In this document: one piece after another, positions 1 through 64,000 of the stretch | Position numbering within the stretch: the first letter of the stretch is position 1 | How the letters are laid out: the number at the start of each line of letters is the position of its first letter | Source of the DNA: Gammaproteobacteria bacterium | Lineage (GTDB): Bacteria; Pseudomonadota; Gammaproteobacteria; Ga0077554; Ga007554 | Direction of reading: 5' to 3' | Assembly (NCBI GenBank): GCA_040183005.1 | Contig: JAMPIW010000007.1 | Location: 1,310,188-1,374,187, forward strand | DNA length: 64,000 bases | Made by a program: the position numbers and the translations under genes | Notes under the pieces: generated by a model | What the model saw: only the letters and a program-made list of their open reading frames with translations | Told to the model about the DNA's origin: nothing | The model's database searches: none

Positions 1-500
1 TAGGCTTCCGCCAGGCGTTGCAAGTAAGCGGACTCGATCAGCCTTTCATAGCCGAGACCACGTTTGGCGACACGCGCCAGCAACACTTCCACTGGCGCCT
101 GGAGGTAGATCACCAGGTCCGGCGGGGGGATATCCAGCGTCAATTGCCGGTACACCTGTTCATAGAGGCGCAACTCATCGTCGTCCAGGGTGAGTTGGGC
201 GAACAGGTAATCCTTCTCCATCAAGAAATCCGCTACCCGCCCCGGCTGGGAGGTTTCCGGCAGCAATAGCGATTGGCGCAGCTCCTGCATCTGGCGTGTG
301 CGCTGCAGCAGGAAGTACAACTGGGTTTGCAGGGCTGCCTGACGTGGGTTTTGGTAAAAACGCTCAAGAAAGGGGTTGGACGCGGCATCCTCCAGCAGCA
401 GCTCGCTACCGAAGGTCTCCGCCAGGCGCTTCACGAGACTGGTCTTACCCACCCCTATCGGCCCCTCGACGACGATATAGCCAGGCTGGCCGCGCGTCAC
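1..500 (-). CDS. Deoxynucleoside kinase (deoxyguanosine/deoxyadenosine kinase family), C-terminal end cut by the window edge
   Basis: The family phosphorylates deoxynucleosides to monophosphates for dNTP salvage in the cytosol. About 166 N-terminal codons are visible and the gene runs off the left edge. The P-loop GPIGVGKT lies at about residues 13-20, and a later stretch (QLYFLLQRTRQMQELRQ) matches the family. The GTG start at 500-498 overlaps the folK stop as GTGA, which implies translational coupling. The order pcnB-folK-deoxynucleoside kinase is common in Proteobacteria, usually followed by panB/panC. Substrate preference (dG or dA) cannot be read from this part. Confidence 0.88.
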   Translation of the reverse strand, partial: MTRGQPGYIVVEGPIGVGKTSLVKRLAETFGSELLLEDAASNPFLERFYQNPRQAALQTQLYFLLQRTRQMQELRQSLLLPETSQPGRVADFLMEKDYLFAQLTLDDDELRLYEQVYRQLTLDIPPPDLVIYLQAPVEVLLARVAKRGLGYERLIESAYLQRLAEA

Positions 501-988
501 GCCAGCACCTCACAAGATAGCGTATCATGCGCCCGGCACGCGGCCATCAATTGCCGTACGCCGCCAAACCCTGGAATCTCCAGGTCGGGGGCGATTTCGC
601 ACAGGGGATACAGCACAAAGCTGCGCTCCGCCAGCCGTGGATGGGGCACCGTCAATTCTTCACTCTCCAAACGCATATCTCCGTACAGTAATAAATCCAA
701 ATCAAGGGTGCGCGGCCCCCACTGCTCGGAACCGCGCACACGGCCGTGAATGCGCTCAATCCCTTGCAGTTCCGACAACAACTGCTGTGCCGACAGATGA
801 GTGTCGAGCATGGCTACGGCGTTGATGTAATCCGGCTGGCCGGCCTGCCCCAGCGGCGCACTGCGATACAGCGACGAATGCCGCACACAGCGGGTTTCGG
901 GGATGTCGTTCAATGCGGCAAGCGCAGCCTTCACCTGCCGCACTGGATCATTGAGGTTGCTACCCAGCCCTATATAGGCCCGAATCAC
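497..988 (-). CDS. folK: 2-amino-4-hydroxy-6-hydroxymethyldihydropteridine pyrophosphokinase
   Basis: FolK transfers pyrophosphate from ATP to 6-hydroxymethyl-dihydropterin, the step before dihydropteroate synthase in folate synthesis. The protein is about 163 residues, the usual length. It opens with IRAYIGLGSNLNDP and carries the signature GPRTLDLDLLLYGD with its metal-binding aspartates, followed by VPHPRLAERSFVLYPL. I place the start at the GTG at 988-986, seven bases after the pcnB stop. A longer reading to 1075 would overlap pcnB by about 80 bases and adds only low-complexity residues. The gene lies in a tight run pcnB-folK-kinase. Confidence 0.95.
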   Translation of the reverse strand: MIRAYIGLGSNLNDPVRQVKAALAALNDIPETRCVRHSSLYRSAPLGQAGQPDYINAVAMLDTHLSAQQLLSELQGIERIHGRVRGSEQWGPRTLDLDLLLYGDMRLESEELTVPHPRLAERSFVLYPLCEIAPDLEIPGFGGVRQLMAACRAHDTLSCEVLA

Positions 989-995
989 AAGCCCA

Positions 996-2534
996 TCACC
1001 CTGCCGCTGCGCCAGCCGGTTTGCGACGCTTGCGTGGGCGGCGGCGTTTTTTGGCGGGCGCGCGAGTTTCCGCATCTATCGCCGCCACTGGCACGTGCCG
1101 TTCGTCGGCCGCTCCCGGCATCCTCGGCAACCGCTCCTTGCGTTGCTCTACCTCCTGCATCCGTGCAGTCGTGCCTCCCGCAGCACTAGCACGTCCGTGT
1201 GCGTCGGCTGCTCCCAGCATCCTGCCTCCCGCAGCACTAGCACGTCCCTGTGCGTCGGCATTCACTTCCTGAAACTTTGTCCACCACTCGCACAAGTCCA
1301 GGACATCCTCGCCCGACTCGCCTCTCAAGAGAAGGAAGTCATAAGCTGCGCGAAAACGGGGGTGGGTAAGCAAACTAAAGGGGCGTTTGCCGTTGATCTG
1401 GGTGAAACGGGGCTGCATGGTCCAGATTTCGCGCATTGGCAGACTGAAACGTTTAGGCAAGGCTATGCGCTGCACCTGGCGCATGACCACCACATCACCC
1501 GCTTCCTGAATGGCCTGGATTTCGCTCTCCCCTCCCGCCTGCAACGGCTCGGCCTGGCGGCGCATCGGGCCCCACAGCAGGGCCGCGAATAAAAATGCCG
1601 GGGTCACGGGTTTTCCGGCGGCAACACGCGCATCGGTATTGGCCAGGGCGCGCGCCACCAATTCAGAGGGGAAGCCTTCCCGCTCCTGCGCAAGATCATC
1701 CTCGGTCTGCGGGAATAAATGCTCGAACAGGCGATAATGACGCAGCAGTTCGAAGGTTTCCAAGGCACAGCCGCCCATGAACAATTTGAGCACTTCTTCA
1801 TAGAGGCGGGCGGAGGGGATATCCTCCAGCAGATAGCCCAGATCAAACAGCGGATCCTCGGTGTCGGGGTGGATGCGGAAACCCAGCTTGGCGGCAAAGC
1901 GCACCGCACGCAGCATGCGCACCGGGTCTTCGCGGTAACGCTGCACGGGATCGCCGATCAAGCGTATCCAGCCTGCCTTGAGGTCTTCCAGACCGCCGGT
2001 ATAATCCACCACGGAAAAGTCGGCGATATTGTAATACAGGGCATTGATGGTGAAATCACGGCGCCAAGCGTCTTCTTCGAGCGTGCCGTAGACGTTGTCG
2101 CGCATGATGCGCCCGCTTTCGGTATGCAGGTCTTCGCCCCTTTTTGCACTGCGGGCCTCACCTTCTTCTGCGCTGGGCACATTGGCACGGAACGTAGCCA
2201 CTTCAACAACATCACGCCCGACACGCACGTGGGCCAGCCGGAAGCGGCGCCCGATGAGATGACAACTGCGGAACTGCTCTTGCACTTCCTCGGGATGCGC
2301 ATCGGTGGCGATATCGAAATCCTTGGGTTCGCGACCCAGCAGCATGTCACGTACACCGCCGCCGACCAGGTAGGCCTTATAGCCGGCGTCCTTCAGGCGG
2401 TAAAGCACCTTGACTGCGCTGTCGCTGATATTGGTGCGCGAGATGGAATGTTCGGCGCGAGGTATGACTCTGGGCGTGCTTATGGTTTTCCCTGCCTTTT
2501 TTAACCTGTCATTAAAAGAATCTTGAGCATTCAT
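996..2534 (-). CDS. pcnB: Poly(A) polymerase I
   Basis: PcnB adds 3' poly(A) tails that mark RNAs for decay. The nucleotidyltransferase head has LVGGGVRDMLLGREPKDFD, with catalytic Asp72 and Asp74 in DFD, then the RNA-binding neck with RRDFTINALYY and YREDPVRMLRAVRFAAKLGF. The tail ends in a basic stretch (KKRRRPRKRRK), as in E. coli PcnB. The start is taken at the ATG at 2534-2532 (MNAQDSFND), giving 512 residues; an extension to 2609 would run through tRNA-Glu and is rejected. The C-terminal tail contains an in-frame 17-residue duplication (listed separately). CCA-adding enzymes share the head, but the VIPRAEHSISR leader and basic tail favour PcnB. Confidence 0.95.
   Translation of the reverse strand: MNAQDSFNDRLKKAGKTISTPRVIPRAEHSISRTNISDSAVKVLYRLKDAGYKAYLVGGGVRDMLLGREPKDFDIATDAHPEEVQEQFRSCHLIGRRFRLAHVRVGRDVVEVATFRANVPSAEEGEARSAKRGEDLHTESGRIMRDNVYGTLEEDAWRRDFTINALYYNIADFSVVDYTGGLEDLKAGWIRLIGDPVQRYREDPVRMLRAVRFAAKLGFRIHPDTEDPLFDLGYLLEDIPSARLYEEVLKLFMGGCALETFELLRHYRLFEHLFPQTEDDLAQEREGFPSELVARALANTDARVAAGKPVTPAFLFAALLWGPMRRQAEPLQAGGESEIQAIQEAGDVVVMRQVQRIALPKRFSLPMREIWTMQPRFTQINGKRPFSLLTHPRFRAAYDFLLLRGESGEDVLDLCEWWTKFQEVNADAQGRASAAGGRMLGAADAHGRASAAGGTTARMQEVEQRKERLPRMPGAADERHVPVAAIDAETRAPAKKRRRPRKRRKPAGAAAG
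1172..1259 (-). repeat. In-frame 51-bp tandem duplication inside pcnB
   Basis: Two 37-base units, 1172-1208 and 1223-1259, differ at one base (g/c) and are 51 bases (17 codons) apart. In PcnB they encode two copies of GRASAAGG in the linker before the basic tail. The multiple of three keeps the frame. Confidence 0.9.
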
Positions 2535-2550
2535 AATTAGCGCGTATAAT
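2523..2550 (+). promoter_or_regulatory. Sigma-70 promoter of tRNA-Glu lying across the pcnB start codon
   Basis: The -35 TTGAGC is at 2523-2528, the spacer is 16 bases and a perfect -10 TATAAT is at 2545-2550. The tRNA begins at 2571. The pcnB ATG (2534-2532, other strand) falls inside the spacer, so the two divergent genes share the same 36 bases. Confidence 0.75.
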
Positions 2551-2570
2551 ACCACTTCTTTTTGCACACT

Positions 2571-2646
2571 GCTCCCTTCGTCTAGAGGCCTAGGACGCCG
2601 CCCTCTCACGGCAGCAACAGGGGTTCGAATCCCCTAGGGAGCGCCA
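2571..2646 (+). tRNA. tRNA-Glu (anticodon CTC), CCA encoded
   Basis: This is a 76-base cloverleaf. The acceptor stem GCTCCCT (2571-2577) pairs with AGGGAGC (2636-2642), the discriminator is G, and CCA is at 2644-2646. The T arm is AGGGGTTCGAATCCCCT. The sequence closely follows E. coli tRNA-Glu, but the anticodon loop CTCTCAC gives CUC instead of UUC, and the anticodon stem has a C-A mismatch at pair 28-42. ligA starts 44 bases downstream with no terminator seen, so read-through into ligA is possible. Confidence 0.93.
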
Positions 2647-2684
2647 CAATTTTGCATCCGCTGTTGGCGGGTGTACTGGCATAG

Positions 2685-4711
<2,027 letters not shown>

Positions 4712-4712
<1 letters not shown>

Positions 4713-6004
4713 TGGCTACGCGTTCCTCCCTGGCCGCTGGCGTCTCACGCCGCGAAGTCTGGGCGTGGGCGATGTACGACTTCGCCAATTCGGGCTATAC
4801 CACAGTCGTCATCACCGCCATCTTCAACGCCTATTTCGTCTCGGTGGTGGCGGGCAACCAGGATTGGGCGACGTTTGCCTGGACGGCGGCGCTGGCGATC
4901 TCATACTTCCTGGTCATGCTGACAGCGCCAGTGCTGGGCGCCTATGCGGACGCCTACGCCGCCAAGAAACAACTGCTGCTTTTTACCACTGCAGGTTGCG
5001 TGCTGGGCACCGCAGGACTTGCCTTGGCCGGCCCCGGCAACCTGGCGCTCGCCATCGTATTCATCGTGCTTTCCAACTTCTTTTTCGGCAGCGGCGAAAA
5101 TCTCATCGCCGCCTTTCTTCCCGAGCTGGCGCGCAGCCGCAGCCTGGGCAAGGTATCCGGCTGGGGCTGGAGCCTGGGCTATATGGGCGGCCTGGTAAGC
5201 CTGGGGTTATCGCTGGCCTATGTAAGCTGGGCGCAAGCGCGTGGCGACCAGGCATCTTCATTTGTGCCCGTGACCATGCTGATCACCGCCGGGCTGTTTG
5301 CCCTGTCCAGCCTGCCAACATTCCTGTTCCTGCGCGAACGAGCCATCCCCCAGCCACACCCTCCGGGCCGCAACCTGATTGGCGAGGCATTCACCCGCCT
5401 CGGCGCCACCATCAAACACGCGCGCCGTTACCGTGACCTGCGACGCTTTTTGATATGCACGGTATTTTACTCGGCAGGCATCAATACGGTTATCACCCTC
5501 GCCGCGATATACGCCCAGCAGGTAATGCACTTTGACACCCAACAGACCTTGCTGCTGGTCATGGTGGTCAACGTCACCGCCGCCGGCGGGGCCTTTCTGT
5601 TTGGCTACATCCAGGACCGCCTCGGCCACGTCCCCACGCTTGCCCTGACCCTGCTGGGCTGGCTCGTGATGATTGCGCTGGCGTGGACGGCACAGGGGCC
5701 GGGCATGTTCTGGGCCGCCGCCAACGTAGCCGGGTTGTGCATGGGCGCCAGCCAATCGGCGGGCCGCGCCCTAGTGGGGCTGCTCGCCCCCGCCGCACGC
5801 CACGCCGAATTTTTCGGTCTGTGGGGTTTGGCAGTCAAACTCTCTGCCATCTTTGGCCCGATCACCTATGGCCTGGTAAGCTGGCTATCCGGTGGAGACC
5901 ACCGCCTCGCCATGCTCATCACCGGCAGCTATTTCGTGCTGGGATTGTTGATCCTGGCTGGAGTCGATGTAAAGCGTGGGCGGCGCGCGGCGTTGCGTAA
6001 GTAG
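4712..6004 (+). CDS. MFS transporter of the UMF1/Atg22-like family
   Basis: This 430-residue inner-membrane protein has about 12 hydrophobic segments. The N-terminus WAMYDFANSGYTTVVITAIF is the hallmark of the UMF1 (Atg22-like) branch of the major facilitator superfamily, whose bacterial substrates are mostly unknown. The MFS loop after TM2 (APVLGAYADAYAAKKQLL) and the matching loop in the second half (GYIQDRLG) are visible. The gene overlaps ligA by one base. Its last 258 bases are present again, in mutated form, at 7504-7761. Confidence 0.9.
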
Positions 6005-6338
6005 TATCGCCATCGCCCCCCATTAAATTCGCTAAACAACAGGGTCCATCAATCACCAACATGGGGATGCGCCATATTAAAGCGATTATTTCTATCTGCT
6101 GCCCTCTCAGGCGCCAAGCCTGCACTCGCTTAATTAGCGCCCTACGAGCATTCAACTCACCTCGCCCGTTAAGGAGGAAGATGGGTCATGCTTAATGTGT
6201 TCCTGAAGATCAATTGGGTATGGATGCAGTATGATGTGATGAAGCGAAGGGGGCAAGCTCATGCACAAAAACGTGCCTGACTCCCTTTGCCCTGATTGTA
6301 ATTTGCCTCCAACTCAAGTACTTTGCGTGAGCCTACCA
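6005..6338. other. Intergenic region before the PEP-CTERM gene
   Basis: No supported gene. It lies between the MFS stop and the candidate sigma-54 promoter. A strong AGGAGGA at 6170-6176 precedes only tiny frames (4 and 30 codons), which I do not call. Confidence 0.5.
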
Positions 6339-6354
6339 TGGGCAACTTATTGCT
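6339..6354 (+). promoter_or_regulatory. Candidate sigma-54 (-24/-12) promoter
   Basis: TGGGCAACTTATTGCT has GG-N10-GC spacing and matches TGG at -24 and TTGCT at -12 of the RpoN consensus. The predicted transcription start would be about 6365, with the ribosome site GGAGGG at 6381-6386 and the GTG start at 6394. PEP-CTERM genes are often reported under a PrsK/PrsR-RpoN circuit, which fits. Confidence 0.5.
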
Positions 6355-6393
6355 TTTTAATTTTCCTAAATCATAAAACTGGAGGGTTCAACC

Positions 6394-7287
6394 GTGAAAT
6401 CAAAGCTAGCAATTATTGCTGTGGCATCCATATTTTCCATCTCCGCACAGGCAGAGAATATCTACGCGACTTATGCAGGATCTCAGTTGGGCGTGACTGA
6501 GCGTACCCAAGCATTGGTTCAGACGGGATTTTTCAGTACAGGTGTGACAGCTAGCGGTATTGCCCTGGGGGTGAACAATGATCTGTACATCTCGGCAGGC
6601 AACCATCTTATCAACTACAACATCAATGGCACACTGATCAACAACATGACGTTTCCGGATTCGGCCATTAATTACACTGACGTTGCCGTTGGTGGCGGCA
6701 ACGTTCTGGCTTCCTACAACGGCTCGCAAATGGGTTTTACGGTTCGCGACTACAGTTTGAATCAGCTGAACGCCGTGACGACTGGCTTCAACATCAGCGG
6801 CATTGCAGCAGGCGATAGTGGCCATGTCTACTTGGCTTCCGGAAACCATTTGTATGATTACATGACAAATGGCACGCTGGTCACCAACATGACTTTCCCT
6901 GATGCCGCCATCAACTATACCGATATTGACTACAGCAATAACATGCTCGTCGCCTCCTATACCGGTTCGCAACAAGGTGTGACCTTACGTAACTTGGCAC
7001 TGAACCAAACTAGCTTCTTTGGTGTGACTTTCAATATTGACAGCTTGGCGCTGGGCAATAACAACGATGTTTTTCTCGCATCGGGCAACAACCTGTACAA
7101 CTACACGTTAGGTGGCACTTTGATCACCAGCATGACCTTTCCGGATGCGGGCATTCGCTACACCGGGATTGACGTGACACCCGTACCCGAAGCGGAATCA
7201 TACGCGATGATGCTGGTCGGCCTGGGGTTGATGGGCTTCATGGCACGGCGCAGGAAAAGCAGCGTTTCATCACAAGCTTCCGCCTGA
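6394..7287 (+). CDS. PEP-CTERM-anchored secreted protein with three tandem repeats
   Basis: This 297-residue exported protein starts at GTG 6394, seven bases after GGAGGG. A signal peptide covers about residues 1-20 (ends ISAQA). Three units of roughly 75-80 residues follow, each with a Y-x-G-S-Q start, a 'GNxLxxY' segment, 'GTLIxxMTFPD' and 'IxYTxID'. This spacing suggests beta-propeller-like blades. The C-terminus is a PEP-CTERM sorting signal: VPEAESYAMMLVGLGLMGF, then ARRRK. The usual Pro-Glu-Pro is Pro-Glu-Ala here. In this class the tail is recognised by an exosortase, commonly together with exopolysaccharide export. Ligand and function are unknown. A terminator follows at once. Confidence 0.88.
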   Translation: MKSKLAIIAVASIFSISAQAENIYATYAGSQLGVTERTQALVQTGFFSTGVTASGIALGVNNDLYISAGNHLINYNINGTLINNMTFPDSAINYTDVAVGGGNVLASYNGSQMGFTVRDYSLNQLNAVTTGFNISGIAAGDSGHVYLASGNHLYDYMTNGTLVTNMTFPDAAINYTDIDYSNNMLVASYTGSQQGVTLRNLALNQTSFFGVTFNIDSLALGNNNDVFLASGNNLYNYTLGGTLITSMTFPDAGIRYTGIDVTPVPEAESYAMMLVGLGLMGFMARRRKSSVSSQASA

Positions 7288-7309
7288 CAACTGAAGTAGT
7301 ACTATTTAT

Positions 7310-7342
7310 AACCCCCCGTGTTCACTGCGGGGGGTTATTTTT
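7310..7342 (+). terminator. Rho-independent terminator of the PEP-CTERM gene
   Basis: A 9-bp stem AACCCCCCG/CGGGGGGTT with a 9-base loop is followed by ATTTTT. It lies 22 bases after the stop codon. Confidence 0.9.
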
Positions 7343-7480
7343 CTAGCGGAAGCGATAGTACCGCCGTGCTCGAACAAATGGGGCCGGGCATGATTACCTC
7401 ATGCTATCCTGCAAACCTGCCCATCTTTCTCCGTGAACATCCATGGTCCGTTTCCCCCCAGAGCAGATCACCAGCAGATC

Positions 7481-7499
7481 AGGACACCCATAATTTATT
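7481..7499. repeat. 19-base repeat at the edge of the MFS-tail fragment (copy 1)
   Basis: AGGACACCCATAATTTATT occurs here and again, identical, at 11779-11797. Here it ends four bases before the duplicated MFS tail begins, so it probably marks a recombination or mobile-element boundary. Confidence 0.7.
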
Positions 7500-7503
7500 G
7501 GGG

Positions 7504-7761
7504 GCCAGCCAATAGGCGGGCCGCGCCCTGGTGGGGCTGCTCGCCCCCGCCGCGCGCCACGCCGATTTTTTCGGCCTGTGGGGTTTGGCGGTGAAACTCT
7601 CCGCCATCTTTGGCCCGATCACCTATGGCTTGGTAAGCTGGCTATCCAGTGGAGACCACCGCCTCGCCATGCTCATCACCGGCGGCTATTTCGTGCTGGG
7701 ATTGTTGATCCTCGCGGGCGTCGATGTAAAGCGTGGGCGACGCGCGGCTTTGCGTAAGTAG
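7504..7761 (+). pseudogene. Broken second copy of the 3' end of the UMF1 MFS gene
   Basis: 258 bases align without gaps to 5747-6004, ending at the same stop. I count 16 differences: one creates an in-frame TAG (Ser codon TCG to TAG, fourth codon of the block), three are missense and twelve are synonymous. A 13-base piece of the same gene (GGGGCCGGGCATG) also recurs at 7381, with unrelated sequence between. The synonymous bias means this copy diverged while coding for a working protein and was broken later. It is a fragment of a homologous gene, not a fresh duplication. Confidence 0.9.
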
Positions 7762-7803
7762 CACCCCAGGCACCTTTAAAAAGCGCTTGAACCGCCAAGC
7801 AGG

Positions 7804-9324
7804 TCAATGTAAACAACACTTCTTGTATTTCTTACCACTTCCACAGGGACAGGGGTCATTTCGTCCGACTTTGGGCTGTTCCCGCACGTAGGTCTCAACC
7901 GGCATAAACTCTTCATCGTCAAACAAAAAACTGTCCTCGCCGGCGATATCTTCTTCCGCCCAGCGGCGCTGGCGCTGCGCGATGGCCTCGGGGTCATAAA
8001 AGGACCAGGGATCGGGAAAGCGCTCCCATTCAGGGGCGTCACCGGTTTGAAAAGCGTCAGCTATGTCATCGAGATTAAAGTCCATATACAGCAATCCGGC
8101 CTGTTGCTGCCTGAGCACCAGCGATTCCAGCAATGACCTGTGCCGTTCACGCGGAAAATTCAAGAGCATCGCTCCCATTCGGTAGCGTGTATCGTCATCT
8201 TCGGTTTCGTCGGCAGCAATGGCAGCAACAACCCCGTCCAGCGCCTCTTCCAGAGCCTCACTGCCTGATGCCGCGGCGGCCTCCAGGACACACTCCGTAG
8301 CAAAGCTACGGGGATACCAGCCCAAGGTGCGGTCTTCGGCGATGCGGCGCAAGGCAGGGGCAGCAGCTTCGCGCTTGTTCCTGAACAGGGCCGGCCAGTA
8401 AGCAGACACCCAGTCCCACAGATCATCATCCGGCAGATCCGGCATGCGTTTGAAAAGGCCCAGCAGCGGGACGGCGGCGCGGGGGTCGTCGATGGCGCCC
8501 AGAATGAAGATACAGTGCAGCAAGGCCCACCACCGGTCACCTGCAACATCCGGCTCCCAGTGTTGATCATCAGCAAGATAAGCCGTCAGGAACAGCAGCA
8601 TGTCCGCGCCACGCCGCACGCATTCATCGACCACCACGCGCGGCAGACGATCGCCCATGGTAAGGACGAATAACATCAAGCCTTCTTCCGGGATTTCTCG
8701 CAGTTCGTCCTCGGTAAAATCAAATTCCACATCCTGCCCTGCAAAATCATCCTCTTCGTCTAGCAAACCTTTTTCAAATACCCGGCCTGCCATATTATTG
8801 ATGATAGCCCCCGTAAGCCCACGAATTTCAGCAAGAAAGCCAGCATCAGTGAAGGACACGTCCTTGCTGAACAAGAGCGGCCCATAACGCTCCGGGTCAG
8901 CGATGACATTGATGCTCAACAACAGTTTGGCGAGATCAAGATCGTCACTGGTCATGTCCTCCCAGTCCTCGCTTGCCAATGCACAGGCTTGAACAAAGCC
9001 TTGGCACCAAAGATCCATCCTGGGCAGGGTATCACCACCGCGCAGCTCTGTTGCCGCCTGGGGCTCGAATGTCCCCTTGATCAAATCCTCCACAATGTCA
9101 TCGGACACCTGCATCGCAAGATCGATAATTTCATCAGGAATATCTGCCTCATCGGGCAAACCCAGGGCCAGCGGCAACCAGGGCTGGTCAATCACCTCAT
9201 ATGGAACCATGGCCATTCCCGTCAGGAAGCCGTGCATCGTGGAAAAATCCAAGGCGTCCGGATAAATCCCGGCAACGGCGCGCAATTGTTGAAAGGGCGT
9301 GGGGTGTGCAAGTGATGAATTCAT
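7804..9324 (-). CDS. UPF0149/YecA-like protein with C-terminal SEC-C zinc motif
   Basis: This 506-residue cytosolic protein has an N-terminus resembling the UPF0149/YecA family ([18 protein letters not shown], about 28-45), a middle of acidic helical segments of HEAT-like character, and a C-terminal SEC-C motif ([14 protein letters not shown]). SEC-C is a small zinc-binding module, also at the SecA C-terminus, that contacts ribosomes or SecB. Many proteins of this type have no known function. The gene stands alone on its strand. A role near translation or protein export is inference only. Confidence 0.8.
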
Positions 9325-9409
9325 GAGTTGGTTCCTATTGGTGATTTTGACAGCCCTGCGGAGTTCGGGGGAGCTGACATCATTTTGTCACGTAAATACC
9401 CATATCACC

Positions 9410-9673
9410 CTAACGATCCTCGCGCGTATGCCACAGCGGCAGCACATAAATGGTAGATTCCTGAATTTCGTAGCGCCCGACGAGAATTCGACGTACCTCG
9501 CGCGCCTCGAATTCTTCGAGCCTTTCGCCGATGCGCGGGTTCGCCAACAGGCTTGCTGGTGCGGCGGCAAGCGACCGCACAGTGTGAGCAGCAGCTCCCC
9601 TGTTCACCAGAGCCAGAAATTCATATAGCCGCGCCAGATCGGATAACGCTTTGCTCGTCCACTTCAATTCCAT
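9410..9673 (-). CDS. ParE/RelE-family toxin
   Basis: This 87-residue protein has the fold signature of the RelE/ParE superfamily: KWTSKALSDLARLYEFL at the N-terminus, NPRIGERLEEF in the middle and RRILVGRYEIQ near the end. The ATG overlaps the stop of the upstream antitoxin by one base (TAATG), the usual antitoxin-first arrangement. ParE members poison gyrase and RelE members cleave mRNA on the ribosome. The sequence looks closer to ParE, but the target cannot be proven by eye. Confidence 0.88.
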   Translation of the reverse strand: MELKWTSKALSDLARLYEFLALVNRGAAAHTVRSLAAAPASLLANPRIGERLEEFEAREVRRILVGRYEIQESTIYVLPLWHTREDR

Positions 9674-9942
9674 TAGCGCGGTATCGGCAACGGGGCGTCA
9701 GTGCTGAGGCTATCGGCCCACGCCTGCACGGCCTGATGGTCGATGACGCGCCCAGCATCCACATCGGCCAATGCTACTCGCGTCAGACGGCTACGTTCCT
9801 CTTCCTGCTCGATCCAGTCCGACAGCGCCTGCTTCATGATCCAGCCACGCGAACGCTCAAGGCGAGTGGCCATCTGATCGACTTTCTCGGCCAGCGGCAA
9901 TGGAACGTGGGCGGTAAGCACCTTGGTTTCTGTTTGCGCCAT
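9673..9942 (-). CDS. Ribbon-helix-helix antitoxin (CopG/ParD-like)
   Basis: The protein has 89 residues. The N-terminal beta strand TKVLTAHVPLPLAEKVDQMA and the following helices (RLERSRGWIMKQALSDWI) form a ribbon-helix-helix DNA-binding domain. The acidic C-terminal half would wrap the toxin. Such antitoxins normally repress their own operon. It is the first gene of a two-gene module with the ParE-like toxin. Confidence 0.88.
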   Translation of the reverse strand: MAQTETKVLTAHVPLPLAEKVDQMATRLERSRGWIMKQALSDWIEQEEERSRLTRVALADVDAGRVIDHQAVQAWADSLSTDAPLPIPR

Positions 9943-10350
9943 GACTGATCTCCTGATAGCTGTCGATTATTTTTGAATAATAATGATTTAATCAAGCGGG
10001 TGCATCATTTTAGGTAAGTTTGACGGAAGGGAAATTAAAGCAACGCCGTGCTTATGTAATGAAAGATTGATCTAGATCAAAGAAGTGCTGTCAGACGTGT
10101 GTTATTTGTTAAGTCAAGGTCGAGAAGACAGGCGGTCGGTCATATAGAGTGAACAGTATCACGTGGCACCGTAGGCAGGGGTGGCGGCGACAACAAAGAG
10201 GAGCAGGGCCATGTTTGATGCGTTACTGAAGACCAAATCGAATACGGATAGGGGCCGTGCAGTGGAGCGGCAAGGGATAGGTTTGTTCATTGAATCGTGT
10301 CCGACCCCATTAATACTAATTTTATATATATTAAGAGGGGCGCGTTCAAA
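9943..10350. other. Divergent control region between the toxin-antitoxin pair and the PEP-CTERM protease
   Basis: No supported gene. It holds a perfect FNR-type site (10067-10080) and, at 10301-10314, the motif CGACCCCATTAAT, which recurs at 11852-11865 next to the IS701 left end. AAGAGGGG at 10333-10340 is the ribosome site for the protease gene. Confidence 0.6.
10067..10080. promoter_or_regulatory. FNR/ANR-type binding site
   Basis: TTGATCTAGATCAA matches the consensus TTGAT-N4-ATCAA exactly. It is 125 bases from the antitoxin start and 271 bases from the PEP-CTERM protease start, so which gene it controls is open. Confidence 0.6.
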
Positions 10351-11205
10351 ATGTTCTATCGACAAATTCTATCCACGGCAATCGCCTTGAGTTCACTGTT
10401 GTTGGCAAATTCCCCAGCCAATGCCACTGCCTATGTTTTGATGGATTTTGATGGCAACGCCGCTTTTCCGAGCCTGACCTATCAATCCAACACCGCCGGG
10501 TTGGCGAGTTTCACCGGCAGCGCCTTCGGGCTCAATGCGGCCCAGCGCGACACAGTAGCCAACAACATCATGTCGCTCGTATCCCAAGATTACGCGTCTT
10601 ACGACATATCCTTCGTGACAAATACCGGTGGCCTTGCCTCCTGGTACACATGGGGAATCGACGATAGCGCGTATGTATTTTCACAGAACAATTACAGCAA
10701 TCCGCCAGGCGTGCCATATCCGGCCATCAATCCCGCCTTGCCGTGCCCGGCTACTGAAACCGGTTGCAGCAGATTATTCGGCAAAGCAGGCGCGGTCAAT
10801 GCCAACGACCAGTTCGGCAATTCAATATTTAACCCCACCTTTGCCAGAACATGGGCAGGTAGTTTTGCGTTGGGAGCGGGAAGCGCTGACCCTTCGTCGC
10901 CATCTCTTTTGAACGCGACCGTTGCCGAGATCTCACAGGCGCTGGGCAACAGCGCTGCTCATGAGATCGCCCATTTGTTCGGCGTGGGTCACCCTGGAGC
11001 GTGTGCCGCCCCTTGTTTCGATTTGATGTGGGTCAACAATGAAGGCATCGAAGCCGCACGCAACAAGTCCTTCACCGCAGGTGATCAGGCCATATTGCTT
11101 GCGGCGCTTGGCCCCCACACCACGGTTCCCGAACCCGCGTCATTGGCACTGGTGGGGCTGGGTCTCGCCGGTCTGGCCGTTGCCCGCCGTCGCAGGACTG
11201 CCTAA
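10351..11205 (+). CDS. PEP-CTERM-anchored zinc metalloprotease
   Basis: This 284-residue protein starts at ATG 10351, ten bases after AAGAGGGG; a longer reading from 10297 places extra residues before the signal peptide and is less likely. The signal peptide is about residues 1-27 (ends PANATA). The zinc site HEIAHLFGVGH (204-214) is the metzincin motif HExxHxxGxxH, and DLMW nearby resembles a Met-turn. The C-terminal sorting signal is VPEPASLALVGLGLAGLAV followed by ARRRR. It probably acts outside the cell or at the outer envelope after exosortase processing. Substrates are unknown. Confidence 0.88.
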   Translation: MFYRQILSTAIALSSLLLANSPANATAYVLMDFDGNAAFPSLTYQSNTAGLASFTGSAFGLNAAQRDTVANNIMSLVSQDYASYDISFVTNTGGLASWYTWGIDDSAYVFSQNNYSNPPGVPYPAINPALPCPATETGCSRLFGKAGAVNANDQFGNSIFNPTFARTWAGSFALGAGSADPSSPSLLNATVAEISQALGNSAAHEIAHLFGVGHPGACAAPCFDLMWVNNEGIEAARNKSFTAGDQAILLAALGPHTTVPEPASLALVGLGLAGLAVARRRRTA

Positions 11206-11536
11206 GAGCGCCGACGGGCGCTTGGTGACATTCACATCGGTCGCCAGCAACTTGGCGGAGGGGGACACGAATGGTACGGTACAGAGGATGTTTTTGTGCA
11301 TCAATGCAGCGCCGACCCGTCCGCCCTCATCACCGGCAAATCCAGCCTCCAGAATGCGCAGATCGACGGGTTGACGTTGACGCAGACCGCTGGCGCCACC
11401 TGCGCCCCGGTGATTACCCGCCCCACCGCGTTTCCGTTAGGTGTGGGGGCTATTCCGGGGAGCGGCACGGTGACCATCGACTTCACCAGCTGTGCCAATA
11501 CAGCACGGTTTAGCGCCCTCACAGGTGTCGGCCTGC

Positions 11537-11555
11537 GCTCGCTTACGCGTCGCTT
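11537..11555. repeat. 19-base repeat shared with 53574-53592
   Basis: GCTCGCTTACGCGTCGCTT is identical at both sites. In each it sits inside a larger imperfect palindrome (CCTG...CAGG here, CCAGCCAT...ATGGCTGG at 53565-53602). It looks like a REP-type intergenic element. Confidence 0.65.
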
Positions 11556-11778
11556 TCCCTGGCAGGCGCCAAAGAACTACCTGATGGCCACCCGTGCGCT
11601 GTTCGAGGCGGCGACGGCTATAAAAACGCCTTTCTCGAAGGGCCTATTCCTGATCACCCTGGTCGGTGGGTTGCTGCTATCACCCGGCTGGGCAGAGGCC
11701 GGACACCACCACCCGGGTGAGTGTGGACAGCGCCGGGGGGCAGAGAAAAGACAAAAGACAAGGAAAAAGGAAAAGACA

Positions 11779-11797
11779 AGGACACCCATAATTTATT
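11779..11797. repeat. 19-base repeat (copy 2)
   Basis: Identical to 7481-7499. Here it lies about 60 bases before the left end of the IS701-type element. Confidence 0.7.
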
Positions 11798-11881
11798 TTG
11801 AACCATTGGCCCTTTGCGACAGCCGTTTTGTCATGCGTTAGGCGCCAGTGTTCGACCCCATTAATTCTACTTTGTCACATT

Positions 11882-12766
11882 TCATTCCCGTGCCGCCATT
11901 GACCGCCTGACGCACGATTCCTGGGCCGACTGGCGCATGCGGTGGCGCCTGTTGATCACATCGGCAATTGCCTCGGCGGTCTGCGACCGACGCGGCAACA
12001 GCTGAGCCATGGCGGTGACGAGGTCATTGAGCGACAGCATCGGCCAGCGCTGTCGGGCCACCCGCTTCTGCTTGACCAGAAACAAGGTGCCCAGCATCAC
12101 CAGCGCCATGTGATGGTGCCACGCATCCCAGCGGCGCACCTGGTAGTCTGCCAATCCGCATTCGGTCTTGGCCTCCCGGAAGCTGTGCTCGATGAAGTAG
12201 CGCTGCGCCTGGAGGCGGGCCAGTGCTTCCAGTGGCGTATCGTCGGAGGCATTGGACAGGCAATAGCGCGAAACGGTGCCGGCGCCCACCTCCCGTCGCA
12301 CCAGCAGGTGCCAGCGACGCGACTGCGCCTCGCGCCCATCCCATACCCAGACATGGGCGTGCAGGTACTCTGCCGCCAGCTTGCCTCGCTCGCCTTGGCG
12401 CACCGTCAACTTGCGCCACGCCGTCGCCGGCTGGGCAGCGGCCCAGTCGTCGACCCGCACGGCGGATGTCTGCGCTACCGCCTGGCGGGGGCGGCGCCCC
12501 CACCCGAACCGCTCCGGCACCACTGGCGCCGGGTCTTGCTCATACACACGCTGATCGCAATGCACGTCGGCCATGAAACGATGGCTGCGCCCGTCAAGCT
12601 CGCGCAGGAAGGTCGGTTCCTTGCCATAGCCACCGCCCACCGCAATCGCGCCAAAACGCACGCCCCGGCGCACCGCCGTGTCCACCATTTCCAGCACCAG
12701 CTCCGACTTGCTGCGATAGCGGCGCTCTGCCTCCGGGATCGCCGCCTTCTGGCCCCCTGTGTCAGG
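11882..12766 (-). pseudogene. IS701-family transposase, C-terminal part
   Basis: About 290 codons are open. It begins with IPEAERRYRSKSELVLEMVD right at the insertion point and continues with VGGGYG and the DDE-region helix YFIEHSFREAKTECGLADYQ, then VRRWDAWHHHMALVMLG. These are IS701/IS4-type transposase features. The N-terminal part lies beyond the inserted IS3-like element at 14399-14940. Confidence 0.9.
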
Positions 12767-12772
12767 CTAGTT

Positions 12773-12810
12773 GTCGCCTCTAAATTTTAATTTTCTAAAA
12801 TAGAGGCGAC
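12773..12810 (+). promoter_or_regulatory. Hairpin at the left end of the IS3-like element, just before orfA
   Basis: GTCGCCTCTA (12773-12782) pairs perfectly with TAGAGGCGAC (12801-12810). The loop is AT-rich and the orfA ATG is at 12812. In a transcript that reads in from outside, the stem would cover the translation start region. It could limit transposase expression, as shown for protective hairpins in other IS elements. Confidence 0.55.
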
Positions 12811-12811
12811 G

Positions 12812-13297
12812 ATGAAAATAACGTATTCTGAGGCATTTATAGAACAAGCACTGGTCAAGGTATTTTCTCGTGGAGATCGGACAGTCCGGTCGGTGGCGGA
12901 AGACCTGAGCGTTAGTTTCCATACTTTAAAGAATTGGATGAAAAGGAAATCGATGGGCAAGCTCAGTGTATCGGTGACAAAAGAGAAACGGCCCCAGGAC
13001 TGGAGTACGGAGGAGCAACTGGTGGCATTGCATGAAACCCATGGCTTGTCAGGCGAGACCTTGCATGCGTGGTGTCGTGAAAAAGGTTTATTTGCCCATC
13101 ATCTGACAAGCTGGAAAACGGCTTTTTGTACCGAGGTGAAAGCGGTACCAGGCACCCGTGAATTTCGGACATTGAAAGATGAAAATGAGAAACTCAAGCG
13201 TGAGTTAGTGCGAAAAGAGAAGGCATTGGCGGAGGCGGCAGCCTTGCTGATCCTGCAAAAAAAGTTCCGCGCACTCTGGGAGGACGAGGTCAAATGA
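12812..13297 (+). CDS. IS3-like transposase OrfA
   Basis: 161 residues. The N-terminal helix-turn-helix (YSEAFIEQALVKVFSRGDRTVRSVAEDL, then SFHTLKNWMKRKS) binds the terminal repeats. A leucine-rich coiled coil (LKDENEKLKRELVRKEKALAE, about 126-146) follows near the C-terminus. The stop overlaps the orfB start as ATGA, so OrfB is made by coupled re-initiation, unlike the -1 frameshift usual in IS3 elements. Confidence 0.9.
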   Translation: MKITYSEAFIEQALVKVFSRGDRTVRSVAEDLSVSFHTLKNWMKRKSMGKLSVSVTKEKRPQDWSTEEQLVALHETHGLSGETLHAWCREKGLFAHHLTSWKTAFCTEVKAVPGTREFRTLKDENEKLKRELVRKEKALAEAAALLILQKKFRALWEDEVK

Positions 13298-14373
13298 CCT
13301 CCCTCGCAGAGCGCGGCCAAGTCATGGCACTGGTGGCGGAAGCAATCGCTGCAGGTGCGCACCAGGATCGCGCCTGTGCGGCGATCTCTCTGGGCGAACG
13401 CACTTTGCAACGCTGGCAGCTCGACCCATTACGCGGCGATCAGCGACCCATGCGGTTGCAGGCGCCCAAAAACAAGCTCAGTGTGCTGGAACGCGAACGC
13501 CTGCTGGCAGTCGTAAATTCAGACGAATTTGGGGATCTTCCGCTAGGTCAAATCGTTCCACGGCTGGCCGACCGTGGGCAATATATCGCTTCCGAGTCAA
13601 CCATTTACCGCGCTCTGAGAGAAGAAAATCAGCTCAGGCATCGTGGCGCAGAACGACCCGCGCAACAGCGCCACAAGCCGCGTGCGCTCTGTGCAACGGC
13701 GCCCAATGCGTTATTTAGCTGGGACATCACTTATCTGCGAACGCAGGTGAAGGGAATCTATTTTTATCTGTATTTGTTCATGGATATTTTTAGCCGAAAA
13801 ATCGTTGGCTGGCAGATCTATGATGCAGAAAGTAGTGACTTGGCAAGCGAAGTTATGCGCGATATTTGCAAGCGGGAAAACATCGCACTGAATCAGGTGG
13901 TGTTGCATTCTGACAATGGCAGCCCGATGAAAGGCGCCACGATGCTGGCCACCCTGCAAGCGCTGGGCGTGATGCCATCGTTCAGTCGCCCGGCGGTCAG
14001 CAACGACAATCCTTTTTCGGAGTCGCTATTCAAGACGTTGAAATACCGGCCAGTCTATCCCCTCCGACCGTTTGAAAGTCTCATTGCCGCCAGGCAGTGG
14101 GTCAGCATGTTTGTTCATTGGTACAACCATGAACATCGTCACAGTGCCATCAGATTCGTTACCCCCGCAGAGCGCCATGCGGGCCTGGACACTGCGTTGC
14201 TACAGAAGCGCGTCGACGTCTATGAAGCAGCGAAGAAAAGACATCCAGAGCGTTGGAGTGGCGTTACTCGAAACTGGCAGCCAGTCCGCGTTGTTCACTT
14301 GAATCCCGATCAACAAGTCGCCGAAAAACCCGATCCAAAGGAGGAAAATTTAGAACTCAAAAAGGCAGCATAA
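13294..14373 (+). CDS. IS3-like transposase OrfB, DDE integrase core
   Basis: 359 residues. After an N-terminal helix-turn-helix comes an rve-type integrase core. The catalytic triad is visible: Asp in SWDITYL, Asp in LHSDNGSPMKG and Glu in NPFSESLFKTLKYRP. HWYNHEHRHSAIRFVTPAERH closes the core as in IS3/IS481 enzymes. The frame is complete and undamaged, so the element may be active. Confidence 0.93.
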   Translation: MTSLAERGQVMALVAEAIAAGAHQDRACAAISLGERTLQRWQLDPLRGDQRPMRLQAPKNKLSVLERERLLAVVNSDEFGDLPLGQIVPRLADRGQYIASESTIYRALREENQLRHRGAERPAQQRHKPRALCATAPNALFSWDITYLRTQVKGIYFYLYLFMDIFSRKIVGWQIYDAESSDLASEVMRDICKRENIALNQVVLHSDNGSPMKGATMLATLQALGVMPSFSRPAVSNDNPFSESLFKTLKYRPVYPLRPFESLIAARQWVSMFVHWYNHEHRHSAIRFVTPAERHAGLDTALLQKRVDVYEAAKKRHPERWSGVTRNWQPVRVVHLNPDQQVAEKPDPKEENLELKKAA

Positions 14374-14398
14374 ATTCAAGCATTCAGGCGACAACTAG

Positions 14399-14940
14399 CT
14401 TGACAACTACCGCTGGCAGCGGGCCGCATCCGTCACCCACCGTTGCGGTAGATACAACCGGCCGTCGATCAGGCTCGCGTGTTCGCCCCGGCATAAGGCC
14501 GCAAACACCCCCACCTGACAGTTATCTACCTTGCCCAGCCGGCCGTTTCACTGTCGCGCTACACCCGCCGACGACTCGCCTTTATTGGCGATGGCGCTCT
14601 CATCGAGAATCAGCACCGAGGACTCTCCCCCCAGCAGATCATCGGTCTCCTTGGCGAGCGCATCGCCCAAACCCTCCCAATCAACACTCGCCTCGGTCAG
14701 CATGTGCGGCATCGTCTGATGGTCGGTGGCAATTGGCCTCGTTGATCCTCAGCATGTTGGCTCGCTCAGACTGGAATAAACCGCGCACGTAACCCTGGAA
14801 GGCTTGCCAGGACGTTGCGTGTACGCGAGACAAAAACGAGGAGTAGCCCTCCAAATGCGCATCAAGGGCGCGAGGGAGGCGTTGAAGGACGGCTTCGAGA
14901 CAGGAGGAGATATTTTCACGTCGACATCGTTATTTACCAT
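14399..14940 (-). pseudogene. IS701-family transposase, N-terminal part with frameshifts and a stop
   Basis: Reading inward from 14940: a start MVNNDVDVKI, a frame change, then SSCLEAVLQRLPRALDAHLE and QAFQGYVRGLFQSERANMLR, a second frame change near 14740, then TDDLLGGESSVLILDESAIA. GVARQ is followed by a TGA, then NGRLGKVDNCQVGVFAALCR. These are N-terminal IS701 motifs, including the first catalytic Asp region (LILDESA). At least two frameshifts and one stop break it. Confidence 0.85.
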
Positions 14941-15092
14941 TATTAAACAATTGGTTATTGAATAATTCCTGCGCGTCGTTGGCCAGCCTTCTAATTTGAC
15001 AAAGTAGAATTAAACTCAATGCATTATTGCCTTGACTGTGGGATCCACTATATTACGCGTGCTTTTTCCGTGAGCTGCCAGTACGGTCTGTA

Positions 15093-17423
15093 TTATTTCG
15101 AGCAAACAGCGCGTATGCGACTGATATCTGTATGGCCTTGCACCACTTTCTCTATTCCATCCTGTTTAAGACTGCGCATACCTTCATCAAGAGCAATAGC
15201 GGTGACCTGCGGCACTGACAGATGATCGACAATGGCTTTCTTTATCGCATCACTTGCAATAAGCAATTCGTGAATGCCCAGACGCCCTCGATATCCAGTA
15301 TTGTCACATTTTTCGCAACCAACAGCTCGACACAAGTGATGCTTGCCGTCCTCCGTTGCATAACGCATTTTCCACTCATTCAGCACTTGAACTATGCATT
15401 CCTTCTTACTTTCATTTTTAGCAAGATTTTCGCAATATTCTTCGGACAGACCATACATTTCCTGGTCGTCCGGAATATATGTCTGTTTGCAATCGCTACA
15501 TAAGCGCTTTGTCAGGCGTTGAGCCAAGATGCCCAGCAAGGCATCAGAGAAGTTGAAAGGATCCATGCCTATGTCGAGCAGACGTACAATGCTCTCTGGC
15601 GCACTATTCGTATGTAATGTTGAAAACACCAAGTGACCCGTGAGTGAGGCTTCGATGCCTGCACTGGCAGTCTCCTCGTCACGCATTTCACCCACCATAA
15701 TGACATCTGGATCAGCGCGTAAAAATGCGCGGAGAGCCACAGCAAAGGTAAGGCCGATTTTTGGCAATACCTGCATTTGGCGCAACCCCTTTTGAGTGAT
15801 TTCAACCGGGTCTTCAGCAGTCCAGATCTTCCTCTCCGGCGTATTGAGATGCCCTAATATGGAATGCAGCGTTGTTGTTTTACCAGACCCTGTTGGCCCG
15901 CACACCAAAAAAAGTCCGTGAGGTTTGTCGATAGTCTTAAGCAGGCTCAGCCTATTCGAATCGGTGAGGCCTAGATTTTCCAATGGCACAGGTTCGCTAC
16001 TGGAAAGAATTCGCATAACGACGTCTTCCATTCCACCGGCGGTCGGGAGTGTCGCAACTCGCAACTCGATTTTAAGTGGCCCAAATTTTTTAAAATCAAT
16101 CTTTCCATCCTGGGGTTTTCGTCGCTCAGATATATCCAGCTGTGCCATAATTTTGATGCGTGAAATCAGTGCGTTACGGTACTGCGCGGGTAATTCATGA
16201 TAATTTATAAGTGTGCCATCCTTGCGAAATCGGATGCGCACTTTGCCTTTGCCCGGGTAGGGTTCGATATGGATATCGGAAGCATTTCGATCGAAGGCAT
16301 CTACAATTACCTTATTGATAAGTTTGACCACCACATTATCAGCCAGAGCCTGCGCTTCAGACGACATCGATTTGTCTTCTTCTTCGTTTATCTCTGCCGC
16401 AGCAAGCTCATCCAACGACGCATCATCAATCTGTGACGGGTAATAAAATTTTATAGCCCACTTGATATCTGTAGCGTTAGCGATAACCGCTTCGGCAAAC
16501 AGCTTGGTCTGAAAGCGCAGGTCATCCAAAATCTTGGTATTGAGGGGATTTTCAATTGCAACAACCAGGTTTCCCTTATGTATCGCAATGGGAACAATAG
16601 TGTATTTGTCCGCAAAATCACGTGGAACGGAACCAAGCACATTAGGCGCAATTTTGTATTCGCGCAGATTCACCATGGGAATACCGAGCTTCTTGGCTAG
16701 TGCTTGTTGCACATCAATAGCTGTGATCAGCCCCTGCTGAATCAAAATCTCACCCAACGGTACGCTTCGATTTGTTTTCTGATGCTCCAGAGCACCGTCA
16801 ATCTGCTCCTGAGTCACCAATCCTTCCATGAGCAGGATTTCTCCCAGGCGCAGGCTTGGCATGGTCTTTTGATGATTCAAAGCGCGTATCAGATCTTCTT
16901 CCGTGCTTACTATGGCTATAGACTTTTCTGCATTAGCCATCCGCAGATGAGATGCTTGCTGCTTGCCGTTTTTTGAGCTTATGATGCTGTTCAGTGAGAA
17001 TGCTGTGTAGGTGTAGCGATCTTTACCCTCTTTCACAAAAATGTGCAGACAGTACTCATCCTTGTACGAAGCAAACATCTCTCCCCCAAAAATCGCGCCA
17101 TCCTGACACTCAATTTCGAAATTTTTCGGCTCAAGATAGGGTTTAACATTCTTATCGAGAATGGAGGGCAACGCGCTTTCCCACAAACGAGGCTCGGGAA
17201 AACTGAACATTTTTATCTGACGCAGGTTAAGAACGCTTTCTGAACCCTGCCCATCTGGGAGTAGAGTAATTTCACCTTCCTCGCGAGCCAAGTAGGATAT
17301 GAATTTCCCGCTGACTTTTTTTCCGCTTGTCAGGTTAATAATTACATCCGCACCTACCTTCATAATATTATATGGCGCAGAAGCCGCATTAAATACGGGC
17401 AACTTTCCACTCGAACTTAACAT
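15093..17423 (-). CDS. PilB/GspE-type secretion ATPase with MshEN domain, orphan
   Basis: 776 residues. Order of parts: an unrecognised N-terminal region (1-165; 'VIINLTSGKKVSGKFISYL' suggests a small beta domain), an MshEN domain (about 190-250; LRLGEILLMEGLVTQEQI and PLGEILIQQGLITA), which in this family can bind cyclic di-GMP, an N2 domain, and the ATPase core. The core has Walker A GPTGSGKTT (509-517), the Asp box near 537, Walker B DPDVIMVGEMRDEET (571-585), the His box and Cys pairs (CSDC, CEKC) of the zinc-binding C-terminal module. Such hexamers power pilus or type II pseudopilus assembly. No pil or gsp partner is nearby, so it is an orphan or a regulatory variant. Confidence 0.88.
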   Translation of the reverse strand: MLSSSGKLPVFNAASAPYNIMKVGADVIINLTSGKKVSGKFISYLAREEGEITLLPDGQGSESVLNLRQIKMFSFPEPRLWESALPSILDKNVKPYLEPKNFEIECQDGAIFGGEMFASYKDEYCLHIFVKEGKDRYTYTAFSLNSIISSKNGKQQASHLRMANAEKSIAIVSTEEDLIRALNHQKTMPSLRLGEILLMEGLVTQEQIDGALEHQKTNRSVPLGEILIQQGLITAIDVQQALAKKLGIPMVNLREYKIAPNVLGSVPRDFADKYTIVPIAIHKGNLVVAIENPLNTKILDDLRFQTKLFAEAVIANATDIKWAIKFYYPSQIDDASLDELAAAEINEEEDKSMSSEAQALADNVVVKLINKVIVDAFDRNASDIHIEPYPGKGKVRIRFRKDGTLINYHELPAQYRNALISRIKIMAQLDISERRKPQDGKIDFKKFGPLKIELRVATLPTAGGMEDVVMRILSSSEPVPLENLGLTDSNRLSLLKTIDKPHGLFLVCGPTGSGKTTTLHSILGHLNTPERKIWTAEDPVEITQKGLRQMQVLPKIGLTFAVALRAFLRADPDVIMVGEMRDEETASAGIEASLTGHLVFSTLHTNSAPESIVRLLDIGMDPFNFSDALLGILAQRLTKRLCSDCKQTYIPDDQEMYGLSEEYCENLAKNESKKECIVQVLNEWKMRYATEDGKHHLCRAVGCEKCDNTGYRGRLGIHELLIASDAIKKAIVDHLSVPQVTAIALDEGMRSLKQDGIEKVVQGHTDISRIRAVCSK

Positions 17424-17686
17424 GACACGTTCAATTCCCTATAGCCCCTAGCAATAGCAGGTAATCCACAATGTTCCAAATATTACCTAGGGTAATTAGA
17501 CATAATAGAGGCATCAACCGATTGGTGACTTTTTCGACCTCTCCATTGGCCTTATCGGCATGATGAGAGGAAATCTTAGAAAATCGCATGTAAGTGAATT
17601 ACGGCTTTTCTATAGTGATTTAAGCTATACCCTATCTCAGGGACGGGGGAAGAAAGACTGTAAACGCTCCACAAACCCCAACCTAT
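17424..17686. other. Intergenic region upstream of the PilB-like gene
   Basis: AT-richer than its surroundings. No gene or clear control element recognised; it should hold the promoter of the PilB-like gene on the minus strand. Confidence 0.4.
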
Positions 17687-17905
17687 TCAGGTTGTCATTT
17701 CGCTGGTTAAAGCCAGCGCATGCAAATTCCACGGCAACAGTGCTTCCATTTCTTCCACCGTCCTGGCGGCGGGCAAGTCACGCATGACGCGGCGCAACCA
17801 GGCGTAGGGTTCCTGGCCATTGGCCTTGGCCGTCTGCAGCAGCGAGTAAATAATAGCACTGGCGTTGGCACCGGCAGGCGTGTCGCTAAACAGCCAAAGA
17901 ACAGA
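17687..17905 (-). pseudogene. IS66-family transposase (TnpC), C-terminal remnant
   Basis: The minus strand reads [40 protein letters not shown], then LPAARTVEEMEALLPWNLHA, ending at TGA (17689-17687). WLFSDT and the ALLPWN ending are diagnostic of the IS66 TnpC C-terminus. Upstream coding is lost in a short duplicated tract (17890-17930). Confidence 0.85.
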
Positions 17906-17937
17906 AAACAGCCAAGAACAGAAGACCAGACGATGCC

Positions 17938-18451
17938 GCCGTGCTCACGTGTATGAGTTATGTCGACCTCAATCCAATTCGTGCGAGCATGGCCCAAACG
18001 CCGGAAGAATCCGATTTCACGAGCATTCAACAACGCATTTGTAGCCTGCAACCACAACCTGCCTCGGCTCCCAAAGAAGCAGCGCCGCCTGTGTCACCGG
18101 AGACCACCAGCGTTCAACCGCCCTTGATGCCTTTGGTCAAAAGCCAATCAAGACGAACACGTGCATCGCCTAGGCTACACCGAACGCGACCACTTAGAAT
18201 TAGTCGACTGGGCAGGTCGGGCTGTCCGATCTGACAAGCGTGGCGCAATTCCTGGCCATATTCCGCCAATCTTAAACCGACTCGGGCTTGATCCGGGACG
18301 TTATCTCCACTACATGAGCGGGAAATCCAAGCTCACCCACCATCTAACGGCAATTGGTCCGCTTGATCAACTGCAAGCCCTGGCAAAGAAAATGGGGCAA
18401 TCCTTCTTGAAGAATGGGCTAGCCCGACAGCTGTATTGTGCCAGCGTGTAA
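17938..18451 (+). pseudogene. REP-associated tyrosine transposase (RAYT, IS200-like), frameshifted C-terminal remnant
   Basis: Frame one gives [20 protein letters not shown] and DFTSIQQRI, typical of the RAYT C-terminal half. Around 18145-18165 the frame changes and continues [20 protein letters not shown], then [20 protein letters not shown] to the stop at 18449-18451. The catalytic HUH part is missing. The GGGGTCAGACACT tail just after (18469-18481) is a common edge of such elements. Confidence 0.85.
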
Positions 18452-18790
18452 CGCGCGCGGGACAAATGGGGTCAGACACTCATGGCACTCGCTTAAGCAA
18501 TCGCTGATCATAAATGAGGTCACGCGCGACTTGACGTGTCACGGTTAACAGCGGAAGGTTCTTGGGTCGTCGCTTCTTCGCAATACGCAATACTTACGGC
18601 TGACTGGAGGACTCTTACCTCCGGTCCGTTTCGGTCCTTTATGACAGCCTTTTTGGCTTTCGAACATCGTGACAGAGCTGAGGCCAATTAAAGTGTAGCG
18701 TCCTCTTTTGTTCGGCGCGCCAGCATGATAATGTAATCATTCATTTCCTTTCGCGGCGCTCAGGCCACCGGTCCATCCAAAGGAAGAGTC
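18452..18790. other. Intergenic stretch before the subtilase gene
   Basis: No gene recognised. It begins with the RAYT-type edge motif (AATGGGGTCAGAC, 18466-18478). AGGAAG at 18781-18786 is the subtilase ribosome site. Confidence 0.45.
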
Positions 18791-20410
18791 ATGGTCACCA
18801 AGAAGACGGGCAGAAAGCGCGCTCGCAGCGCCGTCACCCCGCCCCCAGTTGCGGGGGCGCCGAATCAGAGCGAGCAAATCGCGCGCACCCTGGTCAAAAC
18901 GGTTATTGCACTGCCGCTGCTCGACAAGATGAACGCCGAGACCGCCACCCGCCTCATGGATCCAACGATCGCGCCAGTCCTCTACGACGTCATCATCGAT
19001 CTGCACCAGGAGTATCCGAAAGGGCGCGACGAAGCGCGCAAGTGGGTGATCCAGGCCATCAACCACATCTTCCAGGCGCGGAACATCGCGACCGGTCCCG
19101 CAGGGGAGCGCATCGATGTCGAGAAGAGCTCCTACACGAGCCAGTATCTCTTCGCGCGGCTTTCCGGCGGCGTGATCCGCGATCTGGTGGTCGCCGATGG
19201 GGAGCCGAAGACGATCGCCGACACAGACGTAAAGCGGACGTCGGGCCCTCACGCGATCTTCCAGATCTGGGAGGACTTCAAGGTCCATCCGCTCATCTGC
19301 GGTTCGATTTCGACCATGAAGGCCGATGCGGCGCGCGCCGCGTTCCGGGCCGAAGGCGGCGACATCGTCTGGGCAGTTATCGACTCAGGGATCCAGGGCG
19401 ACCACGTTCATTTCAAGCAGCACGGCAACCTGGAAGGGCAAGTCAAGGAGTGGCACAAGGACTTCACCGGCGAAGGAAACGCGCTCGACGACGGCTTCGG
19501 CCACGGTACGCACGTCGCGGGGATCATCGCTGGCGAGGTCGCGGCGTGCGAGAAGGATCCGCACCCCGATATCGTCGCCTACACCCGGTTGCTGAAGCCC
19601 GATGGCGACCAAACTGAGCGCGAGCTCAGCTACGAGCGCCTGAAACTGGCATCGATCTGTGGCATGGCGCCGAAGACCAAGCTGGTCAGCCTGAAGGTGA
19701 TCGGTGCCGACGAGCAGGGCGCGGTTTCAAACATCATCGCAGCGCTCGCATACATCCAGACGATCAACGCCAACGGCCGGCACATACGCATCCACGGCAT
19801 CAACCTGTCGGTCGGCTACGCCTTCGATCCCGAGTGGTTCGCGTGCGGACAGAGCCAGCTGTGTGTCGAGGTCAACCGCTTGGTGCGTTCGGGCGTCGTG
19901 GTGGTCGTGGCGGCCGGCAACACTGGCTACGGCACCGTCGCAACCGAGTTCAATGCCGCGCGCAAGACCGGCCTCGCGCTGTCGATTAACGATCCCGGCA
20001 ACGCGGATGGCGCGATCACGGTGGGGTCGACCCACCGCACCATGCCGCACGTCTACGGCGTGTCCTATTTCTCGTCGAAGGGTCCGACTGGCGACGGGCG
20101 CATGAAGCCCGACCTCGTCGCGCCGGGCGAGAAAGTGGTCTCGTGCGCATCGGGCAAGCTACGCGACCACATCGCCGCGAAGCTGGAAGACGGTGTCGTC
20201 CCGACCTACATCGAGAGCACCGGCACGAGCATGGCCGCGCCCCATGTCTCCGGCGCGGCAGCGGCGCTGTTGTCGGTGAAAAAGGAGTTCATCGGCCTGC
20301 CGGAGCGAGTGAAGGAGATTTTCGTCGCTACCGCGACCGATTTGCGCCGCGAGCGGCATTTCCAGGGTGCGGGCCTGATCGACTTGATGCGTGCGATCCA
20401 GTCCGTTTGA
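18791..20410 (+). CDS. Intracellular subtilisin-like serine protease (S8 family) with a long N-terminal domain
   Basis: 539 residues. The catalytic triad is complete: Asp198 (WAVIDSGIQG), His238 (FGHGTHVAGIIAG) and Ser480 (STGTSMAAPHVSG), with oxyanion Asn377 (VAAGNTG). There is no signal peptide and the start is basic (KKTGRKRAR), so it should act in the cytosol. Residues 1-185 form a separate helical N-terminal domain, which could be a propeptide or a sensor. An insert between His and Asn (about 250-345) is longer than in simple subtilisins. The next gene (20436) is on the same strand 25 bases away with its own ribosome site, so the two form an operon. Codon use (GCG, GAC, AAG rich) differs from nearby accessory genes, and transposon remnants lie upstream, which suggests acquisition. 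Confidence 0.92.
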   Translation: MVTKKTGRKRARSAVTPPPVAGAPNQSEQIARTLVKTVIALPLLDKMNAETATRLMDPTIAPVLYDVIIDLHQEYPKGRDEARKWVIQAINHIFQARNIATGPAGERIDVEKSSYTSQYLFARLSGGVIRDLVVADGEPKTIADTDVKRTSGPHAIFQIWEDFKVHPLICGSISTMKADAARAAFRAEGGDIVWAVIDSGIQGDHVHFKQHGNLEGQVKEWHKDFTGEGNALDDGFGHGTHVAGIIAGEVAACEKDPHPDIVAYTRLLKPDGDQTERELSYERLKLASICGMAPKTKLVSLKVIGADEQGAVSNIIAALAYIQTINANGRHIRIHGINLSVGYAFDPEWFACGQSQLCVEVNRLVRSGVVVVVAAGNTGYGTVATEFNAARKTGLALSINDPGNADGAITVGSTHRTMPHVYGVSYFSSKGPTGDGRMKPDLVAPGEKVVSCASGKLRDHIAAKLEDGVVPTYIESTGTSMAAPHVSGAAAALLSVKKEFIGLPERVKEIFVATATDLRRERHFQGAGLIDLMRAIQSV

Positions 20411-20435
20411 CATAACTCAATGGCAGGAGATAACA

Positions 20436-21755
20436 ATGGCTGACTTATCAGGATTCCCGTTCTTCCCAGTCGAGTTCGACAAGCAAGGCAATATCCACGA
20501 CCCGGCTCAGCCGGCGGCGCTTGAAGCACATCTCGCGAAAGGCGGCACGACCGACCTCATAGTGTTCTCACACGGCTGGAACAACGACATGGACGAGGCG
20601 AGCCAACTCTATGCCGACTTTTTCGCGAGTGCGCGAGCGGTGCTCGATACCGGCAAGGTGCCGGGCGCTGCGGCGCGCACGTTCGCCGTGCTCGGTGTGC
20701 TATGGCCGTCGAAGAAGTTCGCCGACAAGGAACTCATCCCGAGCGGCGCGGCGGGCGCCGGGTCGACGGTGGAGATCGACGACCTGCGCGACAAGCTGCG
20801 CGGTCTGCACGGCACGTTTGACGCCCCGGACGCCGACCAGAAGCTCACCGACCTGGAAAAGCTGCTGCCCAAGCTCGAGGATAGCGCAAGCGCGTGCAAG
20901 ACATTCGTCGACGGTGTGCGCGGGCTGATGAAACCGAGCGCGGGCGACGATGCCGATGCGGCGAAGCTGTTCTTCTCGATACCTGCGGGCGATCTGTTCA
21001 CCAAGCTGCAGCAGCCGGTCTCGTTCACCGCAATCGCGGCCCCAGCGGGCGGAGGCGGGGCCGCGACCATCGGCGACACGGGTGGCGCTGCCGGCCTCGG
21101 AAGCTTTTTTAGCGGTATTGGCTCGGGCGTGCGCAACCTGCTCAACCTCACCACCTACTACCAGATGAAGGAGCGCGCCGGACTCGTGGGCGCAGTCGGC
21201 GTGAACCCACTCGTCTCCGGGCTCAAGAAGAAATACCCGGCACTGCGTTTGCATCTAGTCGGCCACAGCTTTGGCGGTCGGCTGGTCACCGCGGTTGCCG
21301 CTGGCGCCGACGATGCTAGCGTGATCAAGGCGAACTCGCTCAGCCTACTGCAGGCGGCGTATTCACATTACGGCCTGGCGCAGAAGTGGGACGGGCAGCA
21401 AGACGGCGCCTTCCGGCGCGTCGTCGCCCTGGGCGTCATCTTGGGACCGACGATCATCACCTGCACCGCGAACGACAAAGCGGTCGGTCTGGCTTATCCG
21501 ATCGCGTCGATCGTCGCCGGCCAGGTCGCGGCTGGCCTCGGTGACGAGAACGACAAGTACGGCGGCATAGGACGCAACGGTGCCCAGAAGACCCCGGAGG
21601 CGGTGAAGGCGGAGCTGCTCGACGTCGGCGGCGCCTACGCGCTCACGCCGGGAAAGATCCACAACCTGCGCGCCGACCCGTTCATCTCCAGCCACAGCGA
21701 CATCACCAACAAGCAGGTGGCCTATGCGGTGCTGACGGCGATTGCGGCGACCTGA
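20436..21755 (+). CDS. Alpha/beta hydrolase (lipase/esterase fold), partner of the subtilase
   Basis: 439 residues, starting at ATG 20436 after AGGAGA; a reading from 20391 would overlap the protease end. The nucleophile elbow GHSFGGR gives Ser278. Asp347 in TCTANDKAV and His420 in SSHSD are good candidates for the rest of the triad, and FSHGWNN (44-50) fits the oxyanion strand. A Gly/Ala-rich segment (about 200-235, with SFFSGIGSG) could be a membrane-touching lid. No signal peptide is seen. The substrate is unknown: lipid, ester or another small molecule. Pairing with a protease suggests activation or release by cleavage, which is inference. Confidence 0.85.
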   Translation: MADLSGFPFFPVEFDKQGNIHDPAQPAALEAHLAKGGTTDLIVFSHGWNNDMDEASQLYADFFASARAVLDTGKVPGAAARTFAVLGVLWPSKKFADKELIPSGAAGAGSTVEIDDLRDKLRGLHGTFDAPDADQKLTDLEKLLPKLEDSASACKTFVDGVRGLMKPSAGDDADAAKLFFSIPAGDLFTKLQQPVSFTAIAAPAGGGGAATIGDTGGAAGLGSFFSGIGSGVRNLLNLTTYYQMKERAGLVGAVGVNPLVSGLKKKYPALRLHLVGHSFGGRLVTAVAAGADDASVIKANSLSLLQAAYSHYGLAQKWDGQQDGAFRRVVALGVILGPTIITCTANDKAVGLAYPIASIVAGQVAAGLGDENDKYGGIGRNGAQKTPEAVKAELLDVGGAYALTPGKIHNLRADPFISSHSDITNKQVAYAVLTAIAAT

Positions 21756-21899
21756 ATCCGAAAGTCTCGAAGATTCTCAGGGCAACAGTGCGGGGTACGG
21801 GTGGCGGCCGCAGAAGGCGCAGGTCAAGTCTTGCATTAACACATTCCGCCTGAAACCCAGTTCAAAACAATTAGAATCATTGGGCTCAGCATCAAAGAG

Positions 21900-22046
21900 T
21901 CAAATGGTCACAAGGCGGAAAAATGGTATCGCCTCGCCGCCGAGCAGGGTTACCCCGATGCACGAGCCAGCCTGGAGATCCTTTATAGCGGGGCACTGCT
22001 ACACCACCATATGACGGAAAAAAGCCGACAGCTAACTTCCGAGTAA
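21900..22046 (+). pseudogene. Sel1-repeat protein, C-terminal remnant
   Basis: 48 codons in frame to TAA at 22044: KAEKWYRLAAEQGYPDARAS, then LEILYSGALL. 'WYRLAAEQGYPDA' is a Sel1-like repeat core. There is no start codon or ribosome site for it, so it is a leftover 3' end. The rest of 21756-22081 holds nothing recognisable. Confidence 0.6.
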
Positions 22047-22081
22047 AATCCAGCGATGCCGTGGCGAACTACAAGGGAGGA

Positions 22082-22567
22082 CTAATATCGCCCGTGCTGC
22101 TTGCTGATGTAGTTGGTCAGTTCAACATACTGGTTATTCATGCGCCGCACGATGGCATGCACCGAGCGAACGATGGAGCGCATCACGCGGTACACGATCA
22201 GGGGATCGGTGTTGAGCAGCGCTTCAAAAGACTCGCGGCGCAGAGTGAACACTTCGGTATCGCCAATCGACGTCAGGGTTGCGCTGTGTTCCAGTCCGTC
22301 GATAAAGCCCAAAGCACCCGCCAAATCGCCTGTCTTGAGGATATGCAGGGTGGCTGACTCGCCTCCCCCGCTCTCTTTGACTACGGCGAGCATGCCGCTC
22401 ATGACCACATGCAGACTGTTGTCGCTATGTCCCTCCTGAATCAAAACCTCCCCGTCTTTCAAACGGCGGGTTTCGATAACCTTGGCTAATACCCTGCACT
22501 GCTCATCGGCCAACTCAACCGCAAAGGGCGAGGAACGGAGAATGTCATACTTGATCTGGTCACTCAT
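22082..22567 (-). CDS. Cyclic-nucleotide-binding domain protein without a DNA-binding domain
   Basis: 161 residues, essentially one cNMP-binding (CRP-like) beta barrel: LKDGEVLIQEGHSDNSLHVV, SGMLAVVKESGG and LKTGDLAGALGFIDGLEHSA. The last corresponds to the phosphate-binding cassette but lacks the usual Glu/Arg pattern. The C-terminal helix (YRVMRSIVRSVHAIVRRMN) resembles the CRP dimer helix. No helix-turn-helix follows. It may sense a nucleotide or act as a protein partner. It lies downstream of thrC on the same strand, 72 bases away. Confidence 0.82.
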   Translation of the reverse strand: MSDQIKYDILRSSPFAVELADEQCRVLAKVIETRRLKDGEVLIQEGHSDNSLHVVMSGMLAVVKESGGGESATLHILKTGDLAGALGFIDGLEHSATLTSIGDTEVFTLRRESFEALLNTDPLIVYRVMRSIVRSVHAIVRRMNNQYVELTNYISKQHGRY

Positions 22568-22639
22568 AGAGAACCTATCCGGTGATGAATAAGTGCTTGA
22601 TTATAGCCAAGCGGTGGGCAACCGCAACGCCCTACAATC

Positions 22640-23719
22640 TTAGACCATATTTTCCAATATGGCACGCTTAACGGACTCCAGCGTTGCCTCGACGGTATGC
22701 ACCGGGGAGGTGCTCTGACTGATGGCAATGTCCGGGTCCTTTAGACCATGGCCCGTGAGGGTACACACCACCTTGCTGCCCTCGGGAATCTTGCCCGATT
22801 TGATATCGCGCATCGCACCTGCCAGCGAGGTCGCCGAAGCAGGCTCGCAGAATACGCCTTCCTTCAGAGCAAGCAACTTCTGCGCGGCGAGAATCTCCTG
22901 ATCGGTGCATTCGTCAAACCAACCGTTGGACTCCTCTCTTACCTTCCACGCCTTGTCCCAGCTTTGCGGATGGCCGATGCGAATCGCCGTAGCCACGGTT
23001 TCGGGATTATCGACCGGCTGGCCGCGCATGAACGGGGCAGAACCGGCCGCTTGATAACCCACCATGCGCGGACGATTATTAGCGATGCCGTGCTCCTGGT
23101 ATTCCTTATAACCCATCCAGTGGGCGGTAATGTTGCCCGCGTTGCCGACTGGCAGACAATGGAAATCCGGCGCGCACTCCAACTCTTCGACAATCTCAAA
23201 GGCGGCAGTCTTCTGGCCTTGCAGACGGAAGGGGTTAATGGAGTTGACGATAGTAACCGGCGCCTCCAGTGCGACATCCTTGACCAGTTGCATGCCGACA
23301 TCGAAGTTGCCCTTGATCTGGATCACGCAGGCGCCGTGGATCATCGCCTGAGCAAGCTTGCCAAGCGCGATTTTCCCATCGGGGATCAGCACGAACGAAG
23401 CGATCCCCGCGCGCGCCGCATAGGCGGCAGCGGCAGCAGAGGTATTGCCGGTGGAAGCGCAGATGATGGCGCGGCTGCCCTCCTCCACCGCCTTGGTCAC
23501 CGCCATGGTCATGCCACGGTCCTTGAACGAACCGGTGGGATTAAGGCCTTCATATTTGACGTAGATGTCTACTTCTTTTCCCAATAGGCGCGGGATATTG
23601 TTTAGCCGGATCAGCGGGGTATTACCCTCGCCGAGGCTGATGATGCGCGTGTCGTCATGGACGGGAAGGCGATCGCGGTATTTGTCGATCAGACCGGTGT
23701 AGCGGGGGCGGAATGGCAT
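22640..23719 (-). CDS. thrC: Threonine synthase
   Basis: Converts O-phospho-homoserine to threonine with PLP. 359 residues, the shorter class. The PLP lysine is Lys66 in NPTGSFKDRGM. ICASTGNTSAAAAAYAARAG binds the substrate phosphate, and PVGNAGNITAHWMGYKEY and TLTGHGLKDPD are typical. It follows hom and alaC on the same strand but is separated from hom by about 1 kb holding an orphan HicB and an AT-rich island. Confidence 0.96.
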   Translation of the reverse strand: MPFRPRYTGLIDKYRDRLPVHDDTRIISLGEGNTPLIRLNNIPRLLGKEVDIYVKYEGLNPTGSFKDRGMTMAVTKAVEEGSRAIICASTGNTSAAAAAYAARAGIASFVLIPDGKIALGKLAQAMIHGACVIQIKGNFDVGMQLVKDVALEAPVTIVNSINPFRLQGQKTAAFEIVEELECAPDFHCLPVGNAGNITAHWMGYKEYQEHGIANNRPRMVGYQAAGSAPFMRGQPVDNPETVATAIRIGHPQSWDKAWKVREESNGWFDECTDQEILAAQKLLALKEGVFCEPASATSLAGAMRDIKSGKIPEGSKVVCTLTGHGLKDPDIAISQSTSPVHTVEATLESVKRAILENMV

Positions 23720-23779
23720 AAATAAACCTCAGAAATAAATTTCGAATGATCGGCTTGTATCAGGAATCGCAGCGCCCTG

Positions 23780-23992
23780 TCAGGCGGCAACCTCGATGTA
23801 TTCAACATGACTAGAGGGCAGGGGGATAGCAAAACCATCCTCACGCAACCCGGACAGATGGAATTCAATGGCCTCACGAATGGCGCACTCGACTTCCTCC
23901 ACGGTTGCGCCCGTAGCTACACAGCCGGGCAGATCGGGGACATAAGCAGAGTAGTTGCTTTCGATTTTTTCGATCACAATGGCATAGCGCAT
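23780..23992 (-). CDS. HicB-family antitoxin-like protein, orphan
   Basis: 70 residues: YAIVIEKIESNYSAYVPDLP, then GCVATGATVEEVECAIREAI, which is the HicB partial-RNase-H fold. The position that a HicA toxin gene would normally take upstream (23995-24200) has no HicA-like frame; it holds a hairpin repeat. No C-terminal DNA-binding domain follows. It ends 60 bases before thrC and may be co-transcribed with it. Confidence 0.85.
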   Translation of the reverse strand: MRYAIVIEKIESNYSAYVPDLPGCVATGATVEEVECAIREAIEFHLSGLREDGFAIPLPSSHVEYIEVAA

Positions 23993-24044
23993 AATTGAAA
24001 CCTCATTTCTTCAAGCCGGCTTGTCATCTGCTCTGTGATTCATG

Positions 24045-24090
24045 TCAGGTGTAGGTTGGGTCCGCTTCTCTTGACCCAACTTACACCTGA
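24045..24090. repeat. Hairpin repeat, family A (left of AT-rich island)
   Basis: TCAGGTGTAGGTTGGGTC (24045-24062) pairs with GACCCAACTTACACCTGA (24073-24090) with one mismatch. The core TAGGTTGGGTC...GACCCAACCTA is a widespread proteobacterial intergenic palindrome and recurs at 24636-24727. Confidence 0.85.
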
Positions 24091-24124
24091 CTGTATCTTT
24101 TTTCACCGAGAGAGAAAATTTTTC

Positions 24125-24153
24125 TTGACTTTTCATGAAGATATGCTTAAATA
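24125..24153 (+). promoter_or_regulatory. Predicted sigma-70 promoter in the AT-rich island
   Basis: TTGACT at 24125-24130, 17-base spacer, TAAATA at 24148-24153. The transcript would run about 245 bases before the small frame at 24404. Confidence 0.5.
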
Positions 24154-24403
24154 TCAACAACATACGAAATAACCCATGATATGTTGTCACATTAATAATT
24201 CTTTATAATCTGAGCCAAATCATCTACCTCAGAAATTAAGTTACTGGGCAATTAATCCAGTACACATCCACTTCTTACTGCATATCCTGCTTAGTTACAT
24301 CTCACCTTTAAAATTCTCTTTATTTGTTTTCCGCAGCCTTGCGCACAAAGTCAGCAAGGTTAAACACTCTTCATTGATCAACTAACGAAAGGTAAAACAC
24401 ACC

Positions 24404-24529
24404 ATGAAGATTCCAACCAAGAAGAAGATATACATGCAAGTAGCAGTAACAATAATATTAATATCAAAATTAATAGTAATACTAAATTTAGAATTAAATT
24501 TAAATATTAATGTTAATATTTTTAGCTAG
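24404..24529 (+). CDS. Possible 41-residue hydrophobic peptide
   Basis: The frame runs ATG to TAG: a basic start (MKIPTKKKIYMQ), a hydrophobic stretch of about 18 residues (VAVTIILISKLIVILNL) and an Asn/Leu/Ile-rich tail. GAAAGG lies about 11 bases before the ATG. The layout of lysines plus a single membrane helix resembles small membrane peptides, including type I toxins, but codons are almost all AT-ending and low complexity could produce it by chance. Not recognised as any family. Confidence 0.35.
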   Translation: MKIPTKKKIYMQVAVTIILISKLIVILNLELNLNINVNIFS

Positions 24530-24635
24530 CACAATAACCTTCACTAAAAATCAACCTCCCAAAATCTACATCCTTGGATTCATCCTTACTTAAGTTAATC
24601 GCCACCTCCGATATCTTGCTAGACTTTGCGCAAGA

Positions 24636-24727
24636 GTGTAGGTTGGGTCAAGGAGCGCAAGCTCCGGACCCAACGAATCACAACCTGGAGTAATGTTGGG
24701 TCCGCTTCGCTTGACCCAACCTACATT
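24636..24727. repeat. Hairpin repeats, family A, two copies (right of AT-rich island)
   Basis: One copy at 24636-24676 (GTAGGTTGGGTC ... GGACCCAACGA) and one at 24692-24727 (TGTTGGGTC ... GACCCAACCTACA). They sit between the hom stop and the AT-rich island. Confidence 0.85.
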
Positions 24728-24752
24728 TTCAAATCTCCATGCGCTCCGCGGC

Positions 24753-26069
24753 TCACCCCTTCAAAGACTCCACCCGCATCCTCATCACCGGCCCCGCCAT
24801 CGTTCCCAGCGCCTCGATACAGCGGATGGCTTCGTTCATCTGTCTCTCGCAGATGCGGTGGGTGAGGATCACCACGGGCACCGTGTCGTCACCGCCGTTG
24901 GCCGGCGCCTTTTGCAGCATGGCCTCGATGCTGATGTTTTGATCGGCGAGAATGCGCGTCACGTCGGCCAGTACGCCGGGGCGATCTTGCGCCTGCATGC
25001 GCAGGTAATAGGCGGTTTCCACCTTTTCCATGGGCATAATCGGCAGGTCGGACAAGGCGTCTGGCTGGAACGCCAGGTGCGGCACACGGTTTTCCGGGTC
25101 GGAGGTGAGGGTACGCACCACGTCCACCAGGTCGGCCACCACTGCCGAGGCGGTGGGCTCGGCGCCCGCGCCCGCGCCGTAAAACAGCGTCGGGCCAACA
25201 GCGTCGCCCTTCACCAGTACGGCGTTCATTACGCCATCGACGTTGGCGATCAGGCGGCGATGCGGGATCAGCGTGGGATGCACACGCAACTCAATGCCTT
25301 CTTCGGTACGGCGCGCAATGCCCAGATGCTTGATGCGATAACCAAGCTCCTCAGCATAGCCTACGTCCTGGCGAGTGATGCGGGTGATGCCTTCAGTGTA
25401 GGCCTTATCGAATTGCAAGGGGATGCCGAAGGCAATGGAGGCGAGGATGGTGAGCTTGTGCGCCGCATCGATACCCTCCACGTCGAAGGTGGGATCGGCC
25501 TCGGCGTAACCCAGACGTTGCGCCTCGGCCAGCACATCGGCGAAATCACGCCCCTTATCACGCATCTCGGTGAGAATGAAATTTCCAGTGCCATTAATAA
25601 TGCCCGCCAGCCATTCGATGCGGTTACCGGCCAGGCCTTCGCGAATCGCCTTGATGATCGGAATGCCGCCCGCCACTGCGGCCTCGAAGGCTACCATCAC
25701 GCCCCTTTCGCGGGCTGCGGCGAAGATTTCGTTACCATAACGGGCGATCAGCGCCTTGTTGGCGGTCACTACATGCTTGCCGTTGGCGATGGCGCGCAGC
25801 ACCAGGTCACGCGCCTGATCCGTGCCGCCGATCAGTTCGACGATGACCTGGAGATCGGGATTATTGACCACCTCGAAAGGATCTTGAGTGAGCTTGATAC
25901 CGGTAGTATCGCAGATGCGCGACTTGCTCAAGTCCCGCGCGCTGGCGTGGACAACCTCGATACCACGACCAGCACGGCGCATAATCTCCTGGGCGTTACG
26001 CGCCAACACCTTGACCGTACCGCCGCCAACTGTACCCAAGCCCAGCAGACCTACTTTTACTGGATTCAT
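24753..26069 (-). CDS. hom: Homoserine dehydrogenase
   Basis: Reduces aspartate semialdehyde to homoserine, the branch point to threonine and methionine. 438 residues, monofunctional type with an ACT domain. The NAD(P)-binding GLGTVGGG is at about 10-17. [11 protein letters not shown], the catalytic region [18 protein letters not shown] and [20 protein letters not shown] are clear. The C-terminal ACT domain ([20 protein letters not shown]) implies allosteric feedback, usually by threonine. The start overlaps the alaC stop as ATGA. Confidence 0.97.
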
Positions 26070-27268
26070 GTTCCCGTCCCCAACAATATTCCGTCTTTCT
26101 TGAACATATCGCGTATACCGCGTATCGCCTGGCGGGTGCGGTGTTCATTCTCGATCAAACCGAAACGCACGTGGTCATCGCCATACTCGCCAAAACCAAT
26201 GCCCGGCGCCACTGCGACCTTGGCATCTTCCAACAGTCTCTTGGAGAATTCCAGCGATCCGAGGTGACGGTACTGCTCGGGAATCAGCGCCCACACAAAC
26301 ATCGTCGCCTTGGGCAACTCTACCGGCCAGCCCAGGGCATTGAGGCCGCTGCACAGCACGTCGCGGCGACGTTTGTACATATCGGAAATCTCTTTTACGC
26401 ACTCTTGCGGCCCTTCCAGGGCGGTAATCGCCGCCACCTGGATGGGCGTGAACATGCCATAATCGAGATAGGATTTCATGCGCGCCAGCGCCGCCACCAG
26501 CGTGGGATTGCCGACCATGAAGCCGACGCGCCAGCCCGGCATGTTATAGCTCTTGGACAGCGTGAAAAACTCCACCGCCACCTCTTTTGCACCCGGCACC
26601 TGCATGATGGACGGCGCCTCATAGCCATCGAACACGATATCGACATAGGCGAGGTCATGCACCACCCATATCTTGTGCTCGCGCGCGATGGCGATCACCT
26701 TTTCGAAAAACGGCAGATCCACGCACTGAGTAGTGGGGTTGCCTGGGAAGTTGAGCACCAGCATCTTGGGGCGCGGCCAGCAGTCCTTAATCGCCTTTTC
26801 CAGCTCGGCAAAAAAATCCCCGCCCGGCACCAGCGGTACATGGCGGATATCCGCGCCCGCAATCACGAAACCATAGGGATGGATGGGATAGGCGGGATTG
26901 GGCACCATCACCACGTCGCCCGGCCCCATGGTGGCAAAGGCGAGATGCGCCAGACCCTCCTTGGAGCCGATGGTGACGATAGCTTCGCTGTCCGGGTTCA
27001 GATCCACGCCGAAACGACGCTGATACCAGGTGCAAATCGCTTTGCGCAGACGTGGAATGCCTTTCGATACTGAATAACGGTGCGTGTCGCCACGCTGGGC
27101 GGCCTCGACCATCTTGTCCACGATATGCTTGGGCGTGGGCTGATCGGGATTGCCCATACCGAAGTCGATGATGTCCTCCCCGCGCGCGCGCGCCTTGGCC
27201 TTCAATTCACCAACGATATTGAAGACATAGGGGGGAAGGCGCTTAATTCTGGCAAATTCGTTGTTCAA
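26066..27268 (-). CDS. alaC: Alanine transaminase, AlaC type
   Basis: A PLP-dependent class I/II aminotransferase, 400 residues. PLP Lys239 is in [39 protein letters not shown] and [17 protein letters not shown] are typical of AlaC (pyruvate/glutamate to alanine). It directly precedes hom with a 4-base ATGA overlap, the usual order in many Gammaproteobacteria and Betaproteobacteria. LL-diaminopimelate aminotransferase is the nearest alternative, but the context with hom favours AlaC. Confidence 0.92.
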
Positions 27269-27576
27269 GCTGGTTTATCCAAATAACTTCCGAGAAAAAA
27301 CAAGACGCGCGGCGAAAACAGCAGCCGACACGTCAAAACTTTAAACATTACCGATGCCAGGCGAAACTGTCAATGATCGAAGCTGGAAATGGCTTGGAAA
27401 TCAGGAGCGGGACACATAAAACTACCATGAAGAGACGTGAAAATTTTACCGTGAAAGCCATTGACAAAAAAACCTAAAGGGAGATGATGTACGTTCGATA
27501 ACGTGTGCTGGTGATCAGGCGAAACAAGCACAACCACCGCCTGATCACATTCTCTTCCCTCAAAATGGAGCTTGAT
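27269..27576. other. Divergent control region of alaC and katA
   Basis: About 300 bases with no gene. It holds the putative katA promoter (27461-27488) and, just after it, a small inverted repeat ACGTT-CGAT-AACGT (27491-27504) that could be an operator. No OxyR site was recognised with confidence. Confidence 0.5.
27461..27488 (+). promoter_or_regulatory. Putative katA promoter
   Basis: A perfect -35 TTGACA at 27461-27466, a 16-base spacer and a weak -10 GATGAT at 27483-27488. A weak -10 behind a strong -35 suits activator control. Confidence 0.45.
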
Positions 27577-29013
27577 ATGGCAAAGAACAAGACACTGACC
27601 ACGGCTAACGGCATTCCCGTCGCAGATAATCAGAATACACTAACTGCCGGCGCACACGGACCGGCGCTGCTACAGGATTATCATCTCGTCGAAAAAAACG
27701 CACACTTCAATCGCGAGCGCATCCCGGAGCGGGTGGTTCACGCCAAAGGCGCGGGCGCCTATGGCTATTTTGAGGTTACCCATGATGTGGCGAAATGGAC
27801 CAAGGCCAGATTCCTGGAAAAAATCGGCAAGAAAACTGAGGTATTCTTGCGTTTTTCAACTGTAGGTGGGGAAAAGGGCTCCGCCGACACCGATCGTGAC
27901 CCGCGCGGCTTTGCCCTGAAGCTCTACACTGAAGACGGAAACTACGACATCACCGGCAATAACACGCCGGTATTTTTCTTGCGTGACCCGCTCAAATTCC
28001 CCGACTTCATCCACACCCAAAAACGCAATCCGCAGACCAACCTGAAAGATCCTGATGCCTTTTGGGATTTTCTGTCGCTCACGCCAGAAGCGCTGCATCA
28101 GGTGACGATCCTCTTCTCCAGCCGCGGCACCCCCAAGTCCTACCGGCATATGGACGGCTTCGGCTCGCATACCTTCATGTGGATCAACGCAGAAGGCAAA
28201 GGCGCGTGGATCAAGTACCACTTCAAGACCGAGACCGGCATCCAGAACCTGACACGGCAAGAGGCGGGGCATCTGGCGGGCGAAGATCCTGATCATGCCA
28301 CGCGCGACCTGTTCAATCACATCAAAGACGGTGGTGAGGCGGCATGGAAACTTCACGTGCAAATCATGCCTTTCGAGGACGCGCCGAAATACCGCTTCAA
28401 CCCCTTTGACGTGACCAAGGTATGGCCGCACAAGGATTACCCACTGATCCCGGTGGGACGTCTGGTGCTCAACCGCAACCCGGAAAATTATTTTGCCGAG
28501 GTCGAACAAGCGGCATTTTCACCTGGCAACATCGTGCCGGGCATAGGTTTCTCGCCGGACAAAATGCTGCAAGGGCGCATCTTTGCCTATGGCGACGCGC
28601 ACCGCTACCGTCTGGGCGCGAACTACCAGCTTCTGCCCGTCAACCGTCCACACGCCGCCGAAGCGGTCAACCACCAGCGCGATGGCGCTATGCGTTTCGA
28701 CGGCAATGGCGGCACAAGCCCGAACTACGAACCCAACAGCTTTGACGGCATCAAGGAAGCGCCCCAGCACGCGCCCTTCCCCTTACCCGTCGAAGGCGTG
28801 GTTGGCCATCATGCACCATCGCACGACGATGACTATGTGCAAGCAGGCAATCTGTACCGCCTGATGCCGGAGACAGAAAAGGCCATGCTCGTCGACAACA
28901 TCGTCACCCACCTCAAAAATGCCCGCAAGGACATCCAAATCCGCCAGGTCGCGCACTTCCGTGGCGCGGACGAGGATTATGGAATGCGCATCGCCAAGGG
29001 GCTGGGTTTATAG
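27577..29013 (+). CDS. katA: Monofunctional heme catalase
   Basis: Breaks down hydrogen peroxide in the cytosol. 478 residues, the small-subunit (clade 3) length. The distal His is in [20 protein letters not shown], the fixed Asn lies in the [14 protein letters not shown] region, and the proximal heme ligand Tyr is in [15 protein letters not shown]. The start is ATG 27577, six bases after GGAG; in-frame starts at 27505 and 27565 are upstream of that site and unlikely. It stands alone, followed by a strong hairpin terminator. Confidence 0.96.
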
Positions 29014-29043
29014 AAAAAGGGGGTTATTAAGCATTAACCGATG

Positions 29044-29079
29044 CCCCGGTAAAATCTCAAGCGTGAGGTTTTACCGGGG
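29044..29079 (+). terminator. Hairpin terminator after katA
   Basis: A 16-base stem CCCCGGTAAAATCTCA / TGAGGTTTTACCGGGG with one G-T wobble and a 4-base loop is followed by TTTCTGT. Confidence 0.85.
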
Positions 29080-29123
29080 TTTCTGTAAGATAGGGGAGTT
29101 ACTATCACTGGACGCCTGCCGCC

Positions 29124-29567
29124 ATGCAATTCAACCTGGAACGCGACCCTCGCACCCACACCTTTATTTCCTACGCCCCCGGACAGGTGGTTGTCACCAT
29201 CCCCTGGCGGGAAGGCGATGACACCCCCCTGCTCGTAGACCGCGACGGCGAAGTGCGCGGGCGCATCCGTCACGAAACCTTGACCACCAGCATCATTGTG
29301 ATGCCCGACCAGCTAATAAGAGACTGGCCGCCGAGCACCCCCGCCGAAATAACCGCCGCCCATTTTGAGGCCGTCGCCGAGTTGCAACCCGAAGTCGTGC
29401 TGTTCGGCTCCGGCGCGCGCCTATGGTGGCCACCCAGCGCCCTTCTTGAACCATTTATCAAGCGCGGAATAGGCATAGAGGTAATGGACACCGCAGCGGC
29501 GTGCCGCACGTACAATATCCTGGTCTATGAAGCGCGCAATGTCGCAGCAGCGTTGTTGATGATCTGA
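29124..29567 (+). CDS. Mth938/Xcc1710-like domain protein
   Basis: 147 residues. The pattern TLTTSIIVMPDQLIRDWPPS and PEVVLFGSGARLWWPPSALL, then GIGIEVMDTAAACRTYNILV, is the conserved Mth938 domain, which covers the whole protein. Related proteins occur in bacteria, archaea and as the mitochondrial complex I assembly factor NDUFAF3. The bacterial role is unknown. It lies alone downstream of katA and has no clear ribosome site. Confidence 0.88.
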   Translation: MQFNLERDPRTHTFISYAPGQVVVTIPWREGDDTPLLVDRDGEVRGRIRHETLTTSIIVMPDQLIRDWPPSTPAEITAAHFEAVAELQPEVVLFGSGARLWWPPSALLEPFIKRGIGIEVMDTAAACRTYNILVYEARNVAAALLMI

Positions 29568-29799
29568 CCTGTAGTGGCCCACAGAAAACACGGAGGAAAG
29601 GCCATAACCAAGATCTCCGACAGGACACGAACCCTCGTCATGAAGGGGCGGGAGTTACATTGCTAACGGCTTATTCCAATTCCAGTTCAATCAGAGAATT
29701 AATATATGCCCCACAGTAAATTTGCTCTCTGAGCAACTCTTTGATTGGCTGTGTTTCAGGAACGACAGCCATCGTTGATACTAGAGCTTACACCACAGC

Positions 29800-31458
<1,659 letters not shown>

Positions 31459-31494
31459 CTATCTTCCTTAGGGTGGGTGATGCCCACCTTGTTT

Positions 31495-31581
31495 AACCCA
31501 CACAGTCCATAAACCCCAAAACCGTTTGCCCTGAACCTGTCGAAGGACCGTTTATGGTTCGACAAGCTCACCACGAACGGC
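31495..31581. repeat. Composite palindromic repeat, family B (partial copy)
   Basis: It has the outer left arm (AACCCACACAGTCCATAAA) and the inner hairpin core (GCCCTGAACCTGTCGAAGG ... GGTTCGACAAGCTCACC, ending ACGAACGGC), but no outer right arm. Full copies are at 38874, 49690 and 51511. Confidence 0.8.
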
Positions 31582-31597
31582 ATTGTGCAGAAATCGT

Positions 31598-33097
31598 TTA
31601 GTACGCTTCCAGGTTGCCTCCATCCACATCCAGCGAATGCCGCCAGAACTGATCCTCGCGGTCAAACAGGCGATACGTGCCGCGCGGCCCCCACGTGCCT
31701 GACGGATAGGTATTGATGAACTCGCGCTCCATGGACCACACCTTGAGAATCGGGTCCACTACGCGCCACGCCCACTCGATCTCATCATAGCGCAAGAACA
31801 GCGAATGATCACCTCGCATGGCGTCAAGCAGCAGGTCTTCGTAGGCGTCATATTCCCGGTCATCGTCCTTGCGGTAGGAAGCATCAAGACCGATAGTGCG
31901 GGTATGCATTTCAAGGCCAGGTACTTTGACTTGCAGCTCCACTCTCATGGCCTCACTGGGCTGAATACCCAGCATGATCCAGTTTGGCGTGAGTGGTTCA
32001 TGGTGCGTGTGCCGCAACAAGTGTTGCGGTGGATTTTTGAGGCGGATATAGATCGCCGAACTTCCTTCTATCATACGTTTGCCTGTACGCAGATAAAACG
32101 GTACGCCCTTCCACCGCCAGTTATCGATGTAGAGTTTTAGCGCAGCGTAGGTCTCGGTGGAACTATCAGACGCCACGCCCTCCTCCTCAAGATAACCCGG
32201 CACAGGCTTTCCGTTCACTGTGCCACGGGCATATTGCGCGCGGAAGGCATGGGCATGCACGGCGTTCTGCGGGATGGGGCGGATGGCCTTGAGCACTTTA
32301 ACCTTCTCATCACGCAACGATTCGGCATCCATCATCACTGGCGGCTCCATCGCCACCAGCGTCAGCAATTGCATCAAATGGCTCTGAATCATGTCACGTA
32401 GTGCGCCCGCGCCTTCGTAATAATCCGCGCGCGCCTCGATACCCAAGGTTTCAGAATGTGTGATCTGCACATGATCGATGTAGTTGCGATTCCACAATGG
32501 CTCCAGCAGCAGATTGGCGAAGCGGAACACCAACACGTTCTGCACCGTGCCCTTGCCAAGGTAGTGATCAATGCGGTAGATCTGATTCTCGTTTAAATGT
32601 TTGCTCAACCCCTGTTGCAGGATCTGCGCACTGAGCAAGTCATAGCCAAAGGGTTTTTCGATCACCACCCTGCGCCAGCCGTTTTTCTCTACAAGCAAAC
32701 CGGCCCCCGTCAACTTCTCGATCACCGAGCCAAATTCGGCAGGGCGGATCGACATGTAAAACATCGCATTGGGCGGAAAATTCGGATCTACATCAAGCGT
32801 CTGCTGCAAACGCTGATAAGCATCTGCATCGTCCAAATCACCCTCATGGTAGTACAACCGCTCACGGAAACGCTCGAAAGCCTTTTCATTGAGGCCATGC
32901 GGAAATTTTTCGCACAGCATACCGGACACTTCATCTATCCACTGCTCGCGTTGCCAAGGACGGCGCGCGAACGCAAGTATGACCATTTTGTCAGGCAACC
33001 GCCCCGCCACCTCCAACTGGAACAGCGCGGGTATCAGCTTGCGTCGCGCCAGGTTCCCGGTGGCACCGAATATCACCAGAGTGCAAGGATCAATCAT
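31598..33097 (-). CDS. zwf: Glucose-6-phosphate 1-dehydrogenase
   Basis: The first oxidative pentose-phosphate step, making NADPH. 499 residues from ATG 33097 ([20 protein letters not shown]); this ATG is one base after the gnd stop, so the longer frame to 33139 is rejected. The nucleotide site is [10 protein letters not shown], where GxxGDLxxRK is more common. The active site [14 protein letters not shown] with its catalytic His is intact, followed by [15 protein letters not shown]. Confidence 0.97.
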
Positions 33098-33098
33098 C

Positions 33099-34016
33099 TT
33101 ATTCACCCGCGCTCTTGATGGCGTGTCCGCCAAAGGCATTCCGCATCAAAGACAACAGGCGATAAGGATAACCCTCTTTGTCCTGGCTCGCGAACCGCAT
33201 CTGCAACGCCAGCGTCATGACCGGCGTTGCAACACCCTGGTCAATGGCCTCCACCGCTGTCCAGCGTCCCTCACCGGAGTCCGCGACGTAGGGCGCGATA
33301 TTCTCCAGCGTCTGACCACCATTCTTCAACGCCTCCGCCGTGAGATCGAGCAGCCAGCTCCGTACTACAGAACTGTGCCGCCATAGCTCAGTGATTTTTG
33401 CCAGATCCAGCGCAAACTCCTCTTTGCCACGCAGCAAGGACAGCCCTTCGGCGAAGGCCTGCATCATGCCGTATTCAATGCCATTGTGGATCATTTTGGT
33501 GAAGTGGCCGGCGCCTACCGGCCCGACATGCGCCCAGCCGCGATCTGGCGCGGGCGCCAACACTTTGAGCGCCGGTTCCAGCACTGCCGCCACTTCTGGC
33601 GTGCCACCCACCATCAGACAGTAGCCATTATCCAAGCCCCAGATACCGCCCGACGTGCCCGCGTCCATGAACCCGATGCCGTGTTCCGCCAACCACGCAC
33701 CTCGGCGCTCGCTGTCGTGATAGTTGGAATTGCCTCCGTCCACCACGACGTCACCCCTGGAAAGCAGCGGGATCAAATCACGAATCTGCTGCTCGGTCGG
33801 CTCTCCGCTGGGCAACATTATCCATACCACGCGCGGCGACGGCAGTTGTTGCACCGCCTCGGCCACCGATGCCGCAGGGATCATGCCCTCTTCGGCGGCG
33901 ATTTTCTTGACTATGTCTTGTGATCGGTTGTAACCCACCACCTCAACACCACCCCGGCACAAACGACGCGCCATGTTACCGCCCATTTTACCCAATCCTA
34001 TCAATGCCATTTTCAT
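33099..34016 (-). CDS. gnd: 6-phosphogluconate dehydrogenase, short (GndA/YqeC-like) type
   Basis: Oxidative decarboxylation of 6-phosphogluconate to ribulose-5-phosphate. 305 residues, the short single-unit form, unlike the ~470-residue E. coli Gnd. The Rossmann motif is [49 protein letters not shown] and [20 protein letters not shown] are family signatures with the catalytic Lys and Glu. Short forms often prefer NAD+. It is first in the operon, one base before zwf. Confidence 0.95.
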
Positions 34017-34418
<402 letters not shown>

Positions 34419-34576
34419 ATTTTTTGGTACACCCAGTGGACCTCAACTGGGATGATGCGAGGGGGCTAATGATACTTCAAATGCACATCTGATAACAAAC
34501 AAAAAATGACATTTATTCGGTTCTGCACCGCACTTAATTTTGCGGCCGAAATAACGCAGCATCGCGCAACAGCCGA

Positions 34577-34933
34577 TCACCCTTTCAAAATATATAGCAA
34601 CTCTTCTAGTTCATGCTGCATTTGCTGAACAATCTGCTGGCTATGAGTAACGTCGCTTTTCGCGCTGTCTCCTGACAAACGTTGGCGCGCACCGCCGATA
34701 GTGAAACCGTGTTCATAGAGCAAACTGCGGATCTGGCGCACCATGATCACGTCCTGCCGCTGATAATAACGCCGGTTACCGCGCCGCTTGATAGGCTTGA
34801 GCTGGGGGAATTCCTGCTCCCAGTAGCGCAACACGTGCGGTTTGACGTCGCACAGGTCACTCACCTCACCGATGGTGAAGTAGCGTTTGCCGGGAATGAC
34901 CGGCAGTCCGTTATGGCTGCTGGCTTCCAGCAT
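34577..34933 (-). CDS. MerR-family transcriptional regulator
   Basis: 118 residues. The winged helix is [20 protein letters not shown], then [20 protein letters not shown], followed by the [20 protein letters not shown] helix and a short coiled coil. It has no Cys cluster, so it is not a metal sensor of the MerR/CueR kind. It overlaps the ihfA end by 23 bases, an arrangement conserved in many Gammaproteobacteria and Betaproteobacteria. Its target is unknown. Confidence 0.9.
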
Positions 34934-35213
34934 ACGCCTCTACCCGCGCTTTTAATTTCTGACCAGGATGGAAGGTTACGACACGGCGCGATGTGATCGG
35001 AATCTCCTCGCCTGTCTTGGGGTTACGTCCAGGGCGCTGCCGCTTATCGCGCAGATTGAAATTACCGAAACCGGAGAGCTTGACCTGCACCCCTTTGGCC
35101 AACGCGTCGCGCACCTCCTCGAAAAACATTTCCACCAGCTCTTTGGCTTCACGCTTGTTCAAGCCAAGGTCTTCGAACAATTTTTCGGCCAATTCCGCCT
35201 TTGTCAACGCCAT
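34911..35213 (-). CDS. ihfA: Integration host factor subunit alpha
   Basis: 100 residues, usual length. Begins [20 protein letters not shown]. The DNA-intercalating arm has [20 protein letters not shown] and [20 protein letters not shown]. It pairs with IhfB (not in this window) to bend DNA. The start is four bases after the pheT stop. Confidence 0.98.
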
Positions 35214-35217
35214 GATT

Positions 35218-37599
35218 CTAGTCTCTCAATTTAGCGCCAAGGTCCAACCCAAGCTTGTTTAACACTATTTCCATGAGGCTGTTAACATCCTCATCCGTAA
35301 GAGTGCGCGAAGAATCCTGCCACGTCAAGCCCAAAGCAAGGCTTTTTCTTCCAGGATCAATGCCTTTGCCGCGATATACGTCAAACAACTGCACGTTTTG
35401 CAACAGCGTACCAGCCACGCCGACCACGCAATCATGCACGGCCTGCGACGAAACAGCCTCATCCACGATGATAGCAATATCACGGCGGATTGCCGGGTAT
35501 TTGGATATTTCATGAAAACGCGGCAACCTAGCTTGCCCGATAGCCGACAAGCACAATTCAAACAGCAATACTCTCCCCGTCAAGCCTAATTCACGCTCCA
35601 CGACAGGGTGAACAGCACCTATCCAACCCACCAGATCACCGTCGCGCCGGGTAATGGCGGCGGATTGACCAGGATGAAGCGCCGGGTGTTGCCTGGCAGC
35701 AAAAATAAACTCATCTGAACACGCGGTCAATCCCAGCAAGGCTTCGACATCAGCCTTGAGATCATAAAAGTCCGCAAGCCGCATCTGCTCGCCCCATTGC
35801 TCCGGACAAAGGTTGCCAGTAACAACCCCCGCGACCATTTTTTCTTCTTTAATTCCATTGTCTTGCGGCAAGAATCTCACGCCCGCCTCAAATAGCCTGA
35901 TCCGCCCCTGCTGACGATTTTGGTTATACATCAGCGCCTGTATCAGGCCCGGCCAGAGGCTGGTACGCATCACTGCCATATCCGCCGAAATCGGGTTAGC
36001 CAACGCCAAGGGTGTGGTTTGCGGATCCAGCACGCGTTGCAAAGCGGAATCGACAAAACTATAGGTGATCGCCTCCTGATAGCTTCGATCTATCAATATC
36101 TGACGCATCCGCCCCACATCAATACGTGACTCCGGTTGTGAATGAATGGTCAACGGCCCCACGGGCCGGGCGCTGGGGAGTTCGGTGTAGCCGTGAATCC
36201 GCCCGACCTCTTCGATGAGATCGGCCTCGATAGCAATATCAAAGCGGAAACTCGGCGGAGTAACCTGCCAATCTTCCCCCTCGTGAGCCACCCCCATACC
36301 AAGCCGTACCAAGATGTCGGAGACCTGATAGCCAGGAATAGCCACCCCCAGCAAACGGCGCACGCGCGCGGCGCGCAGCTTGATAGGCTTTCGCTCAGGC
36401 AGATGTTCCTGGGCCACGGCCTCGACCACCGGCCCCGCCTGCCCCCCCACAATTGCCAGCAACAAGGCGGTGGCACGTTCCATGGCGCGCCGCGGCAGGT
36501 TCGGATCAACCCCGCGCTCGAAGCGGTGCGATGAGTCAGTATGCAGTCCGTAGCGGCGCGCATGGCCGCTCACCGCCGCCGGCGCAAAGAAGGCGCTTTC
36601 CAGAAACAGCGTGTCCGTCACGTCACTGATCGCCGCGTCCAGCCCGCCCATGATCCCGGCGATAGCCTGCGGCTGACGCTGATCGCATATCAGCAAAGTG
36701 CCCGCATCGAGGGTGACCTGCTGTCCATCCAGTAGCGTGATAACCTCCCCTGCGAGCGCGTACCGCACATGGATGCTGCCGCTCAGCTTCGCCAGATCAA
36801 AGGCGTGCATCGGCTGGCCCATTTCCAGTAGAACGTAATTGGTAACGTCCACCACCGGGCCGATGCTGCGCACACCGCTACGGCGCAGACGTTCGCGCAT
36901 CCACAACGGCGTCTCGGCGCTCGGATTGACGCCCTTGATGACGCGTCCCACATAACGCGGGCACGCAGCGGGGGCGGCGACTTCAATGGGCAAAATATCT
37001 GTGATGGTAGCAGGCACCTCAGCGATAGACGGCGCGGCCACAGTCAGCCGGTTCAACACCGCCACCTCGCGTGCAATCCCGGCGATACTCAGGCAATCAC
37101 CGCGATTGGGCGTAATCCCCAATTCGATGCTGGCATCGTCGAGATGAAGATAGACGCGCACATCCGCACCGGGCAGGGTGTCGGGCGGCAAGACCATCAA
37201 ACCATTAGCATTCTCTGCCAGACCCAGTTCCTTGGCGGAGCACAACATACCAAAGGATTCGACACCACGCAGCTTCGCCCGCTTGATCTCCAGCCCGCCG
37301 GGGAGCTGCGCTCCAACCAGTGCAGCGGGCACACGCAGCCCTACCTGCACATTGGCTGCACCACACACGATCTGCAATGGCTGCGCCTCACCGATATTCA
37401 CCTGGCACACCTTGAGACGCTCGGCATCCGGATGCGGCGCAACCACCAGCACCTCGCCTACTACCACCTTTGAAAAGGCAGGCGCGACAGGCTCAATGGC
37501 ATCGACTTCCAAGCCAGCCATGGTCAACTGCGCGGATAATTGTTCGGTGGTGATAGCGGGATTCACCCATTCCCGCAACCAGTGTTCGCTGAATTTCAT
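35218..37599 (-). CDS. pheT: Phenylalanine-tRNA ligase beta subunit
   Basis: 793 residues. Domains in order: N-terminal region, EMAP/OB-type tRNA-binding domain ([20 protein letters not shown]), B3/B4 editing domain, B5 domain ([20 protein letters not shown]), class II-like core and C-terminal FDX-ACB anticodon-binding domain ([20 protein letters not shown] ... [19 protein letters not shown]). It lies 190 bases from pheS, which is wide for this pair; that gap has no recognisable gene. Confidence 0.98.
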
Positions 37600-37789
37600 G
37601 ATGCTTTACCGTATAAGAACATTAACCCTAAAAAACTCAGCCATCCACGAAAATCACAAAAAACACGAAAATATTCAAACGCATATCGCGATATTACTTG
37701 CCACCTGTCCAGTGAATTGCTGAAAAAATCCATGTTTTTGTTTTATTTCGTAACAACGTGCCTTTCGCGGACAAAAAGCGGTTTTCAAG

Positions 37790-38863
<1,074 letters not shown>

Positions 38864-38873
38864 TTGTGACTTC

Positions 38874-38998
38874 AACCCAGATTATCCATTAGCCCTAAAA
38901 CCGTTCGCCCTGAGCCTGTCGAAGGGCCGTCCATGGTTCGACAAGCTCACCACGAACGGCGGTGTACTCCCTATTTCGCCTAACGGACAACCTGGGCT
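38874..38998. repeat. Composite palindromic repeat, family B (full copy)
   Basis: Outer arms AACCCAGATTATCCATTAG (38874-38892) and CTAACGGACAACCTGGGCT (38980-38998), with an inner hairpin (CGCCCTGAGCCTGTCGAAGG ... GGTTCGACAAGCTCACC, ending ACGAACGGC). About 125 bases, between rplT and pheS. Confidence 0.85.
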
Positions 38999-39017
38999 CG
39001 ATCCCTAATAACAAAAT

Positions 39018-39043
39018 AGGGGAAAGGTTTTGGCCTTTCCCCT
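39018..39043 (-). terminator. Hairpin after rplT
   Basis: On the minus strand the 10-base stem AGGGGAAAGG/CCTTTCCCCT with a 6-base loop is followed by ATTTTGTT. It lies between rplT and pheS and may act as a terminator or as the attenuator of pheST seen in enterobacteria. Confidence 0.7.
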
Positions 39044-39095
39044 GTCTTTATCGCTTCAACCGCCACCGAGATGGCGAATAATCACATCACTATTT

Positions 39096-39455
39096 TCAGC
39101 TCGACAGTCCAGCCTTGGCCTTTTCCGCCAATAGGGCAAATGCAGCCTTGTCATAGACCGCGATATCAGCCAAAACCTTACGGTCGATTGCCACAGCGGC
39201 CTTATTCAGGCCGTTGATCATACGGCTGTAGGACAGGCCGCACTCACGCGAGGCGGCGTTGATACGGGTAATCCACAGGGCGCGGAACTGACGCTTCCTC
39301 TGGCGGCGATCACGGTAGGCATACTGGCCGGCCTTGATGACGCTCTGGGTTGCTACGCGGAAGACACTGTTGCGTCTACCACGATGGCCCTTGGCCTGAT
39401 CGATAATTTTTTTGTGTCTGGCGCGGGCGGTAACGCCACGTTTTACTCTTGGCAT
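39096..39455 (-). CDS. rplT: 50S ribosomal protein L20
   Basis: 119 residues. [20 protein letters not shown], then [20 protein letters not shown] and [20 protein letters not shown]. An early 23S rRNA assembly protein that in several bacteria represses the rpmI-rplT part of this operon. Confidence 0.99.
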
Positions 39456-39473
39456 AGCTTAATTCCTCGTTCC

Positions 39474-39671
39474 TTAACTGTTGGGCAGCAGACGGTTAAG
39501 TCCTGCCACATCGGATTTGTCCAGCATCGAGTTATGACGCAGGTGCCGTTTCCGCTTTGAACTCTTTTTAGTGAGGATGTGGTTACGGAACGATTGTTTG
39601 TGTTTAAAGCCGCCAGAGGCCGTGCGCTTGAAACGCTTGGCCGCGCCGCTATTGGTTTTCAACTTAGGCAT
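39474..39671 (-). CDS. rpmI: 50S ribosomal protein L35
   Basis: 65 residues. [20 protein letters not shown], then [13 protein letters not shown]. It lies between infC and rplT as usual. Confidence 0.99.
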
Positions 39672-39750
39672 TAAAATAACTCCGCATTCGTTAAATAAAA
39701 ATGTTTGCTTTGCAGGAGCGCCAACACCCTAAAGGGCACCATTACCGCTC

Positions 39751-40266
39751 CTACTTCTTGGGGGAAAGAACCATCACCATCTGGCGGCCTTCCATTTTCG
39801 GGTGTTGTTCAACAACACCGACTTCCGCCAGATCGACTTCAAGCCGTTTTACGATCTTGAACCCGAGTTCTTGGTGCACCAGCTCTCGGCCACGGAACCT
39901 GATGGTTACCTTGGCCTTATCCCCTTCACTCAGGAAACGTATCAGGTTGCGTAGTTTTACCTGATAATCCCCTTCCTCCGTCCCTGGTCGAAACTTTACT
40001 TCCTTAACCTGGATTTGCTTCTGTTTCTTTTTCGCCGCATGGCGCTTCTTGCTTTCTTCAAACAAGAACTTGCCATAATCCATAATGCGGCATACGGGAG
40101 GCGTCGCGTTCGGGACAATCTCCACAAGATCCAGCTCGGCCTCGATAGCCATTTGCAGCGCCTCTCTCGAGGTAACCACGCCTACCATCTCTCCATCGAC
40201 TCCGATCAGGCGAACCTGCGGGGACCTTATCTCATCATTGAGGCGAACCTCTTTGTCAGCGGCGAT
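39751..40266 (-). CDS. infC: Translation initiation factor IF-3, ATC start codon
   Basis: Binds the 30S subunit, checks start codons and prevents subunit joining. Using ATG 40188 would drop the conserved N-terminus. Reading upstream in frame gives [20 protein letters not shown] back to ATC at 40266-40264, seven bases after GGAGGG. This gives 171 residues, close to the family norm. [20 protein letters not shown] and [20 protein letters not shown] are signatures. A rare start (ATT, ATC or ATA) is the known basis of IF-3 self-regulation. The start is three bases after the thrS stop, and the ribosome site lies inside thrS. Confidence 0.95.
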
Positions 40267-40269
40267 ACT

Positions 40270-42195
40270 CTAACCCTCCGAAACAGTAAGGCCGCGGCTC
40301 GCGATATCGGCATTGAGACGACCCAGGAAGGCATCAAGTGACATGCTGCCCAGATCTTCTCCGCCACGCGCACGCACGGCCAGCAAACGTTCATTTACTT
40401 CGCGATCTCCTATAACGAGGAGGTACGGCACACGCTGTAACGTGTGCTCACGAATTTTAAAGCCGATCTTCTCATTTCTCAAGTCTGATTTAACCCTGAA
40501 ACCCTGTTTTCTCAGTAATTCTTCAATTTCCTGCGTATATCCGGCCTGTTTATCGGTAATATTCATCACCACCACCTGGACGGGCGCCAACCAGACAGGA
40601 AAGAAACCGGCATGGTGCTCGATCAAAATGCCGATAAAACGCTCCAGCGAACCCAGTATGGCGCGGTGCAGCATGACGGGTACTTTCCGGGAGCTGTCTT
40701 CGGAGATATAGGATGCGTCAAGCCGCTCCGGCAAGGAAAAATCAAGCTGTACTGTACCACATTGCCAGACGCGCCCAATGGAATCCTTGAGCGAGAACTC
40801 GATTTTCGGTCCATAGAAGGCGCCCTCGCCCGGCTGCAAATCCCACGACAGGCCTTTGCTGTTGAGTGCTTGCTCCAGCGCATGCTCCGCCTTGTCCCAC
40901 GCCTCATCCAAGCCGACACGCTTTTCGGGACGGGTGGAGAGCTTAACTAAAATCTCGTTAAAACCAAAATCCGCGTATACCTTGCGCACCAGATCAATGA
41001 ACACGGAGACCTCATCCTGAACCTGCTCCTCGGTGCAAAAGATATGCGCGTCATCCTGCGTGAAGCCGCGCACCCGCATGATGCCGTGCAGCGCGCCGGA
41101 GGGCTCATTGCGGTGACAGGAGCCAAACTCGGCCAGGCGCAGCGGCAGATCGCGGTAGCTCTTCAAGCCCTGATTGAACACCTGGATGTGTCCAGGGCAA
41201 TTCATCGGCTTAACAGCAAAGTCGCGCGACTCGGAGTGCGTGGTAAACATGTTCTCGCGGTAATTTTCCCAGTGCCCGGATTTTTCCCACATCATCCGGT
41301 CCATCACCTGCGGGGTACGGATTTCCTGATAGCCGTTATCGCGGAATACCTGGCGCATGTACTGTTCCACCACCTGCCAAATACCCCACCCCTTGGGATG
41401 CCAGAACACCATGCCCGGCGCTTCCTCCTGAAGATGGAATAGATCCTGGGCCTTGCCTATCTTGCGGTGATCACGCTTTTCAGCCTCTTCCAGGCGGTGC
41501 AGATAGGCGTCGAGCGCCTTCTTGTCGGACCAGGCGGTGCCGTAGATGCGCTGCAACATCGCATTTTTCGAATCGCCGCGCCAATATGCCCCCGCCACCT
41601 TCATCAGCTTAAAGGCCTTGATCTTTCCGGTCGAAGGCACGTGCGGACCACGGCACAGATCGGTAAAGTCACCTTGGCTATAGAGGGACAACACTTCGTG
41701 CGCCGGGATATCTTCAATGATCTTGGCCTTGTATTCCTCACCCATGTTGCGGAAGAAGATCACGGCCTCATCACGCGGCATCACCGAGCGGGACACTGGC
41801 AGATCCTGGGCAGTCAATTCCAGCATCTTGTTTTCGATGGCCTGGAGATCTTCCGGGGTAAAGGGGCGCTGATAGGCAAAATCGTAGTAAAAGCCGTCTT
41901 CGATCACCGGGCCGATGGTCACCTGGGCGTCGGGAAATAACGCCTTGACGGCTTGCGCCAGCAAATGGGCGCAGGAATGACGGATAACTTCCAGGCCCTC
42001 GGGACCTTTGTCGGTCACAATCGCTAGGTGGGCGTCATGCTCGATGACATACGAGATATCGACCAGCCTGTCATCAATCTTGCCCGCCAGGGCGGCCTTG
42101 GCCAAACCGGCGCCAATGCTCGCGGCGACCTGCTGCACGGTCACGGGATGATCGAAGTTACGCTGACTACCGTCGGGAAGGGTTATGATGGGCAT
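40270..42195 (-). CDS. thrS: Threonine-tRNA ligase
   Basis: 641 residues. N-terminal TGS domain ([20 protein letters not shown]), editing domain ([20 protein letters not shown]), class II core with [20 protein letters not shown] and zinc ligands, motif 3 ([20 protein letters not shown]) and anticodon-binding domain. First protein gene of the thrS-infC-rpmI-rplT-pheST-ihfA run, 43 bases after tRNA-Val. Confidence 0.99.
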
Positions 42196-42238
42196 GATTA
42201 CAGATGGGTATGATTACAAACGGTGGGACCAGCAATCC

Positions 42239-42315
42239 TGGTAGGCGCGATTGGACTCGAACCAACGACCCCCACCATGTCAAGGTGGTGCTCTAACCAA
42301 CTGAGCTACGCGCCT
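42239..42315 (-). tRNA. tRNA-Val (anticodon GAC), CCA encoded
   Basis: 77 bases. Acceptor AGGCGCG/CGCGCCT, D arm TAGCTCAGTTGGTTAGAGCA, anticodon loop CTTGACA giving GAC, T arm GTTGGTTCGAGTCCAAT and CCA at 42239-42241. The body is nearly identical to E. coli tRNA-Val(GAC). It directly precedes thrS and may be co-transcribed. Confidence 0.96.
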
Positions 42316-42406
42316 ACTTATTCAAGAGGCGAAAAAATAACATAATCCCGGGGACAATTACAAGCCATATCTTACATTTCGCCAGGGCCGCCCCATTAAA
42401 ACTCTA

Positions 42407-42499
42407 TTAGCAAGCTATCCGTTGGCGCGATAGAACTGCACTCAGCATATTGCCCCCCCCGTCGACCACAACCACTGTGCCTGCGGAGTATGAATTACC
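42407..42499 (-). pseudogene. Possible C-terminal remnant of a short-chain dehydrogenase
   Basis: 31 codons to a TAA: GNSYSAGTVVVVDGGGNMLS and on to the stop. 'AGTVVVVDGGG' matches the C-terminal 'G-x-V-x-x-VDGG' motif of SDR enzymes. No start or upstream SDR motifs are present. It lies between leuC and tRNA-Val. Confidence 0.35.
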
Positions 42500-42600
42500 A
42501 AACACCAAACAGATACAGGTAGGCATCAGCCCCAATAATCAACCGCAAATTACGTGCGGCTGAAAATTGAAAAACCTCAGGGAAGCGGCCTGTCAGAGGT

Positions 42601-44007
42601 CTATGCAAGCTCACGAACATCCACAAAATGTCCCGCCACTGCCGCTGCGGCGGCCATTGCCGGGCTGACCAGATGTGTACGTCCACCTGGGCCTTGGCGG
42701 CCTTCGAAGTTGCGGTTCGAGGTGGAGGCGCAGCGCTCGCCCGGCTCCAGACGGTCGGCGTTCATGGCCAGGCACATGGAGCACCCTGGCTCGCGCCATT
42801 CAAAACCGGCCTCGATAAAAATCCTGTCCAGTCCTTCCGCTTCGGCCTGGCGTTTAACCAGACCTGAGCCCGGCACCACCAGGGCGAGCTTTACATTGCT
42901 GGCGACATGCTGGCCACGCGCAATCGCTGCGGCGGCGCGCAGGTCTTCAATGCGCGAATTGGTGCAGGAGCCGATGAACACCTTGTCGATGGCGATATCG
43001 GTGATCGCCATGCCCGGCGTCAGGTTCATATAACGTAGCGCCCGCGTCATCCCCTCGCGCTTTACTGCATCAGACTCCTGGGCAGGATCGGGCACGCGGC
43101 CATCCACCGGCACCACCATTTCCGGCGAGGTGCCCCACGTCACCTGAGGCTTGATGGAGGCGGCATTGATATGCAACACCCGGTCGAACACTGCGTCCGG
43201 ATCGCTGTGCAGATCGCGCCAAGCCGTCACCGCCCGCTTCCATGCCTCGCCAACGGGGGCATAATGCCGCCCTTTCACATAGTCGATAGTCTTGTCGTCC
43301 ACCGCCACCATGCCCGCACGCGCACCGGCCTCGATGGCCATGTTGCAGACCGTCATGCGGCCTTCCATGGAGAGCGCGCGGATCGCCTCACCGCCGAACT
43401 CGATGGCATAGCCTGTACCGCCCGCAGTGCCGATTTCACCGATAATCGCCAGCACGATATCCTTGGCCGTGACACCAGCGCCCACTTGGCCATCCACGCT
43501 GATGAGCATATTTTTCGATTTCTTCTGGATCAGGCACTGGGTGGCAAGCACATGCTCAACTTCGGAGGTGCCGATACCGTGCGCCAGCGCGCCAAAGGCG
43601 CCGTGAGTGGAGGTGTGCGAATCACCGCACACCACGGTCATGCCAGGCAGCGTCGCGCCCTGCTCCGGGCCGATGACATGGACGATGCCTTGGCGTGGGT
43701 CATTCATCCGGAATTCGGTGATACCAAACTCGTCGCAATTGTTATCAAGCGTCTCCACTTGCAAACGTGAGACAGGATCGGCTATTCCGTGACTGCGATC
43801 GGTAGTCGGAACGTTGTGATCGGCCACCGCCAGGTTTGCGTCCACGCGCCATGGCTTGCGCCCGGCCAGACGCAGCCCGTCAAAGGCCTGAGGGGAGGTA
43901 ACCTCGTGCACAAGATGGCGATCAATGTACAAAAGACACGTACCATCATCATTGCAGCGCACCACATGCGCGTCCCACAATTTATCGTACAAGGTTTTTC
44001 CGGCCAC
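42601..44007 (-). CDS. leuC: 3-isopropylmalate dehydratase large subunit
   Basis: Isomerises 2- to 3-isopropylmalate in leucine synthesis, with a 4Fe-4S cluster. 468 residues. Cluster cysteines are in [14 protein letters not shown] and [31 protein letters not shown] is the aconitase signature. It needs LeuD, which usually follows directly; here leuD and leuB are absent and the next items are a dehydrogenase remnant and tRNA-Val. folD is divergent 144 bases upstream. Confidence 0.97.
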
Positions 44008-44151
44008 TTTCCTGACTCCTACTTGATTTGCTCGCTAAAAGGTTGATTTTACGCCAGCAAGCGGGATTACACAAAAACACCAACATACGGATTAGCACAG
44101 AAATCCCCGCAACGGTTAGAATAGACACCTTCGTCACATTCGGGTTCAAAC

Positions 44152-45003
44152 ATGAAGGCACAGATCATAGATGGCAAGGCACAGGCTGCCGATCTCAGGC
44201 AAGCGGTAAAACGCGGCGTAGAACAGCGCCTGGCGCACAGCAAACGCGCACCTGGTCTAGCCGTTATCCTGGTTGGCAACAATCCGGCCTCGGAGGTCTA
44301 TGTCGCCAGCAAGAGAAAAGCCTGCTTTGAAGCCGGCATTATCTCCAAGAGCTATGACCTGCCCGACAGCGTCAGCCAGGAAGCTCTCCTCGCGCTGATT
44401 GACGAACTGAATGACGCCCCCGATATTGATGGCATTCTGGTCCAGCTCCCATTGCCCACACATATCGATTCCGAAATCGTCATTGAGCGAATACACCCCG
44501 GCAAAGACGTGGACGGCTTTCACCCCTATAACGTCGGACGGCTGGCGCTACGCCTGCCCGCGCTTCGGCCTTGCACCCCGCACGGGGTTATGACCTTGCT
44601 GGAAAGTACCGGGCAAATCCTCAAAGGGCAGGAGGCGGTTATAGTAGGCGCATCCAATATCGTCGGACGCCCGATGTCCCTGGAGTTGCTGCTGGCCGGA
44701 TGCACCGTCACCACCTGTCACCGCTTCACCCGCGACCTGCCCAGCCATGTGGGGCGCGCCGACATCCTGGTGGTGGCCGTGGGCAAACCGGGGTTCATCA
44801 AGGGTGAATGGATCAAGCCAGGCGCCATCGTGATTGACGTGGGCATCAATCGGCTGGCGGATGGAAAGATCGTGGGTGACGTGGAATTCGCCCCCGCCGC
44901 CGAACGCGCCGCCTGGATCACCCCCGTTCCCGGCGGGGTGGGACCGATGACGGTGGCGACGTTGTTGCAGAATACGCTTGATGCGGCGGAGCAACGGGGT
45001 TGA
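44152..45003 (+). CDS. folD: Bifunctional methylene-tetrahydrofolate dehydrogenase / cyclohydrolase
   Basis: Makes 10-formyl-tetrahydrofolate via methenyl-THF with NADP+. 283 residues. [14 protein letters not shown] contains the catalytic Lys. [27 protein letters not shown], the Rossmann motif [13 protein letters not shown] and [19 protein letters not shown] are the FolD signatures. Divergent from leuC. Confidence 0.98.
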
Positions 45004-45020
45004 TGCCCACTCATTGCTTG

Positions 45021-45046
45021 TGACACAGTAGAACTAAACGCAGTGC
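45021..45046. repeat. IS701-end-like sequence without an IS
   Basis: TGACACAGTAGAACTAAAC and the next bases match the IS701 right end and its flank at 14997-15022 at most positions. There is no transposase nearby. It may be a scar or an independent copy of a small repeat. Confidence 0.35.
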
Positions 45047-45170
45047 GTGCTCTTTTTTCGCCATTTATACTTCCTTTAAAATCCATTCGCGAATACTATT
45101 CTGTTAACCCCCCAGCTTCAGGGCGCGAACTTCTAATCGCATAAAAGCAAGAACAAGATTCAGGATATAT

Positions 45171-45638
45171 ATGACCTCAATAGCGATCTCTAACGGCGTC
45201 AAACAGCGCAGGCGCACGGACCGCCGCTCGGCATCATCCGCACCCTTTAGTCGCGCGGCCTGGCAGGGCCGGCGTCGAGGGGCGCAGCGCGCGGAAGATC
45301 GGGGGAATTCCTATGTTGACTGGTATGAGCCAGGATTGTTCTATATCGCCGTGGGAATCCTGCTTCTGTGCTGTATGGACGCGGCATTCACGCTCAGCTT
45401 GCTGCAGCGTGGCGCATCCGAGGCTAACCCGTTCATGACGTGGCTGCTCGAAATAGATACCCAGCTATTTCTTGTTACAAAGCTCGCCCTTACTGCGGCG
45501 GGACTGGTGTTCCTGGTTGCGCATAAAAACTTCTCCGTATTCAACCGCTTCACGGTGCGCCATGCGTTACACGGGTTGCTGTTTGGCTACGCGCTGCTTA
45601 TACAGTATGAATTGGTTTTGCTGGGGGAATGGCTGTAG
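45171..45638 (+). CDS. DUF5658 membrane protein
   Basis: 155 residues. A basic N-terminal 45 residues (KQRRRTDRRS) are followed by three predicted membrane helices (about 55-75, 97-116, 130-150). The motif CMDAAFTLSLLQRGASEANPFM between helices 1 and 2 is the DUF5658 pattern (D-x-x-x-T...EANP-x-M). Function unknown. It stands alone between folD and a Spy-like gene. Confidence 0.8.
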   Translation: MTSIAISNGVKQRRRTDRRSASSAPFSRAAWQGRRRGAQRAEDRGNSYVDWYEPGLFYIAVGILLLCCMDAAFTLSLLQRGASEANPFMTWLLEIDTQLFLVTKLALTAAGLVFLVAHKNFSVFNRFTVRHALHGLLFGYALLIQYELVLLGEWL

Positions 45639-45717
45639 GACAGGTATCGGTTGCCTGGGGTTTCGGGTCGTCGTTCATGGGCATGCCGAACCAGATCCGC
45701 CAATGCTTTTGTCATCG

Positions 45718-45743
45718 CCCGGATGTTCTATAAAACATCCGGG
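45718..45743. terminator. Hairpin between convergent genes
   Basis: A perfect 10-base stem CCCGGATGTT/AACATCCGGG with a 6-base loop. There is no T-run on either side. It could end transcription of the DUF5658 gene. Confidence 0.5.
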
Positions 45744-45821
45744 CTTGAATGCGAATTACACGTGAAAAATGGGCGCCAGGACAGCGCTCAGGGCTACAAA
45801 TCAAGCAAACCCCATCAAGCG

Positions 45822-46253
45822 TCACTTAACGCCACTGCGTTCAAGTATCTCCATATCATACGAAATGCGTTGTACTGGCGTTAGTATCGCGCGCATTTCC
45901 AGAATATGTGCGTAACGGGAACGCATTATCTGTTTTTTTACGCCCATCAGCTCATCGATTTTCGTGTGAAGCGAATTTGTGGCTGTATTATCCCGCGCCA
46001 CCAACACGTTAATCTGTTTTTGTACAAGCTCCTCTTGCGCCTTCAACACAACGAGTTCACGGTCGAGTTCAAGATGCATTATATCCACCCGAGTTTTTTG
46101 ATCGTCGCTCAATGTTTTTGCCCAATGGTCAGTAAAATGGTGGGCAGACTTATGTGCCTTTTCACTATGCGTATCGGGTTCCGCTGACACCGCAAATGGC
46201 ACTAGCAATGTTGCTGCCATCGCGAATGGTAGTATTCGATGCGTCATCGTCAT
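45822..46253 (-). CDS. Periplasmic Spy/CpxP-like (LTxxQ) protein
   Basis: 143 residues. The signal peptide is about 1-24 (ends FAVSA). The mature part is rich in charged helices (HWAKTLSDDQKTRVDIMHLE ... KIDELMGVKKQIMRSRY) and ends with ILTPVQRISYDMEI, an LTxxQ motif. Spy/CpxP proteins are periplasmic chaperones or stress sensors. Histidines near the start of the mature protein (HSEKAHKSAHHFTDHW) could bind metal, which is inference. Confidence 0.75.
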   Translation of the reverse strand: MTMTHRILPFAMAATLLVPFAVSAEPDTHSEKAHKSAHHFTDHWAKTLSDDQKTRVDIMHLELDRELVVLKAQEELVQKQINVLVARDNTATNSLHTKIDELMGVKKQIMRSRYAHILEMRAILTPVQRISYDMEILERSGVK

Positions 46254-46581
46254 ATTCGATCCCTCCTGGTTATTATTGATATGTTACGACCTCGAACCTG
46301 GGGAGACCAGAGAAATTTTACTACGATGTCGTAACGAAGGCGCTCGGCTTCCGAAAGAATCAATTCCACATCGCATGCTCCGGCCAGCCCGGTCTATGGG
46401 CTCACATAACCCCTATCCATCATTTGTGCCTGAGGGTGGCCTGCCGGTGACGCCTAATCCGTAAAAAATCAAAAAATCCGGCCTAACCCGCAGCACGCAT
46501 GAAAACTCATCGGACTACATAAACCCGCTTGTACCCGCTATACTTTGCGCCACGCTCCATTTACGAATAAAAGGGTTTGTT
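46254..46581. other. Divergent intergenic region upstream of glyQ
   Basis: No gene. An inverted pair GTTACGAC (46283-46290) and GTCGTAAC (46328-46335) is the only clear structure. AAAGGG at 46571-46576 serves as the glyQ ribosome site. Confidence 0.45.
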
Positions 46582-47535
46582 TTGACATACACCACTCTTT
46601 CTGGCGACGCCCCGTCGCCTGACGTCTCGACCTTCCAGGGCCTGATTCTGGCGCTCCAGAATTACTGGGCTGCGCAGGGTTGCGTGCTGTTGCAGCCTTA
46701 CGATATGGAAGTCGGCGCGGGCACGTTCCATTCCGCTACTTTCCTGCGTGCCATCGGCCCCGAGCCATGGCGCGCGGCTTATGTGCAACCCTCGCGCCGC
46801 CCCACCGATGGGCGTTACGGCGAGAACCCTAACCGTTTGCAGCATTATTACCAATTCCAGGTGATCCTCAAGCCGTCGCCGCTTGACATCCAAGACCTGT
46901 ACCTGGGTTCACTGAAAATGCTGGGTATCGACCCGCTGGTGCATGACATCCGCTTCGTCGAGGACAACTGGGAATCGCCGACGCTGGGCGCGTGGGGCCT
47001 GGGCTGGGAGGTGTGGCTGAACGGCATGGAGGTGACGCAGTTCACCTATTTCCAGCAGGTGGGCGGGCTGGAATGCCAGCCGGTGACCGGCGAGATCACC
47101 TATGGACTGGAGCGCATCGCCATGTACCTGCAAGGGGTAGAGAGCGTTTTTGACCTGACGTGGACCAACGGGATGCCGGGAGCGGCGAAAGTCACCTATG
47201 GGGATGTGTTTCACCAGAACGAAGTGGAAATGTCCACATACAATTTTGAACACGCCGATGTTGCATCGCTGCTTGGCTGGTTCGACACCTGTGAACGCGA
47301 GAGCAGCAAACTGATCGAGGAGGGATTGCCGCTGCCCGCCTATGAGATGGTGCTCAAAGCCTCGCACACCTTCAACCTGCTCGATGCGCGCCGCGCGATT
47401 TCAGTGACCGAACGCCAACGCTACATCCTGCGCGTGCGCACCCTGGCGCGCGCGGTAGCGGAAACCTATTACAAACGCCGCGAGGCACTAGGTTTCCCCA
47501 TGGCGCAGACTGCGACTGCGGGAGGTGCGTCATGA
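46582..47535 (+). CDS. glyQ: Glycine-tRNA ligase alpha subunit
   Basis: 317 residues, class II alpha subunit of the alpha2-beta2 type. [60 protein letters not shown] and [15 protein letters not shown] are signatures. The start appears to be TTG at 46582; no in-frame ATG lies near the conserved N-terminus. The stop overlaps glyS as ATGA. Confidence 0.97.
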
Positions 47536-49646
47536 CACAGCATCGTGACCTGCTGGTGGAAATCGGCACCGAAGAACTGCCACCCAAGGCTTTAAAGAAG
47601 CTCATGGAGGCATTTGCCAACGGCATAATGGATGGACTCAACAAAGCCGGCCTGGAATTTGGCACAGTACACCCCTACGCCACACCACGCCGATTAGCGG
47701 TACACATTGAGGCGTTGATCACCACCCAGGCTGACCGTCTGGTGGAACGCCGTGGTCCGGCGTTGAATGCTGCGTTTGACGGCGACGGCCTGCCTACCAA
47801 GGCTACCGAAGGCTTCGCGCGCTCGTGTGGTGTTGCGGTCGAGCAACTCGAAAAACTGGAAACCGACAAAGGTTCCTGGCTGGTGTTCCGCGCCACGCAG
47901 CCTGGCCGCACCACAAAGGATTTGCTGACCGGCATCATAGAGCAATCCCTCGCTGCACTCCCTATCCCCAAGCGCATGCGCTGGGGTAGCTCGCGCGTGG
48001 AATTTGTGCGCCCGGTGCATTGGATAGTTCTGCTGTTTGGTGATGAAGTGGTCGACGCCGAAATCCTCGGCGTGCAAACCGGACGCGAGACACGCGGGCA
48101 CCGCTTCCATCACCCTGACTCCATGTATCTGGCCGAACCCGCCGCCTACGCCCCGTTGCTGGAAACCGAAGGACGTGTGATGCCCGACTTCGCCGCGCGT
48201 CGCGAGGCGATCTATGGGCAGGTGCAGGAAAAGGCCGTCTCGGTCGGCGGCACAGCGGTGATCGACGACGCCCTGCTCGACGAAGTCACCGCCCTGGTGG
48301 AATGGCCGGCGGCACTGCTGGGCCAGTTTGAGGAACGCTTTCTGAGCGTGCCCCAGGAGGCGCTGATCTCCACCATGAAGGGCAACCAGAAGTATTTTCA
48401 TGTAGTGGACGGGGCGGGCAAACTGCTGCCCTACTTCATCACCGTTTCCAACATCGAAAGCCGCGACCCGGACCAGGTTCGCGCCGGTAATGAACGCGTG
48501 ATACGCCCGCGTCTAAGCGATGCCGCGTTTTTCTGGGATCAAGACCGTAAGCAAAAACTGGAAGTGCGACTCGAAAGTCTCAAACATGTGGTGTTTCAAA
48601 ACGAGCTGGGCACCATATACGACAAGACAATACGCGTCATGGGTGTGGCTGGGGTTTGCGCGAACAATATTGGCGGTGATGTGGGGCGAGCGCAGCGCGC
48701 GGCAGCACTATCAAAATGTGACCTCATGACCGCCATGGTAGGAGAATTTCCTGAATTGCAAGGCAGCATGGGGCGTTATTATGCCCTGCATGACGACGAA
48801 CAAGACGACGTGTCACAAGCCATTGATGAGCAGTACATGCCGCGCTACGCTGGCGATGCGCTGCCCTTGACCCACACCGGCCAAGCCCTGTCCATTGCCG
48901 ACAAGCTTGACACCTTGGTCGGCATCTTCGGCATCGGCCAAGCCCCAAGCGGCGACAAGGACCCCTTCGCACTGCGCCGCGCCGCGCTGGGCGTGCTGCG
49001 CACCATAATAGAAAAACAGCTGAATCTGGATTTGCTCACTACGCTGGAAGCAGTGCGGAAACAGTATTGGGGGACTTTTAAGCCAGAGGGCAAATACCAC
49101 AGGTTTTCCAACTCCACATTGGAGGAACAGGTATTCGATTTCATGATGGAGCGTCTGCGCGCCTATTATCATGACCAGGGCATCCGCCCCGACGTCTTCG
49201 AGGCCGTGCTGGCACACCGCCCCACCCATCCCTACGACTTTGACCGCCGCATGCACGCCGTCACAGCATTCCGCGCCCTGCCCGAGGCCGAAAGCCTGGC
49301 TGCGGCGAACAAGCGTATTGCCAATATCCTGCGGCAGGCTATTGAACGGGGAGAAACGATACCCGATGTGGTTGCCGACAGCCTTCTTACCGAACCTGCC
49401 GAGCGCGCCCTAGCGGAGCAAGTGGCCCTGATTCGTGCGGAGGTCATGCCGTTGCTCGAAGATACCGATTACACTCAGGCCATGGTGCGTCTGGCGCGAC
49501 TGCGCGAGACCGTGGATACCTTCTTCGACAAGGTAATGGTGATGGCCGAAGACGCGTCGCTGCGCACCAACCGCCTCGCCCTGCTCAAGCAGCTCGCGGA
49601 GCTGATGAATCCCGTGGCGGATATTTCCAAATTGGCGACGGCATAG
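47532..49646 (+). CDS. glyS: Glycine-tRNA ligase beta subunit
   Basis: 704 residues. [20 protein letters not shown] at the N-terminus, [20 protein letters not shown], an HD-like central region and a C-terminal anticodon-binding domain. It is translationally coupled to glyQ (ATGA). In pseudomonads gmhB sits between glyS and the plsC-type gene; here that place holds only repeats. Confidence 0.98.
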
Positions 49647-49651
49647 GCCAT

Positions 49652-49676
49652 GTAGGGTGTGTCTCACGCACCCTAT
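49652..49676. repeat. Short hairpin repeat, family C (variant)
   Basis: TAGGGTGTG ... CGCACCCTA palindrome, 6 bases after the glyS stop codon. Confidence 0.6.
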
Positions 49677-49689
49677 TAAAATGAATAAT

Positions 49690-49812
49690 GAACCCAGATT
49701 GTCCCACGCCCCAAAACCGTTCGCCCTGAGCCTGTCGAAGGGCTGTTCATGGTTCGACAAGCTCACCACGAACGGCGATGTACGCTCTATTTCGCCGTGG
49801 GACAAGCTGGGA
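49690..49812. repeat. Composite palindromic repeat, family B (full copy, altered arms)
   Basis: Outer arms AACCCAGATTGTCCCACG (49690-49707) and CGTGGGACAAGCTGGGAT (49795-49812), with the same inner hairpin core. The tip of both arms differs from the other copies (CCCACG/CGTGGG instead of CATTAG/CTAATG), so pairing is kept. Confidence 0.85.
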
Positions 49813-49817
49813 TGAAT

Positions 49818-49840
49818 GGTGCGCATGGCGCACCCTACAA
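49818..49840. repeat. Short hairpin repeat, family C
   Basis: Identical to 38841-38863 (GGTGCGCATGGCGCACC plus CTACAA), directly next to the family B element. Confidence 0.8.
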
Positions 49841-49861
49841 CCTGCATTTGACCTCCAGACT

Positions 49862-50602
49862 ATGACGATGCTCACCCTCCGCTCCCTCCTGTTCTCCCTC
49901 GGCATGGCGCTCTCAACGCTGGTCTTTGCGCCGCTCAGTCTGCTCACTTTCCCTTTGCCGTTGCGGCAGCGCTATGCGTTCATCACCCAATGGTCGCGTT
50001 TTAACCTGTGGTGGCTGGCGGTGACGTGCAATCTGCGCTACACCGTGGAGGGCCGGGAAAACATCCCCCCGACCAACGGCATCATCCTCTGCAAGCACCA
50101 ATCCGCCTGGGAGACGCTGGCGTTACAGAGGGTTTTTCCGCCACAGGTGTGGTTGCTCAAGCGCGAGCTGCTGTGGGTGCCGTTTTTCGGCTGGGGACTG
50201 GCCATGCTCAACCCCATCGCCATCGACCGCAAAGCAGGCAAAAAGGCCTTGCGCCAACTCCGGGAACAGGGCGCGCAGCGTTTGGCCGATGGTTTATGGG
50301 TGGTGATTTTCCCCGAAGGCACGCGCGTCACGCCCGGTGAAAAGCGCCCTTACGCCCCCGGCGGCGCGATGCTGGCCCATCACACCGGCTATCCTGTGGT
50401 GCCGGTGGCGCATAACGCCGGTGAGTTCTGGCCAAAACACGGCTTCATCAAGCGGCCTGGCACCATCCGGCTCGTCATCGGCCCGGCCATTGCCGACACC
50501 GGGCGCTCGACATCTGAGATCAATGCGGGTGCGGAGGCATGGATTGAAAACAAGATGCGCGAAATCAGTGCCGCCCACACACATTCAAATTTATTGAAGT
50601 AA
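49862..50602 (+). CDS. 1-acyl-sn-glycerol-3-phosphate acyltransferase (PlsC family)
   Basis: 246 residues. Acylates lysophosphatidate (or a related lysolipid) at the inner membrane. An N-terminal hydrophobic segment (about 5-33) is followed by motif I KHQSAWETL, here H-x4-E (His79, Glu84) where H-x4-D is usual, and motif III FPEGTRVTPG. YPVVPVAHNAGEFWPKH is also typical. The start ATG 49862 lies just after the repeats; ATG 49868 is equally possible. Its place after glyQS matches pseudomonads. Confidence 0.9.
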   Translation: MTMLTLRSLLFSLGMALSTLVFAPLSLLTFPLPLRQRYAFITQWSRFNLWWLAVTCNLRYTVEGRENIPPTNGIILCKHQSAWETLALQRVFPPQVWLLKRELLWVPFFGWGLAMLNPIAIDRKAGKKALRQLREQGAQRLADGLWVVIFPEGTRVTPGEKRPYAPGGAMLAHHTGYPVVPVAHNAGEFWPKHGFIKRPGTIRLVIGPAIADTGRSTSEINAGAEAWIENKMREISAAHTHSNLLK

Positions 50603-50674
50603 TACTTCGAAACTATTTGCTATCACTGGAGAGAATCCGGGTGTAGCCTGTCACCTATCTTTCAAAATCGCTGA

Positions 50675-51505
50675 ATGAACATGGACGATCTATTAGCAAA
50701 CCCCGCATTCCAGGCCTCCGTAGCGCCCTTTTTTGTAGCGCTCGTCGCCGGTTTCCTGCTTAAATATGTGGGATGGTATTGGGCAGGACTGGCCGTGATG
50801 CTGGGCTTTTATGCCAGCGTGTCACTGATCACAGGCTTTGAGTTCACGCCGCTCACCAGCACCCGCAAAGTAGTGTTGCTGGGCATGATAGCGGTAGCCG
50901 TTGGCCTGCTGCTCGACCTGTTCACGATCAAGCGGCAGTATCTTTTGTCCCTCCTCGCCATCACCGGGGCCGCGGCACTGCTGTGGGTGATCTGGCCGCC
51001 GTTGATGCGCATGGAAGGACAGGCCTTTTGGCTGTACGCAGCAGGCGGTATTGCTTATGTGGTTTGGCTGATGCTTTCACTGGAAGGTCTGCGCAGCCGC
51101 CCCTTGCGTGCCGACGCGGCTACGTTGACACTGAGCCTGGGCACAGGCATTGCTGCGCTGATCGGCGCTTCAGCCCTGCTCGGGCAATTGGCGTCGTCTC
51201 TGGCTGCGGCACTCGGTGCGTTTCTGCTGTTGAGCGTGATAAAGAAGACCTTGCCAGTGGGGTTCGTAATGATGCTGCCGGTGACGCTGCTCAGCGGGTT
51301 GATCGGCATGAGCGGGCTGGTGTATGCAAAGCTGCCATGGTATAGCTTATCCATCCTGGCGCTGACACCGCTGCTGGCGCGCATCCCCTTGCCCAAGCGC
51401 TTGCCGTTGTGGGGGCAGGCGCTGGCGCTGGTAGCCGCCACCGCGCCTGCCGCAGCAGGCGCGATTTATGTGGCATTGAAAATTGCCGGGGCACCGCCTA
51501 TATAG
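50675..51505 (+). CDS. Integral membrane protein of unknown function
   Basis: 276 residues with about 8-9 hydrophobic segments from residue 16 to the end and few charged loops. I recognise no family motif. It lies 72 bases after the PlsC-like gene on the same strand and may share its transcript. A family B repeat follows. Confidence 0.75.
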   Translation: MNMDDLLANPAFQASVAPFFVALVAGFLLKYVGWYWAGLAVMLGFYASVSLITGFEFTPLTSTRKVVLLGMIAVAVGLLLDLFTIKRQYLLSLLAITGAAALLWVIWPPLMRMEGQAFWLYAAGGIAYVVWLMLSLEGLRSRPLRADAATLTLSLGTGIAALIGASALLGQLASSLAAALGAFLLLSVIKKTLPVGFVMMLPVTLLSGLIGMSGLVYAKLPWYSLSILALTPLLARIPLPKRLPLWGQALALVAATAPAAAGAIYVALKIAGAPPI

Positions 51506-51510
51506 TCTTA

Positions 51511-51593
51511 AACCCAGATTGTCCATTAGCCCCAAAACCGCTCGCCCTGAGCCTGTCGAAGGGCCGTTTTTCGTCTAATGGACAATCCGGGTT
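51511..51593. repeat. Composite palindromic repeat, family B (short copy)
   Basis: Outer arms AACCCAGATTGTCCATTAG (51511-51529) and CTAATGGACAATCCGGGTT (51575-51593) pair at 18 of 19 positions. The inner part keeps only the left half of the core hairpin (CGCCCTGAGCCTGTCGAAGG). Confidence 0.88.
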
Positions 51594-51631
51594 AAATATT
51601 CCCCTTCACCCCCCAACCCAAGGAGAGCACC

Positions 51632-52207
51632 ATGCGTAAAGTCGTACTTGCTGTTGCATTAACCACACTGTCTTGCACCGCATTCGCAGCGGCAGAAAAC
51701 TACACGATCGACCCGGACCACACCTTTCCTCACTTCACCATCAACCATCTCGGTTTTTCCACCATGCACGGCCGTTTCAACACCACCAAGGGCAAGATCG
51801 TGATGGATCGCACCGGCAACACCAGCTCGGTGGACATCACGATTGATGCAGCTTCTGTTGATACCGGCTTCAAAAAGCGCGACGACCACCTGCGCTCACC
51901 GGATTTTCTGAATGTTGCGGAATTCCCGGAAATCACCTACAAATCCACCAAGATCACCTTCAACGGCCCCTCCAAGGCCACCGTGGATGGCACGATGACC
52001 ATTGCCGGGGTATCCAAGCCCGTCAAGCTGGACGTGCAAAGCATCAACTGCGGCATCCACCCCATGGACCCGAAGAAACAAAAATTCGTCTGCGGTTTCG
52101 ACGCTACCACCAAAATCAAACGCTCGGACTTCGGCGTGAAATTCGCCCTGCCGGCGGTAGGCGATGACATGGCGATTGCACTGGAAGTCGAAGGGGTAAG
52201 GAACTAA
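51632..52207 (+). CDS. YceI-family periplasmic protein
   Basis: 191 residues. The signal peptide is about 1-20 (ends AFAAA). The lipocalin-like YceI fold is clear from YTIDPDHTFPHFTINHLGFS, MHGRFNTTKGKIVMDRTGN, DDHLRSPDFLNVAEFPEITY, and IKRSDFGVKFALPAVGDDMA at the end. Members bind long isoprenoid or lipid ligands. A good ribosome site (AAGGAGAG) precedes the ATG. No cytochrome b561 partner lies beside it. Confidence 0.93.
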   Translation: MRKVVLAVALTTLSCTAFAAAENYTIDPDHTFPHFTINHLGFSTMHGRFNTTKGKIVMDRTGNTSSVDITIDAASVDTGFKKRDDHLRSPDFLNVAEFPEITYKSTKITFNGPSKATVDGTMTIAGVSKPVKLDVQSINCGIHPMDPKKQKFVCGFDATTKIKRSDFGVKFALPAVGDDMAIALEVEGVRN

Positions 52208-52244
52208 CAACCCCTTCCATCCCACAACTCCCCCGGCTCCGATC

Positions 52245-53547
52245 CTGTCTCTTGATCACATTTCATATGAGAGCTATCTTGTAACCCTCTGAGGCAAAAG
52301 GAGCGTTCGGTTGCAATGATACCCAAGGATGAGATGGAATGGTCACGACGGATGTTTGGCGACTGTGAACTAGGCGACGCGCGGCGCACGGGGCGCTTGG
52401 TGGACGTGGCGGCACTCATGTCGAAGCAGATGGGCCGTTCACTGGCGAAGAGCTGCCAGGGCGATGGCGCGGCATTATTGGGCGGCTACCGATTGCTGCG
52501 TAACGACGGCGTGAAACCGGAAGCCATCCGAGAGGGTAGCTTCGCCAGCGTAGCGCGGCACGCCCAAGCGCATGCGTTGTTGCTGGCCGTGGAAGACACC
52601 ACCAGCGTGAGCTATACGCATGCGGTGGAGGGCGAGCTGGGCATCACGAGCAACCAAAAAGACGCGAAGCGCAAAGACCACGGCAAGAAACACTCACGCA
52701 AGCAACGCGCCTATGAAGACAAGGAAAGCTACAAGTGGGAACAAGCTTCGGAGCGCACCGCCGAGCGTTTGGGCGCCACGATGGCGCGCACCATCTCGGT
52801 GTGTGATCGTGAATCCGACGTGTACGAGTACCTGGATTACAAGTTGCGGCACGCGCAGCGCTTTGTGATCCGGGCCAAGGTGGATCGACGCGTGCTGCAC
52901 AGCGCGTCAAGCCACGGTGCATCTGCGCAGTCTGAGTCTGGAACTACACGCCCCGGCAGGGGGTGCCGGCTGCCGTGAGCCGTTGACCGTGAACGCGATT
53001 CTGGTTGAGGAGAAGGATGCACCGCCGGACGTGGAACCGTTACGCTGGGTGTTGCTGACGAGCGAACTGGTGGGCAGCGCGGACGAGGCGCGGCAGGTGG
53101 TGCGCTCACTCGCGCCAGATTGCGCATTGAGGATTATCACAAGGCGTGAAAGAGTGGCGTGGGAGTGGAAAGGCAACGCTTCCAAAGCGCGGCGAACCTG
53201 GAACGGATGTTAGTGATCACCGCGTTTCTGGCCGTGCGCTTGTTGCAATTGCGAGAAATGCTGGACACGCCGGAGGAGGATGAGCAGGTGAGCTGCGACA
53301 CGCTACTGAGCGAAGACGAGTGGACCGTGTTGTGGGTATCGACCCAGCGCAGCGCGCCACCGACGACGGCGCCATCGATTCGTTGGGCGTGCTTGGCGGT
53401 CGCGAAGTTGGGCGGATTTACTGACACCAAGCGCACTGGGCGTCCTGGGTGGGACACGATGTGGCATGGCTGGTTTCGCTTGAAGGAGCGACTTGAGGGC
53501 TATCAAATGAGCAGGCTCGCGCGTGCCACATTGTGATCAAGAGACAG
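52245..53547. mobile_element. IS50-group (IS4 family) insertion sequence, inactive
   Basis: Perfect 16-base inverted repeats CTGTCTCTTGATCACA (52245-52260) and TGTGATCAAGAGACAG (53532-53547), similar to the Tn5/IS50 outer end. Length 1303 bp. The flanking nine bases (GCTCCGATC, AGGCTATCC) do not match, so no target duplication is seen. The transposase has frameshifts. Confidence 0.88.
52316..53536 (+). pseudogene. IS50/Tn5-like transposase with two frameshifts
   Basis: Frame one: EWSRRMFGDCELGDARRTGR (Tn5 N-terminal domain), LLLAVEDTTSVSYTHA (first catalytic Asp) and VCDRESDVYEYLDY (second Asp). The frame changes near 52910 (VHLRSLSLELHAPAGGAGCR, then EPLTVNAILVEEKDAPPDVE and LRWVLLTSE) and again near 53140 (VERQRFQSAANLERMLVITA, the YREKEV-type region), ending at 53536. 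All domains are present but split. Confidence 0.9.
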
Positions 53548-53573
53548 AGGCTATCCGGGGGTTGCCAGCCATC

Positions 53574-53592
53574 GCTCGCTTACGCGTCGCTT
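53574..53592. repeat. 19-base repeat inside a palindrome, copy of 11537-11555
   Basis: Lies within CCAGCCAT ... ATGGCTGG (53565-53602), between the IS and xthA. Confidence 0.65.
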
Positions 53593-53687
53593 CCATGGCT
53601 GGCGCCCAGGCTGCTAGAAATAGACATCATTTCAAAAATATAGAAACTGTTTTCACATATAGATTTGTCGTTGGCATATTATAGAAA

Positions 53688-54488
53688 TCAGGTATCTACA
53701 TCGCCAATATTTGGCGCAACATCCGTCCCGAATACCGCCACTACAGGCGTATGATCCGAAGGCCTCTCAAGCTTGCGTGGCGTTTTGTCGATCTGGCAGG
53801 AGATGCTCGCCCCGCATAATTCCTGGCTGACCAGAATGTGGTCGATACGCAGGCCCATGTTGCGGCGGAAGGCGGCCATGCGGTAGTCCCACCAGGTGAA
53901 TTGGCTTTCTTCCTGATTAAAGAGCCGGAATGTGTCACATAGGCCAAGGCCGATCAGTTGGCGGTAGGCGGCGCGTTCCGGCTCGGAGCACAGCACGCTG
54001 TTTTCCCAGAGCTGCGGGTCGTGTACGTCGCGCGCCTCGGGGGCGATGTTGAAATCTCCCAGCAGCACCAGGCGCGGGCGTGCGGCAAGCTGTACTTTCA
54101 CATAGGCGGTGAGTTTTTCCAACCAGCCGAGTTTGTAAGCGTATTTATCCGAGCCTACGGCCTCGCCGTTGGGCACATACACATTAAGTATTCGGATATC
54201 TCCATAAGTGGCGAAGAGGATGCGGCGCTGATGATCGTCCAGGCCGGGAATGTCAGTCACAATGTCTTGTGCGGCGGTGCGGCTTAGTATCGCCACGCCG
54301 TTATAGGTCTTCTGGCCAGAGTAAATCACTTGGTAGCCCGCGGCCTCAATCTCCGCCACGGGAAAGTTTTTATCTTCCAGCTTGGTTTCCTGCAGAGCAA
54401 GGATGTCCGGTTGCTCAGCGGTGATCCAGTCCAATACCTGCGGCAAGCGCACGCGCAGGGAGTTTACGTTCCAGGTTGCGATTTTCAT
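53688..54488 (-). CDS. xthA: Exodeoxyribonuclease III
   Basis: AP endonuclease and 3'-5' exonuclease of base excision repair. 266 residues from ATG 54488 (MKIATWNVNSLRVRLPQ); the frame extends to 54665 but that part overlaps prlC and is not conserved. ILALQETKLEDKNFP holds the metal-binding Glu, NVYVPNGE, LVLLGDFNIAPEARD holds the catalytic Asp/Asn and RPSDHTPVVA the catalytic His. It lies 16 bases downstream of prlC and may be co-transcribed. Confidence 0.96.
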   Translation of the reverse strand: MKIATWNVNSLRVRLPQVLDWITAEQPDILALQETKLEDKNFPVAEIEAAGYQVIYSGQKTYNGVAILSRTAAQDIVTDIPGLDDHQRRILFATYGDIRILNVYVPNGEAVGSDKYAYKLGWLEKLTAYVKVQLAARPRLVLLGDFNIAPEARDVHDPQLWENSVLCSEPERAAYRQLIGLGLCDTFRLFNQEESQFTWWDYRMAAFRRNMGLRIDHILVSQELCGASISCQIDKTPRKLERPSDHTPVVAVFGTDVAPNIGDVDT

Positions 54489-54504
54489 TCTTGACGGCTC
54501 GCGA

Positions 54505-56547
54505 TCATGCAGTAATCCCGCTATGCCGTAGCAGCGCGTCGATTTGCGGTTCTCTGCCGCGGAACTCGATGAACAGTTCCATCGGGTCGCGCGAGCCGCC
54601 CTGTTCGAGGATAGCGGAGAGGAATCGCAGGCCGGTGTCGCGGTCGAAGATGCCGTTTTCCTCAAATTTGGAGAAGGCGTCCGACGATAGCACTTCGGCC
54701 CATTTGTAGCTGTAATATCCCGCCGCGTAGCCGCCAGCGAAGATGTGCGAGAAGCTATGCGGAAAGCGGTTGAATGAGGGTGGCCTGATCACCGCCACCT
54801 GTTGCCGAACTTCGTTCAGAATCTCGTAAATGCGCCCGCCTTTGGCGGGATCATATTCCAGGTGCATGCGGAAATCGAAGATCGAAAACTCTAGTTGCCG
54901 TGCCATCTGCATGCCGGACTGGAAGTTCTTCGCCGCAATCATTTTGTCGAACAGGGCCTGTGGCAGCGGCACGCCGGTCTGAAAATGACCCGCGATCAGA
55001 TCCAGCGCCTCGCGTTCCCAGCACCAGTTTTCCATGAACTGACTGGGTAGCTCCACAGCATCCCACGGCACGCCGCTGATGCCCGCCACGCTGGGGTAAT
55101 TCACCTGAGTGAGCATGTGGTGCAGGCCGTGGCCGAATTCGTGGAACAGTGTCAGCACCTCGTCGTGGCTGAACAGCGCCGGATCCGAGCCAATGGGCGA
55201 AGAAAAGTTGCAGGTGAGATAGGCCACCGGGGTCTGCACACCGTTTTCGACACGCTTGCGTGTCATGCACTCGTCCATCCACGCTCCGCCGCGCTTGTGC
55301 GGCCGCGCATATAGATCGAGATAAAACTGGCCGCGCAGCGTGCCCTGGGCGTCGCGGATCTCGAAGAAGCGCACATCCGGGTGCCAGGTTTCCACGCTCT
55401 TGATCTCCTGAATGTCGAGACCATAGAGGCGCTGTACCACCGCGAACATGCCGTTCACTACACGCGGCTCGGGAAAGTAGGGCTTCACTTCTTCCTGGGA
55501 AATAGTGTATTTGTGCTGGCGCAGCTTTTCCGAATAGTAGGGGATGTCCCAGGATTCCAGATCGTCCATGCCGTGCTGCGCACGGGCGAACTCCCTGATC
55601 TCATCCAGATCCTGGCGTGCGATGGGTAGCGAGCGCCGCGCCAGATCGTGGAGGAATTCCATCACCTGCGCAGTGGATGCCGCCATCTTGGTGGCTATCG
55701 AGCGTTCCGCGTAATTGGCAAAGCCGAGCAGTTGCGCAACCTCATGACGCAGTTGCAGGATTTTTTCCATAATTACCGTATTGTCCCACCGGCCCGCATT
55801 CGGCCCCTCGTCGGAGGCGCGCGTCACATAGGCCTCGTAGACTTCGCGGCGCAATGCGCGGTTGTCGGCATAGGTGATGACAGGAAAATAGGAAGGGAAT
55901 TCCAGGTTGAGCAGCCAGCCCTGTTTGCCTTCGCGCTCGGCGGCCTGCGCTGCCGCCGCCTTGGCGGATTCCGGCAGGCCCACCAGCGCTGTCTCATTTT
56001 CGATGAGTTTCTGCCAGGCGTTGGTGGCGTCGAGCAGGTTTTCCTCGAATTTGCTGGTAAGCGCAGACATTTCTTGCATGATGGCCTTGTAACGTGCCTT
56101 GTGTTCCAGACTCAGGTCAATGCCGGAGAGCCGGAAATCGCGCAGGGCGTTGTCGATGATCTTCTTCTGCGCGGTGTCGAGTCTGCCGTACTCCGGGCCT
56201 TCTGCGATGGACTGGTAGGCACGGAATAACCCTTCGTTTTGCCCCATTTCGGTGGCATAGTCGCTCAACTTTGGTAGGCAGGCGTTGTATTCCGCGCGCA
56301 ACTCTTCGGAATTGACCACCGAGTTCATGTGGCCGATGGGGGACCACACTCGGTTGAGCCGTTCGCCCATGTCTTCGATCGGTTGCACCAGGCTACCCCA
56401 GGTGTAGGGGCCGGGCGCGTCCAGTAGCGCCTGCACGCCTAGGCGGTTTTCCGTCAATAACCAATCAATGGCGGACTCAACGTGTTCGGGGCGGATCTGG
56501 GTGAACGGCGGCAGGCCGGTCATTTCAAGCAGGGGGTTGTTATTCAT
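54505..56547 (-). CDS. prlC: Oligopeptidase A (M3 metallopeptidase)
   Basis: Cytosolic zinc peptidase that degrades signal peptides and small peptides. 680 residues from ATG 56547 (NNNPLLEMTGLPPFTQIRPE), preceded by AGGGAA; extra residues to 56616 are not conserved. The zinc site HEFGHGLHHML is intact, with the third ligand in the PSQFMENWCWE region. YKWAEVLSSDAFSKFEENG is typical of the C-terminus. Confidence 0.97.
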   Translation of the reverse strand: MNNNPLLEMTGLPPFTQIRPEHVESAIDWLLTENRLGVQALLDAPGPYTWGSLVQPIEDMGERLNRVWSPIGHMNSVVNSEELRAEYNACLPKLSDYATEMGQNEGLFRAYQSIAEGPEYGRLDTAQKKIIDNALRDFRLSGIDLSLEHKARYKAIMQEMSALTSKFEENLLDATNAWQKLIENETALVGLPESAKAAAAQAAEREGKQGWLLNLEFPSYFPVITYADNRALRREVYEAYVTRASDEGPNAGRWDNTVIMEKILQLRHEVAQLLGFANYAERSIATKMAASTAQVMEFLHDLARRSLPIARQDLDEIREFARAQHGMDDLESWDIPYYSEKLRQHKYTISQEEVKPYFPEPRVVNGMFAVVQRLYGLDIQEIKSVETWHPDVRFFEIRDAQGTLRGQFYLDLYARPHKRGGAWMDECMTRKRVENGVQTPVAYLTCNFSSPIGSDPALFSHDEVLTLFHEFGHGLHHMLTQVNYPSVAGISGVPWDAVELPSQFMENWCWEREALDLIAGHFQTGVPLPQALFDKMIAAKNFQSGMQMARQLEFSIFDFRMHLEYDPAKGGRIYEILNEVRQQVAVIRPPSFNRFPHSFSHIFAGGYAAGYYSYKWAEVLSSDAFSKFEENGIFDRDTGLRFLSAILEQGGSRDPMELFIEFRGREPQIDALLRHSGITA

Positions 56548-56787
56548 CGTTGAATTCCCTAATAAACTAAGCGGCGTTGTCGTTTTTGGATAAGATGGCC
56601 ACAGGAGGCCTGGCACCTAATCTACCATGGACGACCATGCCTCAACAAAGGGACATTTGGAGCTCTTATCAGGATTTTTTTCGGCACCCTGCTTGCTGTA
56701 GGCCCCTGATTTGCGTATCATGTTGCGTTCCTGTCGCGGAGCGTGGTGCGCGATGCAAAGTTTTGATACACGAGTATGAGGTTGCAA

Positions 56788-56991
56788 ATGAAAGCCGATA
56801 TCCATCCTGCCTACAATGAAATCACCGTAACCTGCAGTTGCGGCAACACATTCAAGACGCGCTCCACCTCCAGCAAAAACCTGGGGCTGGATGTATGTTC
56901 TGTTTGCCATCCTTTTTACACCGGCAAGCAGAGAATTGTCGATACCGCTGGCCGCGTGGATAAGTTCCGCCAGAGATACGGCGCGAAATAA
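56788..56991 (+). CDS. rpmE: 50S ribosomal protein L31, zinc-binding type
   Basis: 67 residues from ATG 56788 ([12 protein letters not shown]), preceded by GAGG. The zinc cysteines are present: CSC (16, 18) and CSVC (37, 40), so it is the C+ form that stores zinc. [20 protein letters not shown] completes the protein. A terminator hairpin follows at 57024. Confidence 0.98.
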
Positions 56992-57000
56992 TACACAACA

Positions 57001-57855
57001 ATGCCGTTGGATTGTTGTATCAGAAGGGTGCCCCGCAAAGGCGCCCTTTTTGTTTTGGGCGGCGTCAGCAGGATATCCATTGCCTGCTGCATGGTCTTAC
57101 TTGCTGCCGTCTGCTCAGCCAATGATGCTGCACGCGACACGGCTACGGCTATAGGTTGCGCTTCGGACCGCATCGACGAGCATGTGACGGTTAATTATGT
57201 TTATGACGGTGATACGGTGCGCCTCAGCGATGGCCGCAAAGTGCGGTTTATCGGCATCGACACCCCAGAAGTCGGGCACAACGGCGCACCGTCCCAGCCC
57301 TTCGCCGCTGAGGCACGCACCGCGCTGGAAACCCTACTGGGTTCCGGCAAGGCTATGAGTCTGCGGTATGATGAGGAGCGTCACGACAGGTATGGGCGCG
57401 ACCTTGCGCATATTTTCCTGAAAAATGGTGTGAGCATCGAAGCCCGGATGCTGGAGCAGGGCCTTGCGACTGTGTTGACCTACCCTCCAAACACGTGGAA
57501 CTTAGCCTGCTATCAAGCTGCCGAGCAGCGCGCTCGCAAAGCGCAGCGCGGAATTTGGTCTTTACCGCAATACCAGCCTGTCGATGCCGCAAGCATGACG
57601 GGTGATGAGCGGGGTTTTCGCCTGATCAAGGGAAAGGTGGCACAGATCAGCGAAGATCGTGGTGGTCTGTTGCTTGAACTCAATGGCGGAATGCAGTTGT
57701 ACATCTCCCGCAAAAACAGGCATTACTTTGCCAATTCAGCGCCGGAAGGATGGCAGGGCCGCACCGTGCTGGTTCGGGGCAAGTTATCGCCCTCTGACGA
57801 AAGCGGGCCACGTATCCATATTCGCCATCCTGCCGCATTGCAGGTGATCGAATAA
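57001..57855 (+). CDS. Secreted thermonuclease-like (SNase) protein
   Basis: 284 residues as read from ATG 57001. A hydrophobic signal segment is about 27-40 (ISIACCMVLLAAVCSA). The SNase core has VNYVYDGDTVRLSDGRKVRF, IGIDTPEVGHNG, the catalytic region YDEERHDRYGRDLAHIFLKN and LEQGLATVLTYPPN. A second OB-like domain (about 200-284, RLIKGKVAQISEDRGGLLLE) follows. The N-terminus is uncertain: 57001 would read through the rpmE terminator hairpin. GTG 57028 or TTG 57055 are alternatives that keep the signal segment. Confidence 0.85.
   Translation: MPLDCCIRRVPRKGALFVLGGVSRISIACCMVLLAAVCSANDAARDTATAIGCASDRIDEHVTVNYVYDGDTVRLSDGRKVRFIGIDTPEVGHNGAPSQPFAAEARTALETLLGSGKAMSLRYDEERHDRYGRDLAHIFLKNGVSIEARMLEQGLATVLTYPPNTWNLACYQAAEQRARKAQRGIWSLPQYQPVDAASMTGDERGFRLIKGKVAQISEDRGGLLLELNGGMQLYISRKNRHYFANSAPEGWQGRTVLVRGKLSPSDESGPRIHIRHPAALQVIE
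57024..57051 (+). terminator. rpmE terminator, overlapping the 5' end of the nuclease frame
   Basis: AAGGGTGCC (57024-57032) pairs with GGCGCCCTT (57040-57048, one G-T pair), followed by TTTTTGTTTT. Confidence 0.85.
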
Positions 57856-57892
57856 GCCAAGAAGCAGCGCAGAAAAACCGAGTGTCGGCGTT

Positions 57893-58196
57893 ATGAGAAA
57901 AATGCCATTGCAAGCATTGATGGTGGGTTCTCCTTGCATGTGCCGGATGCACGCAGGATGGCGCACCCGACAATAGCGTTTTCCTCAATCCAGAACGAGG
58001 CACATATATTGTCGTTGATCTGCTGGATACGGCAGATAACTATGCGTCCGTACGAGAACAAAAAAGCGCACTCGCATACGCCGGCATTAGCGCCGGATGC
58101 AGACACTCGTTTGCGCCCACGCCCTCAATACGCGGTGCTATGGCAAACGTCGACGCATGGCAAGCTGATACGGGAATGAACCTGTTGAGTGAGTAA
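57893..58196 (+). pseudogene. Small lipoprotein gene, probably frameshifted
   Basis: An ATG at 57893 (MRKMPLQAL) followed by a one-base frame change near 57920 joins to a 91-codon open stretch ending at TAA 58194. The join reads LWWVLLACAGCTQDG, a convincing lipoprotein signal with a lipobox Cys, then FLNPERGTYIVVDLLDTADN and a tail ending ADTGMNLLSE. Without the shift, the 91-codon part has no start codon near its beginning. It could be a real inactivating mutation, a sequencing error or programmed. Family not recognised. Confidence 0.45.
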
Positions 58197-58518
58197 GCGC
58201 TAGGTTGATTATAGGCCCGTAAGGAAGGGCTTTTGCAACAACTGTCATTCCACAGACCAGGCAAGGTGGGCACATAACAATGATTGAAATGCTCGTATAA
58301 AAATGAACCTGATCGTCGTAATGTCATTGCGGAAATTGCGCGTTGGAACACAAACCGTGCTCACCTATATGGCTACATAACCAACGTAATGGTACAAAAC
58401 ACACCCCCCCTTGCACCTGCGCTTTTTGCGGCCTATAGTTTAACGACAAGGGCGTGACTCAGCAGATGACCAGTCCCTTGCACATAGTCACATTTACTGC
58501 GTTCATAAGGAGATCACC
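58197..58518. other. Intergenic region upstream of a secreted protein gene
   Basis: No gene recognised. It contains the promoter at 58411-58439 and AAGGAG at 58507-58512, which is the ribosome site of the next gene. Confidence 0.5.
58411..58439 (+). promoter_or_regulatory. Sigma-70 promoter of the secreted protein gene
   Basis: TTGCAC at 58411-58416, 17-base spacer, TATAGT at 58434-58439. The leader is about 70 bases. Confidence 0.65.
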
Positions 58519-59211
58519 ATGAAATACAAAGGGATGATGCACAAAAGAATCGCTTCAGGCATTTTTTCCGCAATCTCTGCACTGGGAATTTGTTATTCCG
58601 CCCAGGCCGCCGAATTCACCTTCGACAGCACCTTCGTTCAAAGCGGCAGCACTGCGGCCGTCACGTTTCCGCTCCAGTTCTCCAACGTGCAACAAAACCA
58701 AATCACTGCATATTCTATCCAAAGAAGGTCTCAAGGCAGCACCGTATGGACCGACGTGACACTGTCGGGCTGCGGCGTATCATCATCATATTCAATGGCA
58801 TCGAGCTTTATCGCCAGTTCAGGCGGCGTCAACGGGAATTTTGTCGCCACCTGCGGCCCCGGTGTCAATGCGGGTGATGCGGCCCGGCTGACGGTCACCG
58901 TCAATCCGCAACAACCGCTGATATTGGTCGCGGGGCCTCGCACATTGGCATCGAACAGCACCACCAAGCTGGCCTGGTTGCACAGCGGAGGCTTTTTTCA
59001 ATGCCAACCGTATACACTTAACAACCAACACCCCGTCTGGAATCCAGGCAACTTTGCTTTGACGAGTCAGATCTCAACGTCGACACAGGGCGACATCAGC
59101 CTGGTGGCATCATCTTCGCCAAAGACCGTGTCTTTCGCCTTGCAATGCATCCCATCCTCCTTCGGGTTCAGCATACCACCTGTGGCGGTGGTGAACGTGA
59201 CGGTAAACTAA
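58519..59211 (+). CDS. Secreted protein of unknown function
   Basis: 230 residues. The signal peptide is about 1-31 (ICYSAQA, then AEFTF). The mature part is rich in Ser, Thr, Gly, Val and Asn, with two beta-sandwich-like segments: FVQSGSTAAVTFPLQFSNVQ and LVAGPRTLASNSTTKLAWLH. Four cysteines are placed so that two disulfides are possible (LSGCGVSS, VATCGPG, FFQCQPY, LQCIPSS). I recognise no family and no anchoring signal. Its own strong promoter suggests a single-gene unit. Confidence 0.75.
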   Translation: MKYKGMMHKRIASGIFSAISALGICYSAQAAEFTFDSTFVQSGSTAAVTFPLQFSNVQQNQITAYSIQRRSQGSTVWTDVTLSGCGVSSSYSMASSFIASSGGVNGNFVATCGPGVNAGDAARLTVTVNPQQPLILVAGPRTLASNSTTKLAWLHSGGFFQCQPYTLNNQHPVWNPGNFALTSQISTSTQGDISLVASSSPKTVSFALQCIPSSFGFSIPPVAVVNVTVN

Positions 59212-59263
59212 TTTATAATCTAGCGCTCTCCTTCCCTGCCGCGCGCACCAATGGATTCACCAT

Positions 59264-59286
59264 GGTGCGTGCGGCGCACCCTACAA
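59264..59286. repeat. Short hairpin repeat, family C (variant)
   Basis: GGTGCGTGCGGCGCACC followed by CTACAA. Confidence 0.75.
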
Positions 59287-59373
59287 TTACATAAGCACAG
59301 CCTCATTCCCGACCCTCCCTTTATTGGTTATGCTTAGGATGATTTTCAACTAAACTGTCAGGAAAGATTCCCA

Positions 59374-60381
59374 TTGAACCTGGAGAAAAATAGTCGCATC
59401 GCCGCCTGGACTGTTGTCACACTATTGCTTTTTATAGCGCTTAACAATCACCTTCTTCCGGCACTGCTGGCGGGGTTGCTTGTCTATGAGATGGTTCACC
59501 TGCTCGCTCCGCGCATCCGATTAAAACGGCTGCAAGGCGGCAAAGCCAAGATTGCAGTAATTGCCCTGATTGCTGCTTTAATCGTTGGCGGACTAGCGGC
59601 GTTGATCGTTGGGGCGGCGGTGTTTTTTCGCGGCGACGCCGAAAACATTCCAATGCTTCTACAAAAAATGGCCGAGATTCTGGAAAGTTCCAGAGCCATG
59701 TTGCCGATCTCACTGGTGCAATATCTTCCAACCAATGTGGACGGACTTAAAGATACCGTTGTTCATTGGCTGAAGGAGCATGCCGGTGAGTTGCAAACAG
59801 TAGGAAAGGAGACGGGCCGCATGGCTGCGCACATCCTGATCGGCATGATCATCGGCGCGCTGATTTCGCTCAGGGAGGTTACGGAGGATCACAGGCATGG
59901 GCCGCTTGCATCCGCGCTCATCGAGCGCGCGTCGCGCCTTGGCGCTTCGTTCCGCCGGGTGGTTTTCGCCCAAGTGAGAATTGCCGCGCTCAACGCTACC
60001 TTTACCGGGATTTATTTGGCCGTTATCCTGCCTTTGGCGGGCGTTGACTTGCCGCTGGTCAAAACGATGATAGCGCTCACCTTCCTGCTCGGACTGCTGC
60101 CTGTGATCGGGAACCTGCTGTCAAACAGCATCATTGTCATCGTCAGCCTGAGTCTATCGGTTAATGTTGCCCTCGGGTCTCTGGCGTTTTTGATTGTGAT
60201 CCACAAACTGGAATATTTTCTGAACGCGCGCATCGTGGGAACGCAGATACGCGCCTCCGCCTGGGAGTTATTGCTGGCGATGTTGGTAATGGAATCCATC
60301 TTCGGCTTGGTCGGCGTGGTGGCCGCGCCCATTTACTATGCCTATATCAAGGACGAGCTGGCGGCGAGAAAGCTGATTTAG
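59374..60381 (+). CDS. AI-2E family transporter (PerM/TqsA-like)
   Basis: 335 residues, about 7-8 membrane helices, with the usual long periplasmic stretch between helices 3 and 4 (about 95-150) and the conserved LLGLLPVIGNLLSNSIIVIV and C-terminal GVVAAPIYYAYIKDEL. The start is TTG 59374, seven bases after AGGAAAG. Members have been linked to AI-2 export, sodium/proton exchange or permease roles, so the substrate is open. Confidence 0.88.
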   Translation: MNLEKNSRIAAWTVVTLLLFIALNNHLLPALLAGLLVYEMVHLLAPRIRLKRLQGGKAKIAVIALIAALIVGGLAALIVGAAVFFRGDAENIPMLLQKMAEILESSRAMLPISLVQYLPTNVDGLKDTVVHWLKEHAGELQTVGKETGRMAAHILIGMIIGALISLREVTEDHRHGPLASALIERASRLGASFRRVVFAQVRIAALNATFTGIYLAVILPLAGVDLPLVKTMIALTFLLGLLPVIGNLLSNSIIVIVSLSLSVNVALGSLAFLIVIHKLEYFLNARIVGTQIRASAWELLLAMLVMESIFGLVGVVAAPIYYAYIKDELAARKLI

Positions 60382-60409
60382 CTCGCGCACAATTCATGGG
60401 TAATCCGGC

Positions 60410-60829
60410 TCAAAAACGCAAGGCCTCATCCAGCGCCTTACGCAACGCGTCCTGATCCTGCGCTCCACTCTCGCCATTAACAATGCCCAAACGGCGGCCA
60501 TCACGCGCAAACAATATCAGGGAGGCGCTAGGCACCTGGTATTTTTCGGAAAATGCCAATCCTTCCCTGGTGTTGGCATCGGCAACACGAAATTCTATCC
60601 GATCAGCATATTCGCCCCGTACCTTATTGATCATCGACATGAGGTTCATGCTCTGCACGCCCTCCTTGTCATGCACCATCACAGCCACATTTTTTCCTTG
60701 GCCGATAACGGATAAATCCTCACTGAAGCCACGGGGCAGCATAACCACCACAAACGCGAGCGCCGCGACAATCAGCAGCATCGTCAGCCATTTCGACCAG
60801 GGTTTATTTATCTTTTTCGCATCACTCAC
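60410..60829 (-). CDS. Membrane-anchored thioredoxin-fold protein without CxxC
   Basis: 139 residues. One N-terminal membrane helix (about 14-31) precedes a thioredoxin-like domain: VAVMVHDKEGVQSMNLMSMI, then YADRIEFRVADANTREGLAF and YQVPSASLILFARDGRRLGI. The cis-Pro loop (QVPSASLILF) is present but the CxxC is replaced by VQSM, so redox activity is not expected. It points toward lptG, 52 bases upstream of it. Confidence 0.75.
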   Translation of the reverse strand: MSDAKKINKPWSKWLTMLLIVAALAFVVVMLPRGFSEDLSVIGQGKNVAVMVHDKEGVQSMNLMSMINKVRGEYADRIEFRVADANTREGLAFSEKYQVPSASLILFARDGRRLGIVNGESGAQDQDALRKALDEALRF

Positions 60830-60880
60830 AGCTCATCCCTCACGCTAAATTTGAACAACACACGACGATTGATAGGCCCG

Positions 60881-61945
60881 TTAACGCACCCTGCGCATCA
60901 ACAACACCCCCGCCACAAAAAACACTGCCACGGGAAACACAGCACTGAACAACGGATTCATGTCATACACCAGGCCAACGTAGCCGAAGGTCTGGTTGAA
61001 CAGGTAAAACCCGATGCCTACCAGCGCGCCGACCAGTATTCTTTGCCCTATGCCCACCGAACGCAGCCCCCCGAACACGAAGGGGATGGCGAGAAATACC
61101 ATCACGCCAGTGGCGAGTGGCGAGATGACTTTTTTCCAGAAGGCGAGCTCGTAACGCTCGGCACTCAGACCATTGTCATGCAGATAATCAATGTACTTAT
61201 ACAGCCCCCACGCCGAGAGCTTTTCGGGCTTGACCGCGACAACACCAAGCACCGTAGGACTGAGTAGTGGACCCCATTCCGCACGCAGCAGGTGATCAGT
61301 GGTTACACCGCTTTCGCTGATCGTGCTGCGCTCAACATCCTGCAGCAACCATTTGTTGTTCTGATACGAGGCCGCGCCTGCATGGGTCACTACCTGCAGG
61401 CGTTGCCTGACATCAAAATCATAGACTGAAATATCACGCAGATTGCTGTCGGGGAGGATGTCGCGTACATGAATAAAGCTCTGGCCATCACGCGCCCAGA
61501 AGCCGGTTTTCGTTTTCAGGGATATGCGTTCCGCCAGCGCGCTGGAGCGCATGGTTTGGGCGTATTGTTCAGCTCTTGGAGCGATCCATTCTCCAACAAT
61601 CACAGCTGCAAGCATGAGCAACACGCCCACCTTCATCACCGACAAAATAATCCGCGCCATGGAGACACCCGCAGCGCGCACCACGATCAACTCGCTGTTG
61701 CTGGCGAGCGTACCCAGACCAATCATGCTGCCTATCAACGCCACCGGCGGGAACAACTGGTAGATAAGGCTGGGCAGCGTGAACAACACATACAGCGCGG
61801 CCTGCGGCAGGCCGTAGTTACCCTTGCCGACGGAATCCATCTCACCAACAAAATTGGCGAAACAAAATAGCGCAAGGAATACCAGCATCACCACTACGGT
61901 ATGACTGGCGACGGTAACGCCGATATAACGGTCGATTATTTTCAT
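60881..61945 (-). CDS. lptG: LPS export ABC permease LptG
   Basis: 354 residues from ATG 61945 (MKIIDRYIGVTVASHTVVVM). It has six membrane helices with a large periplasmic beta-jellyroll between helices 3 and 4. LASNSELIVVRAAGVSMARI (coupling helix), FWARDGQSFIHV, and the late FNQTFGYVGLVYDMNPLFSA are LptG features. With LptF and LptB it extracts LPS from the inner membrane. It overlaps lptF by ATGA. Confidence 0.96.
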   Translation of the reverse strand: MKIIDRYIGVTVASHTVVVMLVFLALFCFANFVGEMDSVGKGNYGLPQAALYVLFTLPSLIYQLFPPVALIGSMIGLGTLASNSELIVVRAAGVSMARIILSVMKVGVLLMLAAVIVGEWIAPRAEQYAQTMRSSALAERISLKTKTGFWARDGQSFIHVRDILPDSNLRDISVYDFDVRQRLQVVTHAGAASYQNNKWLLQDVERSTISESGVTTDHLLRAEWGPLLSPTVLGVVAVKPEKLSAWGLYKYIDYLHDNGLSAERYELAFWKKVISPLATGVMVFLAIPFVFGGLRSVGIGQRILVGALVGIGFYLFNQTFGYVGLVYDMNPLFSAVFPVAVFFVAGVLLMRRVR

Positions 61946-63042
61946 AGTTTCACCGCCCTGCCTGTGGCTGTAGCGAAAAACCACTTAATACCCACCTGCT
62001 GCAACAACAAGACCGCAATACCTAGCAGCAGCAGGCCATGCACCCACCACAAGCCGACCCCGGCAGGCACCACACCACGCTCCAGCCACGCGCGCGCGAC
62101 GCCTAGCAGATTGTTATACACCACATAAATCAGTATCCCGGCAAACAGCTTGGCATAACGACCCTGACGCGGATTGCTGCGGCTTAACGGCACTGCCAGC
62201 AGGGCCAGCAGCACGGCAGAGACGGGCATGGCGATGCGCCACTGAATCTCCGCGCTCGCGCCCGGCTCGGTTGATTGCCATAATGCCTGCGTCGGAACCG
62301 CTGCCAATTGGCGCATGGTGGGCTCCACCGCCTTTTCCTCGACGCGAACGGCATGTTCTTTATACTGGACGATCTTGAAATCAGCTTTGCCGGGCGCGCC
62401 TTCGTAGCGGTAGCCGTTCACCAGCACAACAAATCGGTCGCCGGTTTTGGGGTCGGTACGCTGATAGGCGCTGGGCGCCGTGATAATGGTTTGCCTGCCC
62501 TTCTTCTCGCTCTGGATAAACACGTTATTCATCGCTCGCCGGTCTGGCGCCAGGCTCTCGATATAAACGATCAAATCCCCAGTGGTGGATTCCCTGAAAC
62601 TGCCGGGTGTAATGGTGCTGATGTCCGAAGCCGTTTTGGCGCGATCCATAAGCTGATAGCTGCGTTCCTCCGCCCATGGCCCGGCATACAGCGACACTCC
62701 TGCCACGAGCACTGCGAACAGCAGACCAACCCCAAGGATATTCCTTAGCATCCGCCCCGGCCCCACCCCGCAGGCGGCCAGGGCTGTCATTTCGCTGTCT
62801 TTGTACAAACGTCCAAAGGCGAGCATGATGGCCAGATAGAGGGCCAGCGGCAACAGCAGCACCATGGCATTCAGCGACTTCAGCGAGAGCAGCTCGACCA
62901 CCATGCCGGCTGGCAAGGCGCCCGCATCGGCCTCGGTCAGAAAACGCACAAAACGGTTGCTGACGTAAATGAGGGACAACACGCCCGTCACCGCCAATAG
63001 CGTTTGCAGCACTTCCTTCAATAAATAACGTTCAATTATCAA
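61942..63042 (-). CDS. lptF: LPS export ABC permease LptF
   Basis: 366 residues. N-terminal MIIERYLLKEVLQTLLAVTG, coupling helix KDSEMTALAACGVGPGRMLR, periplasmic domain, and C-terminal helices including LSRSNPRQGRYAKLFAGILI and VYNNLLGVARAWLERG. First gene of the lptF-lptG operon, divergent from pepA as in E. coli. Confidence 0.96.
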   Translation of the reverse strand: MIIERYLLKEVLQTLLAVTGVLSLIYVSNRFVRFLTEADAGALPAGMVVELLSLKSLNAMVLLLPLALYLAIMLAFGRLYKDSEMTALAACGVGPGRMLRNILGVGLLFAVLVAGVSLYAGPWAEERSYQLMDRAKTASDISTITPGSFRESTTGDLIVYIESLAPDRRAMNNVFIQSEKKGRQTIITAPSAYQRTDPKTGDRFVVLVNGYRYEGAPGKADFKIVQYKEHAVRVEEKAVEPTMRQLAAVPTQALWQSTEPGASAEIQWRIAMPVSAVLLALLAVPLSRSNPRQGRYAKLFAGILIYVVYNNLLGVARAWLERGVVPAGVGLWWVHGLLLLGIAVLLLQQVGIKWFFATATGRAVKL

Positions 63043-63225
63043 CAGGTCACACCCGAAAGGAAAAATGCGTTCTCTATATGGAAAAAGGGGGTATTTCAGG
63101 TAAACTTGAAATCAGGCCTATTTTATAAAGTTTTCCTTATAGCCTCCGCTATCAGGATAAACGTCAAACGTCAAAGAAATACAATTATCCACTGGTTTAT
63201 AGCCATTTGTCTTTAGGAGTTCGGC

Positions 63226-64000
63226 ATGGAGTTCACAGTAAAAAGCGGCGATCCCGAAAAACAGCGCACAGCCTGCATAGTAATGGGGGTGTTCGAACCA
63301 CGGCGGCTCTCACCCGTGGCGGAGAAACTGGATGACATCACCGGCGGCTATTTGTCCAAATTGATCCGGCGCGGCGACCTGGAGGGAAAGATCGGCCAGA
63401 CGCTGCTGCTGCACGATGTTCCGAATACGCTGTGCGACCGCATACTGCTGATCGGCTGCGGGCGCGAGCGCGATCTGGGCGACACCCAGTATCGCAAAAT
63501 CGTCAACACCGCTGTCAACACCCTGAATGAGATCGGCGCGATGGAGGCCGTGTGCTATCTGACCGAACTGCACATTAAGCAGCACGATGTACCGTGGAAG
63601 GTACGCCAAACGGTGGAGGCCGCGCAAAACGCTCTGTACCGTTTCGATCAGCTCAAAAGTAAAAAAGACACCGAGCGCCGCCCGTTGCGTAAACTGGTGT
63701 TGAGCGTGCCGAGTCGCCGCGATCTAACAGAGGGCGAACGGGCACTTGAGGTCGGGCTCGCTATTGCCGCGGGCGTGACGCTGACCAAAGACCTGGGCAA
63801 CCTCCCTGCCAATATTTGCACACCCACCTACCTAGCCGAGCAGGCCAAGGAACTGGGCAAGCGTCACAAGAACATCAAGGTCGACGTGCTTGAAACCGCC
63901 GACATGGAAAAGCTCAAAATGGGCTCGCTGTTATCCGTGTCACGCGGCAGCGATCAACCTCCGAAGCTGATCACCCTCGAATACAGCGGCGGTAAAAAGC
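63226..64000 (+). CDS. pepA: Leucyl aminopeptidase, N-terminal part (cut by window edge)
   Basis: 258 codons visible. N-terminal macro-like domain (MEFTVKSGDPEKQRTACIVM), then AAGVTLTKDLGNLPANICTP and YLAEQAKELGKRHKN, characteristic of the PepA/M17 family just before the catalytic domain. AGGAG at 63215-63219 sets the start ATG 63226. PepA removes N-terminal residues and in E. coli also binds DNA in cer/Xer recombination. The zinc-binding catalytic domain lies outside the window. Confidence 0.95.
   Translation, partial: MEFTVKSGDPEKQRTACIVMGVFEPRRLSPVAEKLDDITGGYLSKLIRRGDLEGKIGQTLLLHDVPNTLCDRILLIGCGRERDLGDTQYRKIVNTAVNTLNEIGAMEAVCYLTELHIKQHDVPWKVRQTVEAAQNALYRFDQLKSKKDTERRPLRKLVLSVPSRRDLTEGERALEVGLAIAAGVTLTKDLGNLPANICTPTYLAEQAKELGKRHKNIKVDVLETADMEKLKMGSLLSVSRGSDQPPKLITLEYSGGKK

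Follow-up and report, generated by a model that had tools for sequence, protein, structure and literature searches.

A conserved, horizontally spread pair of S8 protease and alpha/beta-hydrolase genes, proposed to be a protease-effector module

Why is a cytosolic protease of the subtilase family encoded directly ahead of an alpha/beta hydrolase in a gammaproteobacterium, and what might the two enzymes do together? Both genes lie in a stretch of 64,000 nucleotides, referred to here as the window, and an earlier note, made from the letters of the sequence alone, had taken them for a protease-triggered effector on a mobile-looking segment. The features of the locus are listed in Table 1.

Table 1 Features of the protease-hydrolase locus, with positions in the window
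Feature	Position	Strand	Remarks
Degraded RAYT-like transposase remnant, left edge of the insert	17941..18469	+	The name RAYT is that of the earlier note
Acquired segment bearing the pair, ~3.4 kb	18470..21908		Comparison with sister genome; GC content
S8 (subtilase) protease gene	18791..20410	+	539 aa, ORF intact
I9-like propeptide (by fold), protease residues ~61-168	18971..19294	+	Model aligned to pro-subtilisin structures
Intergenic gap, 25 bp	20411..20435	+	AGGAG, ribosome-site-like, ahead of the hydrolase ATG
Alpha/beta hydrolase gene	20436..21755	+	439 aa, ORF intact
Hydrolase loop 1, residues 97-112, DKELIPSGAAGAGSTV	20724..20771	+	100-110 predicted disordered; GAA motif
Hydrolase helical insertion, residues ~111-198	20766..21029	+	AF2 model
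Hydrolase loop 2, residues 196-230	21021..21125	+	199-224 predicted disordered; GGAAT and GGAAGLG
3' remnant of a Sel1-like gene, right edge of the insert	21909..22016	+	Comparison with G399

A conserved gene pair on an acquired segment

The two reading frames are complete, on one strand and 25 bases apart, as had been read before, and the full sets of catalytic residues attributed to both proteins are present and invariant across relatives. The claim that neither protein has a signal peptide also stands, in that no hydrophobic signal-like stretch was seen at either N terminus (by eye, no predictor). The hydrolase starts at an ATG that aligns with the starts of its relatives, unlike the longer GTG start of the ORF caller. 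The GC content of the two genes is 64%, compared with 56% for the window. Neither protein scored above any curated cut-off in NCBIfam.

In the sister species (genome G399), the sequence on the left of the segment (window 18084-18469, 91.5% identity) and that on the right (from 21909) are separated by 221 bp. The pair therefore lies in an insert of about 3.4 kb, and it was acquired since the split from this sister species. The Sel1-like gene is intact in G399, and only its 3' end is left in the window. In the other two genus mates, the right flank is kept and the left flank is unmatched. The mobile look of the segment is supported by its absence from the sister species, and the sister genome also backs the transposon and Sel1 remnants described alongside the genes, although these short pieces gave no Pfam match by themselves. 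Elsewhere in the window, short sequences at 24055-24085 and 24636-24701 are repeated many times in this genome and in those of its genus mates, and are possibly a small dispersed repeat family.

In all 40 loci with a hydrolase relative fetched from species genomes, the gene immediately before the hydrolase, on the same strand, is that of the protease, with a gap of 7-309 bp (median 26). The loci come from about nine phyla altogether: Nitrospirota, Verrucomicrobiota, Pseudomonadota, Fibrobacterota, Acidobacteriota, Bacteroidota, Myxococcota, Actinomycetota, and one MAG labelled Cyanobacteria. The pair is a conserved unit. Adjacency in distant genomes was the support that the earlier note had looked for, and homologues usually lying apart, which would have refuted it, were not found. 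The pairwise distances of the proteases and the hydrolases are correlated (Mantel r 0.64, 0/2000 permutations, 50 loci), and the closest relatives of the window pair are the same in the two trees. No further gene is conserved beside the pair in the 40 loci except for a third gene in three of them (L021:9344, L022:6869, and L030:9335), which resembles a dienelactone hydrolase and follows closely after the pair.

The distribution is sporadic. The hydrolase is missing from all three genus mates; a 45% identical copy, again with the protease, occurs in one family member. The hydrolase occurs in one of 398 Pseudomonadota genomes, and in samples around other members in 5/292, 14/296, 5/199, 3/241, and 1/289 genomes (the seed genome is included in each sample). 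The pair is horizontally spread. It had no match in phage records or viral contigs, and phage carriage is therefore unsupported; one plasmid locus adjoins transporter and thiamine genes. Around the loci, 15 PADLOC families each matched one or two of 127 neighbouring ORFs, so that defence-like neighbours exist but are few, and with no background rate at hand the clustering in defence islands envisaged earlier is weak. An ordinary housekeeping esterase was considered for the hydrolase and rejected because of its sporadic distribution and its absence from the genus mates. No grouping with housekeeping esterases, the other outcome named as a refutation, was found.

Predicted structures of the two proteins

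The protease belongs to peptidase family S8: it has a subtilase domain (Pfam PF00082, 1.6e-43) with a catalytic triad of Asp198, His238, and Ser480 and an oxyanion residue Asn377, all invariant across relatives, and its AF2 model (pLDDT 78) matches subtilisins with Z of 29-33. The N-terminal domain of 185 residues, to which no role had been assigned, is there, and its role can now be suggested from its fold. Residues 63-537 of the model align with the unprocessed pro-subtilisin E (3whi; Z 32.6, 328 residues), and the model from residue 33 aligns with ProN-Tk-SP (3afg; Z 32.7, 370 residues). Based on these alignments with unprocessed pro-subtilisins, the domain is, by fold only, a subtilisin-type, I9-like propeptide, with β-α-β-α-β elements at 64-71, 78-96, 119-125, 126-137, and 156-161 in the model. 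The Pfam scan of the protease reported no propeptide family. The propeptide of subtilisin helps folding and inhibits the enzyme.

The hydrolase belongs to the alpha/beta-hydrolase superfamily by its canonical fold and its triad of Ser278 (in GHSFG), Asp347, and His420, which is invariant in the protease-partnered members. An oxyanion-type HGW is found at residues 46-48. In the Pfam scan, DUF900 was just below the cut-off and no other family matched; PADLOC gave no match, Foldseek returned nothing below E 0.05, and a profile search of solved structures yielded weak matches only. The best structural matches of the AF2 model (pLDDT 85, pTM 0.87) were the DDHD/NirD domains of Nir1/Nir2, the T6SS phospholipase effector Tle3, and LipA of B. 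subtilis (Z 12.7). Z values around 13, obtained via structure comparison, indicate a common fold, not a function. The model supports a lipase- or phospholipase-like enzyme, for which no substrate has been shown.

In the model, the alpha/beta-hydrolase core is interrupted between the strand at 83-89 and the helix at 228-266 by an insertion, in which helices (114-191) are placed between two disordered stretches (100-110 and 199-224). We propose that the helical part is a lid over the active site, an inference in which the covering of the site remains unproven, and that the two disordered stretches are cleavage loops, where the cleavage is likewise inferred. The Gly-rich segment that had been called possibly membrane-active is real (residues 199-224), but it resembles a cleavable loop more than a stretch that would act on a membrane.

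Exchange of partners and loop motifs

The hydrolase is found with other proteases. Next to its divergent relatives in cyanobacteria (L044 and L089-L092) and Sinorhizobium (L049) is a gene for a C25 cysteine peptidase, followed in the cyanobacterial loci by proteins of the CHAT type; the one case that was fully scanned also showed nSTAND1 and WD40 repeats. Four other loci (L045, L050, L101, and L109) have the order hydrolase, unknown protein, CHAT, and C25-family protein. The unknown protein of this four-gene unit has ~450-490 aa, and no Pfam match was obtained in the two cases scanned. The S8-partnered and C25/CHAT-partnered hydrolases fall on opposite sides of the hydrolase tree (96/83), and five partner changes are needed over its 69 sequences; its deep placement is uncertain because of long branches. 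The hydrolase can also exist without a protease, as four Streptomyces-type actinomycete relatives, nested on the S8 side of the tree, and two further loci with no protease found show. The four actinomycete hydrolases (L098, L099, L100, and L102), which apparently share one common chromosomal setting, do not have GAA in both loops.

The protease is in turn found with other effectors. In the plasmid collection, a close relative of the protease was found in 24 records, and an effector lay beside it or was fused to it in all 24. Those plasmid relatives that resemble the window protease over most of their length have the hydrolase as partner, and the remaining ones form a separate clade (100/100) or are fusions. 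An MBL enzyme is encoded directly downstream of sister S8 proteases in five records and in the second locus of a sixth. In PADLOC, the matches of the four MBL partners that were scanned were to LmuA (down to 7e-53), Avs1a, and RTasMBL, which are the nucleases of Lamassu, Avs1, and DRT there. Partner swapping thus goes two ways, for both the protease and the effector. On plasmid pCMU01 of Methylorubrum extorquens CM4 (L132:350-7022), a Pycsar-like cyclase, an E2, and a cNMP-binding TIR effector are encoded directly upstream of the S8 protease and the MBL nuclease-like gene, and the whole looks like a composite immune operon. The other S8-MBL loci adjoin patatin, Tle1-like, FRG, or SIR2 genes. 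On plasmid p_2 of Rhizobium leguminosarum RCAM2802 (L131:4653-6608), the S8 protease and a C-terminal TIR form a single protein. In genome G1352 (L143:5795-12170), an alpha/beta-hydrolase-like domain is fused to the S8 protease with a caspase (C14) gene alongside, and an additional hydrolase-like ORF of this locus has no Pfam match.

The company kept by these relatives bears on a function outside immunity. The protease might mature a storage-lipid, ester, or acyl-processing enzyme in a stress-response or metabolic pair, as could be read from the ordinary lipases and esterases among the fold matches, the mostly non-defence neighbours, the plasmid locus among transporter and thiamine genes, and the dienelactone-hydrolase-like third gene of three loci. 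We consider this unlikely: such a role fits poorly with a very sporadic occurrence (1/398 Pseudomonadota, 0/3 genus mates), horizontal spread, and plasmid carriage, and the divergent hydrolases sit with CHAT-nSTAND1-WD40 proteins, as the sister S8 proteases do with Lamassu/Avs-type enzymes and TIR.

The two loops were compared within each hydrolase against 500 composition-preserving shuffles, taking the best motif of each shuffle. As the motifs were derived from the data, this procedure corrects for the choice of motif but not for shared ancestry. GAA is present in both loops of 27 of the 52 S8-partnered hydrolases, where the shuffles reached a maximum of 8 (relatedness ignored), and its density in these proteins is 0.028 per residue in the loops versus 0.0008 elsewhere. 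The loop regions are Gly/Ala-rich, and about half of the S8-partnered hydrolases do not have the exact GAA in both loops. SF occurs in both loops of five of the seven C25-partnered hydrolases, which are related sequences, a count attained in 0/500 shuffles. GAA is not present in both loops of any C25-partnered hydrolase, whereas SF is present in both loops of a single S8-partnered one. Among the five protease-less hydrolases tested, none has GAA in both loops and none has SF in both. No common loop motif beyond chance was found in the four CHAT+C25-partnered hydrolases, in which a suspected DFG motif did not hold, and no clear one in six MBL partners of the sister S8 proteases. The two disordered loops of the hydrolase carry partner-dependent motifs.

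Could the enzymes be parallel effectors that act independently and are merely linked, neither cleaving its partner? Peptidases and alpha/beta-hydrolases were treated as modules of conflict systems by Kaur 2020 (PMC7159879), where cleavage was not shown. This explanation is very improbable for the present pair, as it would leave the one-to-one pairing without other conserved genes, the correlated divergence of protease and hydrolase, and the partner-dependent motifs in both disordered loops without a reason.

Proposed mechanism and relation to known systems

Here, we propose that the two genes make up a horizontally spread protease-effector module for abortive defence, whose lipase-like effector is activated by the protease (probability about 0.6); cleavage, activation, the lipid target, and defence are inferred. 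The cytosolic S8 protease would be made as a zymogen and held by its own inhibitory propeptide. It would become active upon a trigger, probably phage infection or damage; the two genes include no obvious sensor, and the trigger is therefore unknown. The active protease may then cut the hydrolase in the two disordered loops flanking the helical insertion, by analogy at the GAA sites. Such cutting would release or loosen the insertion and free or reshape the active site, and the activated lipase-like enzyme may attack lipids or another essential ester, so that the infected cell would die or stop growing. The loops as the sites of cutting, the lipid substrate, and cell death as the outcome are inferences, as are the purpose of defence and the direction of the effect, activation and not inactivation. 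The earlier idea of a protease-triggered effector is supported by the conserved pairing, by the insert, and by the swapping with caspase-clan proteases and immune nucleases.

The opposite direction would make the pair resemble a toxin-antitoxin system, in which the protease destroys a harmful lipase and harm follows once the protease is lost or blocked. Adjacent, apparently co-transcribed genes that are inherited together would fit this equally, and the protease gene comes first in order, as antitoxin genes often do. It is nevertheless decidedly unlikely, since the actinomycetes that carry a related hydrolase without a protease survive, the same S8 family pairs with enzymes of the gated-MBL type, of which the relatives studied so far undergo activation by their protease instead of destruction, and the enrichment of common motifs in flexible loops suits limited over destructive cleavage.

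Activation of the hydrolase by its protease can be compared with several known systems. Bacterial gasdermin operons are small cytosolic modules of a protease and an effector with exchangeable proteases, and the present pair is like them in these respects; unlike them, its effector has the alpha/beta-hydrolase fold and is not a gasdermin, which places the pair outside this group. IetAS, an anti-phage system of an ATPase and an S8 protease, shares the S8 protease with a weak profile match, but the score was 36 bits against a curated cut-off of 900 and no IetA ATPase gene is present in the insert, so that the pair is not an IetAS system.

A closer parallel to the gate is found in the nuclease-protease pairs and Canu systems of Tuck 2025 (HamM/HamAB, Avs1, and CanABC; PMC12799240). 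HamM is a pro-nuclease whose active site is blocked by two disordered insertions; these are cut by the partner protease at I118 and I218, and pre-cut HamM is toxic without the protease. CanC, a caspase-partnered relative of HamM, is a pro-nuclease likewise gated by two disordered insertions, with a conserved Gly in both, and activated by its partner protease. The present pair resembles these systems in having a protease beside the effector, in horizontal shuffling, and in the sister S8 proteases, whose partners belong, judged by their PADLOC scores, to that MBL effector family. The two disordered loops around the insertion of the hydrolase parallel the two-site gate of HamM, although their cutting is inferred. 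Unlike in the Tuck 2025 pairs, the effector is an alpha/beta hydrolase and not an MBL nuclease, the protease is of family S8 and not a trypsin or caspase, and the window contains no gene for a sensor. Neither "subtilisin" nor "subtilase" appears in the main text of PMC12799240 (supplement aside), in which other protease families beside the nuclease are mentioned.

In the VMAP (MoxR-vWA) conflict systems, caspase domains are always accompanied by a neighbouring alpha/beta-hydrolase gene (Kaur 2020; PMC7159879), and alpha/beta-hydrolases were also placed among death-domain-linked effectors (Kaur 2021; PMC8195603). The idea that proteases and hydrolases are linked in conflict systems is therefore not new. 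The present pair shares with VMAP systems this combination and the predicted setting of immunity or cell death, but it has S8 instead of a caspase, and the VMAP systems are larger, multi-gene systems. Six cyanobacterial VMAP-C loci contained no member of the hydrolase family, which are too few to exclude kinship. The literature searched, which did not cover subscription papers, preprints, or supplements, contained no description of an S8 and alpha/beta-hydrolase pair, nor were partner swapping in two directions and the two-loop gate found there. We suggest only tentatively that the S8-hydrolase pair forms a minimal immune module not described before, where the protease, a zymogen, would excise a helical gate from a pro-lipase at two partner-specific sites.

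If this is true, gated proenzyme effectors arose in two unrelated folds, the MBL nuclease and the alpha/beta hydrolase, and were served by interchangeable proteases (S8, C25/CHAT, trypsin, and caspase). Lipase-like enzymes would then be added to pore-formers and nucleases as proenzymes activated by proteolysis, and bacterial immunity would follow a general rule by which exchangeable proteases act on gated effectors. Because of the loop motifs, mutations of a few residues would suffice to test this rule. A role would also be found for a family of hydrolases that is widespread and unnamed, and that databases label "hypothetical protein".
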